From positions 1-64,000 of the forward strand of contig DATMAN010000090.1 of the NCBI GenBank assembly GCA_035560005.1: a stretch of 64,000 nt of DNA, written 5' to 3'. The notes beneath the pieces were generated by a model. That model had not been told where the DNA came from. It saw nothing but the letters and a program-made list of their open reading frames with translations, and did not search any database. Within the stretch, counting starts at the first letter, position 1, and the number at the start of each line of letters is the position of its first letter. Shown here one piece after another: positions 1-64,000 of the stretch. The translations under genes were made by a program, and so were the position numbers. The stretch comes from Burkholderiales bacterium (GTDB lineage Bacteria; Pseudomonadota; Gammaproteobacteria; Burkholderiales; Eutrophovitaceae).

Positions 1-720
1 GAACACGAGCACTGCTGCGATCAGCAAGCAGATGACCGCGATCGTGAGCTTCTGCTTGCCGTCCAGCGCGGCGCTCCCGGCATGCGGTTCGACTACCGGC
101 GCGGTGGCGCCCGAAGCCAGTAGGTGCGCGCCCCCGAAAAGCAGGTAACCCGCTATGCCGACGAACGACTGGGCAACCAGCGAATTGAAATAGTTGCGCC
201 AGGCGACGTCTTCCAGTCCGATCTTCGCCATCAGATCGTTGGCGATGATCCCGGTGGGAGCGAATGGGGACAGCGCTCCCGCGTTGGCGCCGGTGCAGAC
301 CATGATCGCCATCAGGAACGCAGGCACCGCGGCTCGGCCCGCGGCCGCCATTGCGATGGGCGCGAGCAACGCCACGGCGGCGATGTTGCCAGGGCCGACG
401 GATGCGAACACCAGCGCCAGCCCGAAGAAGATGAGCGGAATCATTCCCGTCCGGCCGCGCGCAAGCCGGGTTGCCACGGCAGCCACGCGCTCCAGTGTCC
501 CGTTCTCCCGGGCCTGCGAAAACAGGAAGGTGACGCCCAGGAGCGTGACAAACAGGCTCGAGGGAAATCCCGCGATCACCGCGCCTGGCCTCATGTCGCC
601 GAGGCCAGTGCCGACCAGAAAGGCCAGCGCAATCGAGATCAGGCCGATGTTGACTGCCGTGAAACTGCCGATCAGGATCGCCGCGAGCAGCGCAGTCAGG
701 GAAACGAACGCGAGGTCCAT
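1..720 (-). CDS. MatC/DASS-type carboxylate carrier, N-terminal part (runs off the left edge)
   Basis: The reverse strand from an ATG at 720 reads 240 codons without a stop to the window edge, starting MDLAFVSLTALLAAILIGSF. It is strongly hydrophobic with several membrane segments and carries the pattern SVGPGNIAAVALLAP followed by NAGALSPFAPTGIIANDLMAKIG, which I recognise from the MatC N-terminal family of malonate/dicarboxylate carriers. The C-terminal half lies outside the window. It is an inner-membrane permease; the substrate (malonate, other dicarboxylate) is inference from the family only. The two forward frames over the same bases are arginine-rich shadows. Transcription is divergent from the MetE-like gene. 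Confidence 0.8.
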   Translation of the reverse strand, partial: MDLAFVSLTALLAAILIGSFTAVNIGLISIALAFLVGTGLGDMRPGAVIAGFPSSLFVTLLGVTFLFSQARENGTLERVAAVATRLARGRTGMIPLIFFGLALVFASVGPGNIAAVALLAPIAMAAAGRAAVPAFLMAIMVCTGANAGALSPFAPTGIIANDLMAKIGLEDVAWRNYFNSLVAQSFVGIAGYLLFGGAHLLASGATAPVVEPHAGSAALDGKQKLTIAVICLLIAAVLVF

Positions 721-797
721 GTTTGTGTTCTTCCGGCGGGCGCCGGCTCTCCTCCACTTCGATGTTACCAGCCTCGTCGAAAACCCAGAATGAAGCG

Positions 798-1007
798 CTC
801 ACCGCCAGAGGACGCAGAGGAAAGACGAAGACCAAATAGGAGGAGCGGACCTTAGGAATCTGGTCTTCGTCTTTCGTCAGTGCGGGTGGCCTTATCCCTG
901 GCGTGCAGGGCAGGAGAACATTTCCTGGACTCGCCCTGCTCTTCCCTCCGTCTCCTTGGTGGTTCATCTCTCCCGGATTACTGTTCCTCCGCGTCCTCCG
1001 CGGTGAG
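798..1007. repeat. Nested intergenic inverted repeats in the 361-base gap between the carrier and the MetE-like gene
   Basis: The gap 721-1081 contains no gene. It holds an inner inverted repeat, 14 bases at 820-833 matched exactly by 862-875 (GAAAGACGAAGACC and its complement), and an outer degenerate pair, 798-820 and 986-1007, both variants of CACCGCnnGAGGACGCnGAGG. A further related unit reads on the reverse strand near 944-965 (ACCACCAAGGAGACGGAGG). Related GGAGGACAC-type strings occur elsewhere in this window before other genes, so this looks like a dispersed repeat family. Function is unknown. Confidence 0.6.
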
Positions 1008-1081
1008 AGTCTGTCTTGAGCCTTGCGTAGGAGAAGAAGGCAAGCTGCTAGACTTGGGAAAAGAGTGTGGAGGAGATCGGC

Positions 1082-2197
1082 ATGAGCGCCCGCACAGTCC
1101 CGCCGTTTCGCGCCGACCATGTCGGCAGTTTCCTGCGCCCGCCGCAACTGTTGGAAGCGCGCGAGCGGTTCCAGAGAGGCGAAATCCCGCGTGCCGAGCT
1201 GCGCCAGGCGGAAGACGCAGCGATCCGCGACATCGTCCGTTTCCAGGAGGACCTCGGATTGCAGGGCATTACGGACGGCGAATTCCGCCGCACCTACTTT
1301 CACATCGATTTCCTCGAGCAGCTCGAAGGTGTCGAAACCCGGGGCGGTATCTCGGTGAGCTTCCGCAGCGCTGCGGGCCAGGTCGATTTCTCACCGCCGA
1401 TCATGCACGTGACCAGGAAACTCAGGCACATGCGCCCGATCCAGGTCGCCGATTTCGAGTTTCTCAAGTCGGTGACCCGGCGGCTGCCGAAAGTCACCAT
1501 CCCCTCGCCGACCATGCTGCATTTCCGCGGCGGCCGCCAGGCGATCAGCAAGGAGGCCTACCCCGAGCTGGAGCCGGCGTTCTACGACGACGTCGCCGCC
1601 TGCTATCGCGCAGAGCTCAAGGCACTGGCTGACGGGGGTTGCCGCTATGTCCAGCTTGACGACACCAATCTCGCCTATCTGTGCGATGCAAAGATGCGCG
1701 AGGGTGCGCGTCAGCGCGGTGACGATCCGGACGCACTACCACGCCGCTACGCCCGGCTGATCAATTCCGCCATTGCCGGGCGGCCTCCGGAGATGACGAT
1801 CTGCGTCCATCTGTGCCGAGGCAATTTTCGCAGCGCCTGGGCGGCGGAAGGCGGCTACGAGCCGGTTGCCGAGGTCCTGTTCAACGAACTGGCGGTAGAC
1901 GGCTACTTTCTGGAATACGACGACGCGCGCTCCGGCGACTTCTCGCCGCTGCGATTCGTGCCCAAAGGCAAGATCGTCGTGCTCGGCCTGGTCAGCACCA
2001 AGGTCGGCGAACTGGAGTCGAAGGACGAGCTCAAGCGCCGCATCGACGAGGCGTCACGCTACGTCGAGCTGGAACAGCTCTGCCTGTCGCCGCAATGCGG
2101 GTTTTCCAGCACCGTGCACGGCAATCAGATCGCCCGCGATAGCCAGGCCGCCAAGCTTCGACTCGTGATCGACACCGCGCGTGAAGTCTGGGGCTAG
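1082..2197 (+). CDS. MetE-like cobalamin-independent methionine synthase family protein
   Basis: This 371-residue protein resembles the catalytic (C-terminal) half of MetE alone. The zinc and thiolate-binding set is visible: HLC at residues 243-245, E278 in FLEYDD, and C339 in SPQCGFSS. The N terminus has ADHVGSFLRPPQLL, typical of the stand-alone subfamily (YxjG/YxjH-like). Members transfer a methyl group to a thiol acceptor; whether this one makes methionine and from which donor is not shown. I chose the ATG at 1082 because GGAGGAG lies 6-12 bases upstream; a GTG at 1067 would put the start inside that ribosome-binding site. It is followed by a convergent gene. Confidence 0.85.
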   Translation: MSARTVPPFRADHVGSFLRPPQLLEARERFQRGEIPRAELRQAEDAAIRDIVRFQEDLGLQGITDGEFRRTYFHIDFLEQLEGVETRGGISVSFRSAAGQVDFSPPIMHVTRKLRHMRPIQVADFEFLKSVTRRLPKVTIPSPTMLHFRGGRQAISKEAYPELEPAFYDDVAACYRAELKALADGGCRYVQLDDTNLAYLCDAKMREGARQRGDDPDALPRRYARLINSAIAGRPPEMTICVHLCRGNFRSAWAAEGGYEPVAEVLFNELAVDGYFLEYDDARSGDFSPLRFVPKGKIVVLGLVSTKVGELESKDELKRRIDEASRYVELEQLCLSPQCGFSSTVHGNQIARDSQAAKLRLVIDTAREVWG

Positions 2198-2232
2198 AAC
2201 CGGGCTCGAACCGCCGAGACGCCGATTGAAAT

Positions 2233-2429
2233 CGAAGAGCGAAACACGAAGACACGAAGAAACAGGAGAGAAAGACGGCGCACCTCGAGGATGCAACCAC
2301 GCGCATCCCTGTGGCACACCGACCCTTGGGAGCGGTTCGGTGTCGAGCATTGCTCGACAACCTTCGATCGTGTGGTTCGCGTTGAAATTCGGTTCTTGCC
2401 GTTATCGTGTCTTCGTGTTCCGCTCTTCG
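2233..2429. repeat. Long-range inverted repeat between two convergent genes
   Basis: Bases 2233-2256 (CGAAGAGCGAAACACGAAG then ACACG) are complementary to 2406-2429 with one mismatch in 24. The arms are 149 bases apart and lie in the gap 2198-2436 between the converging MetE-like and TRAP-receptor genes. The arms are built of the short period ACACGAAG. A very large stem-loop could form in transcripts from either side. No coding potential is evident in the gap. Role (terminator, mobile remnant) is inference. Confidence 0.6.
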
Positions 2430-2436
2430 GTCGGGG

Positions 2437-3462
2437 TTACCTCGAGTGTTTGGCGAGAAGGCGCCTGGCGTTCTCGAGCAGCGCGCGGCCGTCGGCGCCC
2501 TTCGACGAGACTTCCCGGATCCAGGCATCGATGAGCGGCCGAGATGCCGCCTGCCACTGCGCAATCGTTTCGTTCGGAATGACGTTGATGGTGTCCGCCG
2601 GGAGGCGGCTGCGGTTGGCGACCTCGGCGTCGGCGAACACCCGGCCGATCCGCGCCGACAGCTCGATCCCACTGTTGGCGTCGATCACTTTCTTCAGCTC
2701 GGGCGGCAGCGCTTCGTACTTCTCCCTGTTCATCGCGAGAATGAACACCGAAGTGTAGATCTTCGGCTGCGACGGGGCCGGTTCGCTGTGGAAGCGCGTC
2801 AACTCGTCGGCCTTGATTGCCGGCAGAACTTCGTAGGGCAACAAGGCGCCGTCGATGACGCCCTTGGATAACGCCTCGGCGACCTGCGGGACCGGCATAC
2901 CGACGGGAGTCGCGCCCAGCGCTGCGATCAGCTTGTTGGTCTGACGCGTGGGCGCGCGGATCTTCTGCCCGCGCAGGTCGGTATGGCGCACGACCGGTTT
3001 CTTGACCATGTGCAATACCCCGCCGTCGTGCACATGGAACGCCAGGGGCCGCACGTCGGAGAATTCTTCGGCGGCGTATTGGCGCACAAAGTCCCATACC
3101 GCCTTGCTGGCGCTCTGCGCATCCCGGATCATGAATGGCAGCTCAAACACCTCGGATCGCGGAAAGCGCCCGGCCGCGTAGCCGGGGATCGTCCAGATCA
3201 CGTCGACCACCCCGTCCTTGACCTGCTCGTAGAGCTGCGGTACCGCCCCGCCCAGCTGCATCGACGGATAGATCCGGCACTGAAGGCGCTGTTTCGACTC
3301 GCTGGCAAGCTTCTCGCACCAGGGCACAAGCACCTTCTGGTGCGCGGTCGACGAGGTGGGCAGCGGATGGTGCACTTTCAGGACGACCTCCTGCGCGCCG
3401 GCCGCTGCCGGCAACGCCATCGCAAGCACTGCAACGAGCGTTCGAGCCATGGCCATTTTCAT
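2437..3462 (-). CDS. TRAP transporter periplasmic solute receptor, DctP family
   Basis: The 341-residue product starts MKMAMARTLVAVLAMALPAA with a signal peptide cut near AGAQ-EVVLKVHHPLP, then has the DctP fold signatures: LCRIYPSMQLGG, a conserved arginine region KIRAPTRQTNKLIAALGATP and GVIDGALLPYEVLPA. It captures a carboxylate-type solute in the periplasm for a TRAP permease. I chose the ATG at 3462 because GGGAGG sits 5-10 bases upstream; a longer open frame to 4326 is antisense to the next gene. No DctQ or DctM membrane subunit is beside it, so this is an orphan receptor and the ligand is unknown. Confidence 0.85.
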   Translation of the reverse strand: MKMAMARTLVAVLAMALPAAAGAQEVVLKVHHPLPTSSTAHQKVLVPWCEKLASESKQRLQCRIYPSMQLGGAVPQLYEQVKDGVVDVIWTIPGYAAGRFPRSEVFELPFMIRDAQSASKAVWDFVRQYAAEEFSDVRPLAFHVHDGGVLHMVKKPVVRHTDLRGQKIRAPTRQTNKLIAALGATPVGMPVPQVAEALSKGVIDGALLPYEVLPAIKADELTRFHSEPAPSQPKIYTSVFILAMNREKYEALPPELKKVIDANSGIELSARIGRVFADAEVANRSRLPADTINVIPNETIAQWQAASRPLIDAWIREVSSKGADGRALLENARRLLAKHSR

Positions 3463-3567
3463 CTTTCCTCCCGTCGAGCTTGTGCCGCTCCCGCCTCGGT
3501 GTTGTTCGCGCCAATGGTAGACTCTGCGGCCCGCATCGGCCACCGCTCGCAGCGAGACAGCAGTCAC

Positions 3568-4185
3568 ATGGACAAGATCATCGACTACTACTTTTCCCCG
3601 ATGTCTCCCTGGACCTACCTCGGTCACGAACGCTTCATCGGGATCGCGAAGAAGCACGGTGCGCGGATCGAGGTCAAGCCAGTGGACTATGGGAAGATCT
3701 TTCCCGTCTCCGGCGGCCTGCCGCTCGCCAAGCGGGCGCCGCAGCGGCAGAAGTACCGTCTGGTCGAGTTGCAGCGCTGGCGCAGGCATCTGGGCGTGCC
3801 GCTGGTACTCCAGCCGAAGTACTTTCCCTACGACACCGGGCTCGCCTCGCGGATGATCATCGCGGCACGCGCGCTCGGCCAGGACTCTGCGCTGAAGCTC
3901 GCAGGCGAGGTCCTCAAGGGATGTTGGACGCAGCAGCGCAACATGGCCGACGAGCCGGAACTGAAGGCGGCAGCGGAATCGATCGGCCTCGATGGCGACG
4001 CCTTGCTCGCCAAAGCAAAGGGCCCCGAAACCCAGTCTGAATACGACCGCCTGACCGAGGAAGCAATCGGCCGCGATGTCTTCGGCGCGCCGACTTATGT
4101 CTTCCACGGCGAGCTGTTCTGGGGGCAGGATCGGCTCGACTTCCTGGATCGGGCACTCGGAGAAGACCTCCGGGAAGGCTTGTGA
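3568..4185 (+). CDS. DsbA-fold 2-hydroxychromene-2-carboxylate isomerase family protein
   Basis: The 205-residue protein begins MDKIIDYYFSPMSPWTYLGH, with the Ser-Pro-Trp segment typical of NahD-like isomerases (kappa-class glutathione-transferase relatives) where a thioredoxin cysteine pair would otherwise be. The C terminus has FGAPTYVFHGELFWGQDRLDFL, the cis-proline loop and C-terminal signature of this family. Family members isomerise ring-cleavage products in aromatic degradation using glutathione; no naphthalene-type genes are nearby, so the true substrate is open. The ATG at 3568 gives the standard family length. It is transcribed divergently from the TRAP receptor. Confidence 0.8.
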   Translation: MDKIIDYYFSPMSPWTYLGHERFIGIAKKHGARIEVKPVDYGKIFPVSGGLPLAKRAPQRQKYRLVELQRWRRHLGVPLVLQPKYFPYDTGLASRMIIAARALGQDSALKLAGEVLKGCWTQQRNMADEPELKAAAESIGLDGDALLAKAKGPETQSEYDRLTEEAIGRDVFGAPTYVFHGELFWGQDRLDFLDRALGEDLREGL

Positions 4186-4212
4186 GGGAGCAGAAAGGCG
4201 GACTGCCAATGG

Positions 4213-4232
4213 ATTCCCGCTTTCGCGGGAAT
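4213..4232. repeat. dRS3-like palindrome ATTCCC-N8-GGGAAT
   Basis: Bases 4213-4232 read ATTCCCGCTTTCGCGGGAAT, two perfect 8-base arms around TTTC, embedded in TGGATTCCC...GGGAATGACG. This matches the consensus of the neisserial dRS3 repeat and of similar dispersed intergenic units in many proteobacteria. It sits 27 bases after the isomerase stop codon and could fold as a hairpin in its transcript. Only this one copy is seen in the window. Confidence 0.75.
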
Positions 4233-4407
4233 GACGATATCGTTCGATCCAAGCAGCTTTCAACAAGCTGCTGGTCCGCTTCACCGCACTCCGCCTCGGC
4301 TTCCTGCCCTGCAGCCGTTGTGCCACCCTGCTTTATTCTTCTTTGTCCTGAGCACAGAACTCCTCATTCTTTCCCTTTCGATCTGGATTTGCGCATAGTT
4401 TGCCTGC

Positions 4408-4537
4408 CGACCGGAGCCATGCAAAGCCGGTCGGACTCGGTCCGGAAGCGTGCTTCCGGACCCGCGGCTTTTGATCGGGCAGCTTGCGGCCGCGTGAGGA
4501 CATTCCACCGCTAAAGCGCCGCGGAGCATCTCCGCGG
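4408..4537 (+). promoter_or_regulatory. Leader of the OsmC gene with three inverted repeats
   Basis: The gap 4186-4563 has no gene. Upstream of OsmC it carries three inverted repeats in sequence: CGACCGG/CCGGTCG around 4408-4433, a perfect 10-base pair 4440-4449 and 4452-4461 (GTCCGGAAGC and its complement, 2-base spacer), and a perfect 8-base stem 4519-4526/4530-4537 (CCGCGGAG-CAT-CTCCGCGG). The middle one is a good operator candidate because its spacer is too short for a stable hairpin. The last lies just before GGAGGAG (4549-4555) and could affect translation. No regulator is identified; this is inference from symmetry. Confidence 0.45.
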
Positions 4538-4563
4538 GCCCATAACCTGGAGGAGATCTCCGC

Positions 4564-5082
4564 ATGTCCCGTTTTACCGAACTGTTCAAGCAGACCCAGT
4601 CCGCGCTGAAGGCCGACCCGTCGCAGGCCGTTGCGAAGTTCAGCGTCTCCAGCCGCGGCAAGGACGGCCTGCACCGTCATGTCCAGATCCGTGACTTCGG
4701 CGTGGAAGTCGATGAGCCGCCAGTCCTCGGTGGAACGGACAGGGCGCCCAACCCGGTCGAGTACGCGCTCGCCGCGCTGGCGAGTTGCCAGGAAATCACC
4801 TATCGGCTGCACGCCGACGCACTGGGCATCCCGCTCAACGATGTGTCGGTGACCCTCGAGGGTGAGATCGATCTGCGTGGTTTCTTCGCCGCCGCGGACG
4901 ATGTGCGGCCGGGCTTTCTTCGCATCGAAGGCAAGGTGGCATTCGACAGCCCGGCGACCCCGGAGCAGTTGCAGCATCTGAAGCGGGTCGTGGATTCCCA
5001 CTGCCCGGTGCTCGACCTGCTGCGCAACAACACACCGGTACAGATTTCGATCGCCGAACCGGGCCTGAGGCGGGCAGCCTGA
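4564..5082 (+). CDS. OsmC family protein
   Basis: The 172-residue product has the OsmC layout: an N-terminal strand-rich part with GGTDRAPNPVEYALAALASC (first redox cysteine in ASCQEITY) and the second cysteine in VDSHCPVLDLL. OsmC/Ohr proteins reduce organic hydroperoxides through these two cysteines in the cytoplasm. The sequence fits the broad OsmC group better than the Ohr subgroup, so peroxide specificity is uncertain. GGAGGAG is placed 8 bases before the ATG. It stands alone, followed by a convergent gene; the palindromes in its leader suggest regulated expression. Confidence 0.88.
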   Translation: MSRFTELFKQTQSALKADPSQAVAKFSVSSRGKDGLHRHVQIRDFGVEVDEPPVLGGTDRAPNPVEYALAALASCQEITYRLHADALGIPLNDVSVTLEGEIDLRGFFAAADDVRPGFLRIEGKVAFDSPATPEQLQHLKRVVDSHCPVLDLLRNNTPVQISIAEPGLRRAA

Positions 5083-5136
5083 GCGCTTGTCCGACCTGAC
5101 CCGTCCCGCCTCTTCACCTCCCTGGAGGCGGGCGGG

Positions 5137-6351
5137 TCAATCGTCGGTATTGTGCAGTCTCGCCTTGAATCCCGCCGCATCGAGCGCGGCGAGGATCTGC
5201 TGCACGTGCTCCATGTCGCGGGTCTCGAGCACAAAATCCACCTCCGCGCTCTGCACCGGTAGCCGAGTGAAGGCCCGCTGATGGTGGACCTCCTCGATAT
5301 TGGCGTTGCTCTCCGCGAGCACCCGCGTCACCGCAGCGAGCGATCCCGGCAGATCGCGCAGCTGCACCTGTAGGCGGGTCAGCCGTCCGGAGCGCACCAT
5401 GCCGCGCTCGATGATGTCGGCAAGCACCAGCGGGTCGATGTTGCCACCGCTCAGAACCAGCCCGACTTTGCGGCCGGCAAAGCGCTCGCGGTATCTCATG
5501 AGCGTGGCGAGCCCCACGCTTCCGGCGCCTTCGACCACGGTCTTCTCTATTTCCAGCAGCAACACGATGGCCTCTTCGATGTCGCCCTCGTCGACCAGCA
5601 GCAGGTCGTCGACCGCGCGGCGCACGATCTCCAGCGTGAGCCGGCCTGGCTCCTTGACCGCGATCCCCTCGGCGATCGTGCTTGTGCCGAATTCCGGCTG
5701 CTGCCCTTTCAGTGCGCAATACATCGAGGGAAAGCGCACCGTCTCGGCTCCGATGATCTCGATATCGGGCCGGATTGCCTTCGCTGCGATCGCCACGCCC
5801 GAAATCAGTCCCCCGCCACCGACCGGCACGACCATCACTTCCAGCCCCGGATGCGCTGCGAGCATCTCCAGCGCAATCGTTCCCTGCCCCGCGATCACCT
5901 TCCCGTCATCGTAGGGATGAACCAGCGTGAGGTTCCGTTCCTGCATCACGCGCAGGGCATGGGCCTTGGCTTCGTCGAAATTGTCCCCCTGCAACAGAAC
6001 CTGCGCGCCGAAGTGGCGCGTGTGTTGCACCTTGACATGCGGGGTAAAGCGCGGCATCACGATCACAGCCGGAATCCCGAGCTGCCGGGCGTGATACGCC
6101 ACGCCCTGCGCGTGGTTGCCGGCGGACACCGCGATCACACCCCTGGCGCGGCTCCCGGCGTCGAGCGAGAGCAGCTTGTTCAGTGCGCCGCGCTCCTTGA
6201 ACGACGCGGTGAACTGGTGGTTCTCGAACTTGAGGTAAACCTGCGCGCCGGTGATTTCGGAAAGCGTGCGCGAGTGCAGGCAGGGCGTCTCCACGATCCT
6301 GCCGGCGATCGCCGCGGCGGCCGCGCGCACGTCTTCGAAGATGACAGTCAT
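5137..6351 (-). CDS. ilvA: Threonine ammonia-lyase with C-terminal ACT domain
   Basis: The 404-residue protein is a fold-type II PLP enzyme. The PLP lysine is K52 in TASFKERGAL, the SAGNHAQG loop follows, and GGGGLISG holds the phosphate. Residues from about 325 form an ACT domain (LRDLPGSLAAVTRVLAESNA) that normally binds an amino-acid effector. It deaminates threonine to 2-oxobutanoate for isoleucine synthesis or for catabolism; the length matches the short ACT form (about 400 residues) rather than the 500-residue biosynthetic IlvA. I prefer the ATG at 6351, with GGGGAG 10 bases upstream, over a GTG at 6378. A second, ACT-less paralogue lies at 21882. Confidence 0.87.
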   Translation of the reverse strand: MTVIFEDVRAAAAAIAGRIVETPCLHSRTLSEITGAQVYLKFENHQFTASFKERGALNKLLSLDAGSRARGVIAVSAGNHAQGVAYHARQLGIPAVIVMPRFTPHVKVQHTRHFGAQVLLQGDNFDEAKAHALRVMQERNLTLVHPYDDGKVIAGQGTIALEMLAAHPGLEVMVVPVGGGGLISGVAIAAKAIRPDIEIIGAETVRFPSMYCALKGQQPEFGTSTIAEGIAVKEPGRLTLEIVRRAVDDLLLVDEGDIEEAIVLLLEIEKTVVEGAGSVGLATLMRYRERFAGRKVGLVLSGGNIDPLVLADIIERGMVRSGRLTRLQVQLRDLPGSLAAVTRVLAESNANIEEVHHQRAFTRLPVQSAEVDFVLETRDMEHVQQILAALDAAGFKARLHNTDD

Positions 6352-6542
6352 TGCCGCAAAACTCCCCAGACCCTGCACTGTAGCACTACAAGGATCAAGC
6401 CTTTTACCGCGCGGACGGCAAGCGAGACACGAACAGGAAAGATCCGAGGGGGAGCGGCAGCATCAACAACGCGATCTGCTCTGTCTGTCCGGTTTGCTGC
6501 GCATGCGCGCGGCTGAGTGCCTGCAGAGCGGCAAGGCAACAA

Positions 6543-6567
6543 AAAAGCCCGCGCGAGGCGGGCTTTT
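6543..6567 (-). terminator. Rho-independent terminator after the cold-shock gene
   Basis: AAAAGCCCGC and GCGGGCTTTT flank a 5-base loop (GCCCGC at 6547-6552, GCGGGC at 6558-6563), with A and T runs on the two sides. It lies 18 bases past the csp stop codon on the reverse strand and is symmetric, so it could also stop forward transcription. Confidence 0.85.
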
Positions 6568-6584
6568 CTGCGGAAATTCCGGCG

Positions 6585-6788
6585 TCAGGCGATCTCGATG
6601 TTCGAGGCCTGCTTTCCTTTCGGTCCCGTGGTAATGTCGAAACGCACGCGCTGACCCTCCTTGAGGGTCTTGAATCCGTTGGCCTTGATGGCGGAGAAAT
6701 GCGCGAACACGTCCTCGCCGCCGTCGTCCGGGCGGATGAAGCCGTATCCCTTCGTCTCGTTGAACCACTTGACGCTACCGGTTGCCAT
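6585..6788 (-). CDS. Cold-shock domain protein (CspA family)
   Basis: The 67-residue protein is a single cold-shock domain, [20 protein letters not shown], with RNP1 KGYGFI and RNP2 DVFAHF intact. It is the usual length for CspA-type RNA/single-stranded DNA chaperones. GAGGAG lies about 7 bases before the ATG at 6788. The roughly 200-base gap to the next, divergent gene (start 6986) is long enough for the structured leader typical of csp mRNAs, but no specific leader motif was identified. Confidence 0.95.
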
Positions 6789-6973
6789 AACTGACTCCTC
6801 AATGCCTTTACAGAAGAAAGAACCAGGCCTGCGGGCCTGAGCGATGATTTGGACGACAGAGACTGCGTATGGCAGAACCGATACCCGAGGCCCACTGCGT
6901 ACAAAGCACGGGCGAATGATACTCGATTTCGTGGCCCCGCAAGGCCCGGTCCCGCCCACTGCCGTGATGCCGG

Positions 6974-6979
6974 TAGAAT
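6974..6979 (+). promoter_or_regulatory. TAGAAT -10 hexamer only 6 bases from the next ATG
   Basis: TAGAAT at 6974-6979 is followed after CCGGGC by the ATG at 6986, and no Shine-Dalgarno sequence is present. If this is the -10 element, the transcript would begin at or beside the start codon and be leaderless. No strong -35 is seen. Confidence 0.4.
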
Positions 6980-6985
6980 CCGGGC

Positions 6986-8362
6986 ATGGACGAGCCGCTC
7001 TCCCTGCGACTGCTCCACCGTGTGGTGCGCGTGGAAACCGCCGAAGTGGCCGCGATGCTCTGGTCGTTCGGCTACTTCTTTTGCCTGCTGTGCAGCTACT
7101 ACATCCTGCGGCCGGTACGCGACGAAATGGGAATCCAGGGCGGTCCCGAGAATCTGCAATGGGTATTCACCGGCACCTTCCTGACGATGCTGGCCGCCGT
7201 GCCGCTGTTCGGCTGGCTGTCCGCCCGCTGCCCCCGCCGCGTGCTGCTACCCGTCGTGTACCTGTTCTTCACCGCGAACCTTCTTGCCTTCTTCGTTCTG
7301 CTCGAAACCGGCGCCGCTCCGCGGCTCACCGCGCAGGCTTTCTTCGTCTGGGTGAGCGTGTTCAATCTGTTCGTGGTGTCGGTGTTCTGGAGCTTCATGG
7401 CGGATCTGTTCCGCAACGAACAGGCACGGCGCCTGTACGGTTTCATTTCGGCCGGAGGGAGCACAGGCGCGCTGGTCGGACCGGTGCTCGTGACCACGGT
7501 GGCGCCGGACTTCGGACCCACGGCCCTGCTGCCGGTGTCCGCCTGCTTTCTGCTCGGCGCACTGATCTGCATTCGACGGCTCGGCGCTTGGGCGCGCGGC
7601 GGTGTCAACGAGAAGCGCGAATCGGCGGCGGGCAGCGCGCTGGGCGGGGGTGTCCTGGCCGGCATCGGCCTGCTGTTGCGCTCGGAATATCTGCTGGGCA
7701 TCGCTCTGTACGTGGTGCTGTTCACCGTCCTCTCGACCTTTCTGTATTTCCAGCAGGCCTACATCGTGTCCGGCACGATTTCCGATCCAGGCAGCCGCAC
7801 CGCGCTCTTCGCGACACTGGATCTCGTGGTCAACGTGCTCACCCTCCTGTGCCAGATATTCGTCGTCGGCCGCCTGGTCGGGCGGTTCGGCGTCACTGTG
7901 GCGCTCGTTCTGCTCCCCGTCGCGGCGATCGTCGGCTTTTTCTTCCTGGGTCTGTTCCCCACGCTTGCAGTCCTGATTGTCTTCGGCGTCGTCCGCAGGG
8001 CCGGCGAATACGCGATTACCAAGCCGGCGCGCGAGATCCTGTTCACGGTGGTCAGCCGCGAGGAAAAGTACAAGGCGAAGAACGTCATCGACACCGTCGT
8101 GTATCGCGCCGGAGACGCGGTGAGCGGGTGGCTGTTCGAGGGCCTGCGCATTCTCGGGATCAGTTTTGCCGGTGTGTCTTTCGTGGCCGTGCCCATCGCG
8201 GCTCTGTGGGCCACCACCGGATATCTGCTCGGCCGTCGGCAGGAGCAATTGCGAGCAGCGTTGATGGCCAAGCGCCGCATCCCTGTCTATGAACCGTCGA
8301 GTCCTGCTGAAAGCCCTCTGGGCGCTGCCCTGGACGGTGCCGCTCAGCCGCATCCGCGCTGA
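6986..8362 (+). CDS. Npt1/Npt2-type (ATP/ADP translocase-like) membrane transporter
   Basis: The 458-residue protein has about eleven to twelve hydrophobic segments and begins with a conserved-looking segment, [20 protein letters not shown], that I associate with the nucleotide-transporter-like branch of the major facilitator superfamily (COG3202). [20 protein letters not shown] and a long cytoplasmic loop follow; [21 protein letters not shown] is another family hallmark. Characterised relatives exchange ATP and ADP in obligate intracellular bacteria, but free-living homologues have no known substrate, so nucleotide transport is only a possibility. The last 74 bases overlap the next gene. No ribosome-binding site; see the -10-like hexamer just upstream. 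Confidence 0.7.
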
Positions 8363-9206
8363 GACCCCGACCGCTCGCGCGATGCTCAGGCGTGCAATCC
8401 CGCGCAGTGGCGAATCGCTCCCGGTGGTGGGCCTGGGAACCTACCAGACGTTCGACGTTGGCGATGATCGCGCCGCACGCGAACCGCTCAGGGAAGTCTT
8501 GCGCGCACTGGTCGAACACGGCGGCAGCGTCATCGACAGTTCGCCGATGTACGGTTCTTCGGAAGCCGTGGTGGGAGAGCTTTGCGCCGAACTCGAATTG
8601 CGCCCCAGGCTGTTCCTCGCCACCAAGGTCTGGACTTCTGGACGCGATGCGGGCGTCCGGCAGATGGAGCAATCTCTGCGCAGGATGCGCGCCGAAAGCC
8701 TCGACCTCATGCAGATTCACAACCTGGTCGACTGGAGAACGCACGCGCGCACCCTCCGCGAATGGAAGCAGGCCGGCAGGATCCGCTACGCCGGCGTCAC
8801 GCACTATCACTCCGGCGCCTACGACGAGCTCGAGCGAGTGATGAAGACCCGGCAGTTCGACTTCGTGCAGCTCAACTACTCGATCGCGGAACGCGAGGCC
8901 GAAGAAACGCTTCTGCCGCTGGCGCAGGAGCTGGGCATGGCAGTCATCGCCAACCGCCCGTTCGCACAGGCCAGTCTGTTCTCGCGCGTGCAGGGCAGGC
9001 CATTGCCGTCATGGGCGGCGGAGTTCGACTGCGGCTCTTGGGCGCAGTTCTTCCTGAAGTACATCCTGGCCCACCCGGCGGTGACCTGTGTCATCCCGGC
9101 GACCAGCAAGCCGAAACACATGCTGGACAACCTGATGGCCGGCTATGGCAAGTTGCCGGACGAGAAAGCCCGGCGACGGATGACACAGTTCCTGAGCGGC
9201 CTATAG
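8289..9206 (+). CDS. Exported aldo/keto reductase (possible Tat substrate)
   Basis: The 305-residue protein carries the aldo/keto reductase barrel: IDSSPMYGSSE (catalytic Asp and Tyr), LFLATKVW (Lys) and LMQIHNLVDW (His). The first 26 residues, [20 protein letters not shown], look like a signal peptide with a twin-arginine, though the motif is weak after RR. That start overlaps the preceding gene by 74 bases; a later ATG at 8382 (MLRRAIPRSGESLPVVGLGT) would give a cytoplasmic enzyme instead. Family members reduce carbonyls with NADPH, which would need supply in the periplasm, or Tat export with bound cofactor. It ends converging on the FAH gene with a 6-base overlap. Confidence 0.8.
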   Translation: MNRRVLLKALWALPWTVPLSRIRAETPTARAMLRRAIPRSGESLPVVGLGTYQTFDVGDDRAAREPLREVLRALVEHGGSVIDSSPMYGSSEAVVGELCAELELRPRLFLATKVWTSGRDAGVRQMEQSLRRMRAESLDLMQIHNLVDWRTHARTLREWKQAGRIRYAGVTHYHSGAYDELERVMKTRQFDFVQLNYSIAEREAEETLLPLAQELGMAVIANRPFAQASLFSRVQGRPLPSWAAEFDCGSWAQFFLKYILAHPAVTCVIPATSKPKHMLDNLMAGYGKLPDEKARRRMTQFLSGL

Positions 9207-10385
9207 AAGGCCGCGCTGCGCAAGGTTCAGCATCAGATCCGCGATGCCGAATGTCCAGGGCGCGATGCGGTCGCAATAGTTCACGCGGTTGACGAGCGTA
9301 CCCAAGCGCTCGGCACGGATCGTGACCACGTCGCCCAGGCGATGGGTGAAGCCTTTGCCGGGTTCGTGGCGATCCTGGATCGGTGCGAACTGAGTGCCCA
9401 GAAACAACATCAGTCCGTCGGGATACTGATGCATCCGATTGATCGCTTGCGCAACCAGCTCCAGCGGATCCCGGCTGATCCGCTTCAAGTCGCTCGTGCC
9501 CTGCAAGCGGTATCCGTCCGTACCACTGACTTCGATCTCGATGCGCGTGGCGCGCAGATCGTCCATCGCGTACTTGCTGTCGAAGAGCCGGATGAACGGG
9601 CCGATCGCGCAACTGGCGTTATTGTCCTTGGCCTTTCCGAGCAGTAGCGCGCTGCGTCCCTCGAAGTCGCGCAGATTCACATCGTTACCGAGCGTGGCAC
9701 CCACGACCCTGCCCGCCCGATTCACCGCCAGGACCGCTTCGGGTTCAGGATTGTTCCAGGACGAATCCGGCCGGATACCGATCTCGGCGCCGACCCCCAC
9801 CGCCGACATCGGCTGCGCCTTGTTGAAGACTTCGGCATCGGGGCCGATGCCCACTTCCAGGTACTGCGACCATAACCCGCGCCGGATGAGCGACGCCTTG
9901 AGCTTTGCCGCCTCCGGCGAGCCGGGCTTCACGCTGCGGATGCTCGCGCCGATTTCTTCGCCGATCGCGCGGCGAACCTCCTCGGCTTTCGCCGGGTCGC
10001 CCTTGGCATGCTCCTCGATCACCCGCTCGAGCATGCTGGACACGAAGGTGACGCCGCAGGCGCGCAGCGCCTGCAGATCGCACGGCGTGAGGAAGTAAGG
10101 CTTGGAGGGATCGCGCCGCTCGGCGTGGGAGTTGTCCAGCAGCGCTTCGACGCTTCCGATGCGCCGGGCTCGTCGGCCTTTCAGGGCGTCCTGAACCAGC
10201 GCGAGCGGATCGACGGCGTTGAGCAACTGGCTCGACGTGGCCACGACGCGCCCAAGGTCGTACACCGCTGCGTCGCGGATCGCCACGGGGCTGGGACCCG
10301 GCACGCGACCGGGCACCCATGCCCGGCCGATCAGCGTGGCGATCTCCGCGTCCTTCGGAAGTATGTTCTGCGCAGTCAGATGCAT
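9201..10385 (-). CDS. Fumarylacetoacetate hydrolase family protein
   Basis: The 394-residue protein has the FAH-fold metal site: ExE in WNNPEPEAVLAVN and the aspartate in LGNDVNLRDFEGR, followed by GKAKDNNASCAIGPFI. Such enzymes hydrolyse or decarboxylate 2-oxo acid intermediates in aromatic or sugar-acid catabolism, with Mg2+ or Mn2+. The N-terminal 150 residues are a long extension common to this roughly 390-residue subgroup. The ATG at 10385 comes 8 bases after the stop of the exported protein upstream, so the two are likely cotranscribed. Substrate unknown. Confidence 0.8.
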   Translation of the reverse strand: MHLTAQNILPKDAEIATLIGRAWVPGRVPGPSPVAIRDAAVYDLGRVVATSSQLLNAVDPLALVQDALKGRRARRIGSVEALLDNSHAERRDPSKPYFLTPCDLQALRACGVTFVSSMLERVIEEHAKGDPAKAEEVRRAIGEEIGASIRSVKPGSPEAAKLKASLIRRGLWSQYLEVGIGPDAEVFNKAQPMSAVGVGAEIGIRPDSSWNNPEPEAVLAVNRAGRVVGATLGNDVNLRDFEGRSALLLGKAKDNNASCAIGPFIRLFDSKYAMDDLRATRIEIEVSGTDGYRLQGTSDLKRISRDPLELVAQAINRMHQYPDGLMLFLGTQFAPIQDRHEPGKGFTHRLGDVVTIRAERLGTLVNRVNYCDRIAPWTFGIADLMLNLAQRGLL

Positions 10386-10393
10386 CGTGGCCC

Positions 10394-10957
10394 TTATTCG
10401 CTCTTGTACATCATGAACAGCATCTCGGGCGTGCACTCCGGGGCGCAGATCGCACCCCAGCCACTGTTCGCGTCAGTCATCGGGAAATACACCTCGAAGC
10501 GATGTCCCAGCTCATTGGCTGCCTCCAGGCGCAGCACGCGCTTCGGCGGCGCATCGGGCCGGTAATTGGGCAGCAACGCGACCAGTGCGTCGTTTCGCCT
10601 CAGCGCCGCATCGCCGCTCAACTCTTCGACGGACAGCGAGGTGAAGTAGCGCGCTCCCGGTTCGGCGCGCGACGCCATCGGACTGTAGGCGGCGATCAGG
10701 GGCTGGTCGAAGTAGCTCGCCGGGTAGCGCCACACCCAGCCTTCGCGCGCCACGATGATCTGGCCGATGGGCAGGCACGACAACTGCGCGAACGGCTCGA
10801 TCGCCAGGGGCAGCCGGGTGACCGCATCGGCGGGTGGATGCTCGCAATCGAAGGGCCAAGCAGCCGCGGGAACTTCGCCTTCCCGATGGGCCAGAGCAGC
10901 CGTAAGGAAGCAGACTGCCGCGAAGCATGCAGCCGCTGGTAGTGAAGCGCGTCGCAT
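10394..10957 (-). CDS. Exported protein of unknown function
   Basis: I do not recognise this 187-residue protein. It begins with a clear signal peptide, MRRASLPAAACFAAVCFLTA, cleaved near ALA-HREGEV. The mature part is about 165 residues, with cysteines in FDCEHPP, QLSCLPI and GAICAPECTPE that could pair in the periplasm. No transmembrane helix follows the signal. A GGAGG lies upstream of the ATG at 10957. It is the first gene of an apparent two-gene operon with the FAH-family enzyme (8-base gap). Confidence 0.75.
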   Translation of the reverse strand: MRRASLPAAACFAAVCFLTAALAHREGEVPAAAWPFDCEHPPADAVTRLPLAIEPFAQLSCLPIGQIIVAREGWVWRYPASYFDQPLIAAYSPMASRAEPGARYFTSLSVEELSGDAALRRNDALVALLPNYRPDAPPKRVLRLEAANELGHRFEVYFPMTDANSGWGAICAPECTPEMLFMMYKSE

Positions 10958-11110
10958 CGATCTCCTCCGTGGTCTGGCGGGGAGAGTATAGCGACCGGAC
11001 GCCGCGCCGGAAAAAGGGGCCCGGGCGAGCGCGCGAGACCGTGGCTGAAGCGGGGAGCGGGACGCAGGCCCCGCACCCCCGAGTCCCGGCTCGCCGGCCG
11101 GGCTTCGCCT

Positions 11111-11605
11111 TTACCGAGGAATGACGACGGAGTCGATGACGTGGATGACGCCGTTGCTGGCAAACACATCTGCCTTGATGACTTTGGCGTTGTCCACCTT
11201 TACGCCGTCCGTCGTGCTCACGGACAGCGACTGCCCTTGCAGGGTCTTGACCTTGCCCGGCCTGACGTCAGAAGACATCACTTTTCCCGGCACCACGTGA
11301 TAGGTCAGGACCTGGGTCAGCTTGTCCTTGTCTTGCAGCAGCGCCTCCAGCGTTCCGGGCGGCAGCTTGGCAAAGGCCTCGTCGGTGGGCGCGAAGACGG
11401 TGAAAGGGCCGCCGCCCTTGAGCGTATCGACCAGCCCGGCTGCCTGCACGGCGGTCACCAGCGTCTTGAAGGAGCCGGCGGCCACGGCGGTGTCGACCAG
11501 ATCGGCCGAAGGGGGCTGGGTTCTGGTGTCGGCCGTCGCGCAAGCCGACGTCACGACAACGGCGGCGCTGAGCAGCAACGCCCGAAGTATCGCAGAGATT
11601 TTCAT
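11111..11605 (-). CDS. Fasciclin (FAS1) domain lipoprotein
   Basis: The 164-residue product has a signal peptide ending in a lipobox-like VTSAC (cysteine at about residue 21), so it is probably lipidated. The rest is one FAS1 domain with the H1 box [16 protein letters not shown] and the H2-region [23 protein letters not shown]1 domains mediate adhesion or bind small ligands at the surface; no function is established for this type. The 153-base gap on its downstream side has no gene I can support. Confidence 0.85.
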
Positions 11606-11757
11606 GTTTCCCTCGTTAAAATGGTTTGTCGATGACTGCTTTGTCCGAACCCTCCCCGGCAGCCACCTCCGACACGGTGTCCAACCGGCGAGTTCCGCAC
11701 GCCGCGCGCACGGCCAGGTCGTTGTCCACGCAGTCCCTTCCCGCGAATCGCTAGTCG

Positions 11758-13152
11758 ATGCTGGACCGCTGCGTGGTCTTTCTGGATGTCGAGACGACCG
11801 GCGCGATTCCGGGCCTGGACCGGATCACCGAGATCGGCCTGATCGAAGTGGACGGCGGGCGGGTCGTGGCCGAGTGGAGCTCGCTCGTCAATCCGCTGCG
11901 AAGCATTCCACCGGAGATTCAGGAGCTCACCGGCATCACCGATGCCATGGTCGCCGAGGCGCCGGGATTCGACCGGCTCGCGCCCGATCTTTACGCGCGG
12001 CTGCAGGGGAAGGTGCTGGTGGCGCACAATGCCCGCTTCGACTATGGATTCCTGCGGCAGGAATTCCGCCGCGCCGGGTATCGCTACACCGCGCCCGTGC
12101 TGTGCACCGTGAAGCTCTCGCGCCGTCTCTACCCGCACGAGCGCCGGCACAATCTCGACGCCCTCATCGCGCGACACGGGCTGCCGTGCGAGAAGCGCCA
12201 TCGGGCGCTCGCGGACGCCCGCGTGTTGTGGGCGTTCACGCAGCGCATCCACGATCGCTTCGGTGCCGACTGCGTGCGCGTCGAGGCCGAACAACTGCTG
12301 CGTCCGCCGGCGCTGCCGCCGGCTCTCGAGCCGGACGCACTGGAGGACCTACCGGACGGCGCGGGCGCCTATGTGTTCTACGGGGAAGGCGACGTGCCGC
12401 TCTACGCAGGCGGCAGCGCCCACCTGCGCACGCGCGTGCTCGCGCACTTCGGAGGTGAAACGCACCGCGACCGGGAAATCACACGCCACGTGCGGCGCGT
12501 TGACTGGATCGAGACCGCGGGAGAGATCGGCGCGGCGATTCAAGAAGCGCAGTTGCTGGAGAAGCTGCAGCCCGCGTACAACCGCAAGCCCTGGCGCAGC
12601 GAGACGCTTTGCTTGCGCTGGAACCCGGTGGACGGTCCGGCACGCCCCGCGCTGGTCGAAGTTTCGGCCGCGGACTTCGTCGGCCCCCGGGACCTGTTCG
12701 GCCCGTTCAGTTCCAGAACTGCTGCCCACAATGCTTTGCGTACACTGGCCGAGGGCCACGGCCTGTGCCTCATCGCGCTCGGTCTGGATTGCGGCGACGG
12801 CCCCTGCTTCAACGTTGCGCGCAAGCGCTGTCGCGGCCTGTGCGTCGGCGCGGAACCCGAGCGGCTGCACACGGCGCGCCTTGCCGCCGCCCTCGCTCCG
12901 CTGAGGATCCAGCAGTGGCCGTTCGAGGGTCCCGTCGGCGTGCGCGAAACCGATCCTTTCACCGGCCGACGGCAGATACACGTCTTCGACCGCTGGTGCT
13001 GGCTCGGCAGCGCGGACATCCAGACTGAAGTCGCCGAGATTCTGCAAACGCGCTCCGGCGGCGCGTTCGGCATCCACACTTACAGGCTGCTGCGCCGATT
13101 GCTTCGGCAACCAGCGAAGGGGGTCGAGGTCATCGACCTGCCGCCAGCCTGA
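11758..13152 (+). CDS. DEDDh exonuclease fused to a GIY-YIG (Cho/UvrC-like) nuclease domain
   Basis: The 464-residue protein has two nuclease parts. Residues 1-180 form a DnaQ-like exonuclease: [17 protein letters not shown] and HRALADARV supply the DEDDh acids. From about 200 comes a UvrC-type GIY-YIG domain, [18 protein letters not shown], with LRTRV arginine and the glutamate in [15 protein letters not shown]. The usual GK of UvrC after YVG/YIG is here GG. The C-terminal part has conserved cysteines in [18 protein letters not shown], as in the Cho/UvrC family. It probably trims or nicks damaged DNA. No ribosome-binding site precedes the ATG at 11758. Confidence 0.85.
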
Positions 13153-13256
13153 GGCGGCGATCAACACCGGTTGGCAAGCGCGCATCGCCGGCCTTCAGGG
13201 TCGAAGGTTTGTGTCCTCACCTTCGCGTCCCCCGCGGCCAGCGGCGGCTTCGCGAT

Positions 13257-14042
13257 TCAATGTGCGCCCAGGAACCGGTCCAGGACGGTGTTGAACTCTT
13301 CGCTCTGCTCCAGGTTCGACAGGTGCGAAGCGTTCTTGAGCACCACGAGTTCCGAACCTGGAATCGCGTCATGGATCGCCTCCGACATGGCAGGCGGCGT
13401 GCCCACGTCGTGCTCGCCGACGACGACGAGCACCGGACAGCGGACCGCGCCGAGCTTGCCGGTCAGATCGATCCTGGGGATGGCGTAGCAGCAGCCGATA
13501 TAACCCGCGACCGGGGTGCTGCGGATCATGTCGCCGACCCGCTTCATGACGTCCGGACGCAGCTTGCGGAACGGTTCGGTGAACCAGCGCTCCAGCGTCG
13601 GCTGCACCAGCGGCTCCATGCCCTGTTCGCGCGCCGTCTTGATACGACCATCCCACACCGGTTGCGCCTCGGGCGCAATGCGGCTCGCGGTGTCGCACAA
13701 CACCAGGGTCCTGAACACGCCCGGGTACTTGAGTGCGAAAGTCATTCCGATCATCCCGCCCATCGACAGTCCGACGAAATGCGTCTCGCGAATGCCCAGG
13801 GCATCGAGCAAGCCCTTTAAATCGGCTGCGAGCTGGTCCAGGGTGTAGGCGCCCTCCGGCGCGTCGCTGTCACCATGGCCGCGCGTGTCGAAGCGCAGAA
13901 CCCGATAGCGGTCGCGCAACATCGCCGCCTGTTCGTCCCACATGCGCAGGTTGCAGGCGAGCGAATGACTGAACGTTACCCATGGTCCGTTCGAGCCCTC
14001 GATTTCGTAGTTGATCCGGATTCCGTCGATGCTTGCCTTCAT
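13257..14042 (-). CDS. Alpha/beta hydrolase, 3-oxoadipate enol-lactonase-like
   Basis: The 261-residue protein has the nucleophile elbow GLSMGGMIG, the oxyanion region SHSLACNLRMW, RFDTRGHGDSDAPEG, acid VVVGEHDVGTPP and histidine NASHLSNLEQ, the layout of PcaD-type enol-lactone hydrolases. In the beta-ketoadipate route PcaD hydrolyses 3-oxoadipate enol-lactone. No other pca gene is nearby, so the assignment is to family, not pathway. It is divergent from the AraD1-like gene. Confidence 0.8.
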   Translation of the reverse strand: MKASIDGIRINYEIEGSNGPWVTFSHSLACNLRMWDEQAAMLRDRYRVLRFDTRGHGDSDAPEGAYTLDQLAADLKGLLDALGIRETHFVGLSMGGMIGMTFALKYPGVFRTLVLCDTASRIAPEAQPVWDGRIKTAREQGMEPLVQPTLERWFTEPFRKLRPDVMKRVGDMIRSTPVAGYIGCCYAIPRIDLTGKLGAVRCPVLVVVGEHDVGTPPAMSEAIHDAIPGSELVVLKNASHLSNLEQSEEFNTVLDRFLGAH

Positions 14043-14135
14043 GATCGTCCTCCACTGCGATCAAGTATAAGGCGGGTGTAACATTCCCGCTGTTCGGTAT
14101 GGCGCAAATCAATGTGAAGCGCCAAGGAGAGAACA

Positions 14136-15137
14136 GTGAGAATCGTCCAGTTCCGCGGCCGCGATGACGCGCGCAAGGTGGGCATCGTCACGGCGGATGG
14201 CAGTAGTCTGGAAGTCGTGCGCGGGGCGCGCTATCTGTACGACCTGGCGCAGGAAGCGCTGCGATCCGGCACGCGGCTCGAAGTGCTGATCGCGTCGCGC
14301 GCCAGCGGGCAGCGCGAGAGCTACGACGACGCCGTCGCGGAAAAGCGCTTGCTTCCCCCGTTCGACCATCCGGATCCTTACCACCTGCTCGTGACGGGAA
14401 CGGGGCTCTCGCATCTGGGAAGCGCCGCGGCCCGCGATGCGATGCACGCCAAGATCCAGAAGGAGGAATCCGAACTCACCGATTCGATGAAGATGTTCAA
14501 GTGGGGCGTGGAAGGCGGCAAGCCCGCTCCCGGGGAGATCGGCGTACAGCCCGAGTGGTTCTACAAGGGCGACGGCCGCTGCGTGGTGGGGCCCGAGGAG
14601 CCGCTGGAACTGCCAGCCTACGCGCTGGACGGCGGAGAGGAAGTCGAGGTGGTCGGCCTTTATCTCATCGGCCCATCGGGCGAAGTGGCGCGGGTCGGAT
14701 TCGCGCTCGGCAACGAGTACGCGGACCACGTCATGGAACGCCAGAATTACCTGTACCTGGCGCACTCCAAGCTGCGCCAGTGTTCGTACGGGCCGGAGCT
14801 TCTGCTGGGCGAGCTGCCGAAAAGCGTTTCGGGCCATGCGCGCGTGCTGCGCGGCAGCCGGGTGTTGTGGGAAGAAGACTGGCTCTCGGGCGAAGACAAC
14901 ATGTGCCACTCGATCGCCAACCTCGAGCACCATCACTTCAAGTATCGCGAATTCCGCAGTCCCGGCGACGTGCACGTGCACTTCTTCGGCGCGGCGACCG
15001 GCAGCTTTGCCAAGAAGCTCGAGACGAAAGTGGGAGACGTGTTCGAGATCTCCTCGCCGGTGTTCGGACGCGCGCTGCGCAACCCGATCGGACCGGCCAT
15101 CGAGCCACGGCGTTACATCGCGGTCCGATCTCTGTGA
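14136..15137 (+). CDS. AraD1/GguC-like FAH-fold protein
   Basis: The 333-residue protein has the FAH-type pattern LLVTGTGLSHLG, VQPEWFYKGDG and ALGNEYADHVMERQNYLY, and resembles the AraD1/GguC group tied to L-arabinose and other sugar-acid catabolism. It starts with GTG at 14136, preceded by AAGGAGA at 14124-14130; an upstream ATG runs into a stop at once. Its end overlaps the next gene by 4 bases (GTGA), so the two are translationally coupled. Which sugar acid is used cannot be told here. Confidence 0.75.
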   Translation: MRIVQFRGRDDARKVGIVTADGSSLEVVRGARYLYDLAQEALRSGTRLEVLIASRASGQRESYDDAVAEKRLLPPFDHPDPYHLLVTGTGLSHLGSAAARDAMHAKIQKEESELTDSMKMFKWGVEGGKPAPGEIGVQPEWFYKGDGRCVVGPEEPLELPAYALDGGEEVEVVGLYLIGPSGEVARVGFALGNEYADHVMERQNYLYLAHSKLRQCSYGPELLLGELPKSVSGHARVLRGSRVLWEEDWLSGEDNMCHSIANLEHHHFKYREFRSPGDVHVHFFGAATGSFAKKLETKVGDVFEISSPVFGRALRNPIGPAIEPRRYIAVRSL

Positions 15138-16084
15138 AGGAGCTGCACGTCGTTTTCGGCACCGGGCCACTGGCGCTCGCCGTGATGCGTGCGCTGCGCA
15201 AACGCGGCAAGCGCGTGCGCATGGTCAACCGCACGGGTTGGGCGGGGTTCGAGAAGGACTTGGACACCGAAGTGGGCGGCATCGACGCCGCCGACCCGGC
15301 GCAGGCCCGCGAAGTCTGCCAGGGTGCCGCGTGCGTCTATCACTGCATCGGCTTGCCTTATGCCGAGTGGGACCGCCTTCCAGCGATCGCGGCGGGAATC
15401 CTCGATGGCGCGGCCAGCGCCGGCGCGCCGCTCATCTATGGCGACAACCTCTACATGTACGGGCCCGTGGCGGGCCTCATGCACGAAGACCTGCCGGCCG
15501 CGGCCGGCACGCGCAAAGGCCGCATCCGCGCCCAGGTGGCCGATTGCTTGCTGGAGGCGCACCGCGCCGGGAGGATCAGGGCCGCCATCGGGCGCGCATC
15601 CGATTTCTTCGGGCCGCACGCCACGGACAACGCGATGATGGGCAGTCGCGTGTTCGGCGCCGCGCTGGCGCGCAGGACCGCGCGCGTCATCGGCAACCCG
15701 GATGCGCTGCACAGCTATACCTATCTTGAAGACTTCGCCGGGGCCCTGGTCGCGATGGGCGAGCGTGTGGAAGCGCTCGGAAGCGTCTGGCACGTGCCGA
15801 CGGCTCCCGCAGTCACCACGCGGGAATTCGTCCACAAGGTGTACCGCGCGGCAGGAGCGCGTCCGAAGTTGATGGCGGCGGGCCGCCGCCTGCTCTCGGT
15901 GGCCGCGCTCCTTGACAGCCAGCTCAAGGAGCTCGGAGAGATGCTCTACCAGTTCGAGCGCGATTTCGTGCTGGATTCGACCCGCTTCGAGAAGACCTTC
16001 GGCATTGCACCGACGCCGCTCGATGACTCGATCCGCGCCACCCTCGACTGGTTCCGGGGCAAGGCCGTGCGCGCCCGGCTCTGA
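15134..16084 (+). CDS. NAD-dependent epimerase/dehydratase family protein
   Basis: The 316-residue protein starts with GTG inside the stop region of the AraD1-like gene. It has a Rossmann N terminus LHVVFGTGPLALAVMRALRK (a variant of the usual GxxGxxG), a YxxxK-like active site region shifted to IYGDNLYMYGPV, and an epimerase tail SYTYLEDFAGALVAM. It is a short-chain dehydrogenase-like sugar oxidoreductase or epimerase. The coupling to the AraD1-like gene supports a shared sugar-acid pathway. Confidence 0.75.
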   Translation: MKELHVVFGTGPLALAVMRALRKRGKRVRMVNRTGWAGFEKDLDTEVGGIDAADPAQAREVCQGAACVYHCIGLPYAEWDRLPAIAAGILDGAASAGAPLIYGDNLYMYGPVAGLMHEDLPAAAGTRKGRIRAQVADCLLEAHRAGRIRAAIGRASDFFGPHATDNAMMGSRVFGAALARRTARVIGNPDALHSYTYLEDFAGALVAMGERVEALGSVWHVPTAPAVTTREFVHKVYRAAGARPKLMAAGRRLLSVAALLDSQLKELGEMLYQFERDFVLDSTRFEKTFGIAPTPLDDSIRATLDWFRGKAVRARL

Positions 16085-16267
16085 CAGGGCCGGGCGTTTC
16101 CGATACCAGGATAGCCACGAGAAGGCGCGCGGCAATTGTGACAGAGGGAAGCGTGTCTCGTCGCTTCGTGGCGACAGCTTGAAGTCGAAGGTCGGCCGAT
16201 GCAAGATGAACTTGTCCGGCGCGCTTGCGTCCCAGAGAGGTAAGCACAGTGAAGTGGAGGAGACGAC

Positions 16268-16957
16268 ATGCGCAGGCTCAGTGATCTGTTCAAGACGGCC
16301 GCACTGGCGGGCGCGCTGCTGTGTGCATGGCCGGCCCTTGCGGACGAGGCCTCCGAGGCTCCGGCCACGGCGGTGCACGTGGAGAGCAGCTTGACCACAC
16401 AGTTCTCCGAGTTCGCCGGATCCGAGGAAAACGCCGCGGCCCTGGTCGGCGGTCTGCGTCAAGGCAGCGAGATCGTGTTCGACGACGGCACGGTGCTGCC
16501 GTCCACCGGCCAGACCATGGGCTATGGCGAGGTCAAGATCAGCCTGGCGCTCGCCGAAGCGATCTTGCGCGAGGCGGGCATCGAAGACCCGACGCCGGAG
16601 CAGATTGCGGCGGTGCTCAACGGCGGTACCATCGCCGGGCCGGACGGCCCGATCACTTATGAAGGGATCCTCGCGCAGCGCGCGGCCGGGCAGGGTTGGG
16701 GCGAGATCGCGCAGGAGCATGACCTGAAGTTGGGGCAGGCCGTGTCGGCCGTAAGCGGTCGGAAAGGTGCCACGGGTAGCACCGACGCCGCAGCGCAGCA
16801 GCGTGTGCAGGCCGCGAAAGCGCAGCGTCCCGAGCGGCTCGCCGATGCGCAGCGCGTGCACAAGATCGAGCGCCCCGTGAAGATCGAACGGCCGGCGCGC
16901 ATCGAGCGACCAGTGAGAATCGAGCGACCAGTCCGACCGGAGCGTCCGTTCAAGTAG
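16268..16957 (+). CDS. Exported protein with a basic C-terminal IERP repeat tail
   Basis: I do not recognise this 229-residue protein. It has a signal peptide, MRRLSDLFKTAALAGALLCA, cut near ALA-DEASEA. A central region, about residues 60-150, holds small-residue motifs such as IAAVLNGGTIAGPDG and IAQEHDLKLGQ. The last 31 residues are five 6-residue units of the type (K/R)IERP(V/A) (residues 199-228), giving a highly basic, proline-spaced tail. GTGGAGGAG lies ahead of the ATG. A clean terminator follows at 16977. Confidence 0.75.
   Translation: MRRLSDLFKTAALAGALLCAWPALADEASEAPATAVHVESSLTTQFSEFAGSEENAAALVGGLRQGSEIVFDDGTVLPSTGQTMGYGEVKISLALAEAILREAGIEDPTPEQIAAVLNGGTIAGPDGPITYEGILAQRAAGQGWGEIAQEHDLKLGQAVSAVSGRKGATGSTDAAAQQRVQAAKAQRPERLADAQRVHKIERPVKIERPARIERPVRIERPVRPERPFK
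16862..16951 (+). repeat. 18-base tandem repeat coding (K/R)IERP(V/A)
   Basis: Five consecutive 18-base units encode KIERPV, KIERPA, RIERPV, RIERPV and RPERPF at the end of the exported protein gene. The nucleotide units differ at several positions, so the repeat is old or selected at protein level. Confidence 0.8.
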
Positions 16958-16976
16958 ACGCTTTCCTGACGAGCCA

Positions 16977-17002
16977 AGGGCGACCCACCGGTCGCCCTTT
17001 TT
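16977..17002 (+). terminator. Rho-independent terminator
   Basis: AGGGCGACC at 16977-16985 pairs with GGTCGCCCT at 16990-16998 around a CACC loop, followed by TTTT. It ends the exported protein gene 20 bases after its stop codon. Confidence 0.85.
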
Positions 17003-17083
17003 CTTTGCTGGCCTGGCAAGCGGCGCCGACGTCGCGGCCGGCGACGCCCCGGCTGCCCAAGTGGCTTGGCCTGCTTCCATGGC

Positions 17084-17111
17084 TTGAATAATCAAACACC
17101 TGGCCTAGAAT
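17084..17111 (+). promoter_or_regulatory. Candidate sigma-70 promoter of aroG
   Basis: TTGAAT at 17084-17089 and TAGAAT at 17106-17111 are separated by 16 bases and lie 52 bases upstream of the aroG ATG. Both hexamers are close to the sigma-70 consensus in an otherwise GC-rich region. Confidence 0.5.
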
Positions 17112-17163
17112 GCGATCCTTCGGGCCGCGCCGTGGGGCCATTTGCCGCTTCCGGGAAAGAGAA

Positions 17164-18267
17164 ATGGACGAGAAACTCATCTACAACGTCAACGTCATCG
17201 CGCAAGACGTTCTAGCGACGCCGGAACACGTCAAGCGGCAACTGCCGATCACCGATCGCGCCGAACTCACCGTCCTGGAGAGCCGGCACATCGTCGAGCG
17301 CATTCTCGACCGGAAGGATCATCGCCTGATGGTCGTGGTCGGGCCATGCTCGATCCACGACCCGGTGGCGGCGATGGACTACGCCCGGCGGCTGAAGCAG
17401 CTGGCGGACGAAGTCGCCGACACGCTGTTCGTGATCATGCGCGTGTACTTCGAAAAGCCGCGCACCACCACGGGCTGGAAGGGTTTGATCAACGATCCGC
17501 ACATGAACGACTCGTTCGACGTGGAACACGGGCTGAAGCTCGCGCGCAAACTGCTGATCGACGTGAACGAGCTGGGCCTTCCGGCCGGAACCGAGGCGCT
17601 GGATCCGATCACGCCGCAGTACCTCGGCGACCTCGTCACCTGGAGCGCGATCGGCGCCCGTACCACCGAGTCGCAAACCCACCGGGAGATGGCGAGCGGC
17701 CTGTCCACTCCGGTCGGATTCAAGAACGGCACCGATGGGGGGCTCACGGTGGCGATCAACGCGCTGCTGTCGGTGTCGCGTCCGCACAGTTTCCTCGGCA
17801 TCAACCAGAAGGGTCAGGTCGCGGTCATCCGCACTGCAGGCAACCGCTACGGCCACATCGTTCTGCGCGGAGGTTCGAAGGGCCCGAACTACGATTCGGT
17901 CACGATTTCCCTGGTGGAGAAAGAGCTGGCGAAGCACAAGCTGCCGGCAAACATCATGGTGGACTGCAGCCACGCCAACTCCAACAAGGACCACAACCTG
18001 CAGCCGCTGGTGATGCACGACTGCGCGCACCAGATCATGGAAGGCAATCAGTCGATCATCGGAATGATGCTGGAGAGCAACATCCACGCGGGCAATCAGC
18101 CGATCCCGGCGGATCTGTCGCAGCTCCGCTACGGCGTGTCCGTGACCGACGCATGCATCGACTGGGCCACGACCGAAAAGCTGCTCAAGGACGTGCGCCA
18201 CAAACTCGAGGACGTGCTGCCGAAGCGGATTCCCAAGCTCGCTGAAGTGCGACCGCTCAGGGCTTAG
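17164..18267 (+). CDS. aroG: 3-deoxy-7-phosphoheptulonate synthase (DAHP synthase), class I
   Basis: The 367-residue protein is a class I alpha DAHP synthase, with the signatures VVVGPCSIHDPVAAMDYA, YFEKPRTTTGWKGLIND, GIGAR-region WSAIGARTTESQTHRE and the metal-binding CSHANSNKDH. It condenses phosphoenolpyruvate and erythrose 4-phosphate at the entry to the shikimate route, with a divalent metal. Which aromatic amino acid inhibits it cannot be read off safely. The start MDEKLIYNVN at 17164 matches family N termini; an ATG at 17110 would add 18 basic residues. Confidence 0.93.
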   Translation: MDEKLIYNVNVIAQDVLATPEHVKRQLPITDRAELTVLESRHIVERILDRKDHRLMVVVGPCSIHDPVAAMDYARRLKQLADEVADTLFVIMRVYFEKPRTTTGWKGLINDPHMNDSFDVEHGLKLARKLLIDVNELGLPAGTEALDPITPQYLGDLVTWSAIGARTTESQTHREMASGLSTPVGFKNGTDGGLTVAINALLSVSRPHSFLGINQKGQVAVIRTAGNRYGHIVLRGGSKGPNYDSVTISLVEKELAKHKLPANIMVDCSHANSNKDHNLQPLVMHDCAHQIMEGNQSIIGMMLESNIHAGNQPIPADLSQLRYGVSVTDACIDWATTEKLLKDVRHKLEDVLPKRIPKLAEVRPLRA

Positions 18268-18388
18268 CGGCTGCTGGAACGGGTGACAAGTGGCGAGTGA
18301 CGGCGGACGAGCGAAGCGTGGCTCGGGCTTCGCGTCGACACCCGCCCCGTCTGCGTATTCGCTTTGTTCACTCTTTGGCTGCTGCCCG

Positions 18389-19117
18389 TCATGCGTCACC
18401 CGTGCCTGGACTTTTCAGCGCGATCGTCACGCGACGGTTGTGCGCGCCCTTGTTCTCGATTTTGACGATCTGGACCGATCCGATCTCGGCCGTGCAGGCC
18501 ACATGCGTTCCCCCGCAGGCCTGCAGATCGACGCCGCGGATCTCCACCAGGCGCACCCGGCCAAGTCCCCGCGGCGGGGCGACGCTCATGGTCTTCACCA
18601 GCTCGGGACGCGCATCCAGTTCCTGGCCGGTGATCCAGCGAGACACGACGCCGTGGCTGCCCGCGATCAAACGGTTGAGTTTTTCCTCGACTTCCTCGCG
18701 ATCGAGCACAGTATCAGGCAGATCGAAATCGAGCCGGCCCGAGTCGTAGCGCACCGAACCGCCCGTCACAGCGGCGGGAATGACCGCGGACAACAGGTGC
18801 AGCGAGGTATGCACGCGCATGTGGTGGTGACGCCGGTCCCAGTCGATCGCGGCAATCACGCGATCGCCGGGTCGTAACGGGTCACCGCCCGGGGCCGGAA
18901 CATGCACGACTTCGTCCGGGCGCGCGCCTTTGCGCGTATCGACGATCTTTGCCTCGCGCCCGTCCTCGGTGCGCAGCGTTCCGTTGTCGCCCGGCTGGCC
19001 GCCACCGGTGGGATAGAAGATCGTGCGGTTAAGGACAATGCCGTCCTCCCCGACCCGGACGACTTCCGCCGCGCAGACTCGCAGGTAAGGATCGTTGTAG
19101 AAGATCAGGTCGGTCAT
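18389..19117 (-). CDS. AlaX-type alanyl-tRNA editing protein
   Basis: The 242-residue protein matches the editing domain of alanyl-tRNA synthetase as a stand-alone AlaX. Zinc ligands are visible as HTSLHLLSA and CGGTHVACT, with FYPTGGGQPGD at the N terminus. It removes serine wrongly attached to tRNA-Ala. The product starts MTDLIFYNDPYLRVCA, which fixes the ATG at 19117 rather than the upstream end of the open frame. It is divergent from the patatin gene; the downstream gap 18268-18388 contains repeat-like strings but no gene. Confidence 0.87.
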   Translation of the reverse strand: MTDLIFYNDPYLRVCAAEVVRVGEDGIVLNRTIFYPTGGGQPGDNGTLRTEDGREAKIVDTRKGARPDEVVHVPAPGGDPLRPGDRVIAAIDWDRRHHHMRVHTSLHLLSAVIPAAVTGGSVRYDSGRLDFDLPDTVLDREEVEEKLNRLIAGSHGVVSRWITGQELDARPELVKTMSVAPPRGLGRVRLVEIRGVDLQACGGTHVACTAEIGSVQIVKIENKGAHNRRVTIALKSPGTGDA

Positions 19118-19263
19118 CGCAGGTGCCGCTCGCTTCCCCGTCCGGTACGTAGCGAGCGTGGAGAATTGTAATGCCTGAGGCCCGCCGCCGGACAGAACGC
19201 GCGCCGCACCCGTACAATTTTGTGCACTGCGTGCCTCGCGCTCAACGACATCAGCAACGCTCG

Positions 19264-20172
19264 ATGAAACACTCCGGTGGACCCAGAGTTGGCCTCGCGC
19301 TCGGGAGCGGGTCGGCGCGCGGCTGGGCGCACATCGGCGTGGTGCGGGTGCTCGAGGAAGCGGGCATCGCACCTGACGTGGTGTGCGGTACGTCGATCGG
19401 TGCGCTGGTAGGCGCGGCTTATGCAGCGGGTGAACTGCAACGGCTCGAGCGCTGGGCGTGCAGCCTGAACTGGAAAGGCGTGATGGGATTTCTGGACTTT
19501 TCGATCGACGGCGGGCTCATCAAGGGCGCGAAACTGATCGAATTCTTTCGCACCCATTTCAAGGACCGGGACATCGCTGCGCTGCCGCGCACCTACGGTG
19601 CGGTGGCAACCGAGATCGAATCGGGTCGCGAAGTGTGGCTGACGCAAGGTTCGCTGCTCGATTCGGTGCGCGCATCGATTTCGCTTCCCGGGCTCTTCAC
19701 TCCGGCCGAGCGCGACGGTCGGCTCCTGGTGGACGGCGGACTGGTCAATCCGGTGCCAGTCTCGCTCGCCCGCGCGCTGGGCGCCGACATCGTGATCGCC
19801 GTGGACCTCAATGCCGACCTTGTGGCGCGCCGGCGCAGGCGCCTGGTGCCGGCGCCCGAATCCGCCCGGAAGCGGCCCGCCCGTATGCTGGAGCGCATTC
19901 AGGCCGGGATCGCCTCGACCCTGACATCCGGCGAGCAAGATGACGGGCCCTCGTTGCTCGATGTGCTCACCGCCAGCATCAACATCATGCAGGTGCGCAT
20001 CACGCGCAGCCGGCTGGCCGGGGAGCCGGCAGACGTGCTGATCGCGCCGCGGCTTGCTCACCTTGCGCTGCTCGATTTCCACCGCGCCCGGGAGGCCATC
20101 GAAGAGGGCCATCGCGCCGCCACCACTGCGCTGCCGCAACTGCAGTCGCTGATCGGCGACATTTCCGCCTGA
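19264..20172 (+). CDS. Patatin-like phospholipase (RssA/YchK-like)
   Basis: The 302-residue protein has the patatin catalytic dyad: GTSIG (nucleophile serine) in VVCGTSIGALVGAAYAAG, and DGG in LLVDGGLVNPVPV, with the oxyanion glycines of LGSGSARGWAHIG. Such proteins are serine lipid acyl hydrolases in the cytoplasm or at the inner membrane. I start it at the ATG of MKHSGGPRVG (19264), because the upstream 31 residues lack family character. No clear ribosome-binding site is seen. Confidence 0.85.
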   Translation: MKHSGGPRVGLALGSGSARGWAHIGVVRVLEEAGIAPDVVCGTSIGALVGAAYAAGELQRLERWACSLNWKGVMGFLDFSIDGGLIKGAKLIEFFRTHFKDRDIAALPRTYGAVATEIESGREVWLTQGSLLDSVRASISLPGLFTPAERDGRLLVDGGLVNPVPVSLARALGADIVIAVDLNADLVARRRRRLVPAPESARKRPARMLERIQAGIASTLTSGEQDDGPSLLDVLTASINIMQVRITRSRLAGEPADVLIAPRLAHLALLDFHRAREAIEEGHRAATTALPQLQSLIGDISA

Positions 20173-20226
20173 TACGACCGCGCACCCGCATGCTATTCTG
20201 CGTCGGGTGTTTGCGCTCGCGCAGTC

Positions 20227-21189
20227 ATGCTTTCGCTCCTGCTGCAAACCATCGAGAATTCCTTCGGCCCTGCGCTCGCCACGGCCGCCTCGCTCGCATT
20301 CTGGGCCGGCATGGCGATGGTGCTCTACATGATCGCCGCGCCGATCGCCCGCGTGGCGATCGACGCCGCCGCGGCGAACATCGGACTGGCCCGCCACTGG
20401 GTCATGCAATGCCCCACCTGCAAGCGCACGGTCGTGGTCTCCGGCGCGGAGTGCGACAACTGCGGCAAACCGCTCGGCATCCCGCTCGCCGTGCGCGTGC
20501 GCAATTTCTTCAGTCCGGAGATCGACGCGAACTGGTGGCGCTTGCTCAGATGGGCGTGGACGCTTGCCGGCGTCGCGGCGTTCGCCGTGGTCACGGTGAT
20601 TGCGCTGGCGCGCACCGGCACCTGGAAGCCGCAGAGCAACGTCGAAGAACTTCTGGTCGGCCTGGCGCTGATCGCGTGGGCCGGATTCGCCTGGCTTGCC
20701 GCGCGGGTGGTCGGCATCAACACCGGCGGACCACTGTCCCGGTTGCGCGACGCGGTCTTCGGGCTTGCGATGGCCGCGGCGCTGTCCCTGCTCTTCATGT
20801 TGGCCGGCGCGGCGCGGTCCGTCCCGGAGACATTGCTGGCACGCATCACGGTGCAGGGACAAGTCGCCCAGGTCAATGGGCAGCAGATCCCTTTGGTTGG
20901 CCATCAATTCGGTTTCGAATACCTGCAGCTCGAACATCCCCTGGCCGGTTACCAGCAAGTGATCCCGCTGGCGGTGACCGGCTCGCACAGCGTCCCGCTG
21001 CTGCAGGAGGGGTGGAAGCGCAAGGTCGCCGAGCACTTCTGGTCTCACGCCAATGGCTATACCGCGCGCGGCCTGAACGTGCGTCGGCGCACCGAGCAGT
21101 TCCTCGCCTCGGAGTCCGGCGTCTACGACGTGGTGCTGCGCGGTCGCGAGATCGCGATCCAACCTTACATCGTGCCCGGCGACGGCTAG
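20227..21189 (+). CDS. Membrane protein with an internal zinc-ribbon, unknown function
   Basis: I do not recognise this 320-residue protein. It has a first hydrophobic segment (about residues 20-40), then a compact zinc-ribbon-like CPTC...CDNC with 15 residues between the pairs (residues about 62-82), then further membrane segments around 110-130, 145-165 and 175-200, and a soluble C-terminal 115 residues. The ribbon would be placed on one side of the membrane near the first helix. It follows the patatin gene by 54 bases in the same direction, suggesting cotranscription. Confidence 0.75.
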   Translation: MLSLLLQTIENSFGPALATAASLAFWAGMAMVLYMIAAPIARVAIDAAAANIGLARHWVMQCPTCKRTVVVSGAECDNCGKPLGIPLAVRVRNFFSPEIDANWWRLLRWAWTLAGVAAFAVVTVIALARTGTWKPQSNVEELLVGLALIAWAGFAWLAARVVGINTGGPLSRLRDAVFGLAMAAALSLLFMLAGAARSVPETLLARITVQGQVAQVNGQQIPLVGHQFGFEYLQLEHPLAGYQQVIPLAVTGSHSVPLLQEGWKRKVAEHFWSHANGYTARGLNVRRRTEQFLASESGVYDVVLRGREIAIQPYIVPGDG

Positions 21190-21417
21190 CCCCGTGGGGC
21201 GGCCGCGCCTCGTGCCCGGGGGGCGACACCGCACCTCTGGACGTTGCGCATTGGACCATCCCGAAGCGGGACCCGGGCCGGGCCGTTGCGGCATCGGGTT
21301 ACGCATCTGGCGGGCTTGTTGCATGGGCTGAGGACGCCGCATCCGCGGCCGGGGGGACCGGAACCAATTCCGGCCAGCGCAATCCACTGTCATGTTGGCA
21401 CTCACGAAAGGATCCAG

Positions 21418-21861
21418 ATGAGCATCGTCGCGGGAGACCCGGGCCAGATTCAGCGCGTCAACGACCTCGTGCTCGGGCATCCCTTCCATCGGTTCTCGGG
21501 CTTGACGCTCAGGCGGCAGGAGCCGGGAACGGCCACCACCAGCTTTCCGGTCGAGAGCAACGTGCTCAGCATGAGCGACACGCTGCACGCGGGCGTGCTC
21601 TACGGGCTGATGGATGCGACGAGCTTTCTGGCGCTGGTGACGGTACTCAAGCCCGAAGAGCTCGCCGTCACGCACGATCTTCACGTGTCCCTGATGCGGC
21701 CGGTGTGGCGCGGCGAGGAGATCGAGCTGCGCGCCGAGGTCATTCGCAGGAGCGTGAACCTCGCCTTCATCCGCTGCGACGCCTGGCGCGTCTCCGGCGG
21801 CGGACGGCAGCTGGTCGCGACCGCGACCGTGACCAAATCCCTGACACTGTCCAAGGCCTGA
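21418..21861 (+). CDS. Hotdog-fold thioesterase (PaaI-like)
   Basis: The 147-residue protein has the hotdog pattern SMSDTLHAGVLYGLMDATSF, where the HAG and following helix contain the active-site region, and closes with a strand pair LIRCDAWRV-like stretch and VATATVTKSLTL. It probably hydrolyses an acyl-CoA; the acyl group is unknown. GAAAGGA lies ahead of the ATG at 21418. The 228-base gap after the zinc-ribbon protein has no gene. Confidence 0.8.
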   Translation: MSIVAGDPGQIQRVNDLVLGHPFHRFSGLTLRRQEPGTATTSFPVESNVLSMSDTLHAGVLYGLMDATSFLALVTVLKPEELAVTHDLHVSLMRPVWRGEEIELRAEVIRRSVNLAFIRCDAWRVSGGGRQLVATATVTKSLTLSKA

Positions 21862-21881
21862 AGCGGGCGGCTCGGCCGCGA

Positions 21882-22838
21882 TCAGGCGTTCAGCGCCTCT
21901 TTAAGGTGGGGAAGGCTGGTATTGCCTCCGCTGCAGACGATGGCGACCTTGCGGCCTTTTAGCATGGCGCGCTGCCGGTAAACCGCGGCCAGAACCGCGC
22001 CGGCGGCCGATTCCGCCAGCGTGTGGCAGCGCTCCAGCCACCACACCATCCCCTGCCGGATTTCCTCTTCGGAGACGAGCAGGAACTCGTCGAGGTGACG
22101 GCTCAGGATCTCTAAGGTCATTTCCGCCGCCTCGCCGGTCGCGAGCCCTTCGGCGAAGGTCTGGTTCGGTCGCACTTCGACCCGGCCGCTGCGCCATGAA
22201 TCGTGCACGGCCGGTGAGGCCGCCGCCTGGACCGCGACCACCCGGATCTCGCGGCTGACCGCCTTCGCGGCCAGGCAAGCACCCGAAGCGCCGCTGCCCA
22301 AGCCCACGGGGACAAAGATCGTGTCGACGTCCGGCTGCTCCTCCAGAATCTCCAGCGCCTCGGTCGCCACCCCGGCGATGAGCAGCGGTTCATTGGCCGA
22401 GTGGATGAAGCGGTAACCCTTGTCGCGGGCGAGCCGTTGCGCGTATCGGACCGCATCCTCGAAGCGCTCGCCGTGCTCCATGACCTCGGCGCCCATGCCT
22501 CGGATTGCAGCGAGCTTGCCCGGATTGGCAGCGTGCGGCACACAAATGTACGCCTTCACGCCGAACAGCCGCGCGGCGAATGCGATCGATTGCCCGTGAT
22601 TGCCGGTACTGGCGGTGACCACTCCGCAGCGCCGTTCCTCCTCGGACAGCGAAGAAACCAGATTCACCCCGCCGCGCACCTTGAACGCGCCCACGGGCTG
22701 ATAGTTCTCGTGCTTGACCCAGACCTCGGTGCCGATGAGCGCATCGAGCGGCGCATAGCGATACAGGGGCGTGGGCTTGAGGTGGACGCGGATGCGCCTG
22801 CGGGCGGCGAGCACGTCCCTGAACGTCGGCAGTTGCAT
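21882..22838 (-). CDS. PLP-dependent threonine/serine dehydratase-like enzyme without ACT domain
   Basis: The 318-residue protein is a fold-type II PLP enzyme. The PLP lysine is K53 in GAFKVRGG, with TASTGNHGQS and the phosphate loop GLGSGASGACL. It lacks the ACT domain of the other IlvA-type gene in this window (5137-6351) and is the size of catabolic serine/threonine dehydratases or serine racemase-like enzymes. GGAGAAAGG precedes the ATG at 22838; the open frame extends further but without family character. Confidence 0.82.
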   Translation of the reverse strand: MQLPTFRDVLAARRRIRVHLKPTPLYRYAPLDALIGTEVWVKHENYQPVGAFKVRGGVNLVSSLSEEERRCGVVTASTGNHGQSIAFAARLFGVKAYICVPHAANPGKLAAIRGMGAEVMEHGERFEDAVRYAQRLARDKGYRFIHSANEPLLIAGVATEALEILEEQPDVDTIFVPVGLGSGASGACLAAKAVSREIRVVAVQAAASPAVHDSWRSGRVEVRPNQTFAEGLATGEAAEMTLEILSRHLDEFLLVSEEEIRQGMVWWLERCHTLAESAAGAVLAAVYRQRAMLKGRKVAIVCSGGNTSLPHLKEALNA

Positions 22839-22950
22839 GGTCCTTTCTCCCCAGGCGCGTTGAGCGGGTGACGCGGTGTATAGCCTGCCACAGGGGGTTG
22901 CATTACGGCTCTTGCGCCTCCATTTGTCGATAAACACCGGAGAACCGCCG

Positions 22951-23385
22951 ATGGACTTCCAGCATCACGTCCCCTGCCCGCATTGCGACACCCTGAACCG
23001 CGTACCCGCCGCGAGGCTGGGCGACGGGCCCAAGTGCGGCAAATGTAAACAGCCATTGTTCGCGGGCGCACCGTTCGTGCTCAGCGACGCCAACTTCGCG
23101 GCGCAGGTCGAGCGCGCGAGCCTGCCGTTGCTGGTGGACTTCTGGGCGCCGTGGTGCGGACCGTGCCGGATGATGGCGCCACACTTCGAGCGTGCTGCGG
23201 GTCAGCTCGAGCCCGGCGTGCGGCTGGCCAAGCTCAATACCGACGAAAACCCGCAGACTGCGGCGCGCTTGCGCATTCGCAGCATCCCGACATTGATCCT
23301 GTTTCGCGACGGCCGCGAGATCGCTCGCCAGGCCGGTGCGCTCGACGCGCGCCGGCTGGTCGAGTGGGTGCGCAGCCATCTCTGA
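22951..23385 (+). CDS. trxC: Thioredoxin 2 (TrxC type)
   Basis: The 144-residue protein has the TrxC layout: an N-terminal zinc-binding module with CPHC (9-12) and CGKC (29-32), then a thioredoxin domain with active site WCGPC (C69, C72). It reduces disulfides in the cytoplasm and is linked to oxidative stress in E. coli. The ATG at 22951 is fixed by the intact N-terminal CxxC. A perfect inverted repeat after the stop forms its terminator. Confidence 0.93.
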   Translation: MDFQHHVPCPHCDTLNRVPAARLGDGPKCGKCKQPLFAGAPFVLSDANFAAQVERASLPLLVDFWAPWCGPCRMMAPHFERAAGQLEPGVRLAKLNTDENPQTAARLRIRSIPTLILFRDGREIARQAGALDARRLVEWVRSHL

Positions 23386-23391
23386 AAACGA

Positions 23392-23416
23392 AAACGCCGG
23401 AGAGCCTCCGGCGTTT
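23392..23416. terminator. Bidirectional terminator between trxC and the aldehyde dehydrogenase gene
   Basis: AAACGCCGGAG at 23392-23402 and its exact complement CTCCGGCGTTT at 23406-23416 surround a 3-base loop. It is placed 6 bases after trxC and 20 bases after the convergent aldehyde dehydrogenase gene. Confidence 0.85.
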
Positions 23417-23436
23417 CCGCCGCCGCGGCGCCGGCG

Positions 23437-24915
23437 CTATCCGTGCTTGAAGACGATGGTCTTGGTGGCGGAGAACTCCCACAGCGCCTGGAAGCCTTTC
23501 TCGCGTCCGTGGCCGCTTTTCTTCACGCCGCCGAAGGGCAGCTCGATGCCCCCGCCGGCACCGTAGCCGTTGACGAACACCTGCCCGCAGCGCATCGCCT
23601 TGGCCACCCGCATCTGGCGCGCGCCATCGCGCGTCCACACACCCGCGACGAGGCCGTAGTCGGTGGCGTTGGCCAGCCGGATGGCGTCGGCTTCGTCTTC
23701 GAACGGGATGACCGACAGCACCGGTCCGAACACTTCCTCGCAGGCCAGCGTGTTCCCCCGCGGCACCGGGCCGAACAGCACCGGCGCCACGTAGTAGCCG
23801 CCCGCCGGCACCCCGCTCGCGATGCTGCCCTGCGCCAGCACGGTGATACCGTCCTGGCTGGCCCGCTGGATGAAGCCTTCGACACGCTGTTTCTGCCCCG
23901 CAGAGATCAGCGCTCCGCAGTCCAGGTCCATCGCGTGGCTGCCGACCCTGAGTTGGGCGAAGCGCGCGGCGATCGGCGACACGAAGGCGTCGTAGACCGA
24001 GCGCTGGACGAGCACGCGCGAGCCGGCGGAGCAGGTCTGGCCGCCATTCTGCACGATGGCGTTGACGACCACGGGACAGACCGCTTCGATGTCGGCATCC
24101 TCGAACAGGATCTGCGGCGACTTGCCGCCGAGTTCCAGCACGCAGCCGATGTGATTCCTGGCCGCCGCCTGCTGCACCAGCGTGCCCACCTCGGGCGAAC
24201 CGGTGAACGACAGGAAATTGATGCCGGAATGTGCCGAAAGCGCCGCACCGGCTTCTTCTCCCAAGCCAGTGACGACGTTGACCGTGCCGTCCGGAAAGCC
24301 GGCCTCCATCGCGAGCTCCGCGAGACGCAGCGGCGTCATGCACGCTTCCTCGGCCGGCTTCAGCACGACGGCATTGCCCATCGCCAGGGCCGGCGCAAGG
24401 CTCCGGCCGAACATCTGCGCCGGATAGTTCCAAGGGATGATATGGCCGGTAACGCCATGGGGCTCGCGCAGCACCGTGACCAGATAACCCTCGAGGAACG
24501 GGATCGTCTCGCCGTGCACCTTGTCGGCTGCCGCGCCGTAATACTCGAAGTAGCGGGCCGCGGCGCTGATGTCGGCACGCGCCTGCTTCATCGGCTTACC
24601 GGTGTCGCGCGCCTCCAGTTCAGCGAGTTCGTCGAAGTGGTCGAGGATCTTCCGGGAAAGCTTCGCGAGCAGCCGGCCCCGCTCCAGCGCCGGCATGCGT
24701 CCCCACGGTCCCTCGTCGAAGGCCCGCCGTGCCGCCCTGACCGCGGCGTCCACGTCCGCGGCGGCGCCGCGCGCGATCCGAGCAAAGACATTCCCGTCGC
24801 TCGGGCAGATCACGTCGAGCGTTCGCCCGTCTGCGGCGGGGCGCCACTGGCCGTCGATCAGATTCATGCGCGCCGAAACCGTGGCCGGGGCGCGCGCTGT
24901 ACCCGCAAGACTCAT
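23437..24915 (-). CDS. Aldehyde dehydrogenase family protein
   Basis: The 492-residue protein is a full-length NAD(P)-dependent aldehyde dehydrogenase: NAD-binding FTGSPEVGTLV, catalytic glutamate in LELGGKSPQ and catalytic cysteine in NGGQTCSAGSR, ending LWEFSATKTIVFKHG. It oxidises an aldehyde to an acid in the cytoplasm; substrate not determinable. GGAGGGAG precedes the ATG at 24915. The product could also start at the internal MNLIDGQWRP, the first conserved residues. Confidence 0.9.
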   Translation of the reverse strand: MSLAGTARAPATVSARMNLIDGQWRPAADGRTLDVICPSDGNVFARIARGAAADVDAAVRAARRAFDEGPWGRMPALERGRLLAKLSRKILDHFDELAELEARDTGKPMKQARADISAAARYFEYYGAAADKVHGETIPFLEGYLVTVLREPHGVTGHIIPWNYPAQMFGRSLAPALAMGNAVVLKPAEEACMTPLRLAELAMEAGFPDGTVNVVTGLGEEAGAALSAHSGINFLSFTGSPEVGTLVQQAAARNHIGCVLELGGKSPQILFEDADIEAVCPVVVNAIVQNGGQTCSAGSRVLVQRSVYDAFVSPIAARFAQLRVGSHAMDLDCGALISAGQKQRVEGFIQRASQDGITVLAQGSIASGVPAGGYYVAPVLFGPVPRGNTLACEEVFGPVLSVIPFEDEADAIRLANATDYGLVAGVWTRDGARQMRVAKAMRCGQVFVNGYGAGGGIELPFGGVKKSGHGREKGFQALWEFSATKTIVFKHG

Positions 24916-24943
24916 CGCTCCCTCCGCAGGTGCACCGCTTCGC

Positions 24944-25624
24944 TCATGTCTGTTTCAACGGCATGAGGGTCAGTTCGACGCGCCGATTCAGGGCGCGCCC
25001 CTCCTGGGTGTCGTTGCTCGCCACCGGACGCGTCTCGCCGGCCCCGATGACAATCATGCGCTCCTGTTTGATGCCGCGTCCGACCAGATACTGCGCCACG
25101 GTGTTCGCGCGCCGTTCCGAGAGCGTCTGGTTGGTCTGCTCGCTGCCCACGCTGTCGGTATGCCCAGCCACTTCCACGATGGTTTTCTCGTACTTCTTCA
25201 GCACCAACGCGACGCTGTCCAGCACCTTGAAGAACCTGGAATCCAGATCCGCGCTGCCGGTCCTGAACGTGATGTTGCTGGGCATGTTGAGCGTGATGTT
25301 TTCGCCGTTGCGCGTCACGCTCACGCCGGTGCCCTGCAGCTCCTTGCGCAGCTCCGCCTCCTGTTTGTCCATGTAAGCGCCGACAGCGCCTCCGGCCAGC
25401 GCACCCACGCCTGCGCCGAGCAGCGCGCGCCGGCGCCGCTCGCGCGCGTCATCGCCGCTGATCGCGCCGATGACCGCGCCCGCCGCCGCTCCGATGCCGG
25501 CGCCCTTCGCGGTGTTGCTGACCTTCTGCTCGCCGGTGTAGGGATCGACGGTCTGGCAGCCGGCGGCCAGCAGCATGCCGGACAACGCGGCCCCGGCGAC
25601 CTTGATTCCCATCGAGTGCTTCAT
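24944..25624 (-). CDS. OmpA-family lipoprotein with glycine zipper
   Basis: The 226-residue protein has a lipoprotein signal with lipobox LLAAGC, a glycine-zipper stretch GAGIGAAAGAVIGAISG plus a second GAGVGALAGGAVGAYM, and a C-terminal OmpA-type domain with ITFRTGSADLD and LSERRANTVAQYLVGRG that binds peptidoglycan. It should anchor the outer membrane to the cell wall. AGGAGAG supports the ATG at 25624. It lies 28 bases upstream of the aldehyde dehydrogenase gene on the same strand. Confidence 0.9.
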   Translation of the reverse strand: MKHSMGIKVAGAALSGMLLAAGCQTVDPYTGEQKVSNTAKGAGIGAAAGAVIGAISGDDARERRRRALLGAGVGALAGGAVGAYMDKQEAELRKELQGTGVSVTRNGENITLNMPSNITFRTGSADLDSRFFKVLDSVALVLKKYEKTIVEVAGHTDSVGSEQTNQTLSERRANTVAQYLVGRGIKQERMIVIGAGETRPVASNDTQEGRALNRRVELTLMPLKQT

Positions 25625-25774
25625 GAAGGCTCTCCTGTGAACGTTTCCCGTCTGCGCCCGCGAAGATCCGCAGGCCGGCAATCGGGCGTCATTCTATCAA
25701 GCGGCCGCGCGGCGCCGCGCCCGCCGCGCAGCGGTGCAATAATCGCGGCGAAATACCGCCCCTGGATACGCGAT

Positions 25775-27208
25775 ATGCACGCAAGACTCCTGCTGCTCCT
25801 TGCCTGCCTGCCGGCCGCGGCGTTGTTTGCCCAGACCGGGTTTGCGCCGCAGGCGCTTTCCGCCGGCGCATTTACCGTGGAAGACGCCGGCAGCGGCGCT
25901 TATTCGCACGCCTCGCCGCTGCTGACGGCCGAGCAGCGCGAACTCTTCGCGCTGGGCCGGCGCATGTTTCACAACAAGTGGGCGTTCTACTGGTTCGAGA
26001 ACGCGGAATGGGGACGCGGCCCTACCTCCAACGCCCAGGCCTGCGCGAGCTGCCACGCGCACAACGGGCGCGGGCTGGCGCCTGGAGATGTCGGGCAGGC
26101 AGGCAGTGCTCCGGGCGAACCGGAAGCGCCGCGCGACAGCCACATCGCGGTAGAAGCGGAACCCACCGTTCAGCTCGTCGTGAGACTCAGCCTGCCTGGT
26201 GAGGATCCGCATGGCGGGCCGCGGCCGCACCCGGACTATGGCGACCAGTTGCAGAACGTCGGGGTCCGCGGAGTCGTTCCGGCGGAGGCCGAAATCGCGA
26301 TCGACTGGGTCGAAAAGACCGTGGCCTTCCGGGACGGCGAAATCGTGCGCCTGCGCCAGCCGCGTCTGCGCTTGAGCCGGTTGGCATTCGGCCCACTGGG
26401 CGATGAAACGCTGCTCTCGCTCAGGCTCGCGCCGCCGCTGATTGGCCTCGGCTTGCTGGAAGCAGTGCCCGAGGAGGACATTGAAAGGCTGGCAGCGCGC
26501 ACGCCGGCCGACGGGATTCGCGGCCGCGCGAACCGGGTATGGGACGCGAGCCGCCAGAAGACCGTACTCGGCCGCTTCGGTCTCAAGGCCAACCACGGCA
26601 GTGTGCGCGAACAGGTGGCCGCCGCGTTCCTCAACGATCTGGGCTTGAGCAACCCGGTCTATCCGGACCAGAACTGCCCGCCGGTGCAGAAAGCCTGCCG
26701 CGAGCAGATGGTGGCAGGCAAACCGGAGATCACGGCGCTGCGCCTGGCGGCGACCGAACTGTACGTGCGCGCGCTGCTGGTCCCGGCGCGGCGCAACGTC
26801 GACGATCCTCGGGTACGGCGAGGCGAACAGCTCTTCGAGCAAGCGCGTTGCGCGGTGTGCCACGTGCCGGAGCTGAAGACCGGCGCAGCCACCGGGCTGC
26901 CGCAGCTCGCGCACCAGACCATTCGTCCCTACACCGATCTGCTGCTACACGACATGGGCGAAGGACTGGCCGACGGTCGGCCGGACTATCTGGCCTCGGG
27001 GCGCGAGTGGCGCACTGCGCCGCTCTGGGGTATCGGCCTGTCGAAGACCGTGAACGGCGCGGGCGCCTTCCTGCACGACGGCCGCGCTCGAGATTTCACC
27101 GAGGCCATCCTGTGGCACGGCGGTGAGGCAGAAGTCTCGCGCGAGGCCTACCGCGCCATGCCGAAGCAGGAGCGCGAAGCGCTGACTGCGTTCCTCGCAT
27201 CGCTCTGA
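25775..27208 (+). CDS. Exported diheme cytochrome c (di-heme oxidoreductase family)
   Basis: The 477-residue protein has a signal peptide, MHARLLLLLACLPAAALFAQ, and two c-type heme sites: CASCH at 90-94 and CAVCH at 359-363. The region between carries RANRVWD and FGLKANHGSVREQVAAAFLNDLG, as in the putative diheme peroxidase/thiol oxidoreductase family (CxxC-type DUF1111). It would work in the periplasm in electron transfer. The ATG at 25775 is set by the signal peptide; the same frame is open long before it but antisense to other genes. Reaction unknown. Confidence 0.83.
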   Translation: MHARLLLLLACLPAAALFAQTGFAPQALSAGAFTVEDAGSGAYSHASPLLTAEQRELFALGRRMFHNKWAFYWFENAEWGRGPTSNAQACASCHAHNGRGLAPGDVGQAGSAPGEPEAPRDSHIAVEAEPTVQLVVRLSLPGEDPHGGPRPHPDYGDQLQNVGVRGVVPAEAEIAIDWVEKTVAFRDGEIVRLRQPRLRLSRLAFGPLGDETLLSLRLAPPLIGLGLLEAVPEEDIERLAARTPADGIRGRANRVWDASRQKTVLGRFGLKANHGSVREQVAAAFLNDLGLSNPVYPDQNCPPVQKACREQMVAGKPEITALRLAATELYVRALLVPARRNVDDPRVRRGEQLFEQARCAVCHVPELKTGAATGLPQLAHQTIRPYTDLLLHDMGEGLADGRPDYLASGREWRTAPLWGIGLSKTVNGAGAFLHDGRARDFTEAILWHGGEAEVSREAYRAMPKQEREALTAFLASL

Positions 27209-27314
27209 AGCAATGCAGGATCAGGTGCCCGGCTTCGGGAGGGAGGACTCGGGCGGGCGGTCCCGGCGTTTTCTGTCACGCTTCTCGCCTCTTTCCTGAC
27301 GCCTCAGGCCTTCT

Positions 27315-27887
27315 TCAGCTCTCGGTCTTCCTGATTTCCTTCTCGTCGGCCCATTCGAGCAGGCCGTTCTGGACGTTCCACAGCTGCAGCGTGAACTTGT
27401 AGTAGACATCCTTGACCTTCTTGGTCTCCTTGACGATGGAGACGATGCTGCCGCCAAGCCGGTAGCCGGCCCCGACCATCTTTCCGATCTCTGCGGCCTG
27501 CTCCTTCTGGTAGTACTCGCTCTGCTGGCGCTGCAGTTCGGCGATCTGCCGCTGCATGTCGGCCTCGTCGACCGCGAAGCGCACCTTTCCGCTCTTGGAG
27601 AGCTGCGCGCGAATCGAATCGGTGATGGCGCGCGTGTCGATGTACTCGCTGGTCTTGTTCTTCACCTCCTGCACGGTGATGATCGGCTGGTTGCCGTTGG
27701 CGATCACCGGCGCCTGAAGCATCGAGCGGGCCATCGACTCGGCGATCTGCTGCAGATCGGTCGAACCGAATTCCACCGTCACGGTTTCCACCGCGCCCGC
27801 ATCGCCGTAGCGCACCTGCTTGCTGCAGCCGGCCACGGCGATCGTGGCCAGCGCGACGGTGGCGAGCGCCCTGAAGATCGTGTTCAT
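27315..27887 (-). CDS. lpoB: Penicillin-binding protein activator LpoB-like lipoprotein
   Basis: The 190-residue protein has a lipobox VAGC and a mature domain with FGSTDLQQIAESMARSM, VQEVKNKTSEYIDTRAI and YRLGGSIVSIVKETKKVKD, the pattern of LpoB, the outer-membrane lipoprotein that reaches through the cell wall to stimulate PBP1b in E. coli. GGAGG precedes the ATG at 27887. It is the last gene of an operon with a YcfL-like gene 11 bases away and a COG3014-type gene upstream of that, an order also seen around E. coli ycfL-lpoB. Confidence 0.83.
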   Translation of the reverse strand: MNTIFRALATVALATIAVAGCSKQVRYGDAGAVETVTVEFGSTDLQQIAESMARSMLQAPVIANGNQPIITVQEVKNKTSEYIDTRAITDSIRAQLSKSGKVRFAVDEADMQRQIAELQRQQSEYYQKEQAAEIGKMVGAGYRLGGSIVSIVKETKKVKDVYYKFTLQLWNVQNGLLEWADEKEIRKTES

Positions 27888-27898
27888 CGTTGCCTCCG

Positions 27899-28303
27899 CT
27901 ATTCCTTGATCAAGAGCCTGAAGTCCTGCGCGTTGACGCCGGGCGCGACGGTACGGATCGTGCGTCGCTCGTCCGGATAGAGGATCAACGGCTTCCAGGC
28001 TTCCTCCGGTGCGACACTCATGCCGTCGGGCTCGAACCAGAGGAAGCGGTATTCCAGCGACTGATTGCGCGATTTTTCGTTCTCCAGGTCGACGTCCACC
28101 CGCAGGATGCCTTCGTTCACCACGCAGCGCATCTGGACGATGCCCACGTCGGGATCGCCCAGGAACTGCACCTTCTCCTTGACCAGCCTCGCGGTCGAGC
28201 CAGATTCCTTGAAGCCGGGGCAGGACTCCGAGGGCAGCGGCGGGCCCTTGGCCCTGCATCCGCCGAGCAGCGCCAGCGCGACCAGCAGTACGGCGATTCT
28301 CAT
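27899..28303 (-). CDS. YcfL-like lipoprotein (DUF1425)
   Basis: The 134-residue protein has lipobox LLGGC and a DUF1425/YcfL-type body with EYRFLWFEPDGMSV and an ending VAPGVNAQDFRLLIKE. Function is unknown, but YcfL is next to lpoB in E. coli and here too, with 11 bases between them. It is 22 bases downstream of the COG3014-type gene. Confidence 0.82.
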   Translation of the reverse strand: MRIAVLLVALALLGGCRAKGPPLPSESCPGFKESGSTARLVKEKVQFLGDPDVGIVQMRCVVNEGILRVDVDLENEKSRNQSLEYRFLWFEPDGMSVAPEEAWKPLILYPDERRTIRTVAPGVNAQDFRLLIKE

Positions 28304-28325
28304 GGCGATCTCCTTGCCGTTGGGG

Positions 28326-29774
28326 TCATCTTAGCCCAAGGCCCATTGCGCTTGCGCGTGCCTTCGGCTGCCGTCCTGAAGGCGCAGCGGGCGACACCAG
28401 ATAGACCTGCGAGCCGAGCATCCGGATACACGCCAACGCGTAACGCCCCTGAACGTTGACCGGGAACTCGTGGCGCCCGGCCCCCGTATCCACCGTCAGG
28501 AGGTGATCGCCCGGAGTCACGCTCGTGCGCGCCACGGAGATCGTGGCAGGCAATGTGCGCCAGCCGCGCTCGTCCGCCTGCTCGGTCAGCACTGCCCCGA
28601 TCATGACCAGCGCACCCGCAAGCCCGCTGTCGTCGCGTTTCAAGGCCTGGCGCTGCAGCGCGACCTTGCCGGTGGCACGCACGAAAGCGCGCAACAGGAT
28701 CCAGGGCATGTCGTCGTGCAACTGACGGCGCGACATCAGGTCGATGCTGGTGATCACCGGAGGTTCGCCCAGGTCGCGTCCGTCCACGGTGAGCGCGCGC
28801 ACGGAGGTCGCGGCGTCCCCCGGACGGATCACCGGCACGGACACCGGCGCGAGCGCGACGCCGTACTCGGTGAAGACCGGCAGGTTGAAATTCGCCGAGT
28901 CGCGGGCAGGCGCGCTCCCGCTCTCCACGACAATCAGCAGCTCCGCAAGGTCGGATCGGTGATCCAGCACGCGCGCGTCCAGTCCTTCGAGGGATCTCTC
29001 CAGCAGCGCGATCCCCGGTCGCAACTCGATCGCCTGACGATAACCGGCCGCCGCGAGGCTGGGCTCGCCCAGCGCCTCGTAGATGAAGCCAGCGAGGTAG
29101 TGACTGAAGGCGCTCTGGTAGCTGTTCTTCAGCGCGAGCACCTCGGGGTTGTCGATCGTCTCGACCGGATAGCCGTCCAGCTCCTTGAAGCTCGGGCGCG
29201 CGCCGTGCTTCCTGGCCTGCTCTTCGGCCTCCAGTACCTGCCTGGCACGCAGACTGGCGATCACGGCCTCGCGCTCATGCGCGCGCTTGACCGCCACGCG
29301 CGCCTTGTCCCACTCTCCCAGCGCCAGGTGATTGAGCGCCATGCGCGCGCTGAGCATCACTTTCTCGAAGTCCGCGCCTTCGTACGGCCGCAAGCGGTCG
29401 TTCACCAGGATCGAGCCCAGATCGCGCAGCAGCCGCTCGGGATGGGCGCGGGCCGTGTCTTCCCACATCTGCACGCGCTGTTCCGCCATGAGCCAGGCGG
29501 TCTGGCTGTCTGCGAAGCGATGTGCCAGCCGCAACAGCTCGCCCTTTTCCAGGTAGTACAGAAGATCCTTTCGCGCGCGCCGGTTGTAGCCGTCGTAGAC
29601 CGCCATCGCCTGGTCGATGGCACCGTGCCCGGCCAGATCCAGCGTGCGGGTCAGCTCGACATCGTAGCTGCGCAATGTGGCGCAAGCCGAAAGAAGGGCG
29701 GCCAGCAGCAACGCCGGAGCCCAGGGCTTCCGGCGTTGTTCGGCAAGATCAATCGGGGGCGGTGTTTCCGTCAC
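28326..29774 (-). CDS. COG3014-type lipoprotein with TPR-like helical region
   Basis: The 482-residue protein has an N-terminal hydrophobic segment ending in lipobox LLSAC after MTETPPPIDLAEQRRKPWAP. The body is helical with TPR-like stretches (HYLAGFIYEALGEPSLAAAGY RQAIELRP-type) followed by strands in the last 150 residues. This matches a family found with LpoB and YcfL genes in other betaproteobacteria, role unknown. It heads the three-gene lipoprotein operon. Confidence 0.78.
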   Translation of the reverse strand: MTETPPPIDLAEQRRKPWAPALLLAALLSACATLRSYDVELTRTLDLAGHGAIDQAMAVYDGYNRRARKDLLYYLEKGELLRLAHRFADSQTAWLMAEQRVQMWEDTARAHPERLLRDLGSILVNDRLRPYEGADFEKVMLSARMALNHLALGEWDKARVAVKRAHEREAVIASLRARQVLEAEEQARKHGARPSFKELDGYPVETIDNPEVLALKNSYQSAFSHYLAGFIYEALGEPSLAAAGYRQAIELRPGIALLERSLEGLDARVLDHRSDLAELLIVVESGSAPARDSANFNLPVFTEYGVALAPVSVPVIRPGDAATSVRALTVDGRDLGEPPVITSIDLMSRRQLHDDMPWILLRAFVRATGKVALQRQALKRDDSGLAGALVMIGAVLTEQADERGWRTLPATISVARTSVTPGDHLLTVDTGAGRHEFPVNVQGRYALACIRMLGSQVYLVSPAAPSGRQPKARASAMGLGLR

Positions 29775-29808
29775 AGGGCGCGGGAACGACGCCCGACCCC
29801 GCCGCCGG

Positions 29809-30762
29809 TCAGCGGATCGCGACCGGCGCCACCGTCGAACCCGTGCCGCCCTTGACCTTGAGCGGCTGCACGACGAAGGCGAACTCGTACGCCTTTTTCG
29901 CCGCCAGCTCGTCGAGCTTGACGTTCTCGAGCAGAAAGATGCCGTTGACGACCAGGGCGATCTGATGCACCGGCAACGAGAGTTGCTTGTCCGGGTTGGG
30001 CGCGACCTCCACTCCGAAGGTGTCCGCGCCGATCAGCATGACGTCCTGCTTCGCCAGCCACTCCGCGGCCGGCACCCCGATGCCGGGCGTATTGCTGTTG
30101 TACTTGGCGTTGTCCACGCCCCAGAGCTTGCCCCAGCCGGTGTGGATCAGCACCGCGTCGCCTGGTTGCAGGCTCACACCCTGGCGTTTCAGCGCGGCCT
30201 GCAGGTCGTCGGGCATGATCTCGTAGCCCGAAGCCAGCATGTCCGTGCTTTTGAGCGCTGCCACATCGATCAGCACGCCGCGCGTGAAGAGCATGCCGAT
30301 CTTGTCCACGCCCAGCCTGGTGAAGCCGTTGCGCGTGGCGATCTCGTCGCTCTTGAAGCAGTTGTAGAGCAGCCCGTCGATGCCCTGGTGGGAGAACATG
30401 TCGAGCTGGGTACCGACCTGGCCGATCTCGCTGATCACCAGCTCTTCGTTGGTGATGCGCTTGTTCGTGCCCATCGGCCCGCCGGTGCGCTTGGTGTGCA
30501 GGTCGAAGCGCCGCGTGCCGAAGAAAGGCATGTCCATCGACAGCACGCGTCCCAGCTCGATCACTTCGCCGCTGCGGATGAGCCGCGCCGCGCGCATCAC
30601 GGTCTCGGGCTTCATGTGGTTGGCCGCACCGCGCTCGTCCGCCGCGCCCCATTTCGACGGGCAGCGCTCGCCTGGGGCAGGCGGGGTCCAGCTCTGCGCA
30701 GCGACGGACGCGGCTGCGAGCAGCATGGTACCTGCAAGGATCGCTTCAAATCGGGTCCTCAT
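29809..30762 (-). CDS. Exported cyclase family protein (kynurenine-formamidase fold)
   Basis: The 317-residue protein has a signal peptide MRTRFEAILAGTMLLAAASV cut near VAAQ-SWTPP. The cyclase-family core is present with GQVGTQLDMFSHQGIDG and GDAVLIHTGWGKLW. In typical members the site reads HxGTHxDxxxH; here the two first histidines are glutamines (Q-V-G-T-Q), while Asp and the last His remain. The reaction is unknown, likely hydrolytic on an amide or lactone. It lies 34 bases upstream of the COG3014 gene in the same direction. Confidence 0.75.
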   Translation of the reverse strand: MRTRFEAILAGTMLLAAASVAAQSWTPPAPGERCPSKWGAADERGAANHMKPETVMRAARLIRSGEVIELGRVLSMDMPFFGTRRFDLHTKRTGGPMGTNKRITNEELVISEIGQVGTQLDMFSHQGIDGLLYNCFKSDEIATRNGFTRLGVDKIGMLFTRGVLIDVAALKSTDMLASGYEIMPDDLQAALKRQGVSLQPGDAVLIHTGWGKLWGVDNAKYNSNTPGIGVPAAEWLAKQDVMLIGADTFGVEVAPNPDKQLSLPVHQIALVVNGIFLLENVKLDELAAKKAYEFAFVVQPLKVKGGTGSTVAPVAIR

Positions 30763-30806
30763 CTCTTTCCTCCGTCATCGTTCTTTTGTACGCCGGCGCG
30801 TCTAGC

Positions 30807-32060
30807 TTAGCGCAATTCGGCACGCTCACCGGTGGCGGGCCGCGCGCGCAGCATCCAGGCGAACGCGAACAGTTCGAGCACGAAGAAAAAGCCGAACGCG
30901 GCGCTGTATCCGTCCGCCAGATATCCGCCGGAGGGCGCGGGCCAGAGATCCACGATCGCGCCGAACAGCCACTGCGTCGCGAACGCGGTCAGGAAGACCA
31001 GAAGATTGAGCGCCGTGTTGGCACGGCCGGTCAGCGCCATCGGAAAGCTTTGCGACACGATCGTAAAAGCGAGGCTGCCGGAAGTACCGAAGAAGCCGAA
31101 TGCGCCCCACAGCAGCAGCGGGCTCGCGGTCGCGCCGAGCACGAGCGGCAGCTGCACGGCGAGAAACACGCCGGTCGCCGCGACGAATACGGTGAAGGGC
31201 GCAACTCCGCGGCGGGCGAGCCGCGCTGCGCACGCGCCCCAGAACAGAAACCCGCACATCGTGGCGCCGCCCAGCGCCAGGAGATGCTTCGCGATCTCGC
31301 TGCGGTCCAGCCGCGCGACGTCCGCGAGCCACGGTCCCGCCCAAAGCCCCTGGATCGCCATGTTGAGCGCCTGAAACAGCGTCGAGGCTAGCGCGATGCG
31401 CCAGAAGGTCGCCGAACGGAAGACCATCACCACACCCGCCATCTGCTGTGCCAGCGTCTCGGTCGCGCGTCCGGAAGCGCGCTCCGGTACCACAAAGAAG
31501 ATTGCGCCCGACACAACCATGCACGCGGCGCCCAGTGCGATGAACACGCCGCGCCAGTCGATCACGGCGAGCACCGCTTCCACCGGCGCGGTCGACGCCA
31601 CCGCGCCGAGTCCGCCCGCGAAGAAGACCCAGCCGCTCCTGGCAGGCAGTTGTCCGATCGGAAACCAGAGCGTGAACGCCTTGATGCTCGACATCAGGCA
31701 GCCGCAGACGCCCAGGCCAATCAGCGCGCGGGCACCGAACAGAACGGCCGGACTGCCGGCCGCGCCGAACAGCATGGCTCCGGTACCCGCGATGAGCAAC
31801 AGCGCGGCGTTGGTGCGGCGCGGTCCGAAGCGGTCGAGCAGCATCCCGAGGGGAATCTGGAACGCGCCAAAGGCGAGAAAGTACGCCGCGGTGAGCAGTC
31901 CGAGCTGCGTGGCGGAGAGAGAGAATTCGGCCACCAGCTCCGGCGCGATCACCGCATTGACGCTGCGGAACAGATAGGACAGGAAATAGCCCGCCGAAAA
32001 CGGCAGCACGATCGCCGCGGGCGGGGCCGCGGCGCGCGCTTCGGTGCCGCGCAGGCTCAC
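30807..32060 (-). CDS. MFS transporter
   Basis: The 417-residue protein has 12 predicted membrane segments and the MFS loop motif GMLLDRFGPRRTNAALL. No substrate is suggested by sequence. The start is GTG at 32060, sharing the stop region of the upstream holin-like gene (GTGA overlap), which gives a first helix at IVLPFSAGYFLSYLFRSVNA. The open frame is longer but that part is antisense-like. Its product would be an inner-membrane exporter or importer. Confidence 0.78.
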   Translation of the reverse strand: MSLRGTEARAAAPPAAIVLPFSAGYFLSYLFRSVNAVIAPELVAEFSLSATQLGLLTAAYFLAFGAFQIPLGMLLDRFGPRRTNAALLLIAGTGAMLFGAAGSPAVLFGARALIGLGVCGCLMSSIKAFTLWFPIGQLPARSGWVFFAGGLGAVASTAPVEAVLAVIDWRGVFIALGAACMVVSGAIFFVVPERASGRATETLAQQMAGVVMVFRSATFWRIALASTLFQALNMAIQGLWAGPWLADVARLDRSEIAKHLLALGGATMCGFLFWGACAARLARRGVAPFTVFVAATGVFLAVQLPLVLGATASPLLLWGAFGFFGTSGSLAFTIVSQSFPMALTGRANTALNLLVFLTAFATQWLFGAIVDLWPAPSGGYLADGYSAAFGFFFVLELFAFAWMLRARPATGERAELR

Positions 32061-32440
32061 CGGGTGCGGCGCGCAACGCTCCCGTCGAAGCCGAGCGCCC
32101 GATTGATCAGCAACGACAGAATGGAAACGAACAGCGCGATCAGCGCACCGGACCAGAATCCCGCGACCTGGAAACCCGGAACAGCCCACGCCACCAGCAG
32201 GAGCATGAGCGCGTTGGCCACCAGAATGAACAGGCCGAAGGTCACCACCGTGAGCGGCAGGGTGAGAATCAGCACGATCGGCTTGATGAAGGCGTTCGCC
32301 ATGCCCAACAGCAGGCCCGAGACGAAGAGCGCTTGTGCGTCGTCGAACGCGATGCCCTGGAACACCGCGTCCGCCACCCACAGCGAAAGCGTGTTCACGC
32401 CCCAGAACAGCAGGAAGCTCACGACCGGGTGATAGCGCAT
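32057..32440 (-). CDS. Phage-holin-family (four-helix) membrane protein
   Basis: The 127-residue protein has four hydrophobic segments and the conserved LLLGMANAFIKPIVLILTLP of the PF04020-type family. Despite the name, members are widespread chromosomal membrane proteins with no proven holin role. The ATG at 32440 gives MRYHPVVSFLLFWGVNTL; an in-frame ATG at 32458 (MLRLRAMRYH) is also possible. It is coupled to the MFS gene by a 4-base overlap. Confidence 0.8.
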   Translation of the reverse strand: MRYHPVVSFLLFWGVNTLSLWVADAVFQGIAFDDAQALFVSGLLLGMANAFIKPIVLILTLPLTVVTFGLFILVANALMLLLVAWAVPGFQVAGFWSGALIALFVSILSLLINRALGFDGSVARRTR

Positions 32441-32598
32441 GGCGCGCAATCGTAGCATGCGCCCGGTGCTACACTGCGCGCCTTTGCCGAGGACAGAGGA
32501 CGAATTCGCGAGGACGCTCGACAGAAGACCCAAGACTGCGAACTCGCTTGTCATCTGTCACTTGTCGCCTGTCGCCGATCGTTCGCCACTCGCCTTTC

Positions 32599-33486
32599 AT
32601 GACCACGCTTCCCCGCTCGCTGTGGGCGCTGCTTGCGCTGCTGACACTGGCCTGGGGCCTGAACTGGCCGATGATGAAGCTGGCGCTCGCGGAACTGCCG
32701 GTGTGGACGTTTCGCGGCGCGTGCGTGGCGGCTGGCAGCATCGGCCTGTTCGCCATCGCCCGCACGGGCGGGCTGCCGCTTCGCATCGCGCGGCACCAGC
32801 GCTGGCGCGTTGCAGTGACGGCTTTTTTCAACATCACGCTGTGGAACGTGCTGATCGGCTATGGGCTCACACTGCTGCCCTCGGGCCGCGCGGCCATCCT
32901 CGCCTACACCATGCCTCTGTGGACCGTGCTGTTGTCGATCTGCGCGCTGAACGAGCCGCTCACCACGCGGCGCATCGCCGGGCTCGCGCTGGGTCTGGCC
33001 GGGCTCGCCTTGCTTCTGGGCACCGAGCTCGCGGTGCTGCGCGCGGCACCGGTGGGCGCTTTGCTGGTCCTCGGGGCCGCGGTGTCGTGGGCCATCGGCA
33101 CGGTGCTCATGAAGCGCTATCCCACCGATCTGCCGACCACCGCCTTCGTCGCTTGGCAACTGGCCATCGGGGGGTTGCCCATCGTGCTCGGGGCGCTTGT
33201 GCTCGACTGGGGAGCGTGGCGCCCGATCAGCGTGGGCCCCACCATCGGGCTGCTCTACAACATGTTCGTGGCCTTCATCTTCTGCCACTGGGCGTGGTTC
33301 AAGATCGCGACCAGCGCGCCGGCCGGCGTGGCTTCGCTGTCCACCATGATGATTCCGGTCGTGGGTGTCTTCAGCGGCATGCTCGTGCTGGGTGAGCAAC
33401 CGAAGTGGCCGGAGTTCGCGGCGCTTGGTCTGGTGTTGCTGGCGCTCGCCACCGTACTGGTCCCGCAGAGAATCTTTTCGCGCTAG
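32599..33486 (+). CDS. EamA/DMT-family permease
   Basis: The 295-residue protein has ten hydrophobic segments in two repeats, beginning MTTLPRSLWALLALLTLAWG and ending GLVLLALATVLVPQRIFSR, the EamA duplicate. It exports or imports a small metabolite through the inner membrane; substrate unknown. The gap before it, 32441-32598, contains repeat-like strings (see findings). Confidence 0.85.
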   Translation: MTTLPRSLWALLALLTLAWGLNWPMMKLALAELPVWTFRGACVAAGSIGLFAIARTGGLPLRIARHQRWRVAVTAFFNITLWNVLIGYGLTLLPSGRAAILAYTMPLWTVLLSICALNEPLTTRRIAGLALGLAGLALLLGTELAVLRAAPVGALLVLGAAVSWAIGTVLMKRYPTDLPTTAFVAWQLAIGGLPIVLGALVLDWGAWRPISVGPTIGLLYNMFVAFIFCHWAWFKIATSAPAGVASLSTMMIPVVGVFSGMLVLGEQPKWPEFAALGLVLLALATVLVPQRIFSR

Positions 33487-33596
33487 GAGGTCTCGGGATC
33501 CGGGTCGCGACTCTCCAACGCCGGGCGGGCGAAAAGCCCTGCAAAAACAGGCCTGAAATTTGCGTCGGGCGGGGTCGTAAGGGAGAAACCGCCGTC

Positions 33597-34220
33597 ATGA
33601 CCTTGACTTACCGCATCCGCCTGACGCTGTGCGCCGGCCTCGCCGCATTCCTGTCAAGTCCTGCCTCGGCCGACATCTACCGTTACGTGGACCAGGACGG
33701 ACACGTGCACTACACCAATGTGCCGCCCGACAGCCGCTTCAAGCTGTACATGAAAATCGTCTCCGATCCCGATCCGATGCGCGAGACGCTGGCGTCCGAA
33801 GTGCGCCACTACGGGCCGCAGCAGCGCAGCCGCTATGACAAGCACATCCGCGCCGCCGCCAAGGCCAACCGCCTCGACCCGGCGCTGCTGCACGCGGTGA
33901 TCTCCGCCGAATCAGGCTACAACCCCTTCGCCCGATCGCGCAAGGGCGCGACCGGGCTCATGCAGCTCATGCCCGACACGGCGCGCCGCTACGGCGTGAA
34001 GAACCTGCTCGACCCGGTGCAGAACATCCATGCCGGGGCACGCTACCTGCGCGACCTGATGGATCTGTTCAACAGCGACCTGCAGCTCGTGCTCGCCGCG
34101 TACAACGCCGGCGAGAACGCCGTGCTGCGCGCGGGCATGAAGATCCCGCCCTACTCGGAGACGATGACCTATGTCCCGCGGGTCATCACCTATTATCGCC
34201 AGTACCGGACGCGCTCCTGA
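33597..34220 (+). CDS. Lytic transglycosylase with DUF4124-like N terminus
   Basis: The 207-residue protein has a signal peptide ending near SPASA, then a DUF4124 motif DIYRYVDQDGHVHYTNVPPD, then an SLT domain with catalytic glutamate in HAVISAESGYNPFARS, GATGLMQLMPDTARRYGV, NIHAGARYLRDLM and AAYNAGENAV. It cleaves peptidoglycan in the periplasm with anhydro-muropeptide products. AAGGGAGA precedes the ATG at 33597. Confidence 0.9.
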   Translation: MTLTYRIRLTLCAGLAAFLSSPASADIYRYVDQDGHVHYTNVPPDSRFKLYMKIVSDPDPMRETLASEVRHYGPQQRSRYDKHIRAAAKANRLDPALLHAVISAESGYNPFARSRKGATGLMQLMPDTARRYGVKNLLDPVQNIHAGARYLRDLMDLFNSDLQLVLAAYNAGENAVLRAGMKIPPYSETMTYVPRVITYYRQYRTRS

Positions 34221-34520
34221 CCCTGCGGGCGATCACCCCCGGAATTGCCGAAAGCGTAGGCAGGCGCCGGCCGGAGCTTGGTCTTCGATGCCTCACCTGC
34301 AACGTCAGAGGACACTGATGGCGGTCGGGGAGTAACCCACAAGCAGGAGAAGCAAGCCACTTCGTCCAACGCCCCGCCTTGCACGGGCGCTGTGCTTTCT
34401 GGCGACCGGTTCTAGCCATTTGCCCGGGCGACCCCCGCCAAGCCTTTCGATGACGACGCGCTGCCTGGCGTGGGCTACGGTGCAGCAAAGTCCGTTTGCT
34501 TGCCGAACCGGCTTGCGCCA
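34221..34520. other. Gap with no feature recognised
   Basis: The 300 bases between the transglycosylase and the next gene hold no convincing coding frame, RNA or terminator that I can name. Confidence 0.5.
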
Positions 34521-35327
34521 TCAGCTCGAATACTTCTCCAGCAGCGCGGCGGCGATTTTGTCGAGTTGCGTCCAGAGTTCGGACTTGATCAGCACCCAGC
34601 GCACGGGGCCAACGGAGAAGCACTCGGAAAACTTTCTGGCGACGCGCTCGAAGTCCTCGCGCCGATCCAGATCGTAGTACATCTCCAGCAGTCGCAGGTG
34701 CGGATACGCGGAATAGTGCGGGCATCGCAGGATGGCCTGCTCGAACAGCGCGATCGCGCTTTGCAGGCGCCGGATGCCGAGCATGTCTTCGGCATCTTCG
34801 AGTATTTCTTCCATGCCGGCGTTCAGTACCGGGTCCGGACTCGGATGGGTCTTGCGCTCGCTGAAACCCTTCGACGGGTAGAGCTTTCCGATCGGCGAGG
34901 TGCGGAAGTGCCGGCTGCCGTCGGTCGCGAACCACGACTTGTACACGGAGGGTCGTGGTCTGGCCTTCGCCCGAACTTCGACACGCGACGGACTTTCGCC
35001 ACCGTCCGGCTGCGGGTAGAAGTCCTTGAAGCGTTCGCGGTACAAGTGGTAGTACGGATCCCACACGTTGGAACTCGTGTCCGGATACACGAATTCGTGC
35101 AACTGCTTGAGCGAAATCAGTTCCCTGATTACCTCGGGCGAGAAACCCTGGCGATCGATCCGGCTGGGCAGGATGAGTTCGTCCAGATACCGGACGGCTG
35201 CCGGCGACCCCCAGACTTCGTTGATTTTCAAAAGGATGCGCACGTACTGCCTGGCCAGCTGCTCCGGAAACGCCATCTTCTTGCTCATGCAGTCGCTGGC
35301 AATGCGGTCGAACGGGGTGTCTTTCAT
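34521..35327 (-). CDS. Conserved-looking cytoplasmic protein of unknown function
   Basis: I do not recognise this 268-residue protein. It has no signal peptide. The first 90 residues are helical (ARQYVRILLKINEVWGSP, RYLDELILPSRIDRQGFSP), a middle part (about 95-165) is rich in Pro, Ser and basic residues, and the last 100 residues form TPR-like helices (LGIRRLQSAIALFEQAILRC, HYSAYPHLRLLEMYYDLDRR). An adaptor role is a guess. It stands alone on its strand between two forward genes. Confidence 0.65.
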   Translation of the reverse strand: MKDTPFDRIASDCMSKKMAFPEQLARQYVRILLKINEVWGSPAAVRYLDELILPSRIDRQGFSPEVIRELISLKQLHEFVYPDTSSNVWDPYYHLYRERFKDFYPQPDGGESPSRVEVRAKARPRPSVYKSWFATDGSRHFRTSPIGKLYPSKGFSERKTHPSPDPVLNAGMEEILEDAEDMLGIRRLQSAIALFEQAILRCPHYSAYPHLRLLEMYYDLDRREDFERVARKFSECFSVGPVRWVLIKSELWTQLDKIAAALLEKYSS

Positions 35328-35672
35328 CTCGCCATCCTGGTCAGGAATGTTCGATGCGGTGAGCAGGCCACGGTGCGGTTTCGAGGCTGAGGGGGCAAGG
35401 GCTTCGTTCCCGAACCGGCTTGGACGCCATGTCCAAGTCCCATTTCAGGTCGACACCGAACCGTCCAAGGACCGAGCAAGAGGCAGTCCAGTTCAAGGCG
35501 CCATCGCGCAAGCCAGTGGGTACTCCTGGGCTGGCGATCCGCGGCCCACCGGACCCATTTCACGGACATCGCCCAGCTCACAGAGGCAGGGGAGACCGGT
35601 CATCCGGACGTTGCATCGCGCTTGTCATACACTCCCGCCAACCGCACACACAAGCATTCGTCCAGCTGCAGA
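35328..35672. other. Gap upstream of the PhoX gene; no feature recognised
   Basis: The 345 bases between the unknown gene and the PhoX gene show no coding frame I can support. One PhoB half-site-like TTGTCAT occurs near 35625, without a partner half at the usual spacing. Confidence 0.4.
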
Positions 35673-37091
35673 ATGGACCGTCGCGATTTTCTGAAGCACG
35701 CATCCGCAACCATTGGGGGCATCCTTAGCGCGAAGAGCATAGCCACGCTCACGGCTCACCGGGCCTGGGCCCAGGAGCGGCCAAATCGCTCGCGGGCTTT
35801 CGGCAAGGGTTACGGGGAACTGAAACGCACGCCGGATCAGAACGGCGAATTCGTTCTGGCGCTGCCGGAAGGCTTCCAGTACGTCACGTTCGGCAAGACC
35901 GGCCAGAAAATGAGCGACGGCTTTTCCACCCCGTGCAATCACGACGGCATGACCTGCCTTGCGCGGGACAGGCATGTGGTCCGGCTGATCCGCAATCACG
36001 AGGTGCGCAATCCAGCGGGCGATTTCACCGCGGGTGTGACTGGCCCCGTCGCCACGCGCTACGACCCCAAGGGTATGGGCGGGTGCGTGAGCCTCGATTT
36101 CGACATCCGCCGCAAACGGCTCGTGCGCGACTTCATCAGCATCAACGGCACGATCGTGAACTGTTCCGGCGGCCTTGCCTACAAGGATGCCGGCTGGCTC
36201 ACGTGCGAGGAAACGATCCACGGCCCCGAGCAGGGCTTCGACAAGCCGCATGGCTATGTCTTTCTGGTTTCGAGGGACGCCGAAATTCCATCGCTCGCAC
36301 AGCCGATCGTCGCGATGGGGCGGTTTGCCCATGAGGGCGCGGTTGCGGACAATGCGAGCGGCACCGTCTACCAGACCGAGGACGCCGGAAACACCAGCGG
36401 CTTCTACCGCTATTTGCCGAACGATCCGGAAAACCTCTTGTCTGGCGGCGTTTTGCAGATGCTCAAGGTGCGCGGAATCAGCAACTACAACACACTCACC
36501 AACCAGGTCGTCGGAACGCCACTGCCCGCCGAATGGGTCACCATCGACAACCCAAATCCGGACCCGCTGACCCCGACGACGAGCTGTTTTGCCCAGGGCT
36601 TCGCCCAGGGCGCCGCACGCTTCAACCGCTTGGAGGGTGTGTTCCGCGGCGAGAACGGCAGCGTGTACTTTGTCTCCACCAGCGGCGGCAACGCCCAGCG
36701 TGGCCAGCTCTGGCATTACCTCCCAGGCTCAACCGACAGCGGCACCCTCGTGCTGGTGTACGAGTCGCCGGGGAGCCACGCGCTCGATTCGCCGGACAAC
36801 CTGTGCGTGACCCCGCGCGGCGGCATCCTCTTCTGCGAGGACGATGCGAGCGGGGACAGCGACACGCATCCGCTGGCGCCGGGACACTACAACGTGGACC
36901 GCCTGATCGGACTGAATCGCGATGGCGAGCCGTTCGAGTTCGCGGTCAACATCTACAACACCAGCGAGTTCGCCGGTGCCTGCTTCAGCCCGGATGGTGC
37001 GATCCTGTTCGTCAACATCTTCGGCGAGGCTGTTCCCGGCAGCGGGATGACCTGTGCGATCTGGGGACCGTGGGAACGTGGCGCGCTCTGA
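35673..37091 (+). CDS. PhoX-family (DUF839) Tat-exported phosphatase-like protein
   Basis: The 472-residue protein starts with a twin-arginine signal, MDRRDFLKHASATIGGILSA, cut near AWAQ. The mature part has DUF839/PhoX features: LARDRHVVRLIRNHEVRNP, WLTCEETIHGPEQGF, GRFAHEGAVAD and PDNLCVTPRGGILFCEDDAS. PhoX is a calcium- and iron-dependent alkaline phosphatase exported folded; activity here is not proved. The ATG at 35673 is fixed by the Tat signal. Confidence 0.85.
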   Translation: MDRRDFLKHASATIGGILSAKSIATLTAHRAWAQERPNRSRAFGKGYGELKRTPDQNGEFVLALPEGFQYVTFGKTGQKMSDGFSTPCNHDGMTCLARDRHVVRLIRNHEVRNPAGDFTAGVTGPVATRYDPKGMGGCVSLDFDIRRKRLVRDFISINGTIVNCSGGLAYKDAGWLTCEETIHGPEQGFDKPHGYVFLVSRDAEIPSLAQPIVAMGRFAHEGAVADNASGTVYQTEDAGNTSGFYRYLPNDPENLLSGGVLQMLKVRGISNYNTLTNQVVGTPLPAEWVTIDNPNPDPLTPTTSCFAQGFAQGAARFNRLEGVFRGENGSVYFVSTSGGNAQRGQLWHYLPGSTDSGTLVLVYESPGSHALDSPDNLCVTPRGGILFCEDDASGDSDTHPLAPGHYNVDRLIGLNRDGEPFEFAVNIYNTSEFAGACFSPDGAILFVNIFGEAVPGSGMTCAIWGPWERGAL

Positions 37092-37420
37092 GGGCACGTT
37101 GAGTCCCGGCCGCACCCCGCCAGTTCGATAAGCGGCCCCGCCAGAGCGCGGCTGTTTGCCTTCTTCGACTGCCCGCACAAAGGCTGGTTGTCGTCTGCTC
37201 CCGCGCAAGCCGGAGTGTCCTACAAGCCGCCGATCGGCCGCGGCTGTCGTCCGCCGGCGTCAAGTGGCGGCTTACACGTTACATTGCGTAACTGTCATCG
37301 TCGCGCGGTGGAAGCTCGCGTTGGGGGCGTGCTATAGAAGGCGCGAACATCGACAGTCGTTCGATGGCCTTCTTATCTGCCACCACGAACTGCGCAACGA
37401 ATCGAGCCAGGAGCCCACGG
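37092..37420. other. Gap with no gene; short inverted repeat near 37276
   Basis: The 329 bases after PhoX have no convincing gene. GTTACATTGCGTAAC (about 37275-37289) is a small inverted repeat with 5-base arms and could be an operator; nothing else is recognised. Confidence 0.4.
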
Positions 37421-37612
37421 ATGGATGCGCGCGATCCACAACTGCCGAAGAAGCCCGAAGAGATCACCAATTGCGCCGACTACGTCGATGCGCTGCTCAG
37501 GCCCAAGCCCGGCCCCTACGTCGTGATGCGCGAGAAGATCAAGGGCCGCCGGCTTCGCGATCGCTATCGGGACGAGGTCACCATCACGCGGATCGTCGAG
37601 CCGCAGAGCTGA
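37421..37612 (+). CDS. Small 63-residue protein of unknown function
   Basis: The ATG at 37421 with CAGGAGCC just upstream opens 63 codons: [20 protein letters not shown] and onward to an acidic and basic mix, [20 protein letters not shown]. The composition is that of a soluble, charged protein. I do not recognise it. It ends 76 bases before the bTHX gene and could share its promoter region. Confidence 0.6.
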
Positions 37613-37635
37613 AGGCGCGGCCGCTGCTCCTCCGG

Positions 37636-37641
37636 TACAAT
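37636..37641 (+). promoter_or_regulatory. TACAAT -10-like hexamer upstream of bTHX
   Basis: TACAAT at 37636-37641 lies about 48 bases before the bTHX ATG. No clear -35 is visible, so the call is tentative. Confidence 0.3.
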
Positions 37642-37688
37642 TCGCGCGCGCGATGAAGCGCGTGAACCACACGGAGGACGGCAACACC

Positions 37689-37817
37689 ATGGGCAGCGGA
37701 GACCGGCGTACGCGCCGCGGCAAGATCTGGGCTGGAACGCACGGCAAGACCCGTCCCAGAAAAAAGAAGAAGCAGACGACCACGGCGAAACCTGTCGCCA
37801 GACAGCCTGCGCGCTGA
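37689..37817 (+). CDS. 30S ribosomal protein bTHX-like
   Basis: The frame reads 42 residues, [20 protein letters not shown] then TRPRKKKK and a basic tail, closely following the bTHX pattern MGKGDxRTRRGKI...GTYGKTR. bTHX is a very small, highly basic protein of the small ribosomal subunit. It is shorter than most annotation cut-offs. GGAGG at 37673-37677 is 11 bases before the ATG. A strong terminator follows. Confidence 0.88.
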
Positions 37818-37832
37818 GGCATCCGACTCTCA

Positions 37833-37865
37833 CGCCCGCGAACGGTTCGCGGGCGTTGCTTTTTC
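37833..37865 (+). terminator. Rho-independent terminator after bTHX
   Basis: CGCCCGCGAA at 37833-37842 pairs with TTCGCGGGCG at 37846-37855, followed by TTGCTTTTT. It ends bTHX and faces the convergent DHDPS-like gene. Confidence 0.85.
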
Positions 37866-37868
37866 CGC

Positions 37869-38768
37869 TCAGGGCAGCGGGCCGAGCGCCCGCGCGTAGC
37901 GCTGCACGCACCGCAGGCCGAACTCGGTGGGTGCCTGCGCCGGCGCGCGATCGTGCACCGGGCCCAGTCCGAGGCGAGCGGCCGCCAGCCGCTTGCCGTA
38001 GCAGACCAGGTGTTCCACCGACTGCATCGCGAACACGATGGCCGGGAGAATCTCCCGGTACAACGCCTCCGCACGCGCCTCCTCGCCGGCGCGCATGAGG
38101 TCGAAAATCCGAGCCTGACGCTCCATGGTGTCGATTCCAGGCACCATGCCCGCGCATCCGGCGCGCAGATTGTCGGTGAGTTCCAGTCCCGCCCGCCCGT
38201 TGAAGACCGCGAGCCTGCCCCCGGTCTGCTCGATCAGCTCGCGGATCAGCAATGCCGGGCCTTCGCCTTTGAGCACGGTGAAGTGGGTGTGCGTACGCGC
38301 AAGGCGCGCGATCCCCGCGTGGCTCAGCCCGACGCCGATGTATTCGGGGGCGTTCTGCACCGCCACCGTCATGTCCAGACGCTCCATCACCTCGCTGAAG
38401 AAGGGCACGAGTTCGGCATCGCCCGCACCCGCGATGCGCGGCGGTTGCAGAATCACCCACGCCGCGCCCAGGGAATGCGCAAAGCGGGCGAAGGCGACCT
38501 GCTCCGCGACCGTCGCGCCGACCACGGTCACGGCGAGCGGCAGGCGGCCGGCCAGCTCCTCGGCCACCCACTCGACCAGCGTGCGCCGCTCGGACTCGGC
38601 GAGCTTGGCGACCTCGGTGGCCAGCCCCAGCGCTGCGACGCCATGCACGGCGCTCTTCACGCAGGCCTCGACCTGTCGGCGCATCGCGGCGCGGTCCAGA
38701 CGGCCCTTCGCGTCGAAGAAGGCGTAGAGCATGGAATAGATCCCCGCAGGCTGCGTGATCGCCGGCAT
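37869..38768 (-). CDS. Dihydrodipicolinate synthase/N-acetylneuraminate lyase family aldolase
   Basis: The 299-residue protein has the class I aldolase barrel with the Schiff-base lysine K167 in FTVLKGEGP and the conserved tyrosine Y143 in APEYIG. Family members cleave or form pyruvate-based compounds. The ATG at 38768 is preceded by GGGAGGAA. It is divergent from the exported RraA-like gene, with 73 bases between the starts, hinting at shared regulation and possibly a shared pathway in oxo-acid catabolism. Confidence 0.83.
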   Translation of the reverse strand: MPAITQPAGIYSMLYAFFDAKGRLDRAAMRRQVEACVKSAVHGVAALGLATEVAKLAESERRTLVEWVAEELAGRLPLAVTVVGATVAEQVAFARFAHSLGAAWVILQPPRIAGAGDAELVPFFSEVMERLDMTVAVQNAPEYIGVGLSHAGIARLARTHTHFTVLKGEGPALLIRELIEQTGGRLAVFNGRAGLELTDNLRAGCAGMVPGIDTMERQARIFDLMRAGEEARAEALYREILPAIVFAMQSVEHLVCYGKRLAAARLGLGPVHDRAPAQAPTEFGLRCVQRYARALGPLP

Positions 38769-38841
38769 TTCATTCCTCCCTGCCGCTGCGTGTAACATCG
38801 TCGCGGCTCATCGTAGCAACAACAGCCGGAGGAGATCGCTC

Positions 38842-39564
38842 ATGGTGCTTCGTCTGCTCTTGGCGGCCATCGCCGCCATCCTCGTTCAGCCCGCAATGGC
38901 GGCCCTGCCGCCGGAAGAAATCATCGCCGCGCTCAGACGGCCCGAGAACAGCACCGGCAACATTGCCGACGCGGTGGAAGAAGCCACCGGCGCGCGCGGC
39001 TGGATGAGCGCAGACATGAAGCCGATCATGGACGGCAAGATCGTGGGGCGCGCCTGGACCGCGTTGCTGCGCCCGGTGCTGAAGAGCGACGAGCGCAAGT
39101 ACCCGAACTTCGCGCTGCAAGTCCTCGACGAGGCGCCGGCGGGCAGCGTGCTGGTGTACGTGCTGGAGGGCGGCCTCGAAATCGCGGGCATGGGCAACCT
39201 GATGGCCACCACCGCCAAGGTGCGCGGCCTGGAAGGCACGGTCATCGACGGCGCGGTGCGCGACGTCTCCGAGATCCGCCGCATCGGCCACCCGGTGTTC
39301 GCGCGGCGCATCAGCCCTGCCACCTCGGTCGGCCGCCTGGTCAGCGTCGCCAAGCAGGTGCCGGTCAAGTGCGCGGAGATCACGGTGCATCCGGGGGACT
39401 ACATCGTGGGAGACCCGGACGGCGTCGTGGTCGTGCCGCAGGCGGCGGCGCAGCGCGTCGTGGAGTTGCTGCGGCAATACGACGAGAAGGAATCGAAGAT
39501 GATCCCCATCATCCAGCGCGAAAAATCAATGCTCAAGGCGCTGGAAATCTACCAGCGCTACTGA
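38842..39564 (+). CDS. RraA-family protein with an apparent signal peptide
   Basis: The 240-residue protein has the RraA/HMG-aldolase core: GNLMATTAKVRGLEGTVIDG, the Arg-Asp pair in DGAVRDVSEI and GDPDGVVVVPQ. The first 20 residues, MVLRLLLAAIAAILVQPAMA, read as a Sec signal cut before ALPPEE. Known relatives are cytoplasmic 4-hydroxy-4-methyl-2-oxoglutarate/4-carboxy-4-hydroxy-2-oxoadipate aldolases or RNase E inhibitors, so an exported form is unusual. GGAGGA lies upstream of the ATG. Confidence 0.8.
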   Translation: MVLRLLLAAIAAILVQPAMAALPPEEIIAALRRPENSTGNIADAVEEATGARGWMSADMKPIMDGKIVGRAWTALLRPVLKSDERKYPNFALQVLDEAPAGSVLVYVLEGGLEIAGMGNLMATTAKVRGLEGTVIDGAVRDVSEIRRIGHPVFARRISPATSVGRLVSVAKQVPVKCAEITVHPGDYIVGDPDGVVVVPQAAAQRVVELLRQYDEKESKMIPIIQREKSMLKALEIYQRY

Positions 39565-39682
39565 CCGGGATGAGGCGGGGCCGGACTCGGCCTATACTTA
39601 GGCTAGGCGCCGAGGGACGCTCCGGGCAGGTTTTGGATCGCAAGCCTGACGGTATTCCATAGACTGCAGGAGGCAGAACGCT

Positions 39683-39898
39683 ATGGTCGAGCTCACCGAG
39701 GAAGAGGCAGCGCTGATTCGCCGCAAGATCGAGGCGCTCAAGGTGGAGCACCGCGACCTCGACGACGTGATCGCGCGTCTATCCCAGGACCCCACCCAGG
39801 ACGAGCTGCAAATCCGGCGGCTCAAGCGCCGCAAGCTGCTGCTCAAGGACCAGATCGCCCTGCTCGAGCGACAACTGGTTCCCGATATTCCGGCCTGA
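39683..39898 (+). CDS. YdcH-family (DUF465) small coiled-coil protein
   Basis: The 71-residue protein is highly charged and helical, with the DUF465 signature RRKIEALKVEHRDLDDVIAR and RRLKRRKLLLKDQIALLE. It is a short coiled coil of unknown function. It stands between the RraA-like gene and a convergent cytochrome gene. Confidence 0.85.
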   Translation: MVELTEEEAALIRRKIEALKVEHRDLDDVIARLSQDPTQDELQIRRLKRRKLLLKDQIALLERQLVPDIPA

Positions 39899-39904
39899 GT
39901 CGGC

Positions 39905-40195
39905 CTAGCACGACACCGGGCAGGGAACCTTGTAATACTGCTCTGCGAGGTAGCTGGCAACCAGGTCAATGTCCGCGTCGCTCCAGTTCAGCATCACGTT
40001 GCCCTGCCAACGCGCGACCTGCGCCCGGATGCCCGGGTAGTCGTTGGCCACGCGTTCCTTGCGCGTGTAGACGCGGGTATCGTGGCACATCACGCAGTAG
40101 GTATCGTGCAGGGTACGGGCGCGCGCGCCGGCCGCCTGTGCTGTTCCGGCGGCTACGAACAGGGCAGCACCACAAAGTGCGAGCTTGCGGACCAT
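39905..40195 (-). CDS. Small monoheme c-type cytochrome
   Basis: The 96-residue protein has a signal peptide MVRKLALCGAALFVAAGTAQ and one heme site CVMCH in HDTYCVMCHDTRVYTR. The C terminus DIDLVASYLAEQYYKVPC gives a plausible axial-ligand region; no clear Met-axial motif is identified, so ligation is uncertain. It is periplasmic. AAGGAGGT is a perfect ribosome-binding site before the ATG at 40195. Electron partner unknown. Confidence 0.85.
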   Translation of the reverse strand: MVRKLALCGAALFVAAGTAQAAGARARTLHDTYCVMCHDTRVYTRKERVANDYPGIRAQVARWQGNVMLNWSDADIDLVASYLAEQYYKVPCPVSC

Positions 40196-40325
40196 GTCTG
40201 ACCTCCTTATTCGGCCGGGGCACTGTAGCCGGACCGTGCCCGCCGGTGATTGACTTCGATCAACAACGCCCTGGAAACCCACTGGGTCGGTTCAGGGTCT
40301 ACGCTTAAACCGTGGAGATTCTTTG

Positions 40326-40697
40326 ATGCCGCGCCGTCTCCTGCTTGTCGCCGTGATGGCCGCCGCGCTGCTTGGTGCCGGCTGTGCCGGCCTGCAGCGC
40401 CGCCCGCCGCCAACCCTGGAAGAAATCGTCCAGATGAGCAAGGAGGGCATGCCGGCCGAGCAGATTATCCAGCGGTTGCGGGAGAGTCGTGCCGTGTACC
40501 GGGTGAGCGGCTCGCAGCTCGCCAGGCTGCACGACGAAGGCGTTCCGGAAGCGGTGCTCGACTACATTCAACAGGCTTACATCGACGACGTGCGGTGGCG
40601 CGAGCGCATGTACTATCACGATCACCTGTGGATGTACGGCTGCATCGGCTGCTACTACCGGCCGTGGGCTCCGCCCTACTTCATCATCCCGTACTGA
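40326..40697 (+). CDS. Lipoprotein with a 50-residue helical module, aromatic tail
   Basis: The 123-residue protein has lipobox LLGAGC. Residues about 40-95 form a module with ESRAVYRVSGSQLARLHDEG VPEAVLDYIQQ-like pattern, and the end is rich in Tyr, Trp and Cys (YYHDHLWMYGCIGCYYRPW). The module recurs in the next gene. GGAG lies 9 bases before the ATG. The next gene follows after 45 bases in the same direction. Confidence 0.75.
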   Translation: MPRRLLLVAVMAAALLGAGCAGLQRRPPPTLEEIVQMSKEGMPAEQIIQRLRESRAVYRVSGSQLARLHDEGVPEAVLDYIQQAYIDDVRWRERMYYHDHLWMYGCIGCYYRPWAPPYFIIPY

Positions 40698-40742
40698 CCG
40701 CGCCGCGTTGACGGATCCGCGCGACGCAGGAGGCCAGACATC

Positions 40743-41540
40743 ATGAGGATCACGCCAGAGAAAACGCCCGCATCGCTGCGCTGCCGGGCATCGCTCCCGA
40801 TGGCCGCGGCATTGCTCCTTGCCACCGCACTGCAGGGCTGCGCCGTGTCCTCGCGCACGGTGACGCCGATCTCGCGAGTGGTCGAGATCAGCCGCGAGAG
40901 TGCTTCGCCGGAGCTTGCGCTCTCGCGCCTACGAGAAAGCAGGACGACCTACGCTCTGCGCGGCTCCGACTTCGCGAAGCTGGACCGGCTCGGTGTCCCC
41001 GCCGCGGTGCTCGATCACCTGCAGCAGTCCTTCGTGAACGACATCGATCTGCTGACTCGCTACTGGGTGCTGGGAGAATCGCTGGGTGGCTGCAGCGCCT
41101 GCTACCCGCAGCCGGTCAATCTCGCTGCTCTGGATGCCGGCAGCAACGGCATGGCAAGCGCCACGGACCTGGGCCGGTACTACAACTACGCGCGCCCGCC
41201 GGGGGTGCCGGATTGGGTTCCCGCCTCCCCCAACACTTTCAACGCACCGCGGCTCACGGTCGGCGAAGTGGCCGCGGCGGCCAGGCAGAACGTGCCCACC
41301 GAAGAGCTGGTAAGACGAGTGGAGAATTCCTACCTGGATGGCCTGATCGCCACCGGTGGTTTCAAGGGCGTGAGCACCCATCTAGAAGCCGGGCTCAAGG
41401 GCTCGGAACTGGCCGCGCTCGGGCGCGAAGGCGTGCCCGAGCCCGTGCTCGACGCGATCCAGGCGAAGTTCCTCGCGCAATGGATCGAGTTCGCGCGCAT
41501 TCGCTATCAGAGCTGGGGCAAAGGCGGTCCGGAGCCGTGA
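40743..41540 (+). CDS. Lipoprotein with two copies of the same helical module
   Basis: The 265-residue protein has a long signal with lipobox LQGC. Residues about 45-100 (ESRTTYALRGSDFAKLDRLG, VPAAVLDHLQQSFVND) repeat the module of the preceding gene, and residues about 205-250 (GLKGSELAALGREGVPEPVL, DAIQAKFLAQ) give a second, weaker copy. The linker between is Pro/Asn-rich. Localisation should be the outer membrane or periplasm. I do not recognise the family. Confidence 0.72.
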   Translation: MRITPEKTPASLRCRASLPMAAALLLATALQGCAVSSRTVTPISRVVEISRESASPELALSRLRESRTTYALRGSDFAKLDRLGVPAAVLDHLQQSFVNDIDLLTRYWVLGESLGGCSACYPQPVNLAALDAGSNGMASATDLGRYYNYARPPGVPDWVPASPNTFNAPRLTVGEVAAAARQNVPTEELVRRVENSYLDGLIATGGFKGVSTHLEAGLKGSELAALGREGVPEPVLDAIQAKFLAQWIEFARIRYQSWGKGGPEP

Positions 41541-41585
41541 ATCCTCAGGCGCCGGTTCTGAAGACGCCGGTGCCGCGCAAGGGGA

Positions 41586-43271
41586 TCAGTCGTCGAACGC
41601 ATCCGTCACCGCGCCCCGGGACGCGGTGGAGACAAGACGGATGTACTTCGCGAGCAGCCCGCGCCTGTATTTCGGCTCCGGCTGCTTCCACGCCGCCCGC
41701 CGCCGCGCCAGTTCATCGTCGGAGACGTTGAGCTGGATGAGCCGCTTGTGCGCGTCGATCGTGATTGAATCGCCCTCCTTTACCAGCGCGATCGTTCCAC
41801 CGACGAAGGCCTCCGGGGCGACATGGCCGACCACCATGCCCCAGGTGCCGCCGGAAAAGCGCCCGTCGGTAATCAGGCCCACCGACTCGCCGAGGCCTTG
41901 GCCGATCAGCGCGGCGGTCGGCGCGAGCATCTCCTGCATGCCCGGACCGCCTTTCGGACCTTCGTAGCGGATGACGACGACGTCACCCGCCTTGATCTTC
42001 TTGTCGATGATCGCCTGCATCGCTTCCGGCTCGGAATCGAAAACCCGCGCCGGGCCAGTGATCGACGGGTTCTTCAACCCCGCGATCTTTGCCACACAGC
42101 CCTCGGGAGAGAGGTTGCCTCGCAGAATCGCGAGGTGGCCTTGGGGATACATCGGCTTGCTCCACGGCCGGATCACGTCCTGATCGGCACGCGGCTCGTC
42201 GGGCACGTCCTTCAGCTCCTCGGCGATGGTTCTGCCGGTGATGGTCAGGCAGTCGCCATGCAGCAGCCCGTGGTTGAGCAGCATCTTGAGGACTTGCGGG
42301 ACGCCGCCCGCGCGATGGAAGTCCGTCGCCATGTAGCGACCCGATGGCTTCAGATCGCACAGCACCGGAACCTTCTGGCGGATGCCCTCGAAGTCGTCGA
42401 TGGTCCACGCGACTTCGGCCGCCGAGGCGATCGACAGATAATGCAGCACGGCGTTGGTGGAGCCGCCGGTCGCCATCACCAGCGCGATGGCGTTCTCGAT
42501 CGCCTTGCGCGTGATGATGTCGCGCGGGCGGATGTTCCTCCGTATCGCGTTGACCAGTACGCGCGCCGACTCCGCAGCCGATTCGGCCTTCTCCGGATCG
42601 GGCGAAGCCATCTGCGAGGAGCCCAGCAGGCTCATGCCCAGCGCCTCGAACGAGGACGACATCGTGTTCGCCGTGTACATGCCGCCACAGGCGCCCACCG
42701 TCGGACAGGCGTTCTTCTCGATACCCTCGAAATCCTCCCGGCTCATCTTGCCCGCGGTGAACGCCCCGACGGCCTCGAAGGGACTCACGATCGACAGAGC
42801 CTGCCCCTTCCAGTTGCCCGGCTTGATGGTGCCGGCGTAGACGTAGATCGCGGGCACGTTCATGCGCGCGATCGCCATCATCCCGCCCGGCATGTTCTTG
42901 TCGCAGCCGCCAACCACCAGGACGCCGTCCATCATCTGACCGTTGACCGCGGTCTCGATGGCGTCGGCGATCACCTCGCGCGACACGAGCGAGTACTTCA
43001 TGCCCTCGGTGCCCATGCCGATGCCGTCGGTGACGGTGGGCACGCCGAAGACCTGCGGCTTGGCGCCGGCTGCTTCCAGTGCCGCCATGGCGCGATCGAC
43101 CAGCGGCTGAATGCCCGCGTTGCACGGATTCATCGTCGAATGGCCGTTGGCCACGCCGACGATGGGCTTGTCGAAATCGCCGTTCTTGAAACCCACCGCG
43201 CGCAGCATGGCGCGGTTCGGGGAACGCGCCACCCCTTGGGTGATCAATCGGCTGCGCCAGTTGTCCGCCAT
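41586..43271 (-). CDS. ilvD: Dihydroxy-acid dehydratase
   Basis: The 561-residue protein is a full-length IlvD. The cysteines that hold the iron-sulfur cluster are seen in [19 protein letters not shown] and [13 protein letters not shown]. It dehydrates dihydroxy acids in isoleucine and valine synthesis, in the cytoplasm. GAGGAGGGA supports the ATG at 43271. It is divergent from a LysR-type regulator that may control it. Confidence 0.93.
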
Positions 43272-43344
43272 CCGTCCCTCCTCTGAGCGACCGCTTTGTT
43301 CGAAGCCGCGTAGTTTCGCGCTTCGCGGCATTCGCTGTCCAATA

Positions 43345-43366
43345 TATCATTCGTACAGTACTGATA
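43345..43366. promoter_or_regulatory. Dyad in the ilvD-lysR divergent region, possible LysR operator
   Basis: In an AT-rich pocket, TATCA at 43345-43349 pairs with TGATA at 43362-43366, around a GTACAGTAC core. LysR-type regulators bind such dyads between divergent genes. The spacing does not fit a standard consensus, so this is tentative. Confidence 0.35.
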
Positions 43367-43381
43367 GCTTCCGCAAATCTC

Positions 43382-44302
43382 ATGGAACTGCGCCACCTGC
43401 GCTACTTCGTGACGGTCGCGGAGGAACTGCACTTCGGGCGCGCGGCCGAGAAGCTGCGGATTTCGCAACCGCCGCTGTCGATGCAGATCCGCGCGCTGGA
43501 AAAGGAGCTGGGCGTGAGCCTCCTGAACCGTACCCAACGCCACGTGTCGCTCACGCAGGCCGGCAATGCGCTTCTCGGAGAAGCCCGTCAGGTTCTGGCG
43601 CGCGTGGAGCAGGCGGTGCTGATCACGCGCCGCGCGGGGCGCGGGGAGATCGGGGAGCTCGTCATCGGGTTCATCAGCGTGGCCGACTACAACGTACTGC
43701 CCATCGTGCTGCGCGAATTCAGGAAGCGCTATCCGATGGTCAACCTCACGCTGCGCGAAGCCACGAGCGACGCGCTGATCGAGGGGCTCGTCAACGGGCG
43801 CATCGATGTGGCTTTCGCGCTGCCGCCCATCGCGGAGCCGGCGCTCGAGTCGGCGGCGATCCTGCGAGAGCCGTTGATCGTTGCGCTCCCGCAGCGCCAT
43901 GCGCTGGCCCGCGGCAGCGGCCGCGTGCCGCTTCCGGCGCTGGCCGGCTCGCCGTTCATCCTGTTTCCGCGGCGAATGGCGCCCGGCCTGTACGACGACA
44001 TCGTGAGCTTCTGCCGCAGCGCCGGCTTCAGCCCGCGCGTGGAGCAGGAGGCGGTGCAGATGCAGACCATCGTCAGCCTGGTGTCCGCGGAGCTGGGCGT
44101 GGCGCTTATCCCGCAGTCGCTGAAGAATCTGCAACGCACCGGCGTGGTGTACAAGGCGCTGCGCGAAGCGGGTCCCCTGACCGAGATCCACCTCGCCTGG
44201 CGGCGCGGCGACGCGCTGCCCGTGCTAAAACTCTTCATCGACCTCGCGCGAACGCTGGCGCCGCACGCGGTATCGAGATCAGGGCGCGCCGGCCGCCGAT
44301 GA
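43382..44302 (+). CDS. LysR-family transcriptional regulator
   Basis: The 306-residue protein begins MELRHLRYFVTVAEELHFGR with the LysR winged helix (ISQPPLSMQIRALEKELGVS LL-type recognition region) and ends in a periplasmic-binding-like effector domain. It resembles the CatR/BenM-like group in its first residues. It overlaps the following tsaE gene by 4 bases (ATGA) and lies divergent from ilvD, which it may regulate. Confidence 0.88.
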   Translation: MELRHLRYFVTVAEELHFGRAAEKLRISQPPLSMQIRALEKELGVSLLNRTQRHVSLTQAGNALLGEARQVLARVEQAVLITRRAGRGEIGELVIGFISVADYNVLPIVLREFRKRYPMVNLTLREATSDALIEGLVNGRIDVAFALPPIAEPALESAAILREPLIVALPQRHALARGSGRVPLPALAGSPFILFPRRMAPGLYDDIVSFCRSAGFSPRVEQEAVQMQTIVSLVSAELGVALIPQSLKNLQRTGVVYKALREAGPLTEIHLAWRRGDALPVLKLFIDLARTLAPHAVSRSGRAGRR

Positions 44303-44763
44303 GCGAATCGTGGCAGTTCTGCCTCGAAGACGAGGACGCCACGCTGGCACTCGGCGCGAAGCTGGCAGGGCTGCTGCAGCCGGGAATGTACATCGCGCTG
44401 CGCGGCGAGCTGGGCAGCGGCAAGACCACGCTCGTGCGCGGCATGCTGCGTGCGCTGGGCCATGACGGACACGTAAAGAGCCCGACCTACGCGCTGGTTG
44501 AAGCGTACGAGGTTTCCGGGCTAAACTTCTATCACTTTGATTTTTATCGGTTCGCCGATCCGCACGAGCTGATCGATGCAGGACTGCGGGAAGCCTTCAA
44601 CGGCACCGCGGTCTGCGTCGTTGAGTGGCCGGAGCGAGCCGAAGGTTTCTTGCCCCGCCCGGATCTCAGCGTGACGCTCCGCGTGTCGGGCCAGGGCCGC
44701 ACGGCGCTGATCGAGGCGCAGTCGGAGATCGGAAAAGATTGCTTACGGCGGTTACAGCCCTGA
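44299..44763 (+). CDS. tsaE: tRNA threonylcarbamoyladenosine biosynthesis ATPase TsaE
   Basis: The 154-residue protein has Walker A GELGSGKTTLVRGML, SPTYALVEAY and the C-terminal VVEWPERA, the TsaE signature. It works with TsaB and TsaD to make the t6A modification on tRNA. It is coupled to the LysR gene by ATGA overlap, and its end overlaps the amiC start. The combination tsaE-amiC is common in proteobacteria. Confidence 0.92.
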   Translation: MSESWQFCLEDEDATLALGAKLAGLLQPGMYIALRGELGSGKTTLVRGMLRALGHDGHVKSPTYALVEAYEVSGLNFYHFDFYRFADPHELIDAGLREAFNGTAVCVVEWPERAEGFLPRPDLSVTLRVSGQGRTALIEAQSEIGKDCLRRLQP

Positions 44764-46031
44764 AAACCAGAACGCAAAATCTCTCGCTGAGCCGGTGGCT
44801 TCGCGGCGTCGTGGGCGCGGCCTTGCTCGTGCCGCTCTCCCAGGCCCTTGCGGGCACCCCGATCACTGCGGCGCGCCTGTGGCCCGGACCGGAGTACACG
44901 CGGCTGACGATCGAGAGTCCCTCGCCCCTGACCTACAACGCCTTCTCGATCACCGCGCCGGAGCGCCTGGTACTCGATCTGGAAGGCATCGAACCCAGTC
45001 CGGCGCTCGACGAACTCCCAGCGCGGGTGTCCGCCGACGATCCGTTCGTCGCTTCCATCCGGTTGGGACGCTACAAGCCCGGCGTGGTGCGCATCGTGCT
45101 GGACCTCAAGCAATCGGCCAATCCGCAACTGTTCGTGCTCAAACCGGTCGGCGACTACGGGCACCGGCTGGTGCTCGATGTGTATCCCACCGTGCCGGTC
45201 GATCCGATCTTGGCCTTGCTGCGCGAGCAGGAGGCCGCTCGGGCGACACCGCAACCGCCGCCGGGGGGCGCTGCGGGCCGGCCAAGGGCGCCAGAGCCCC
45301 CGGCACAGCAGATGTTGCGCCTCGTGACGGTCGCCATAGACGCGGGACACGGCGGCGAGGATCCTGGTGCCAAAGGACGCCGCGGCACCTACGAAAAGCA
45401 CATCACGCTTGCGATCGCGCGCAAGCTCAAGACACTGGTCGATGCCGAGCCGGGCATGCGCGGCGTGCTGATTCGCGACGGCGACTACTTCGTCGCACTC
45501 GCCGAGCGCGTACAGAAAGCGCGCAAGGTGCAGGCGGACCTCTTCGTTTCGATTCACGCCGACGCTTATATCAAGCCGCACGCACGCGGATCCTCGGTGT
45601 TCGCGCTGTCCGAGCGCGGCGCGACCTCTGCCGCGGCCAACTGGCTGGCGAAAAAGGAAAACGAGGCAGACCTGATCGGCGGCGTGAACATCGACGTGGA
45701 AGACGTGACGCTGAAACAGGTACTCATCGACCTGTCCCAGACAGCGACGATCAACGACAGCCTGAAACTCGGGCGCGCGGTGCTGGGCGAACTGGGTGAC
45801 GTGAACGACCTGCACAAGGCGCACGTCGAGCAGGCAGGGTTCGCTGTGCTCAAGGCGCCCGACATTCCTTCAATCCTGGTGGAGACGGCGTTCCTGACCA
45901 ATCCGGAGGAAGAACTCAAACTGCGCGACGAAAAGTACCAGGACAAGCTCGCGGCCGCGATCTTCGCGGGCATCAAGAAGTACTTCGCCGCCAATCCGCC
46001 AGTGGTGAGGAACAAGCTGGTGCAGAATTGA
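44739..46031 (+). CDS. amiC: N-acetylmuramoyl-L-alanine amidase (AmiC-like)
   Basis: The 430-residue protein has a signal region, LSRWLRGVVGAALLVPLSQA, an AMIN domain (about 40-155), a Pro/Ala linker, and an Amidase_3 domain with zinc ligands in DAGHGGEDPGA, YEKHIT and SIHADAY, plus catalytic glutamate in LVETAFLTN. It cuts septal peptidoglycan in the periplasm. I chose the TTG at 44739, with GGAGA 9 bases upstream and 25 bases overlapping tsaE, because no ATG occurs in frame near the N terminus. Confidence 0.9.
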   Translation: MLTAVTALKTRTQNLSLSRWLRGVVGAALLVPLSQALAGTPITAARLWPGPEYTRLTIESPSPLTYNAFSITAPERLVLDLEGIEPSPALDELPARVSADDPFVASIRLGRYKPGVVRIVLDLKQSANPQLFVLKPVGDYGHRLVLDVYPTVPVDPILALLREQEAARATPQPPPGGAAGRPRAPEPPAQQMLRLVTVAIDAGHGGEDPGAKGRRGTYEKHITLAIARKLKTLVDAEPGMRGVLIRDGDYFVALAERVQKARKVQADLFVSIHADAYIKPHARGSSVFALSERGATSAAANWLAKKENEADLIGGVNIDVEDVTLKQVLIDLSQTATINDSLKLGRAVLGELGDVNDLHKAHVEQAGFAVLKAPDIPSILVETAFLTNPEEELKLRDEKYQDKLAAAIFAGIKKYFAANPPVVRNKLVQN

Positions 46032-46240
46032 ATGCGGTCGGCAGCCGCGCCGGGCGCTCGGCACGACAAAGCCCGACAAGCTAACCAGGGGGACAGGCAG
46101 TCTCGGCAGGCAGTGTCCGGATGTCCGGCTGTGGCGGTGTCCTGGGCGACTGGGTGGCAAGAGTTGCTCTTGCCTTTCCTCCTTGTTCTTCGCATTGAGA
46201 CACTGGTGCCGGCCTTGGTCCGGCCTCCTCGGCGCTGCCG

Positions 46241-46810
46241 GTGAAATCGATCGTCGGAATCCTCCTGGCCGCCGGAAGCGGCTCGCGTTTTGGCGGCGAC
46301 AAGCTCCTCGCGTCGCTTCCTGATGGTCGTGCGGTGGGACTCGCCGCCTACCGCAACCTGAGGATGGCGCTCGACGACGTGCGGGTCGTGGTACGCGCGC
46401 GCGATGCGAAGCTGCGCGCGATGTTCGAACAGGAAGGCGCCGCGATCGTCGAGTGCGCGGATGCACAGCTCGGCATGTCGCGCAGCCTTGTGGCCGGCGT
46501 GCGCTCCGCGCGTAGTGGCGATGGCTGGGTGATCGCGCTTGGCGACATGCCGTTCGTGAAGCCCGCGACAGCACGCCGGATCGCCGAGACTATTCTGCAT
46601 GGCGCACCGATCGCACTGCCCTCATATCGCGGCGAGCGAGGCCAGCCAGTGGCGTTTTCCAGCCGATTGAAGGAGGAGCTGCTCGCGATCAGCGGTGACG
46701 AGGGCGCGCGCTCGGTCGTTCAACGGCATTGGGCGCAGGTGAAGATCGTCGAGTGCGACGATCCCGGCGTCCTGCGCGACATCGACGTCCCCGAGGATCT
46801 GCGGGAATAG
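46241..46810 (+). CDS. MobA-like nucleotidyltransferase (MocA-type)
   Basis: The 189-residue protein has the nucleotidyltransferase start GILLAAGSGSRFGGDKLL, the metal-binding GDMPFVKP and PSYRGERGQPVAFS, matching molybdopterin cytidylyltransferase/MobA relatives. It may finish a molybdenum cofactor, but no molybdoenzyme is nearby. The start is GTG at 46241. Confidence 0.82.
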   Translation: MKSIVGILLAAGSGSRFGGDKLLASLPDGRAVGLAAYRNLRMALDDVRVVVRARDAKLRAMFEQEGAAIVECADAQLGMSRSLVAGVRSARSGDGWVIALGDMPFVKPATARRIAETILHGAPIALPSYRGERGQPVAFSSRLKEELLAISGDEGARSVVQRHWAQVKIVECDDPGVLRDIDVPEDLRE

Positions 46811-46862
46811 GTATACGACGCGGGTGCCCGGGGCTTTTTCTTGAGCGTTGTCGCGGGAACGC

Positions 46863-49739
46863 TCAAGGACGCAGGACGACGGCGCGCAGGTTGCCGGTGA
46901 CGTTGAGGCTGTTCTGCAGCCGCTGGGCCTGCGAGCGCAGTTCGACGTGGACCCGACCGCTGACGTCCTGATCGGGCGCGATGTCGAAGCTGCCGCTGGC
47001 ATTGAGGATGCCGGCGGCGAGGCGGACGTTGCGGTACTGATAGCGGCCGTTGGCGATCAACAGCGACCCGGACAGCTCTTCGAACTTGGTCGACCCGCCC
47101 TGCGTACCCTGCCGTCCCACCTGCAGCGCCCGCACGAGGTCGACCCCGTCCAGGTTACCGCGGCGCACGAGGAAGCTCGTCTCTACGCGTGGCGCATCGA
47201 ACAGGATGGCCAGGCGATCGGATTGCAGCGCGAAGCGACCCTTGCCTTCGGCTTCTCCGGAGCTGCGCGCGTCCTTGGTGAACGCCGCGAGCAGCGACTC
47301 GGTCTGGATCCGGGCGAACTCGAAATCGCCATCGGCGCGCCAGCCACCGCTCCACGATACCCGGGCGCTGCCCTTGACCGCGCCGCCGTACAACCGGGCA
47401 TCGAATTCCGCGAGCTCAAGCGCTTCTGTGCTCGCCACACCTTTCGCCGCGAAATCCGTGAACTCCACCGGCGGACCGATCGGCGGCGTCCATCCCTTGC
47501 CCGAAATCGAGACGTCCATCCGGCCGTCTTTCGGCACGATCTCGACCGTGAGCTTGTTGTCCACGGTGGCGATGTCGGTCCTCGCGATGGTTCCGTCCGG
47601 CCTCAACTGCATGTGGACGTTGAGTGCAGGCAAGGCAATGTCGCGCATGCCCACCTTCGCGCCGCGCAATACCAGCCGACCGATCTGCACCGACTTGTCC
47701 GCCAGTGCCGCATCCAGCCAGCCGGGCAGACGCTGCAGGACTTGCTCCTCCATGTTGACGCCCTCGACCTCGACCTCCCGGACGACCTTGACCTCGCCAA
47801 ACAGCGAAGCGAGTTCTGGTGAGAGGCGCACCTTCGCGATCTTGACGTCCTGGGTGGTCCCTATGGCCACGCTTTCCAGGGTCAGATCGAATCCGGACAG
47901 GGCGGACATTCGCACCGACTGGATCGAGACCGGTTCCTTGATGTGCCCGGAGGCCAGTTTTTCGATCGCCGGAATGTAGCCGCTCAGCGGCATGAACTCG
48001 ATGACCGCCAGCGCCAGTCCGATCACGATCGCCAGGCCGATCGCCACGCCCTTGAAGCGGTCGATCGGCGAACGGACCTTGCCTTGTCTTTTCAGCGCCT
48101 CGAGCTCGCGGCGCTTGCGTTCGGCTTCCTCGGCTGCCTTGCGCTTGCGCGCCAGCTCTTCCTCCCGCGCCCGCCGGTCAGCCTCGATCCTGGCTTCCTC
48201 GGCGCGCCGCTTTTCCTCCGCTTCGCGCTTCTTGCGCTCCTCTTCTTCCTGGATCTTGCGCTGGTATTCCTCCTCGCGCCGGCGCTCGCGTGCCCGGCGC
48301 TCTTCTTCCTCGCGCTGCATGCGGGCGCGGATTTCGGCCTCTTCCGCCGCACGCCGCTCGGCCTCGAGCCGCGCCTCTTCTTCGCGCTGCGCACGCTCCA
48401 TGGCGAGCCGCGCCTGCTCGGCCTCGAACTGCTGGCGCGCCTCCTCTTCCGCGCGCTTGCGCAGAGCTTCCTGCTGGCGCTCGAACTCCGCCATGAAATC
48501 GACGCTTGCCGGTTCGCCCACCGGCGGCAGATCGATCTCTTGCACTTCCACGGCGGGGAACGGCACGTCTTCTTCCCGCCGCCTGCGCTCCTCTTCGTGC
48601 CGGCGGGCATCCTCCTCGGCCCGGCGACGATCTTCTTCTGCGCGACGGCGATCTTCTTCCCGGCGTCGCGCTTCCTCTTCCTCGCGGCGCCTGCGCTCCT
48701 CTTCTTCCCTGCGGCGTCGTTCCTCCTCTTCGCGCCGCCTGCGCTCTTCTTCTTCTCGGCGCAGGCGCTCCTCTTCCTCGCGGCGCTTGCGCTCTTCCTC
48801 TTCCCGCCTTCTGCGTTCCTCCTCTTCGCGCCGTTTGCGTTCTTCTTCCTCGCGGCGCATACGCTCTTCCTCCTCGCGTCTGCGTCGCTCCTCCTCTTCG
48901 CGCTTCCTGCGTTCTTCTTCCTCGCGGCGCTTGCGTTCGGCTTCTTCGCGCTGCTTGCGTGCCTGCTCCTCGCGCCTGCGGCGCTCCTCCTCTTCGCGCC
49001 GCCTGCGCTCTTCTTCCTCGCGGCGGCGGCGATCGTCCTCTTCCCGCTTCTTGCGCTCGACCTCGTCTCTCGCGGCCTGCTCGGCGGCCTCCCGCGCTTT
49101 GCGCTCGGCCTCTTCCTTGGCCTTCGCCTCCAGCGCCTTGCGTTCGGCTTCGAGGACCTTGGACAGATCGCGCGTGGTCCTGGCCATCTCTTCGGCTTGG
49201 CGCCGGGCCTTGCGTTCCGTTTCCTCCCGCATCTTGAGCGCGGCCGCCTCCTTCGCCTTGCGCTCGGCCTCGATCTTTGCCAGCCTGGCCGCTTCCTCGC
49301 GCGCGGCCTGCGCGGCGGCTTCCTTCTTCTTGCGCTCTTCTTCCTCCCGTTTGCGCCGGGCTTCGGCCTCGGCTCTCATGCGCTCGGCTTCCTCGCGCGC
49401 GCGCATCTCGGTCAGACTGCTCTGGTAGATCTTCTTGCCAGGAGGAAGCGACTGGGTGAAGTCCAGATCGTCGACGTAGGAGGTGTCGGCCGGCGGGACG
49501 GTGCTGATGCCGCCGGAGAGCGCGGCGAATTCCTTGATGTAGCCGCCCTCCTCAAGCTGCCGAATGCAGCGCGAGACTTCCGCGTCGGACAGCTTGGCTT
49601 TGACGGCGAGGTCGGCGACGCTGGATTTGCCGTCGATCAGCGTGAGGACCCGGACCAGCTCGCGCGAAAGCTTGCCGCCCTTGTTCTTGATCTCCAAGAC
49701 TCCTTTTCCGGTCTTGGAGTAGATCGTCTTCAGGTCCAT
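46863..49739 (-). CDS. AsmA-like membrane protein with long ER/K-type charged helix and N-terminal winged-helix domain
   Basis: This 958-residue protein has four parts. Residues 1-75 look like a winged helix (VLTLIDGKSSVADLAVKAKL, SDAEVSRCIRQLEEGGYIKE). Residues about 107-390 are almost purely E, R, K and A; inside, 240-358 repeats an 8-residue unit of the E4R4 type, matching the ER/K motif of single alpha-helices. A Pro-rich break (391-416, VPFPAVEVQ, DLPPVGEP) precedes a second charged helix (417-556). A single membrane helix lies at 564-585 (GVAIGLAIVIGLALAVIEF). The rest (to 958) has AsmA-like features in its C terminus (GNASGS-type strand repeats, LSGSLLIANGRYQYRN, SFDIAPDQDVSGRVHVELRS). 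Topology: cytoplasmic N terminus, periplasmic AsmA-like part. No exact relative is recalled; function unknown. Confidence 0.8.
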   Translation of the reverse strand: MDLKTIYSKTGKGVLEIKNKGGKLSRELVRVLTLIDGKSSVADLAVKAKLSDAEVSRCIRQLEEGGYIKEFAALSGGISTVPPADTSYVDDLDFTQSLPPGKKIYQSSLTEMRAREEAERMRAEAEARRKREEEERKKKEAAAQAAREEAARLAKIEAERKAKEAAALKMREETERKARRQAEEMARTTRDLSKVLEAERKALEAKAKEEAERKAREAAEQAARDEVERKKREEDDRRRREEEERRRREEEERRRREEQARKQREEAERKRREEEERRKREEEERRRREEEERMRREEEERKRREEEERRRREEEERKRREEEERLRREEEERRRREEEERRRREEEERRRREEEEARRREEDRRRAEEDRRRAEEDARRHEEERRRREEDVPFPAVEVQEIDLPPVGEPASVDFMAEFERQQEALRKRAEEEARQQFEAEQARLAMERAQREEEARLEAERRAAEEAEIRARMQREEEERRARERRREEEYQRKIQEEEERKKREAEEKRRAEEARIEADRRAREEELARKRKAAEEAERKRRELEALKRQGKVRSPIDRFKGVAIGLAIVIGLALAVIEFMPLSGYIPAIEKLASGHIKEPVSIQSVRMSALSGFDLTLESVAIGTTQDVKIAKVRLSPELASLFGEVKVVREVEVEGVNMEEQVLQRLPGWLDAALADKSVQIGRLVLRGAKVGMRDIALPALNVHMQLRPDGTIARTDIATVDNKLTVEIVPKDGRMDVSISGKGWTPPIGPPVEFTDFAAKGVASTEALELAEFDARLYGGAVKGSARVSWSGGWRADGDFEFARIQTESLLAAFTKDARSSGEAEGKGRFALQSDRLAILFDAPRVETSFLVRRGNLDGVDLVRALQVGRQGTQGGSTKFEELSGSLLIANGRYQYRNVRLAAGILNASGSFDIAPDQDVSGRVHVELRSQAQRLQNSLNVTGNLRAVVLRP
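48666..49022 (-). repeat. 24-base tandem repeat encoding E4R4-type units
   Basis: Within the AsmA-like gene the reverse strand repeats a 24-base unit with the sense REEEERRR (variants REEEERKR, REEEERMR, REEEERLR), about fifteen units. The nucleotide copies differ from each other at many third positions, so length variation between strains is possible but the units are not identical. Confidence 0.8.
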
Positions 49740-49955
49740 CTCGCCGTTAGTCGACTCCCGACTGGGATGCCCTCAATGGTTTGGCGGGCCGCGCTCGCGG
49801 GCGCGGTGAACAGCGGGGCCCTTTTCCCTCGACAGGCCGTGCGGGCAAAGCCCTCGAGGTTCGTGCAACGCGGCAGCGCTTCCCGGAACCGGACGGCCTA
49901 TTATAGGCTGCGGATGAGGCCGGCCGCGCAATTCCTGCCGTGGCCGGCCGCAAGA
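49740..49955. other. Gap between the AsmA-like gene and pntB; no gene
   Basis: The 216 bases hold no gene. A TATAAT on the reverse strand (49905 down to 49900) could serve the AsmA-like gene as a -10; no -35 is convincing. Confidence 0.35.
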
Positions 49956-51335
49956 TCAGATGGCCTTGAAGATGTCCTCGACGACCTTCTTGGCGTCGCC
50001 GAACACCATCATGGTCTTGTCCATGTAAAACAGGTCGTTGTCCAGGCCGGCGTAGCCCGTGGCCATCGAGCGCTTGACCACCAGCACGGTGCGCGCTTTG
50101 TGCACCTCCAGGATCGGCATGCCGTAAATCGGACTGCCCGGCACATTGGCGGCGGGATTGACCACGTCGTTGGCACCCAGCACCAGCACCACGTCGGTGG
50201 TCGAGAAGTCGTTGTTGATCTCCTCCATCTCGAACACCTGGTCGTAGGGGATCTCGGCCTCGGCCAGCAGAACGTTCATGTGCCCCGGCATGCGGCCGGC
50301 TACCGGGTGGATGGCGTAGCGCACGTTGACGCCCTTCTCGCGCAGCTTGTCCGCCATTTCCTTCACCGCGTGCTGCGCGCGCGCCACCGCCAGCCCGTAG
50401 CCCGGAACGATGATGACCGATTCGGCGTTGGACAGCAGGAAGGCGGCGTCTTCCGGGCTGCCGCTCTTGTAGTTCTTCTGCTTGCCGGCGTCCGCGCTCT
50501 CCGCGCCCGTGGCGCCGAAGCCGCCGAGAATCACGTTGAAGAACGAGCGGTTCATCGCCTTGCACATGATGTAGGACAGAATCGCGCCCGAGCTGCCTAC
50601 CAGCGAGCCGGAGATGATGAGCATCGTGTTGTTGAGCGAAAACCCGATGCCCGCCGCGGCCCAGCCGGAATAGCTGTTGAGCATCGAGATGACCACCGGC
50701 ATGTCGGCCCCACCGATGGGAATGATGATGAGCACACCCAGCACGAAGGCGATGGCGGTCATGACGACGAAGGGCAACCAGCTTTGCTCGACCACGAAGG
50801 CCACCCCGAACAGGATCATCACCACCGCGAGCGCGAGATTCAGCCAGTGCTGACCTTGGAAAACCACCGGCGCGGATCCGATCTTGCCGGAGAGCTTGCC
50901 GAAGGCGATCACCGAGCCGCTGAAAGTGATGGCGCCGACGAAGGTGCCGATGAACAGCTCCAGGCGGTTGCCGCGCGGAATCGTTCCTTCCGCCGTCACG
51001 ATGCCGTAGGCATCGGGGTCATGCACCGCGGCGATGGCGATCAGCACGGCGGCCAGGCCGACCAGCGAATGCATCGCCGCCACCAGCTCGGGCATCTGCG
51101 TCATCTGGATGCGGCGCGCCACGATCGCACCCACGGTGCCTCCCGCCGCAATCCCCAGCACGATAAGCAGCCAATTCGTGGTCAGCGTGAGCGTGGTCAG
51201 TACGGCGAGCGCCATGCCCACGATGCCGAACAGGTTGCCGCGGCGGGCTGTCGTCGGAGAACTCAACCCTTTGAGCGAAAGGATGAAGAACACCGAGGCG
51301 ACGAGGTAGGCGAGGGCGACTTGATTGGCGGACAT
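49956..51335 (-). CDS. pntB: NAD(P) transhydrogenase subunit beta
   Basis: The 459-residue protein has nine or so membrane segments followed by a soluble NADP-binding domain with VIIVPGYGLAVARAQHAVKE, PVAGRMPGHMNVLLAEA and GANDVVNPAA. It is the beta subunit of the proton-translocating transhydrogenase that transfers hydride between NADH and NADP+ using proton-motive force. It is the last gene of the three-gene set pntAA-pntAB-pntB. Confidence 0.93.
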   Translation of the reverse strand: MSANQVALAYLVASVFFILSLKGLSSPTTARRGNLFGIVGMALAVLTTLTLTTNWLLIVLGIAAGGTVGAIVARRIQMTQMPELVAAMHSLVGLAAVLIAIAAVHDPDAYGIVTAEGTIPRGNRLELFIGTFVGAITFSGSVIAFGKLSGKIGSAPVVFQGQHWLNLALAVVMILFGVAFVVEQSWLPFVVMTAIAFVLGVLIIIPIGGADMPVVISMLNSYSGWAAAGIGFSLNNTMLIISGSLVGSSGAILSYIMCKAMNRSFFNVILGGFGATGAESADAGKQKNYKSGSPEDAAFLLSNAESVIIVPGYGLAVARAQHAVKEMADKLREKGVNVRYAIHPVAGRMPGHMNVLLAEAEIPYDQVFEMEEINNDFSTTDVVLVLGANDVVNPAANVPGSPIYGMPILEVHKARTVLVVKRSMATGYAGLDNDLFYMDKTMMVFGDAKKVVEDIFKAI

Positions 51336-51375
51336 GGACGGTTCCTGGTGCCGGAGAGCGGAAGGACGGCGGCGC

Positions 51376-51693
51376 TCAGCGGCCCTTCTTGTCTCCTTTG
51401 GACTGTTTCGTCCTGAACATCTCCAGCATGCGCTGAGTGACAAGGAAGCCGCCGAACACGTTCACGCTCGCGAGCACCACCGCGGCAAAGCCCAGCGCGG
51501 TGCCCCAGTCGATCGGTTGCGGCCCGGCCGCAAGCATCGCGCCGACGATGATGATTCCCGAGATCGCGTTGGTCACCGACATCAGTGGCGTATGCAGCGC
51601 GGGAGTCACGTTCCACACCACGTGATAGCCGACGAAGATCGCCAGTACGAACACCGTCAGGTTCACCATGATCGGGTCGATCGCTTCAGTCAT
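51376..51693 (-). CDS. pntAB: NAD(P) transhydrogenase subunit alpha, membrane part
   Basis: The 105-residue protein has three hydrophobic segments and [20 protein letters not shown], the membrane part of the alpha subunit. In E. coli this is fused to the soluble part; here it is a separate gene, the split arrangement seen in other bacteria. It is 40 bases upstream of pntB. Confidence 0.93.
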
Positions 51694-51736
51694 CTCTTCC
51701 CCCTCCGTAACGCGAAAGACGCCCGGCTACGCGCCC

Positions 51737-52864
51737 TCATTGTTGCCTGGCAAGCTGTCCATCGATGCAGGCTAACGAGCCCGCCACGATTTCGTCCTGC
51801 CGGTTGATGCTGAATTTGCCGGTCTTCTGGTCGAGCAGCAGCGCCAAAAAGTTCAGCAGGTTGCGCGCGTACAGCGCGCTGGCGTCGGCGGCGACGAGCG
51901 CCGGCAGATTGGTGAACCCGACGATGTGCACGCCGTGCTTGACCACCACCTTGTCGGGCTCCGACAGCGGACAGTTGCCGCCCTGCTCCACGGCCATGTC
52001 CACGATGACCGAACCCGGCTTCATGCTCTTGACCATCTCCTCGGTCACCAGCACCGGCGCCGGACGTCCCGGGATGAGGGCGGTGGTGATGACGATGTCC
52101 GCCTGCCTGATGCGCTCGGCGATCAGGGCCGCCTGGCGCCTGCGGTAGTCCTCGCCCATGTCGCGTGCATAGCCGCCCTGCCCCTTGGCCAGCTCCTGCT
52201 CCGCTTCGGTGAGCGGGACTTCGATGAACTTTGCGCCCAGAGATTCGACCTGCTCCTTGGTTTCGGGACGCACGTCGGTTGCCTCGACCACCGCACCGAG
52301 GCGCTTGGCGGTAGCGATCGCCTGCAGTCCAGCCACGCCCACTCCCATCACGATCACGCGCGCGGCCTTCACCGTGCCGGCCGCGGTCATCAGCATCGGC
52401 ATCATCCGCTGGTAAGTGTTGGCCGCGATCAGCACCGCCTTGTAGCCGCCGACATTGGCTTGCGAAGAGAGCGCGTCCATCGACTGCGCCCGCGAAATGC
52501 GCGGCAGCCATTCCAAGGCGAAGGCCGTGACGCCCTGGCGTGCCAGGGCCAGCAGATTCTCGGTCCGGTGCGGCTGCAGCAACCCGATCACGACCTGCCC
52601 TTTGCGCAGCCAATGCAGCTCCGAAGGCTCCGGGCCGCGCACTTTCAGGATCAGCTCCGCCCGGTCGTATACCTCGGCTGCCGCTTGAACCAGCGTGGCC
52701 CCCGCAGCTTCGAACTCCGCGTCGGGAATCGAGCAGCCACGGCCCGCTCCGGTCTGCACCAGCACCTGGTTGACACCGCCGACCGACAGCTTCCTGACCG
52801 TTTCGGGGGTCGCGGCCACCCGCGTTTCACCCGCGCGTGTTTCCGCCGGAACGCCGATGAGCAT
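51737..52864 (-). CDS. pntAA: NAD(P) transhydrogenase subunit alpha, soluble part
   Basis: The 375-residue protein is the NAD(H)-binding soluble alpha part, with MLIGVPAETRAGETRVAATP, the Rossmann GVGVAGLQAIATAKRLGAVV and RPAPVLVTEEMVKSMKPGSV. It starts the three-gene transhydrogenase operon (44 bases before pntAB). Confidence 0.93.
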   Translation of the reverse strand: MLIGVPAETRAGETRVAATPETVRKLSVGGVNQVLVQTGAGRGCSIPDAEFEAAGATLVQAAAEVYDRAELILKVRGPEPSELHWLRKGQVVIGLLQPHRTENLLALARQGVTAFALEWLPRISRAQSMDALSSQANVGGYKAVLIAANTYQRMMPMLMTAAGTVKAARVIVMGVGVAGLQAIATAKRLGAVVEATDVRPETKEQVESLGAKFIEVPLTEAEQELAKGQGGYARDMGEDYRRRQAALIAERIRQADIVITTALIPGRPAPVLVTEEMVKSMKPGSVIVDMAVEQGGNCPLSEPDKVVVKHGVHIVGFTNLPALVAADASALYARNLLNFLALLLDQKTGKFSINRQDEIVAGSLACIDGQLARQQ

Positions 52865-52950
52865 GGATCAGAACTCCTCCCGTCGATGGAGCAGCCGCCA
52901 CGAATCTCGGAGTGTCATCTGGACCGGCGGCAAGGGATTTGCAGCGGCGC

Positions 52951-52980
52951 ATTATAGGGGAAGCTTTCGCAGTGCATCAA
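52951..52980 (-). promoter_or_regulatory. Candidate promoter of the transhydrogenase operon
   Basis: On the reverse strand TTGATG (52980 to 52975) and TATAAT (52956 to 52951) are 18 bases apart, about 87 bases upstream of the pntAA start. Close to the sigma-70 consensus. Confidence 0.5.
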
Positions 52981-53009
52981 ACGTTTCCGGTCGGTCGAGG
53001 CGCTGTGAC

Positions 53010-53015
53010 TATAAT
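53010..53015 (+). promoter_or_regulatory. TATAAT -10 hexamer 5 bases before mutL
   Basis: A perfect TATAAT at 53010-53015 is followed after GGGCC by the mutL ATG at 53021. There is no Shine-Dalgarno sequence. If used, mutL mRNA would be leaderless or nearly so. No good -35 is seen. Confidence 0.45.
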
Positions 53016-53020
53016 GGGCC

Positions 53021-54784
53021 ATGCCTGCCATTCGCCTGCTGCCCGACCTGCTGATCACCCAGATCGCCGCGGGTGAAGTGATCGAGCGCCCGGCATCAGC
53101 GCTCAAGGAATTGCTCGAAAACAGCCTGGACGCAGGCGCCACGGAGGTCTCGGTCCAGCTCACCGAAGGCGGCGCGCGCAAGATCCGTGTCGCCGACGAT
53201 GGAAGCGGAATCGAGAGGGACGATCTGCCGCTCGCTCTGGCGCGCCACGCCACCAGCAAGATCGCCTCGCTGGAAGACCTAGAATCCGTTGCCAGTCTGG
53301 GCTTTCGCGGCGAAGCACTGGCCTCGCTCGCCGCGGTTTCGCATCTCACCTTGATCAGCCGCGCGGCCGGCGACGCCCATGCCTGGAAGATCGAATCGAG
53401 CGCTGGCCTGTGCTCCGAGCCTCAGCCCGCCGCGCTGGCGCGCGGCACGGCGGTGGAAGCGGCAGATCTTTACTTCAATACCCCGGCCCGGCGCAAGTTC
53501 CTCAAGACTGCGGCCACCGAGTATGCGCATTGCGAGGAAGCATTCAAGCGCATCGCGCTGTCGCGCCCCGGCGTGCGGTTCACGCTCGCGCACAACGGGC
53601 GCACGCAATGGCGGCTCGAATCCGGTTCGGCGACCGAGCGCGTGCACGCATTGCTGGGTGCGGAATTCCGCGACGCCGCGCTGCCGGTGCAGGCGCAGAG
53701 CGGGTCGTTTCGACTCTCCGGCCTGATCGCGCAGCCCGCCTACGCGCGCGCCGCGCGCGATGCCCAGTACTTCTTCGTCAACGGCCGCTACGTGCGCGAC
53801 CGCATGCTGGCGCACGCGGTGCGCGAGGCCTACCACGACGTGCTGCATCACGACAGACACGCGGCATTCGTGCTGTTTCTGGAGATCGATCCGCACCTGG
53901 TGGACGCAAACGTTCATCCGACCAAAATCGAAGTGCGCTTTCGCGAGCCGCAGGCCGTGCACCGGTTCGTCTTTCACGCCCTGGACCGCACTCTCGCGGC
54001 CACTTCCGCCGGAGCGGCCACGGGTTCGACAGCCGCGATGCCGATCGCGCGCGCCCAGACCGTCCCCGCCGGTGCCGTGCCTGCGCAGGCAGCAATGGGG
54101 CTGCGGGCGCATGAGCCCTCGGCGTTTTACTCGGCGCTGTTCGGCGAAGGCGCACCACCGCAGGCGATGGTACCGAGCGCAGCGCAGCCGGAGGAGGACG
54201 ATCATCCCTTGGGCTTCGCGCTTGGCCAGCTCTCGGGCACCTACATCCTGGCGCAGAACCGCAGCGGCCTGGTGGTGGTCGACATGCACGCCGCGCACGA
54301 GCGCATTCTCTACGAAAAGCTCAAACAGGCGCTGGACGCGGACCGCATCCCTGCCCAGCAGCTGCTCATCGCCGCGACCCTGGCGGCAGGTCCGCTGGAA
54401 GTGGCCGCTGCCGAGGAGCATCGCGCCTTGCTCGCGCAACTGGGTTTTGACCTCGCCGTCATCGCGCCCAACGCGATCGCCGTGCGCGCCGTGCCGGCGC
54501 TGCTGCGCGAAGCCGACGCTGCGCAGCTTGCGCGCGAGGTACTGGGCGAGATCGCGCGCTTCGGGGGCAGCCGCGTGCTGACCGAGCGGCGCAACGAGCT
54601 GCTCGCCACGCTGGCCTGCCACTGCGCGGTGCGCGCTCATCGCAGCCTTACGCTACCCGAAATGAATGTCCTGCTGCGCGCAATGGAAACCACAGAGCGC
54701 TCCGGCCAGTGCAATCACGGCCGCCCCACCTGGTTCCAGATCACGCTGGGGGAGCTCGACAAGATGTTCTTGAGAGGGAGGTAA
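53021..54784 (+). CDS. mutL: DNA mismatch repair protein MutL
   Basis: The 587-residue protein has the GHKL ATPase part (ASALKELLENSLDAGA, ADDGSGIERDD, GFRGEALASLA) and a C-terminal dimerisation domain. Residues 421-432 read DMHAAHERILYE, a variant of the DQHA(X)2E(X)4E metal site of endonuclease-type MutL, with Q replaced by M as in neisserial MutL. So it probably nicks DNA itself in mismatch repair. It is followed by miaA after 138 bases. Confidence 0.95.
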   Translation: MPAIRLLPDLLITQIAAGEVIERPASALKELLENSLDAGATEVSVQLTEGGARKIRVADDGSGIERDDLPLALARHATSKIASLEDLESVASLGFRGEALASLAAVSHLTLISRAAGDAHAWKIESSAGLCSEPQPAALARGTAVEAADLYFNTPARRKFLKTAATEYAHCEEAFKRIALSRPGVRFTLAHNGRTQWRLESGSATERVHALLGAEFRDAALPVQAQSGSFRLSGLIAQPAYARAARDAQYFFVNGRYVRDRMLAHAVREAYHDVLHHDRHAAFVLFLEIDPHLVDANVHPTKIEVRFREPQAVHRFVFHALDRTLAATSAGAATGSTAAMPIARAQTVPAGAVPAQAAMGLRAHEPSAFYSALFGEGAPPQAMVPSAAQPEEDDHPLGFALGQLSGTYILAQNRSGLVVVDMHAAHERILYEKLKQALDADRIPAQQLLIAATLAAGPLEVAAAEEHRALLAQLGFDLAVIAPNAIAVRAVPALLREADAAQLAREVLGEIARFGGSRVLTERRNELLATLACHCAVRAHRSLTLPEMNVLLRAMETTERSGQCNHGRPTWFQITLGELDKMFLRGR

Positions 54785-54922
54785 GACGCAAAGCGCCGGG
54801 CGTGCGGGGTGAGCCGGGAGCAAGCGCGAGCAGAGTCGGCTTGCCAGCCATTCCGGCCCGCTGCTCCGACTCACCCGACCCAGATCGCCGCGCCGTTCTT
54901 GCCGCTTGCCTCACCACCTACG

Positions 54923-55918
54923 ATGACTTCCTCGCGTCTTGCTATTCCCGGGTCGGGCCAGGACCGGCCGGTGGCGATCCTTTTGATGGGTCCCACGGCG
55001 AGCGGCAAGACCCTGACCGCGATCGAGCTGGCCCGACGTTTTCCGGTCGAGATCATCAGCGTGGACTCGGCGCAGGTCTATCGGGGGATGAACATCGGGA
55101 CCGCCAAGCCCGATGTCGCCACGCGCCTGAAGGTTCCGCATCATCTGATCGATGTCATCGATCCCACCCAGTCCTACTCCGCGGCGCAGTTTCGTGAAGA
55201 CGCACTGGCGCTGATGCACGATATCGTCGGCCGCGGCCGCATCCCGCTGCTGGTCGGCGGAACGATGCTCTACTTCAAGTCCCTGTCCGAAGGTCTGAGC
55301 GACCTGCCGCAAGCCGACCCGGCCATCCGCCAGGTGATCGATGCCATGGCCGCGGACGCGGGATGGCCGGTGATGCACGCGGAGCTGCGGCGTATCGACC
55401 CGGGCACCGCCGCGCGACTCGCTCCCAACGACGCCCAGCGCATCCAGCGCGCCCTGGAGGTGTACTACCTCACCGGCAGGCCGATGTCGGAACTTTTGAC
55501 GCACGCACGCGAACAGCCGCCGTTCGAACTGGTACGCATCGCCCTGAGGCCCGCTGACCGGACGCGGCTGCACGAGCGCATCGCGGCGCGGTTCGAAGAG
55601 ATGCTCGAGTTGGGACTGATCGCCGAGGTGCGTGAGTTGCGCGCCGCCTACGACCTGAATCCCGAGCTGCCTTCGATGCGCTGCGTCGGTTATCGCCAGG
55701 TGTGGCAATACCTGGAAGGCCAATTCGGACTCAAGACGCTGCGAGAGAAGGGTGTGGCCGCCACGCGGCAGCTGGCCAAACGACAACTGACCTGGCTGCG
55801 GGCGCTGCGCGACGCTCAGGCGTTCGACTGCTTGGCGGAAGACCTGCCGGAGCGCGTTGGCGCCTGGCTCGAGCAGAAACTGAAGATGCTGGCGCTCAAG
55901 GCACCCGGGGCGCCGTGA
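54923..55918 (+). CDS. miaA: tRNA dimethylallyltransferase MiaA
   Basis: The 331-residue protein has the P-loop [31 protein letters not shown] and [11 protein letters not shown], the MiaA signature. It adds a dimethylallyl group to A37 of tRNAs. The ATG at 54923 places the P-loop near residue 20. mutL-miaA is a frequent neighbourhood in proteobacteria. Confidence 0.93.
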
Positions 55919-55940
55919 GCGCCCCGGGGCGGAGCCGCAG

Positions 55941-56411
55941 CTACATCAAAGCGGCGATGCCGGCCTCCGCGATCTGCGCATCCTGCTGCGAGGTGACGCC
56001 TGACACTCCGATCGCGCCCACCAGTTGCCCGCCGACCGCGATCGGCACCCCGCCTTCGAGCAGCGTGACCTCGCCGAGGCTCATGATGGAAGGCCGCGTC
56101 TTGGCCAGATCGTCAAAGACTTTGGTGGGCCGCCGAAATGCCGCGGCCGTCTTCGCCTTGCCGATCGCCACGTCGACGCTGCCGGTTTGCGTGCCGTCCA
56201 TGCGTTGCAGATAGACGAGGTGTCCGCCGTCGTCGACGATCGCGATCACCACGTTCCAGTTGTTCTTCTTGGCCTCGGCTTCGGCGGCCATGGCGATCTT
56301 CTTGGCCGCCTCCAGCGTGAGCACCTTCTTGTCGGCAAGCTGGGCGTGAACGCCCGAGGACGCGACGGTGAGGCAGGCCGCAACGGCCGCTGCGAACAGT
56401 CTCCTGATCAT
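55941..56411 (-). CDS. Exported GlcG/HbpS-like protein
   Basis: The 156-residue protein has a signal peptide (MIRRLFAAAVAACLTVASSG) and a GlcG/HbpS core with VVIAIVDDGGHLVYLQRMDG and VGAIGVSGVTSQQDAQIAEA. Relatives bind heme or are found with glycolate oxidase; here no such neighbour occurs, and an exported form is common in betaproteobacteria. It converges on miaA. Confidence 0.85.
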   Translation of the reverse strand: MIRRLFAAAVAACLTVASSGVHAQLADKKVLTLEAAKKIAMAAEAEAKKNNWNVVIAIVDDGGHLVYLQRMDGTQTGSVDVAIGKAKTAAAFRRPTKVFDDLAKTRPSIMSLGEVTLLEGGVPIAVGGQLVGAIGVSGVTSQQDAQIAEAGIAALM

Positions 56412-56530
56412 TGGCTCCTCCTTTTCGTTGCTCGTTGGTTGCTCGAACTCGATGTCGCCGGCGCCAGCCGGCGCGGCCCCGGTGAGGAAACGCGCCGGCT
56501 AAGATAACGCCAGCATGCGCCGCGCGCAAA

Positions 56531-57862
56531 TCAGTCCTTGTCTTCGATCTTCGCGCCTGCCGCGCCGCGCGCGAACGCGATGCGAACCCGCTCGCCGAGC
56601 GCCAGTCGGGCGGCGTCGCGCACGATTTCGCCCTGCGGCGTCGTGACAATGCTGTAGCCCCGCTCCAGCACCGCGCGCGGACTGAGGTGCTCGAGGTGCG
56701 CGCGGATCGCCAGCAGCCGCTGCCCCCGGCGCTCCAGTTGCAACCGAGTCGAGGCGCACAGGCGCTCGCCAAGGCCCCGGCATCGCTGAGCAAGGCCTGG
56801 CAGATCCGGTCTGGCTGCACCCAGGCGGGCCGCGATCGCCTGCACCCGATGCGCGGCGACGTCCAAACGGTGGCGGATCGCGCCGCCCAACCGGGCGCGT
56901 AGATGCTGCAAGTGCTCGCTGCCCGCGACGATCAGGTTCGCCGGATGGACCAGCCGCTTGCCAAGGTAATCCACCGATTGCATGCGGCTTTCGATGGCGT
57001 GCCGCAGGCCGCGGGCCAGCCGGCGGCGCAGCGCGTCGAGCCGCTGCGAGAGCTCGGCGCGATCCGGGCTGGCGGCCGCGGCGGCCGCGGTGGGGGTGGG
57101 CGCACGCAGATCGGCGACGAAATCGGCGATGGTGAAGTCCGTCTCGTGGCCGATGCCCGTGATCACCGGCATCGGGCATTGGGCGATGGCCCGGGCGACG
57201 ACTTCCTCGTTATAGGCCCACAGATCTTCCACGCTGCCTCCGCCTCGGCAGACGAGCAGTACATCGACCTCGGCCCGCGCAGCGGCCGTGCGGATGGCTT
57301 GCGCGATTCGCTCCGCCGAGCCTTCTCCCTGGACGGGCGCCGGATAGACCACGACCGCGATGGCGGGCATCCTGCGGCCGAGCGTCGTGAGCACGTCGCG
57401 CAAGGCTGCGGCCGCCGGCGAGGTCACCACCCCGATCGAATGCGGGAACGCGGGAATTCGCCGCTTGCGCTCCTGGGCGAACAGTCCCTCCAGTTCGAGC
57501 TTGGACTTCAGCCGCTCGAAGGCCTCGAACAGCAGGCCGATTCCGGCGCGTCGGATCGTTTCGACATTGAGCTGAAATTCGCCGCGCGGCTCGTAGAGCG
57601 TGGGCAGCGCCCGCACCTCGACCTGCATGCCGTTCGCAAGCGCGAAGTCGATCAGCGCGGCTTTGTGGCGGAAGAAGACGCAGCGCACCTGGGCCTGCGC
57701 GTCCTTGAGCGAGAAATAGCAGTGGCCGGAAGCGGCGCGCGTGAAGTTGGAGATCTCGCCCGCCACCCATACGAGCGGGAAGCCGGACTCGACCAGTTCC
57801 CTGGCGCGTCTGTTGAGTTCGCCAACCGAGATAACCGGCGCGGTGATCAGTGCTTCATTCAC
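56531..57862 (-). CDS. xseA: Exodeoxyribonuclease VII large subunit
   Basis: The 443-residue protein has the XseA OB-fold start (VISVGELNRRARELVESGFP, VAGEISNFTRAASGHCYFSL) and the catalytic region VTSPAAAALRDVLTTLGRRM and CRGGGSVEDLWAYNEEVVAR and GIGHETDFTIADFVADLRAP. With XseB it degrades single-stranded DNA. It is divergent from exbB across the AT-rich gap. Confidence 0.95.
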   Translation of the reverse strand: MNEALITAPVISVGELNRRARELVESGFPLVWVAGEISNFTRAASGHCYFSLKDAQAQVRCVFFRHKAALIDFALANGMQVEVRALPTLYEPRGEFQLNVETIRRAGIGLLFEAFERLKSKLELEGLFAQERKRRIPAFPHSIGVVTSPAAAALRDVLTTLGRRMPAIAVVVYPAPVQGEGSAERIAQAIRTAAARAEVDVLLVCRGGGSVEDLWAYNEEVVARAIAQCPMPVITGIGHETDFTIADFVADLRAPTPTAAAAAASPDRAELSQRLDALRRRLARGLRHAIESRMQSVDYLGKRLVHPANLIVAGSEHLQHLRARLGGAIRHRLDVAAHRVQAIAARLGAARPDLPGLAQRCRGLGERLCASTRLQLERRGQRLLAIRAHLEHLSPRAVLERGYSIVTTPQGEIVRDAARLALGERVRIAFARGAAGAKIEDKD

Positions 57863-58279
57863 GCGCCGATTCTACGTCGCGCGCGCAGCCCAATCGTGCA
57901 TGCAGCCCGCAGGGCGCTGCACGACCTGACTCCCACGAGGGGCCGTCCACAGCGGTCATGAAGACGTAACGTTGTCGCCTCGAAAGCCGCGCCATGGCTA
58001 GGGGGTGTTTCGCAAGCCATTGAAGTATAAAAACAATATTCGTCGCACAAAAAATCAGCGCGATCAGAAAAATTGTTGCGGAAAGGCCACTTATCGCGCC
58101 TTTGCGCGGCTTGCCCACATAGTTATCCACAACAACTGTGGACAAATTCAAGGCGCTTGAACAGGCCTCTTTCTGCCCGTCAAGAGGCATTCAAGCGCGA
58201 GCGTGGTCTTCTTGCTGGCGTGTGCCCGGCAGTTTGTTTAAAGTGCGCGCTTTCTCAAAGGAGCCTTCGGAGCGCGCGC
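57863..58279. other. 417-base gap with AT-rich stretch and DnaA-box-like pair
   Basis: Between xseA and exbB there is no gene I accept. Bases about 58010-58080 are only about one-third G+C, unlike the surroundings. TTATCCACA at 58123-58131 is a perfect DnaA box, and TGTGGACAA at 58137-58145 is an inverted near-match, with a weaker TTGCCCACA at 58111-58119. See findings. Confidence 0.6.
58123..58145. promoter_or_regulatory. Inverted pair of DnaA-box-like sites
   Basis: TTATCCACA (58123-58131), five bases, then TGTGGACAA (58137-58145, inverted TTGTCCACA). Consistent with DnaA binding; purpose unknown. Confidence 0.5.
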
Positions 58280-58891
58280 GTGATCGAAATCATCCAGGCC
58301 GCAGGCTGGCCGATCTGGCCCATCATCCTGTGCTCGGTCATCGCGATCGGCATCATCGGCGAGCGCTTCTATTCGCTGCGCCAGAACGTCGTCGCGCCGC
58401 GCGATGTCCTTCCCCGGGTCATTCAGGAGTATCGCCAGAGCGGCGTCAGCAGCGAAATGCTGGGCAACCTCGCTGCCGGCTCGCTGCTCGGCAAGGTGCT
58501 CGCGGCCGGGCTGAAGAACGTCAAGAGCCCGCGCGAGGTCATGAAGGAATCGATCGAGGAGGCGGGCCGCGCGGCGGCGCACGAACTCGACCGTTTTCTG
58601 ACCACGCTCGGAACCATCGCCACCATGGCCCCGTTGCTGGGGCTGCTCGGCACCATCATCGGCATGATCGAGATCTTCGGCGCATCCGCGCCGAGCGGCA
58701 TGACCGATCCGGCAGCGCTTGCGCACGGCATTTCCATCGCGCTCTACAATGCCGCCTTCGGCATCATCGTGGCGGTACCCAGCCTGGTTTTTTATCGGCA
58801 TTTCCGCGCCAAGGCCGAGTCTCTGGTCGTGGAGATGGAGCTGCAGGCCATCAAGATGGTGGAGATCATCCATGGTGAACGCAGCGTCTGA
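58280..58891 (+). CDS. exbB: ExbB/TolQ-type proton channel protein
   Basis: The 203-residue protein has three membrane segments and the ExbB signature LGTIATMAPLLGLLGTIIGM and IALYNAAFGIIVAVPSLVFY. With ExbD it forms the proton-driven motor of the inner membrane. Start GTG at 58280, with CGGAG 7 bases upstream. Followed by exbD after 60 bases. Confidence 0.9.
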   Translation: MIEIIQAAGWPIWPIILCSVIAIGIIGERFYSLRQNVVAPRDVLPRVIQEYRQSGVSSEMLGNLAAGSLLGKVLAAGLKNVKSPREVMKESIEEAGRAAAHELDRFLTTLGTIATMAPLLGLLGTIIGMIEIFGASAPSGMTDPAALAHGISIALYNAAFGIIVAVPSLVFYRHFRAKAESLVVEMELQAIKMVEIIHGERSV

Positions 58892-58951
58892 GCGGCCGCG
58901 ACGTCACATGCCGGTCGCTGCGCCTCGCGCCGTGGCCTCGGAGCGCTGGCG

Positions 58952-59371
58952 ATGGGCCTGAACTTCCGGCGCGGGCGGCTGCAGGACGAGCCGGAGATCA
59001 ATCTGGTGCCGTTCATCGACATCCTGCTGGTCATCGTCATCTTTCTGTCGGTGACCACCACCTATTCCAAGTACTCCGAACTGCAGATCAACCTCCCCAC
59101 GGCGGAAGCCAACAGGCCGCAGGAACGGCCCAACGAAGTCCTGGTCGCCGTGTCCGCCAGCGGACAGTACACGATCAACCGCAGTGTCGTCGCATTCACC
59201 AACGTGCTCGCCTTCGCGGGCGAGCTGCAACGGGCGGCGGGCGGCAATCCGGATCCGGTCGTCGTGATCAACGCCGACCAGAACGCCACCCACCAGTCGG
59301 TGATCAACGTGATGGAAGCGGCGCGTCTGGCCGGTTTCGGGCGCATCACCTTCACGACGCAACATCGCTAG
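58952..59371 (+). CDS. exbD: ExbD/TolR-type protein
   Basis: The 139-residue protein has one membrane helix with the essential aspartate D23 in VPFIDILLVIVIFLSV and a periplasmic domain. It works with ExbB to couple proton flow to outer-membrane transport or septal work; no TonB gene lies in the window. It precedes lpxK. Confidence 0.92.
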   Translation: MGLNFRRGRLQDEPEINLVPFIDILLVIVIFLSVTTTYSKYSELQINLPTAEANRPQERPNEVLVAVSASGQYTINRSVVAFTNVLAFAGELQRAAGGNPDPVVVINADQNATHQSVINVMEAARLAGFGRITFTTQHR

Positions 59372-59450
59372 CGCACAGCACCGGGCGCCACATTCTCCGG
59401 ATCTGCGTGAGCCTGCGCAGCCGAACCGATTTGCCCGGCTTCTTCGTCCC

Positions 59451-60446
59451 GTGCACGCTCTTCATGAACACTGGCGGCGCCGTACCTGGGTCTCGGCGCT
59501 GCTGCTGCCGCTGGCCGCGCTCTTCGCGCTGGTCTGCGGCCTGCGGCGCCTGGCCTACCGGCGGGGATGGCTGGCATCCCGGCGCCTGGCGGTACCGGTG
59601 ATTGTCGTCGGCAACATCAGTGCCGGCGGCACGGGCAAGACCCCGCTGGTCCTGTGGCTCGTGCAGCGGCTGCGCGAGCGCGGTTTCAAGCCGGGCATCG
59701 TCAGCCGCGGCTATGGCGGGACGGGCGAATGTCGCGAAGTGCGGCCGGACGCCGACCCGAGCCAGGCGGGAGACGAGCCGGTGCTGCTCGCCGCGCGCAG
59801 CCGCTGCCCGGTGTGGATCGGCACGCGGCGCGGCGTGGCTGCGGCGCGGTTGCTCGCGGCGCATCCCGAGTGCGACGTACTGGTGAGCGACGATGGCTTG
59901 CAGCATTACGCGCTGGCGCGCAACGTCGAGATTGCCGTGATCGATGGGCAAACCGGGCTGGGCAACGGCCGGTTGCTGCCCGCCGGCCCGCTGCGCGAAC
60001 CGCCATCCAGGCTCGGACGTTGCGATGCGGTGGTGGTGAACGGCGCCGAGGGGCAGCCGCCGCCCGGATGGTTCGAGATGCACCTGGAAGGCGACACGCT
60101 GTACAACCTGCGCGACCCCGCGCTGCGCCGATCGGCATCGGCGCTGCGCGGTCGCCACGTCCATGCGATCGCCGGCATCGGCAATCCCGAACGCTTCTTT
60201 TCGCATCTGCGGCGCCTCGGGCTGTCGATCACCGCTCACGCTTTTCCGGATCATCACCGGTTCTCTCCCGCGGATCTGGACCTGCCGGACGCGGATGCCG
60301 TCGTGATGACGGAGAAGGATGCGATAAAATGCCGGGCGTTCGCGCGCGACAACTGGTGGGCTCTTCCGGTCGAGGCGCGAGTCGATCCCCTTCTCCTCGA
60401 GACCGTGCTCGAAAAGGTTTCACGCCGTGGATCCCAAGCTGCTTGA
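59451..60446 (+). CDS. lpxK: Tetraacyldisaccharide 4'-kinase
   Basis: The 331-residue protein has an N-terminal membrane segment ([18 protein letters not shown]), the P-loop [18 protein letters not shown] and [20 protein letters not shown], the LpxK signature. It phosphorylates lipid A precursor at the inner membrane. Start GTG at 59451. Its last 20 bases overlap the next small gene. Confidence 0.93.
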
Positions 60447-60606
60447 CATTCTGGTCTGCCCGCTCTGCAAGGGGCCCCTCGTCTATCGCAAGGCCGACCA
60501 AGAGTTGATTTGCCGGCCCTGCCGGCTCGCCTATCCGATCCGCGACGACATCCCGGTCATGCTCGAGGAGGAAGCGCGCAAGCTGCCGCCCGAGGAGGAG
60601 GTATGA
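60427..60606 (+). CDS. Trm112-family (YcaR-like, UPF0434) small zinc protein
   Basis: The 59-residue protein starts with GTG at 60427 and reads [20 protein letters not shown], then [20 protein letters not shown]. Cysteine pairs CPLC and CRPC fit the Trm112-like zinc fold. It lies between lpxK (20-base overlap) and kdsB, its usual place in proteobacteria. It is under 60 residues, so it is easily missed. Confidence 0.9.
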
Positions 60607-60783
60607 GGCGCGCCTCGGAGGGCGCGACGCCACAGGCCATCAGTCAAGACAAACCGGTTGCTTTCGCACACCTTCGGCTCCGGCACCTCTTGTTCCGACT
60701 CGACCGCTTCCGCTTCATTCCAGTCTGCCCGATCACCGCATGTCTCCCGGGCTTGTCGACTCCCGCCTGACGCTGTGCCCCGC

Positions 60784-62263
<1,480 letters not shown>

Positions 62264-62293
62264 TTCGAACCACGCAGTACACGGAGGACACGG

Positions 62294-63547
62294 ATGAACG
62301 CGTTCTATGCCCAGTCGGGCGGGGTGACCGCGGTGATCAACGCATCCGCCGCGGGCGTGATCGAGACCGCACGCAAGCACAAGCACCGGATCGGCAAGGT
62401 GTACGCCGGGCGCAACGGCATCATCGGCGCGCTGACCGAAGAGCTGATCGACACCAGCAGGGAATCGGCCGCCGCGATCCGCGCGCTCCGGCACACGCCC
62501 GCGGGGGCCTTCGGGTCCTGCCGCTACAAACTGAAGAGCCTGGAGGAGAGCCGCAGTCAGTACGAGCGGCTGATCGAGGTTTTCCGTGCGCACGACATCG
62601 GCTGTTTCTTCTACAACGGCGGCGGGGACTCGGCCGATACCTGCCTCAAGGTGTCCCAGCTTTCCGAGTCGATGGGTTATCCGATCCAGGCGATCCACGT
62701 GCCCAAGACGGTGGACAACGACCTGCCGGTCACCGACTGCTGCCCGGGTTTCGGCTCGGTCGCCAAGTACGTGGCGGTCTCGGTACGCGAAGCAAGCTTC
62801 GACGTGGCGAGCATGGCGAAGACTTCCACCAAAGTCTTCGTGCTGGAGGTAATGGGCCGCCACGCCGGCTGGATCGCGGCGGCGGGCGGGCTGGCCGCGG
62901 ACAAGGACATCGACTTGCCGATCGTCATCCTCTTTCCCGAAGTGACCTTCGACAAGGACAAGTTCCTGCACAAGGTCGAAGCGATGGTAAGAAGCCACGG
63001 CTACTGCTCGGTCGTGGTGTCGGAAGGGTTGAAAGGTCCGGACGGCAAGTTTCTGTCCGACCAGGGGCTGCGCGATGCCTTCGGCCACGCGCAACTGGGC
63101 GGCGTGGCACCAGTGATCGCCTCGATCGTGAAGGAAGAGCTCAAGCTCAAGTACCACTGGGGCGTGGCCGATTATCTTCAGCGCGCCGCGCGCCACATCG
63201 CGTCGAAGACCGACGTCGCCCAGGCCTACGCGGTGGGCAAAGCCGCCGTCGAGCTGGCGCTCAAGGGCAGGAACGCGGTCATGCCGATCATCGTGCGCAA
63301 GTCGAACAAACCTTACCGATGGTCGATCGGCGTGGCGGATCTGAAGGACGTCGCCAACGTGGAGAAAAAGATGCCGGCTGATTTCATCTCGGAGGACGGC
63401 TTCGGAATCACCGCGAAGTGCCGGCAGTACCTGGCGCCGCTGATCCAGGGCGAGGACTATCCCCCGTATCGCGACGGCCTGCCGCGCTACGTGGTGCTCA
63501 AGAACGTCGCGGTGCCCAGGAAGCTCGCCACCGATTTCCGCATCTGA
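62294..63547 (+). CDS. pfp: Pyrophosphate-dependent 6-phosphofructokinase
   Basis: The 417-residue protein belongs to the PPi-type PFK group: NGGGDSADT at 108-116 places an aspartate (D112) where ATP enzymes have glycine, and PKTVDND at 137-143 supplies the lysine (K138) linked with PPi use. It makes fructose 1,6-bisphosphate from PPi, reversibly. It lies 30 bases after adk and upstream of a membrane pyrophosphatase, both consistent with PPi-based energy use. The gap before it holds a GGAGGACAC string that includes its ribosome-binding site. Confidence 0.9.
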   Translation: MNAFYAQSGGVTAVINASAAGVIETARKHKHRIGKVYAGRNGIIGALTEELIDTSRESAAAIRALRHTPAGAFGSCRYKLKSLEESRSQYERLIEVFRAHDIGCFFYNGGGDSADTCLKVSQLSESMGYPIQAIHVPKTVDNDLPVTDCCPGFGSVAKYVAVSVREASFDVASMAKTSTKVFVLEVMGRHAGWIAAAGGLAADKDIDLPIVILFPEVTFDKDKFLHKVEAMVRSHGYCSVVVSEGLKGPDGKFLSDQGLRDAFGHAQLGGVAPVIASIVKEELKLKYHWGVADYLQRAARHIASKTDVAQAYAVGKAAVELALKGRNAVMPIIVRKSNKPYRWSIGVADLKDVANVEKKMPADFISEDGFGITAKCRQYLAPLIQGEDYPPYRDGLPRYVVLKNVAVPRKLATDFRI

Positions 63548-63707
63548 GCCGCGGCGAGCGCTCGGTTCCCGGACGAAGTCGGTTACAATCGCGCGCTGGC
63601 CCGCCGGCCCCCTTCCAGCCCTGGATGCCGGCGGAATTCCGTCCAGCTCAACCTCGGGTCAGGGGCCGGCCCTTCCCGGCCTTTAATAACTCAATAGGGG
63701 GACTTCA
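63548..63707 (+). promoter_or_regulatory. Gap before the pyrophosphatase gene; possible promoter and hairpin
   Basis: TACAAT at 63584-63589 is a plausible -10 with no clear -35. A palindromic GGCCGG/CCGGCC pair around 63664-63682 with trailing TTTAATAA could be a hairpin in the leader. The ATG follows at 63708, with AGGGGGAC upstream. Confidence 0.35.
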
Positions 63708-64000
63708 ATGTCTGCAGGATTGATCTTCGCGCTGGTGTGCGCGCTCGTCGCGATCGTCTACGGAGCGATCTCGATCGGCTGGGTGCTCAAGCAGCCCGCG
63801 GGCAGCTCGCGCATGCAGGAGATCGCCCAGGCCGTGCAGCAGGGGGCCAAGGCCTACCTGAACCGCCAGTACACTACGATCGGTCTGGTGGGCGTGGTGT
63901 TGTTCGTGGTGCTCGGCTTCGGGCTCGACTGGGGGACGGCGGTGGGCTTCGCGGTCGGAGCGCTCCTCTCAGGCGCCGCCGGCTATATCGGCATGAACAT
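63708..64000 (+). CDS. hppA: Membrane-bound pyrophosphatase, N-terminal part (runs off the right edge)
   Basis: The first 97 residues, [20 protein letters not shown] and onward with [26 protein letters not shown]-like pattern, match the N terminus of ion-pumping membrane pyrophosphatases. It uses PPi to pump protons or sodium. Whether it is potassium-dependent lies in the part beyond the window. Confidence 0.9.

Follow-up and report, generated by a model that had tools for sequence, protein, structure and literature searches.

The minus-strand gene described here, which lies in the window (the whole stretch of 64,000 nucleotides that was analysed, from a Burkholderiales bacterium), starts with ATG in the ORF translation and encodes a protein of 958 amino acids that we read, with a probability of roughly one half, as an extra AsmA-superfamily protein that is regulated or positioned from the cytoplasm via a long helical tether. 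The protein is built of a winged-helix head, a long charged linker, a single transmembrane (TM) helix (best 19-mer with a mean hydropathy of 2.61) and an AsmA-like C-terminal domain (Table 1), and from the charge bias around the TM helix its N-terminus is predicted to be cytoplasmic. In a profile search at least 55 of the 200 genomes sampled from the bacterial order showed this domain order, most counts given here resting on public draft genomes and leaving out some of the nearest relatives (G003, G006). Architecture, conservation, AsmA homology, helix statistics, length variability and the fusions of the head to signalling domains were computed. The literature library that was searched yielded no paper linking an AsmA-like domain with a winged helix; the head family, the DLDFT motif, the cyclase variant and the conserved helices around an expandable core are new here.

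The sequence-only reading of this DNA had described a charged segment, a Pro-rich break, a second charged helix and a TM helix, and every part lies at the position that it had given. It had looked to a search for homologues by domain order for support, and this order is kept in 55 genomes. Against its reading it would have counted a frame broken in related genomes, a predicted coiled-coil dimer or a C-terminus unlike AsmA; only one break was found, in a single relative from the draft genome G009, and the other two were not observed. This locus (L049, G009:C46) and the window belong to one family; head and AsmA part are here in different frames with an additional TAG stop, and an assembly error or a pseudogene could account for this. 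On the opposite strand, an ORF of 1157 aa (47943-51416, +) opposes the charged region and pntB; it was rejected as a real gene because the domains and homologues sit on the minus strand, and it is a by-product of the Glu/Arg codon use.

Table 1. Features of the gene and of the encoded protein, with positions in the window.
Feature	Position	Strand	Basis
Whole gene	46863..49739	-	958 aa plus stop; 54 other genomes with matching architecture
N-terminal winged-helix head, residues 1-72	49524..49739	-	HTH_24, AF2, residue conservation
DDLDFT short linear motif, residues 90-95, in flexible segment after the head	49455..49472	-	motif count versus shuffles
First charged helix, approximately residues 107-215	49095..49421	-	gapless versus closest homologues
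E4R4 core, residues 240-358, single-alpha-helix-like	48666..49022	-	charge statistics; hypervariable length and sequence among homologues
Pro-rich, hydrophobic break, residues 391-416	48492..48569	-	composition; comparable break in most of the closest homologues
Juxtamembrane charged helix, residues 417-556, length constant	48072..48491	-	EF motif-TM spacing, alignment
Single TM helix, residues 565-583	47991..48047	-	hydropathy peak, AF2 helix
Periplasmic AsmA-superfamily domain, residues 584-958, ~20 beta strands	46866..47990	-	homology, AF2

The C-terminal domain is, judged by homology, a member of the AsmA superfamily. Pfam AsmA (PF05170) matches 20 of 24 homologues (best 1.8e-13), with further matches to YhdP (11) and DUF748 (9), the score of the window protein alone being under the Pfam cut-off for AsmA. 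Searched against PDB sequences, the family profile matched TamB (E 1.1e-5), and hhalign aligned the domain to the canonical AsmA of its own genome with an E of 4.5e-8 over 145 columns; the AsmA-like C-terminus claimed by the sequence-only reading is borne out by the PF05170 matches and by this alignment. The AF2 model (pLDDT 88, pTM 0.77) shows the TM helix, a further helix and ~20 strands. In a structure comparison (VIA-align) Vps13 (Z 7.2) and Atg2 (Z 7.1) were matched with their chorein-N region at the expected N-terminal part; porins tied with these chorein-N proteins, and similarity of fold does not by itself decide the matter. Foldseek of the model against the PDB returned nothing below E 0.001, and a plasmid search with the domain gave no match.

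In analogy to the AsmA superfamily (AsmA, TamB, YhdP, YdbH; PF05170, PF04357, PF13116, PF11739), the protein continues from one TM helix into a periplasmic beta-rich domain, and homology to AsmA, TamB and YhdP profiles is detectable. However, the members from E. coli and P. aeruginosa carry their TM helix at the N-terminus (PMC10900882), while here more than 560 cytoplasmic residues precede it. The genome already encodes TamB, a full-length AsmA, two frames of YhdP size and a short AsmA-domain paralogue with neither head nor rod (G000:C93:100032-101207, 29% identity), and the 958-aa protein is therefore an extra member. With ~375 aa, its AsmA domain probably does not reach across the periplasm. 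The short AsmA-like protein PA2708 of P. aeruginosa (361 aa) is likewise thought to be unable to span the periplasm and it is dispensable for growth (PMC10900882), so that transport over the whole periplasm is doubtful for the protein described here. PA2708 (PF05359), for which no cytoplasmic head or rod is reported, is likened to it by size and description.

In the core of the linker, E4R4-type 8-mers keep one register between residues 232/240 and ~351, as had been described from the sequence for 240-358. Within these 119 residues 112 (94%) are charged (57 E, 50 R, 5 K; net charge -2), two are large hydrophobics and none is Pro or Gly. The charge pattern is far beyond that of shuffled sequences, having a period of 8.02 with a power of 43.7, approximately fourfold the best value of 10.5 among 300 shuffles, and an excess of opposite over like pairs at i/i+4 of 0.90 (0.00 ± 0.09 in shuffles). 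Single alpha-helix (SAH, ER/K) domains such as those of myosin-6 and the KER of CAF-1 likewise consist of Glu/Arg/Lys repeats with opposite charges at i/i+4 and without a hydrophobic core, and the core shows both properties. A single helix is plausible because of this sharp 8-residue charge period and the absence of a hydrophobic heptad core. In contrast to the known SAH domains, the core contains far more Arg than Lys and is joined to a bacterial membrane protein, and linkers in the family reach 1201 aa, compared to ~200 in the longest myosin SAHs (PMC5378345).

The excess of Arg over Lys also bears on a different reading, in which the linker acts as an oligomerisation scaffold, Glu-Arg bridges or Ala-rich faces pairing the helices and thereby clustering AsmA domains. 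Designed Arg-rich helices (ER3) aggregated at neutral pH (PMC5347031), for which reason the Arg-rich core is not to be assumed a monomer, and the rods of most homologues are Ala-rich. The hydrophobic pattern argues against such pairing, since the heptad-range period is not significant in the juxtamembrane helix (best 0.058, compared to 0.074 for 95% of shuffles) nor in the first charged helix (0.065, compared to 0.094 in shuffles), and the core offers only its two hydrophobic residues. These values agree with the charged helix without coiled-coil core that had been predicted, and the scaffold is considered unlikely.

Upstream and downstream of the core the linker is conserved. In the clade of the window the first ~110 and the last ~147 linker residues can be aligned between genera with hardly a gap, unlike the middle: residues 91-210 share 60-77% identity with L032 without gaps, and the distance from the EF motif to the TM helix is 147 aa in the window protein, L032, L102 and L103 and 146 aa in L036. 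The Pro-rich break is found at the matching place in most of the closest homologues. The charged segment of residues 107-390 noted earlier is thus present but not uniform, its first ~110 residues forming an Ala-rich charged helix and the E4R4 part a variable core. Among 55 full-length members the segment from head to TM helix comprises 57-1201 aa and its length varies within genera (57, 706 and 730 aa in g62; 505-670 in g26; 1033-1201 in g9). As the flanks align and the middle and the lengths vary, what the family retains is a long, polar, helical linker of changing length and sequence. In a tree of the AsmA domain, obtained by a quick search with one support value, the short-linker member L082 stands beside a relative with 730 residues, ER-rich cores require at least three changes, and the cyclase form described below is one clade. 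The spacer can be dispensable in some cases, because the genus member L082 lacks nearly the whole linker and retains only 57 aa.

This variability, together with the near absence of the linker in L082, would also be expected if the E4R4 core were a mostly neutral low-complexity expansion by repeat duplication that is merely soluble and helical. Traces of such duplications are present in the DNA: synonymous identity is in excess at a lag of 32 codons (0.62, compared to 0.46 ± 0.05), and the core DNA holds a degenerate 96-nt tandem repeat with 78% match, which indicate that blocks of four units were duplicated in the past. However, seven REEEERRR units that are identical in the protein are encoded by seven different DNA sequences, their codon differences (4.4 of 8, compared to 4.2 expected) being equal to random synonymous choice. 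Furthermore, the repeated origin or change of ER-rich cores and the helix-compatible linkers kept by most members (mean Pro plus Gly content of 3.5% in the 44 linkers exceeding 300 aa) speak against neutrality, so that a mostly neutral origin appears quite unlikely.

The head matches Pfam HTH_24 above the cut-off (1.6e-5) and its AF2 model is a winged helix (pLDDT 82-89 over residues 11-70), in agreement with the winged helix proposed before. Near-invariant positions in AsmA-type heads are K9-T10-x-K12-G13, D36 and G37. In structure the head comes closest to the winged helix of NPRL2 in GATOR1 (Z 9.4), RPC39 and PriA, followed by Lrp and MarR proteins; a comparison with the two PqqD domains of the own genome was weak (hhalign probabilities of 20% and 1.5%). 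The head profile matches in 96 of 200 genomes of the order and in 18 of 273 other genomes of the class sample, where the matching frames are all short (90-337 aa). Within the order the same head is fused to Response_reg, cNMP_binding, TonB_C and Guanylate_cyc domains. Examples of fusions to cNMP-binding, TonB and receiver domains, in which the output domain is not AsmA, are L098:1754-2971, L100:1958-3070, L095:1689-2483, L085:2216-3082 and L099:2620-3495. Short head proteins (L093, L094), ~165-200 aa in length, carry a conserved helical tail at their end (CRKLIKLFIDDAKAEEFARRAHELL), and the protein L094 has no Pfam match.

Alternatively, the head might bind DNA and make the protein a membrane-tethered transcription factor or a nucleoid anchor on a long rod, as suggested by the fold and the HTH_24 match, by Lrp and MarR proteins among the structural neighbours, by the basic residues 1-24 (mean charge +3.2) and by the head-receiver fusions, which look like response regulators. 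The recognition helix alpha3 is, however, acidic rather than basic, with a mean net charge of -1.5 in 49 strong and -1.6 in 30 weak heads, which is an argument from charge only; the top structural matches are NPRL2, whose winged helix belongs to a protein complex (GATOR1), and RPC39; and the head is also joined to cyclase, cNMP-binding and TonB domains. DNA binding by the head, which had been left open beside protein binding, is accordingly improbable, and the acidic recognition helix and the fusion of relatives to signalling domains favour a head that would bind protein.

Next to the head, a motif of the type [LMF]D[FL]T is present within 90 residues past the head in 46 of 79 head-bearing frames, compared to ~0.13 expected from shuffles; these frames include copies of AsmA genes truncated at contig or locus ends and are counted as frames, not as independent genes. 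The DLDFT-type motif was found in the AsmA fusions and in two receiver fusions, and no report of it was found. Members from genus g40 have, instead of the long rod, a class III nucleotidyl cyclase domain between head and TM helix (PF00211, Guanylate_cyc, 1.3e-7 in L045). The metal-binding Asp motifs FLD(I/M)V and TGDG are kept in the five cyclase-form sequences (L045:5846-8035, L125, L130, L135, L137); domain and motifs are a property of the g40 variant and not of the window protein. The gene immediately upstream in the cyclase clade, encoded on the same strand, is relA (relA/spoT).

In the clade of the window the gene is flanked on one side by the mutL/pnt genes and on the other by a MocA-like nucleotidyltransferase, amiC and tsaE, these three being on the opposite strand. 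Among the neighbourhoods compared, no operon partner recurs throughout the family. The head-AsmA gene of family f22 is followed on the same strand by an MsbA-related ABC exporter (TIGR02204; 802 bits for L128). At both f22 loci (L082:3771-5501, L128:7019-8965) the exporter is on one side of the head-AsmA gene and a FecR-like gene on the other. A further conserved neighbour occurs near the head-AsmA gene in several families (L035:785-1771, L041, L099, L105, L106, L123), and the copy at L035:785-1771 has no Pfam or NCBIfam match. Scans for promoters, terminators, RNAs and tRNAs found nothing.

For the AsmA protein with a cytoplasmic tether we infer that it binds a partner and handles lipid, that its AsmA domain is regulated or positioned, and that a single-helix state exists, which could act together as follows. 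The TM helix would anchor a short AsmA-superfamily protein in the inner membrane, and its periplasmic beta-groove domain, by analogy to the superfamily, probably binds or passes lipid in an envelope task. The winged-helix head with the adjacent DLDFT motif may be a recruitment or signal-input module for a protein partner, not for DNA. The charged linker, two conserved helices flanking an expandable core that consists here of E4R4 repeats, may serve as a semi-flexible helical spacer that holds the head off the membrane and gives it reach to its partner, the exact length being immaterial. The sequence-only reading had proposed a rigid rod, more than 40 nm long if residues 107-390 were one helix; with the persistence length of ~15 nm described for SAHs (PMC5347031), 284 residues with a contour of 42.6 nm have a computed rms end-to-end distance of ~29 nm, and long helices are semi-flexible, which does not support a rigid rod of this length. 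Its ruler for a fixed distance has in its favour that a long stiff helix could exist in principle and would agree with the charge pattern, but it is hardly tenable and was rejected because of the linker lengths of 57-1201 aa and their spread even within g62, g26 and g9.

A transport of phospholipids to the outer membrane has been proposed for AsmA-superfamily proteins, and their regulation and placement, e.g., at the cell poles, are open questions (PMC12977461). From the protein family described here it would seem that some AsmA proteins are under control from inside the cell, or are positioned from there, and a common branch with a big cytoplasmic input module would provide a direct handle on AsmA regulation and placement. 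More tentatively, and with the odds rather against it, it might represent a large unnamed AsmA branch in which cytoplasmic signalling switches or places envelope lipid handling, the head and the DLDFT motif sensing a partner or second messenger and acting through an evolvable charged helix, with the cyclase-fused form being self-contained. Furthermore, the linkers of 57-1201 aa within one family constitute a natural series of very long charged helices and with this a test of such linkers in bacteria.

Follow-up and report, generated by a model that had tools for sequence, protein, structure and literature searches.

A candidate DARS-type DnaA-reactivating element beside xseA in a Burkholderiales bacterium and its relatives

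The gap between xseA and exbB (positions 57863 to 58279) in a 64,000-nucleotide stretch of a Burkholderiales genome (contig DATMAN010000090.1; the whole stretch is called the window below) appears to carry a DARS-type DnaA-reactivating element, a reading that we favour with some reserve. The best reading is that of a DARS2-type element at a new location that also has a datA-like loop of box, IHF site and box. Judged by this anatomy, from which its activity is predicted, the element probably helps to set the time of chromosome copying.

The perfect DnaA box with an inverted partner 5 bases away, described in an earlier note on this DNA, was found again: TTATCCACA (58123..58131, + strand, 0 mismatches) is the equivalent of DnaA box II, and TTGTCCACA (58137..58145, - strand, 1 mismatch), inverted and head to head with it, that of box I. 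The nearby stretch of about one-third G+C was verified by direct count (20 of 60 bases at 58020-58079, 33%). Both flanking genes were identified correctly before. xseA, the exonuclease VII large subunit gene that the module accompanies (56531..57862, -), matches Pfam PF02601 (E 7e-106), and exbB, a neighbour outside the module (58280..58891, +), matches PF01618 (E 2e-29). dnaA is indeed outside the window, on another contig (C68) of the same genome. Missed in the earlier note were a third box and outlying far-box, IHF-like and Fis-like positions. The third box, TTGCCCACA (58111..58119, +, 2 mismatches), is the equivalent of box III, and its offset equals that of box III in E. coli DARS1 and DARS2. 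With box II at position 0, the boxes stand at -12, 0 and +14, III(+)-12-II(+)-14-I(-), which is the geometry of a DARS three-box core. The far box position CCGTCCACA (57943..57951, +, 3 mismatches) lies 180 bp before box II and is worn here, but good in many relatives. The IHF-like site CTTCAATGGCTTG (58013..58025, -) has 2 mismatches to WATCAANNNNTTR and lies at -110 with an A/T-rich tract alongside, and the Fis-like site GCACAAAAAATCAGC (58045..58059) has 3 mismatches to GNTYAAWWWTTRANC and lies at -78. The window thus holds a sound core with worn accessory sites. Besides dnaA, the same genome has three genes of the HU/IHF family and one for a Fis relative (39% identity over 76 residues).

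The arrangement of the boxes, unlike their number, is unusual for the window and is not due to chance. At ≤1 mismatch, 4 DnaA boxes were observed in the window and 2.6 expected, and exact boxes showed no enrichment genome-wide (8, versus 11 for a reversed control pattern). For the arrangement, a trio pattern of 30 bases was used (box end, 3 bases, box, 5 bases, inverted box). It matched the window once, at 58116-58145, with 0 mismatches, and gave no match in 100 shuffles even at 3 mismatches. When all six elements were scored at their expected offsets, the window had 11 mismatches, versus 25 for the best of 30 simulated 64-kb sequences. Two unrelated observations were made in passing. Exact copies of TTATCCACA in the genome all lie on the forward strand of contigs (8/8, 0 reverse), as do 10 of the 11 control matches, possibly a quirk of the tool. 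A 958-residue open frame in the window (46863-49739, -) has a long E/R/K-rich repeat region, with periods of 21 to 96 bases at 48571-49058 and an AT skew down to -0.94.

For conservation analysis, loci were fetched with upstream DNA for 80 exbB relatives from titled genome records (taxa among them Nitrosomonas, Nitrosospira, Thiobacillus, Gallionella, Azospira, Zoogloea and Noviherbaspirillum) and 30 further relatives, giving 104 distinct loci; related genomes are not independent, and locus counts overstate the number of events. The central box (≤1 mismatch) was kept in 84 of the 89 distinct loci with xseA beside exbB, and the inverted box (≤2 mismatches) was also present in 73 of those 84. 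Where exbB had no xseA beside it, the central box was absent in 12 of 15 loci, one of which has only 42 bases upstream, and present in 3, among them L102, where the contig ends 447 bases upstream. In genomes in which xseA and exbB lie apart, the core stays with xseA (G097, G058, G035). A DnaA-regulated promoter of exbB, one of the readings previously proposed, is not supported, given this association with xseA and the 12 of 15 exbB loci without it. Box I was lost at 11 of the 84 xseA-linked loci, including five (L092, L095, L098, L109, L112) of a small-genome genus in the window's family; this suggests either that far box, box III and box II may serve a function of their own there, or decay. 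In one relative, six trio-like sites occur in series between exbB and xseA (G071:C1:249535-250477).

The anatomy of the module was measured in 85 dereplicated loci having the central box, which was taken as position 0 and was an exact TTATCCACA in 78. An inverted box (≤2 mismatches) was found at +14 in 74 loci and a direct box III (≤2 mismatches) at -12 in 57, versus 0.14 and 0.18 under a first-order Markov null; no other box offset within 60 bp occurred more than 3 times. On the minus strand at -113 to -106, the IHF consensus was present in 57/85 loci at ≤1 mismatch (null 0.6) and in 73/85 at ≤2 (null 4.9). The Fis consensus (≤2 mismatches) was found at -79 to -77 in 38/85; both kinds of site are consensus matches in A/T-rich DNA. 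The minimum of mean G+C (0.235 at -100 to -80) adjoins the IHF position. A far box on the plus strand at -192 to -170, near -178, was detected in 41/85 loci at ≤1 mismatch (null 0.24) and in 58/85 at ≤2 (null 3.4). IHF, Fis and far-box sites of the relatives all lie on the box III side of the core. Far-box distances formed clusters near 178 and near 188-190. Periods between 9.5 and 11.5 could not be told apart, and helical phasing is not claimed. Boxes I and II varied without compensation (83 positions versus 0), which points to protein binding rather than RNA pairing. An RNA element or hairpin was likewise rejected on this ground and by the lack of an Rfam match in the window. The search for an intrinsic terminator gave one weak match, no more than in shuffles, and a small ORF over the gap (57855-58190, -) matched no Pfam family. 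Of what the earlier note had offered for this site, a functional DnaA-binding locus is supported by the deep conservation, and its origin and exbB promoter versions are not.

The trio was found at ≤3 mismatches in 88 of 100 order-level genomes (3 reversed-pattern control hits in all) and, in a class-wide sample of 229 genomes, in 186 at ≤2 mismatches (0 control hits). In the 63 genomes for which locations were listed, it lay next to xseA in 39, before priA in 21, at either place in 45, at both in 15 and only elsewhere in 18. Among the listed places the core pointed away from xseA in 45/45 and towards priA in 25/25. The module before priA recurs in Betaproteobacteria and in other Gammaproteobacteria, with one orientation per gene; in the class sample, priA adjoined the core in 9 of 28 loci examined, 27 of which came from outside the window's order. 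Among 11 hemE-priA copies, which were selected by the pattern, IHF was found at about -110 in 10 and a far box TTATGCACA at -175 to -188 in 10. In the hemE-priA gap of the window's own genome (G000:C2, L232, 898 and 1072), TTATGCACA and TTATCCACA lie 174 bp apart before priA. This second module of the genome keeps far box, box III and box II, and the inverted box I is absent. Four of six other priA gaps likewise keep far box, III and II without box I, and the remaining two (G031 and G078) have no box at all. No such core was found at E. coli priA. Counting the copy before priA, many of these bacteria would possess two such modules, the number found in E. coli.

Trios of other kinds were also encountered. 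A second trio of the same genome, at C25:53965, lacks both far box and IHF site at the offsets of the module and lies between what we take to be a Sel1-repeat gene and a transposase-like gene. A further kind (L145, L146, L148, L149, L142, L139, L166), in the window's family and a nearby one, has a near-identical core and varying neighbour genes, with neither a far box nor an IHF site where these usually lie. A search for a plasmid copy of the module gave no match.

For comparison, the boxes of E. coli DARS1 (bioD-uvrB gap, MG1655 sequence) stand at -12, 0 and, inverted, +14, which is the same core geometry, and its box II is identical. Unlike the module, DARS1 shows neither an IHF match (≤1 mismatch) nor a box near -178 in the stretch scanned. 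E. coli DARS2 (rppH-mutH region) has in common with the module the core geometry, the involvement of Fis and, on the side of box III, IHF sites plus one more box. Two DARS-type trios lie 316 bp apart in the DARS2 region (L116, 1952-1986 and 1636-1670). The trio at 1636-1670 was taken as the DARS2 core on account of its two IHF matches. They are separated by 3 bp, as published, and agree with the order of parts (core, IBS, Fis, box V) given in PMC4245941 and PMC8682772, which describe the IHF, Fis and box V parts of DARS2. Relative to this core, IHF matches fall at -99 and -83 and a perfect box lies at -197, each of them on the side of box III. DARS2 differs from the module in its neighbour genes, in its IHF positions (-99/-83 versus about -110) and in its far box (-197 inverted versus about -178 direct). 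It also differs in the Fis consensus, which in the module lies between core and IHF. The review PMC5742627 names equal spacing at DARS1 and DARS2, with opposite orientation of box I, as their common feature. A DARS by definition promotes the release of ADP from DnaA and increases ATP-DnaA; in DARS2, IHF sites lie beside the core and the Fis sites are required for activity.

By analogy with E. coli DARS, ADP-DnaA would bind head to head on boxes I and II. A bend made by IHF would bring DnaA at the far box to the core, and Fis would tune the element with growth. ADP would then be released and apo-DnaA would reload ATP, which would raise the capacity to initiate. Several observations count against such a DARS reading. 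The window's far box, IHF site and Fis site are weak. Box I, central to the DARS model, is absent at the 11 xseA-linked loci noted above and at the priA site of the window's genome and of four others. The far box has an orientation unlike that of E. coli box V, and the Fis consensus is not beyond IHF. Position relative to dnaA is not conserved between families. Finally, the spacing of far box, IHF and box III fits E. coli datA, which inactivates DnaA.

That last point leads to a datA-type element, in which looping by IHF would join the far box head to tail with boxes III and II and promote hydrolysis of ATP-DnaA. The distances of about 68 and 98 bp match those between box 2, IBS and box 3 of datA (65 and 97 bp), where box, IHF site and box have the same orientations. 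Far box, III and II of the window also share one direction around the IHF position, and some loci keep just these three boxes without box I. In datA, which lowers ATP-DnaA, the essential boxes all have one direction with IHF between them (PMC5742627), whereas here the conserved box I is inverted, head to head at the exact DARS distance in 74/85 loci, and the datA-like loop is additional to it. E. coli datA lacks the combination of an inverted box at +14 and a direct box at -12, and no DARS trio was found in the 3 kb around it. We therefore regard a datA-type element as unlikely, and the module looks like a DARS core with a datA-like loop. A promoter under DnaA control for the adjacent repair or restart gene, xseA in the window and priA in other places, would account for a module that accompanies these genes and not exbB. 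Its opposite orientations to xseA and priA leave no shared promoter geometry and are a poor fit, and no sigma-70-like promoter, the single type covered, turned up in a simple scan of the gap; such a promoter seems distinctly improbable. Passive titration of DnaA without nucleotide exchange, also raised by the earlier note, would explain the kept high-affinity box II. It needs neither the fixed 12/14 spacing nor IHF and Fis sites, leaves these and the inverted box unexplained, and is given very little weight.

A chromosomal origin of replication, to which the paired boxes next to an A/T-rich tract had pointed, has next to no probability. The module resembles a bacterial oriC in its DnaA boxes and in an A/T-rich tract with an IHF site. 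It differs in lying away from dnaA (on contig C68 here, far in complete relatives) and, in two complete relatives (G031 and G069), away from the skew minimum. Skew was sampled in three complete relatives, the genome under study being in 107 contigs. In G031 it turned from negative to positive between 1220 and 1275 kb, at dnaA (1271.9 kb), and was still positive through the module site at 1583 kb, 311 kb from dnaA. In G069 the module site (1641 kb) lies just past a positive-to-negative switch (1340-1500 kb), and the opposite switch is at 2960-3200 kb, some way from dnaA. G003 had no clear switch in the sampled skew. Measured from dnaA towards the opposite pole, the site was 17 to 98% of the way along in eight complete relatives. 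Fractions of the half-chromosome, worked out by hand, were 0.98 (G003), 0.34 (G006), 0.55 (G023), 0.17 (G031), 0.92 (G069), 0.53 (G037), 0.50 (G083) and 0.52 (G058), so that a conserved distance from dnaA was rejected. In the genome under study, a single perfect DnaA box lies in the short gap before dnaA (L003, G000:C68), and the position of its own origin is not obvious.

The DARS-type reading can be extended, tentatively and with considerable doubt, to a composite DnaA switch that predates the arrangement seen in E. coli. Such a switch would combine a DARS core with an IHF loop like that of datA, and it could be flipped between inactivating and reactivating DnaA. It would stand before priA throughout the Gammaproteobacteria (broad sense) and would have been copied to xseA in Betaproteobacteria, with E. 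coli datA and DARS2 as later specialisations.

A literature search, which covered few subscription papers, found no paper on DARS at exbB, xseA or priA. DARS control of DnaA has been described from E. coli and close relatives; PMC8682772 compares seven E. coli-proximal species. If the modules work as their anatomy suggests, a far larger group of bacteria would share timed reactivation of DnaA as a general trait, and the copies next to xseA and priA would be fixed addresses at which DnaA reactivation may be tested in many bacteria.
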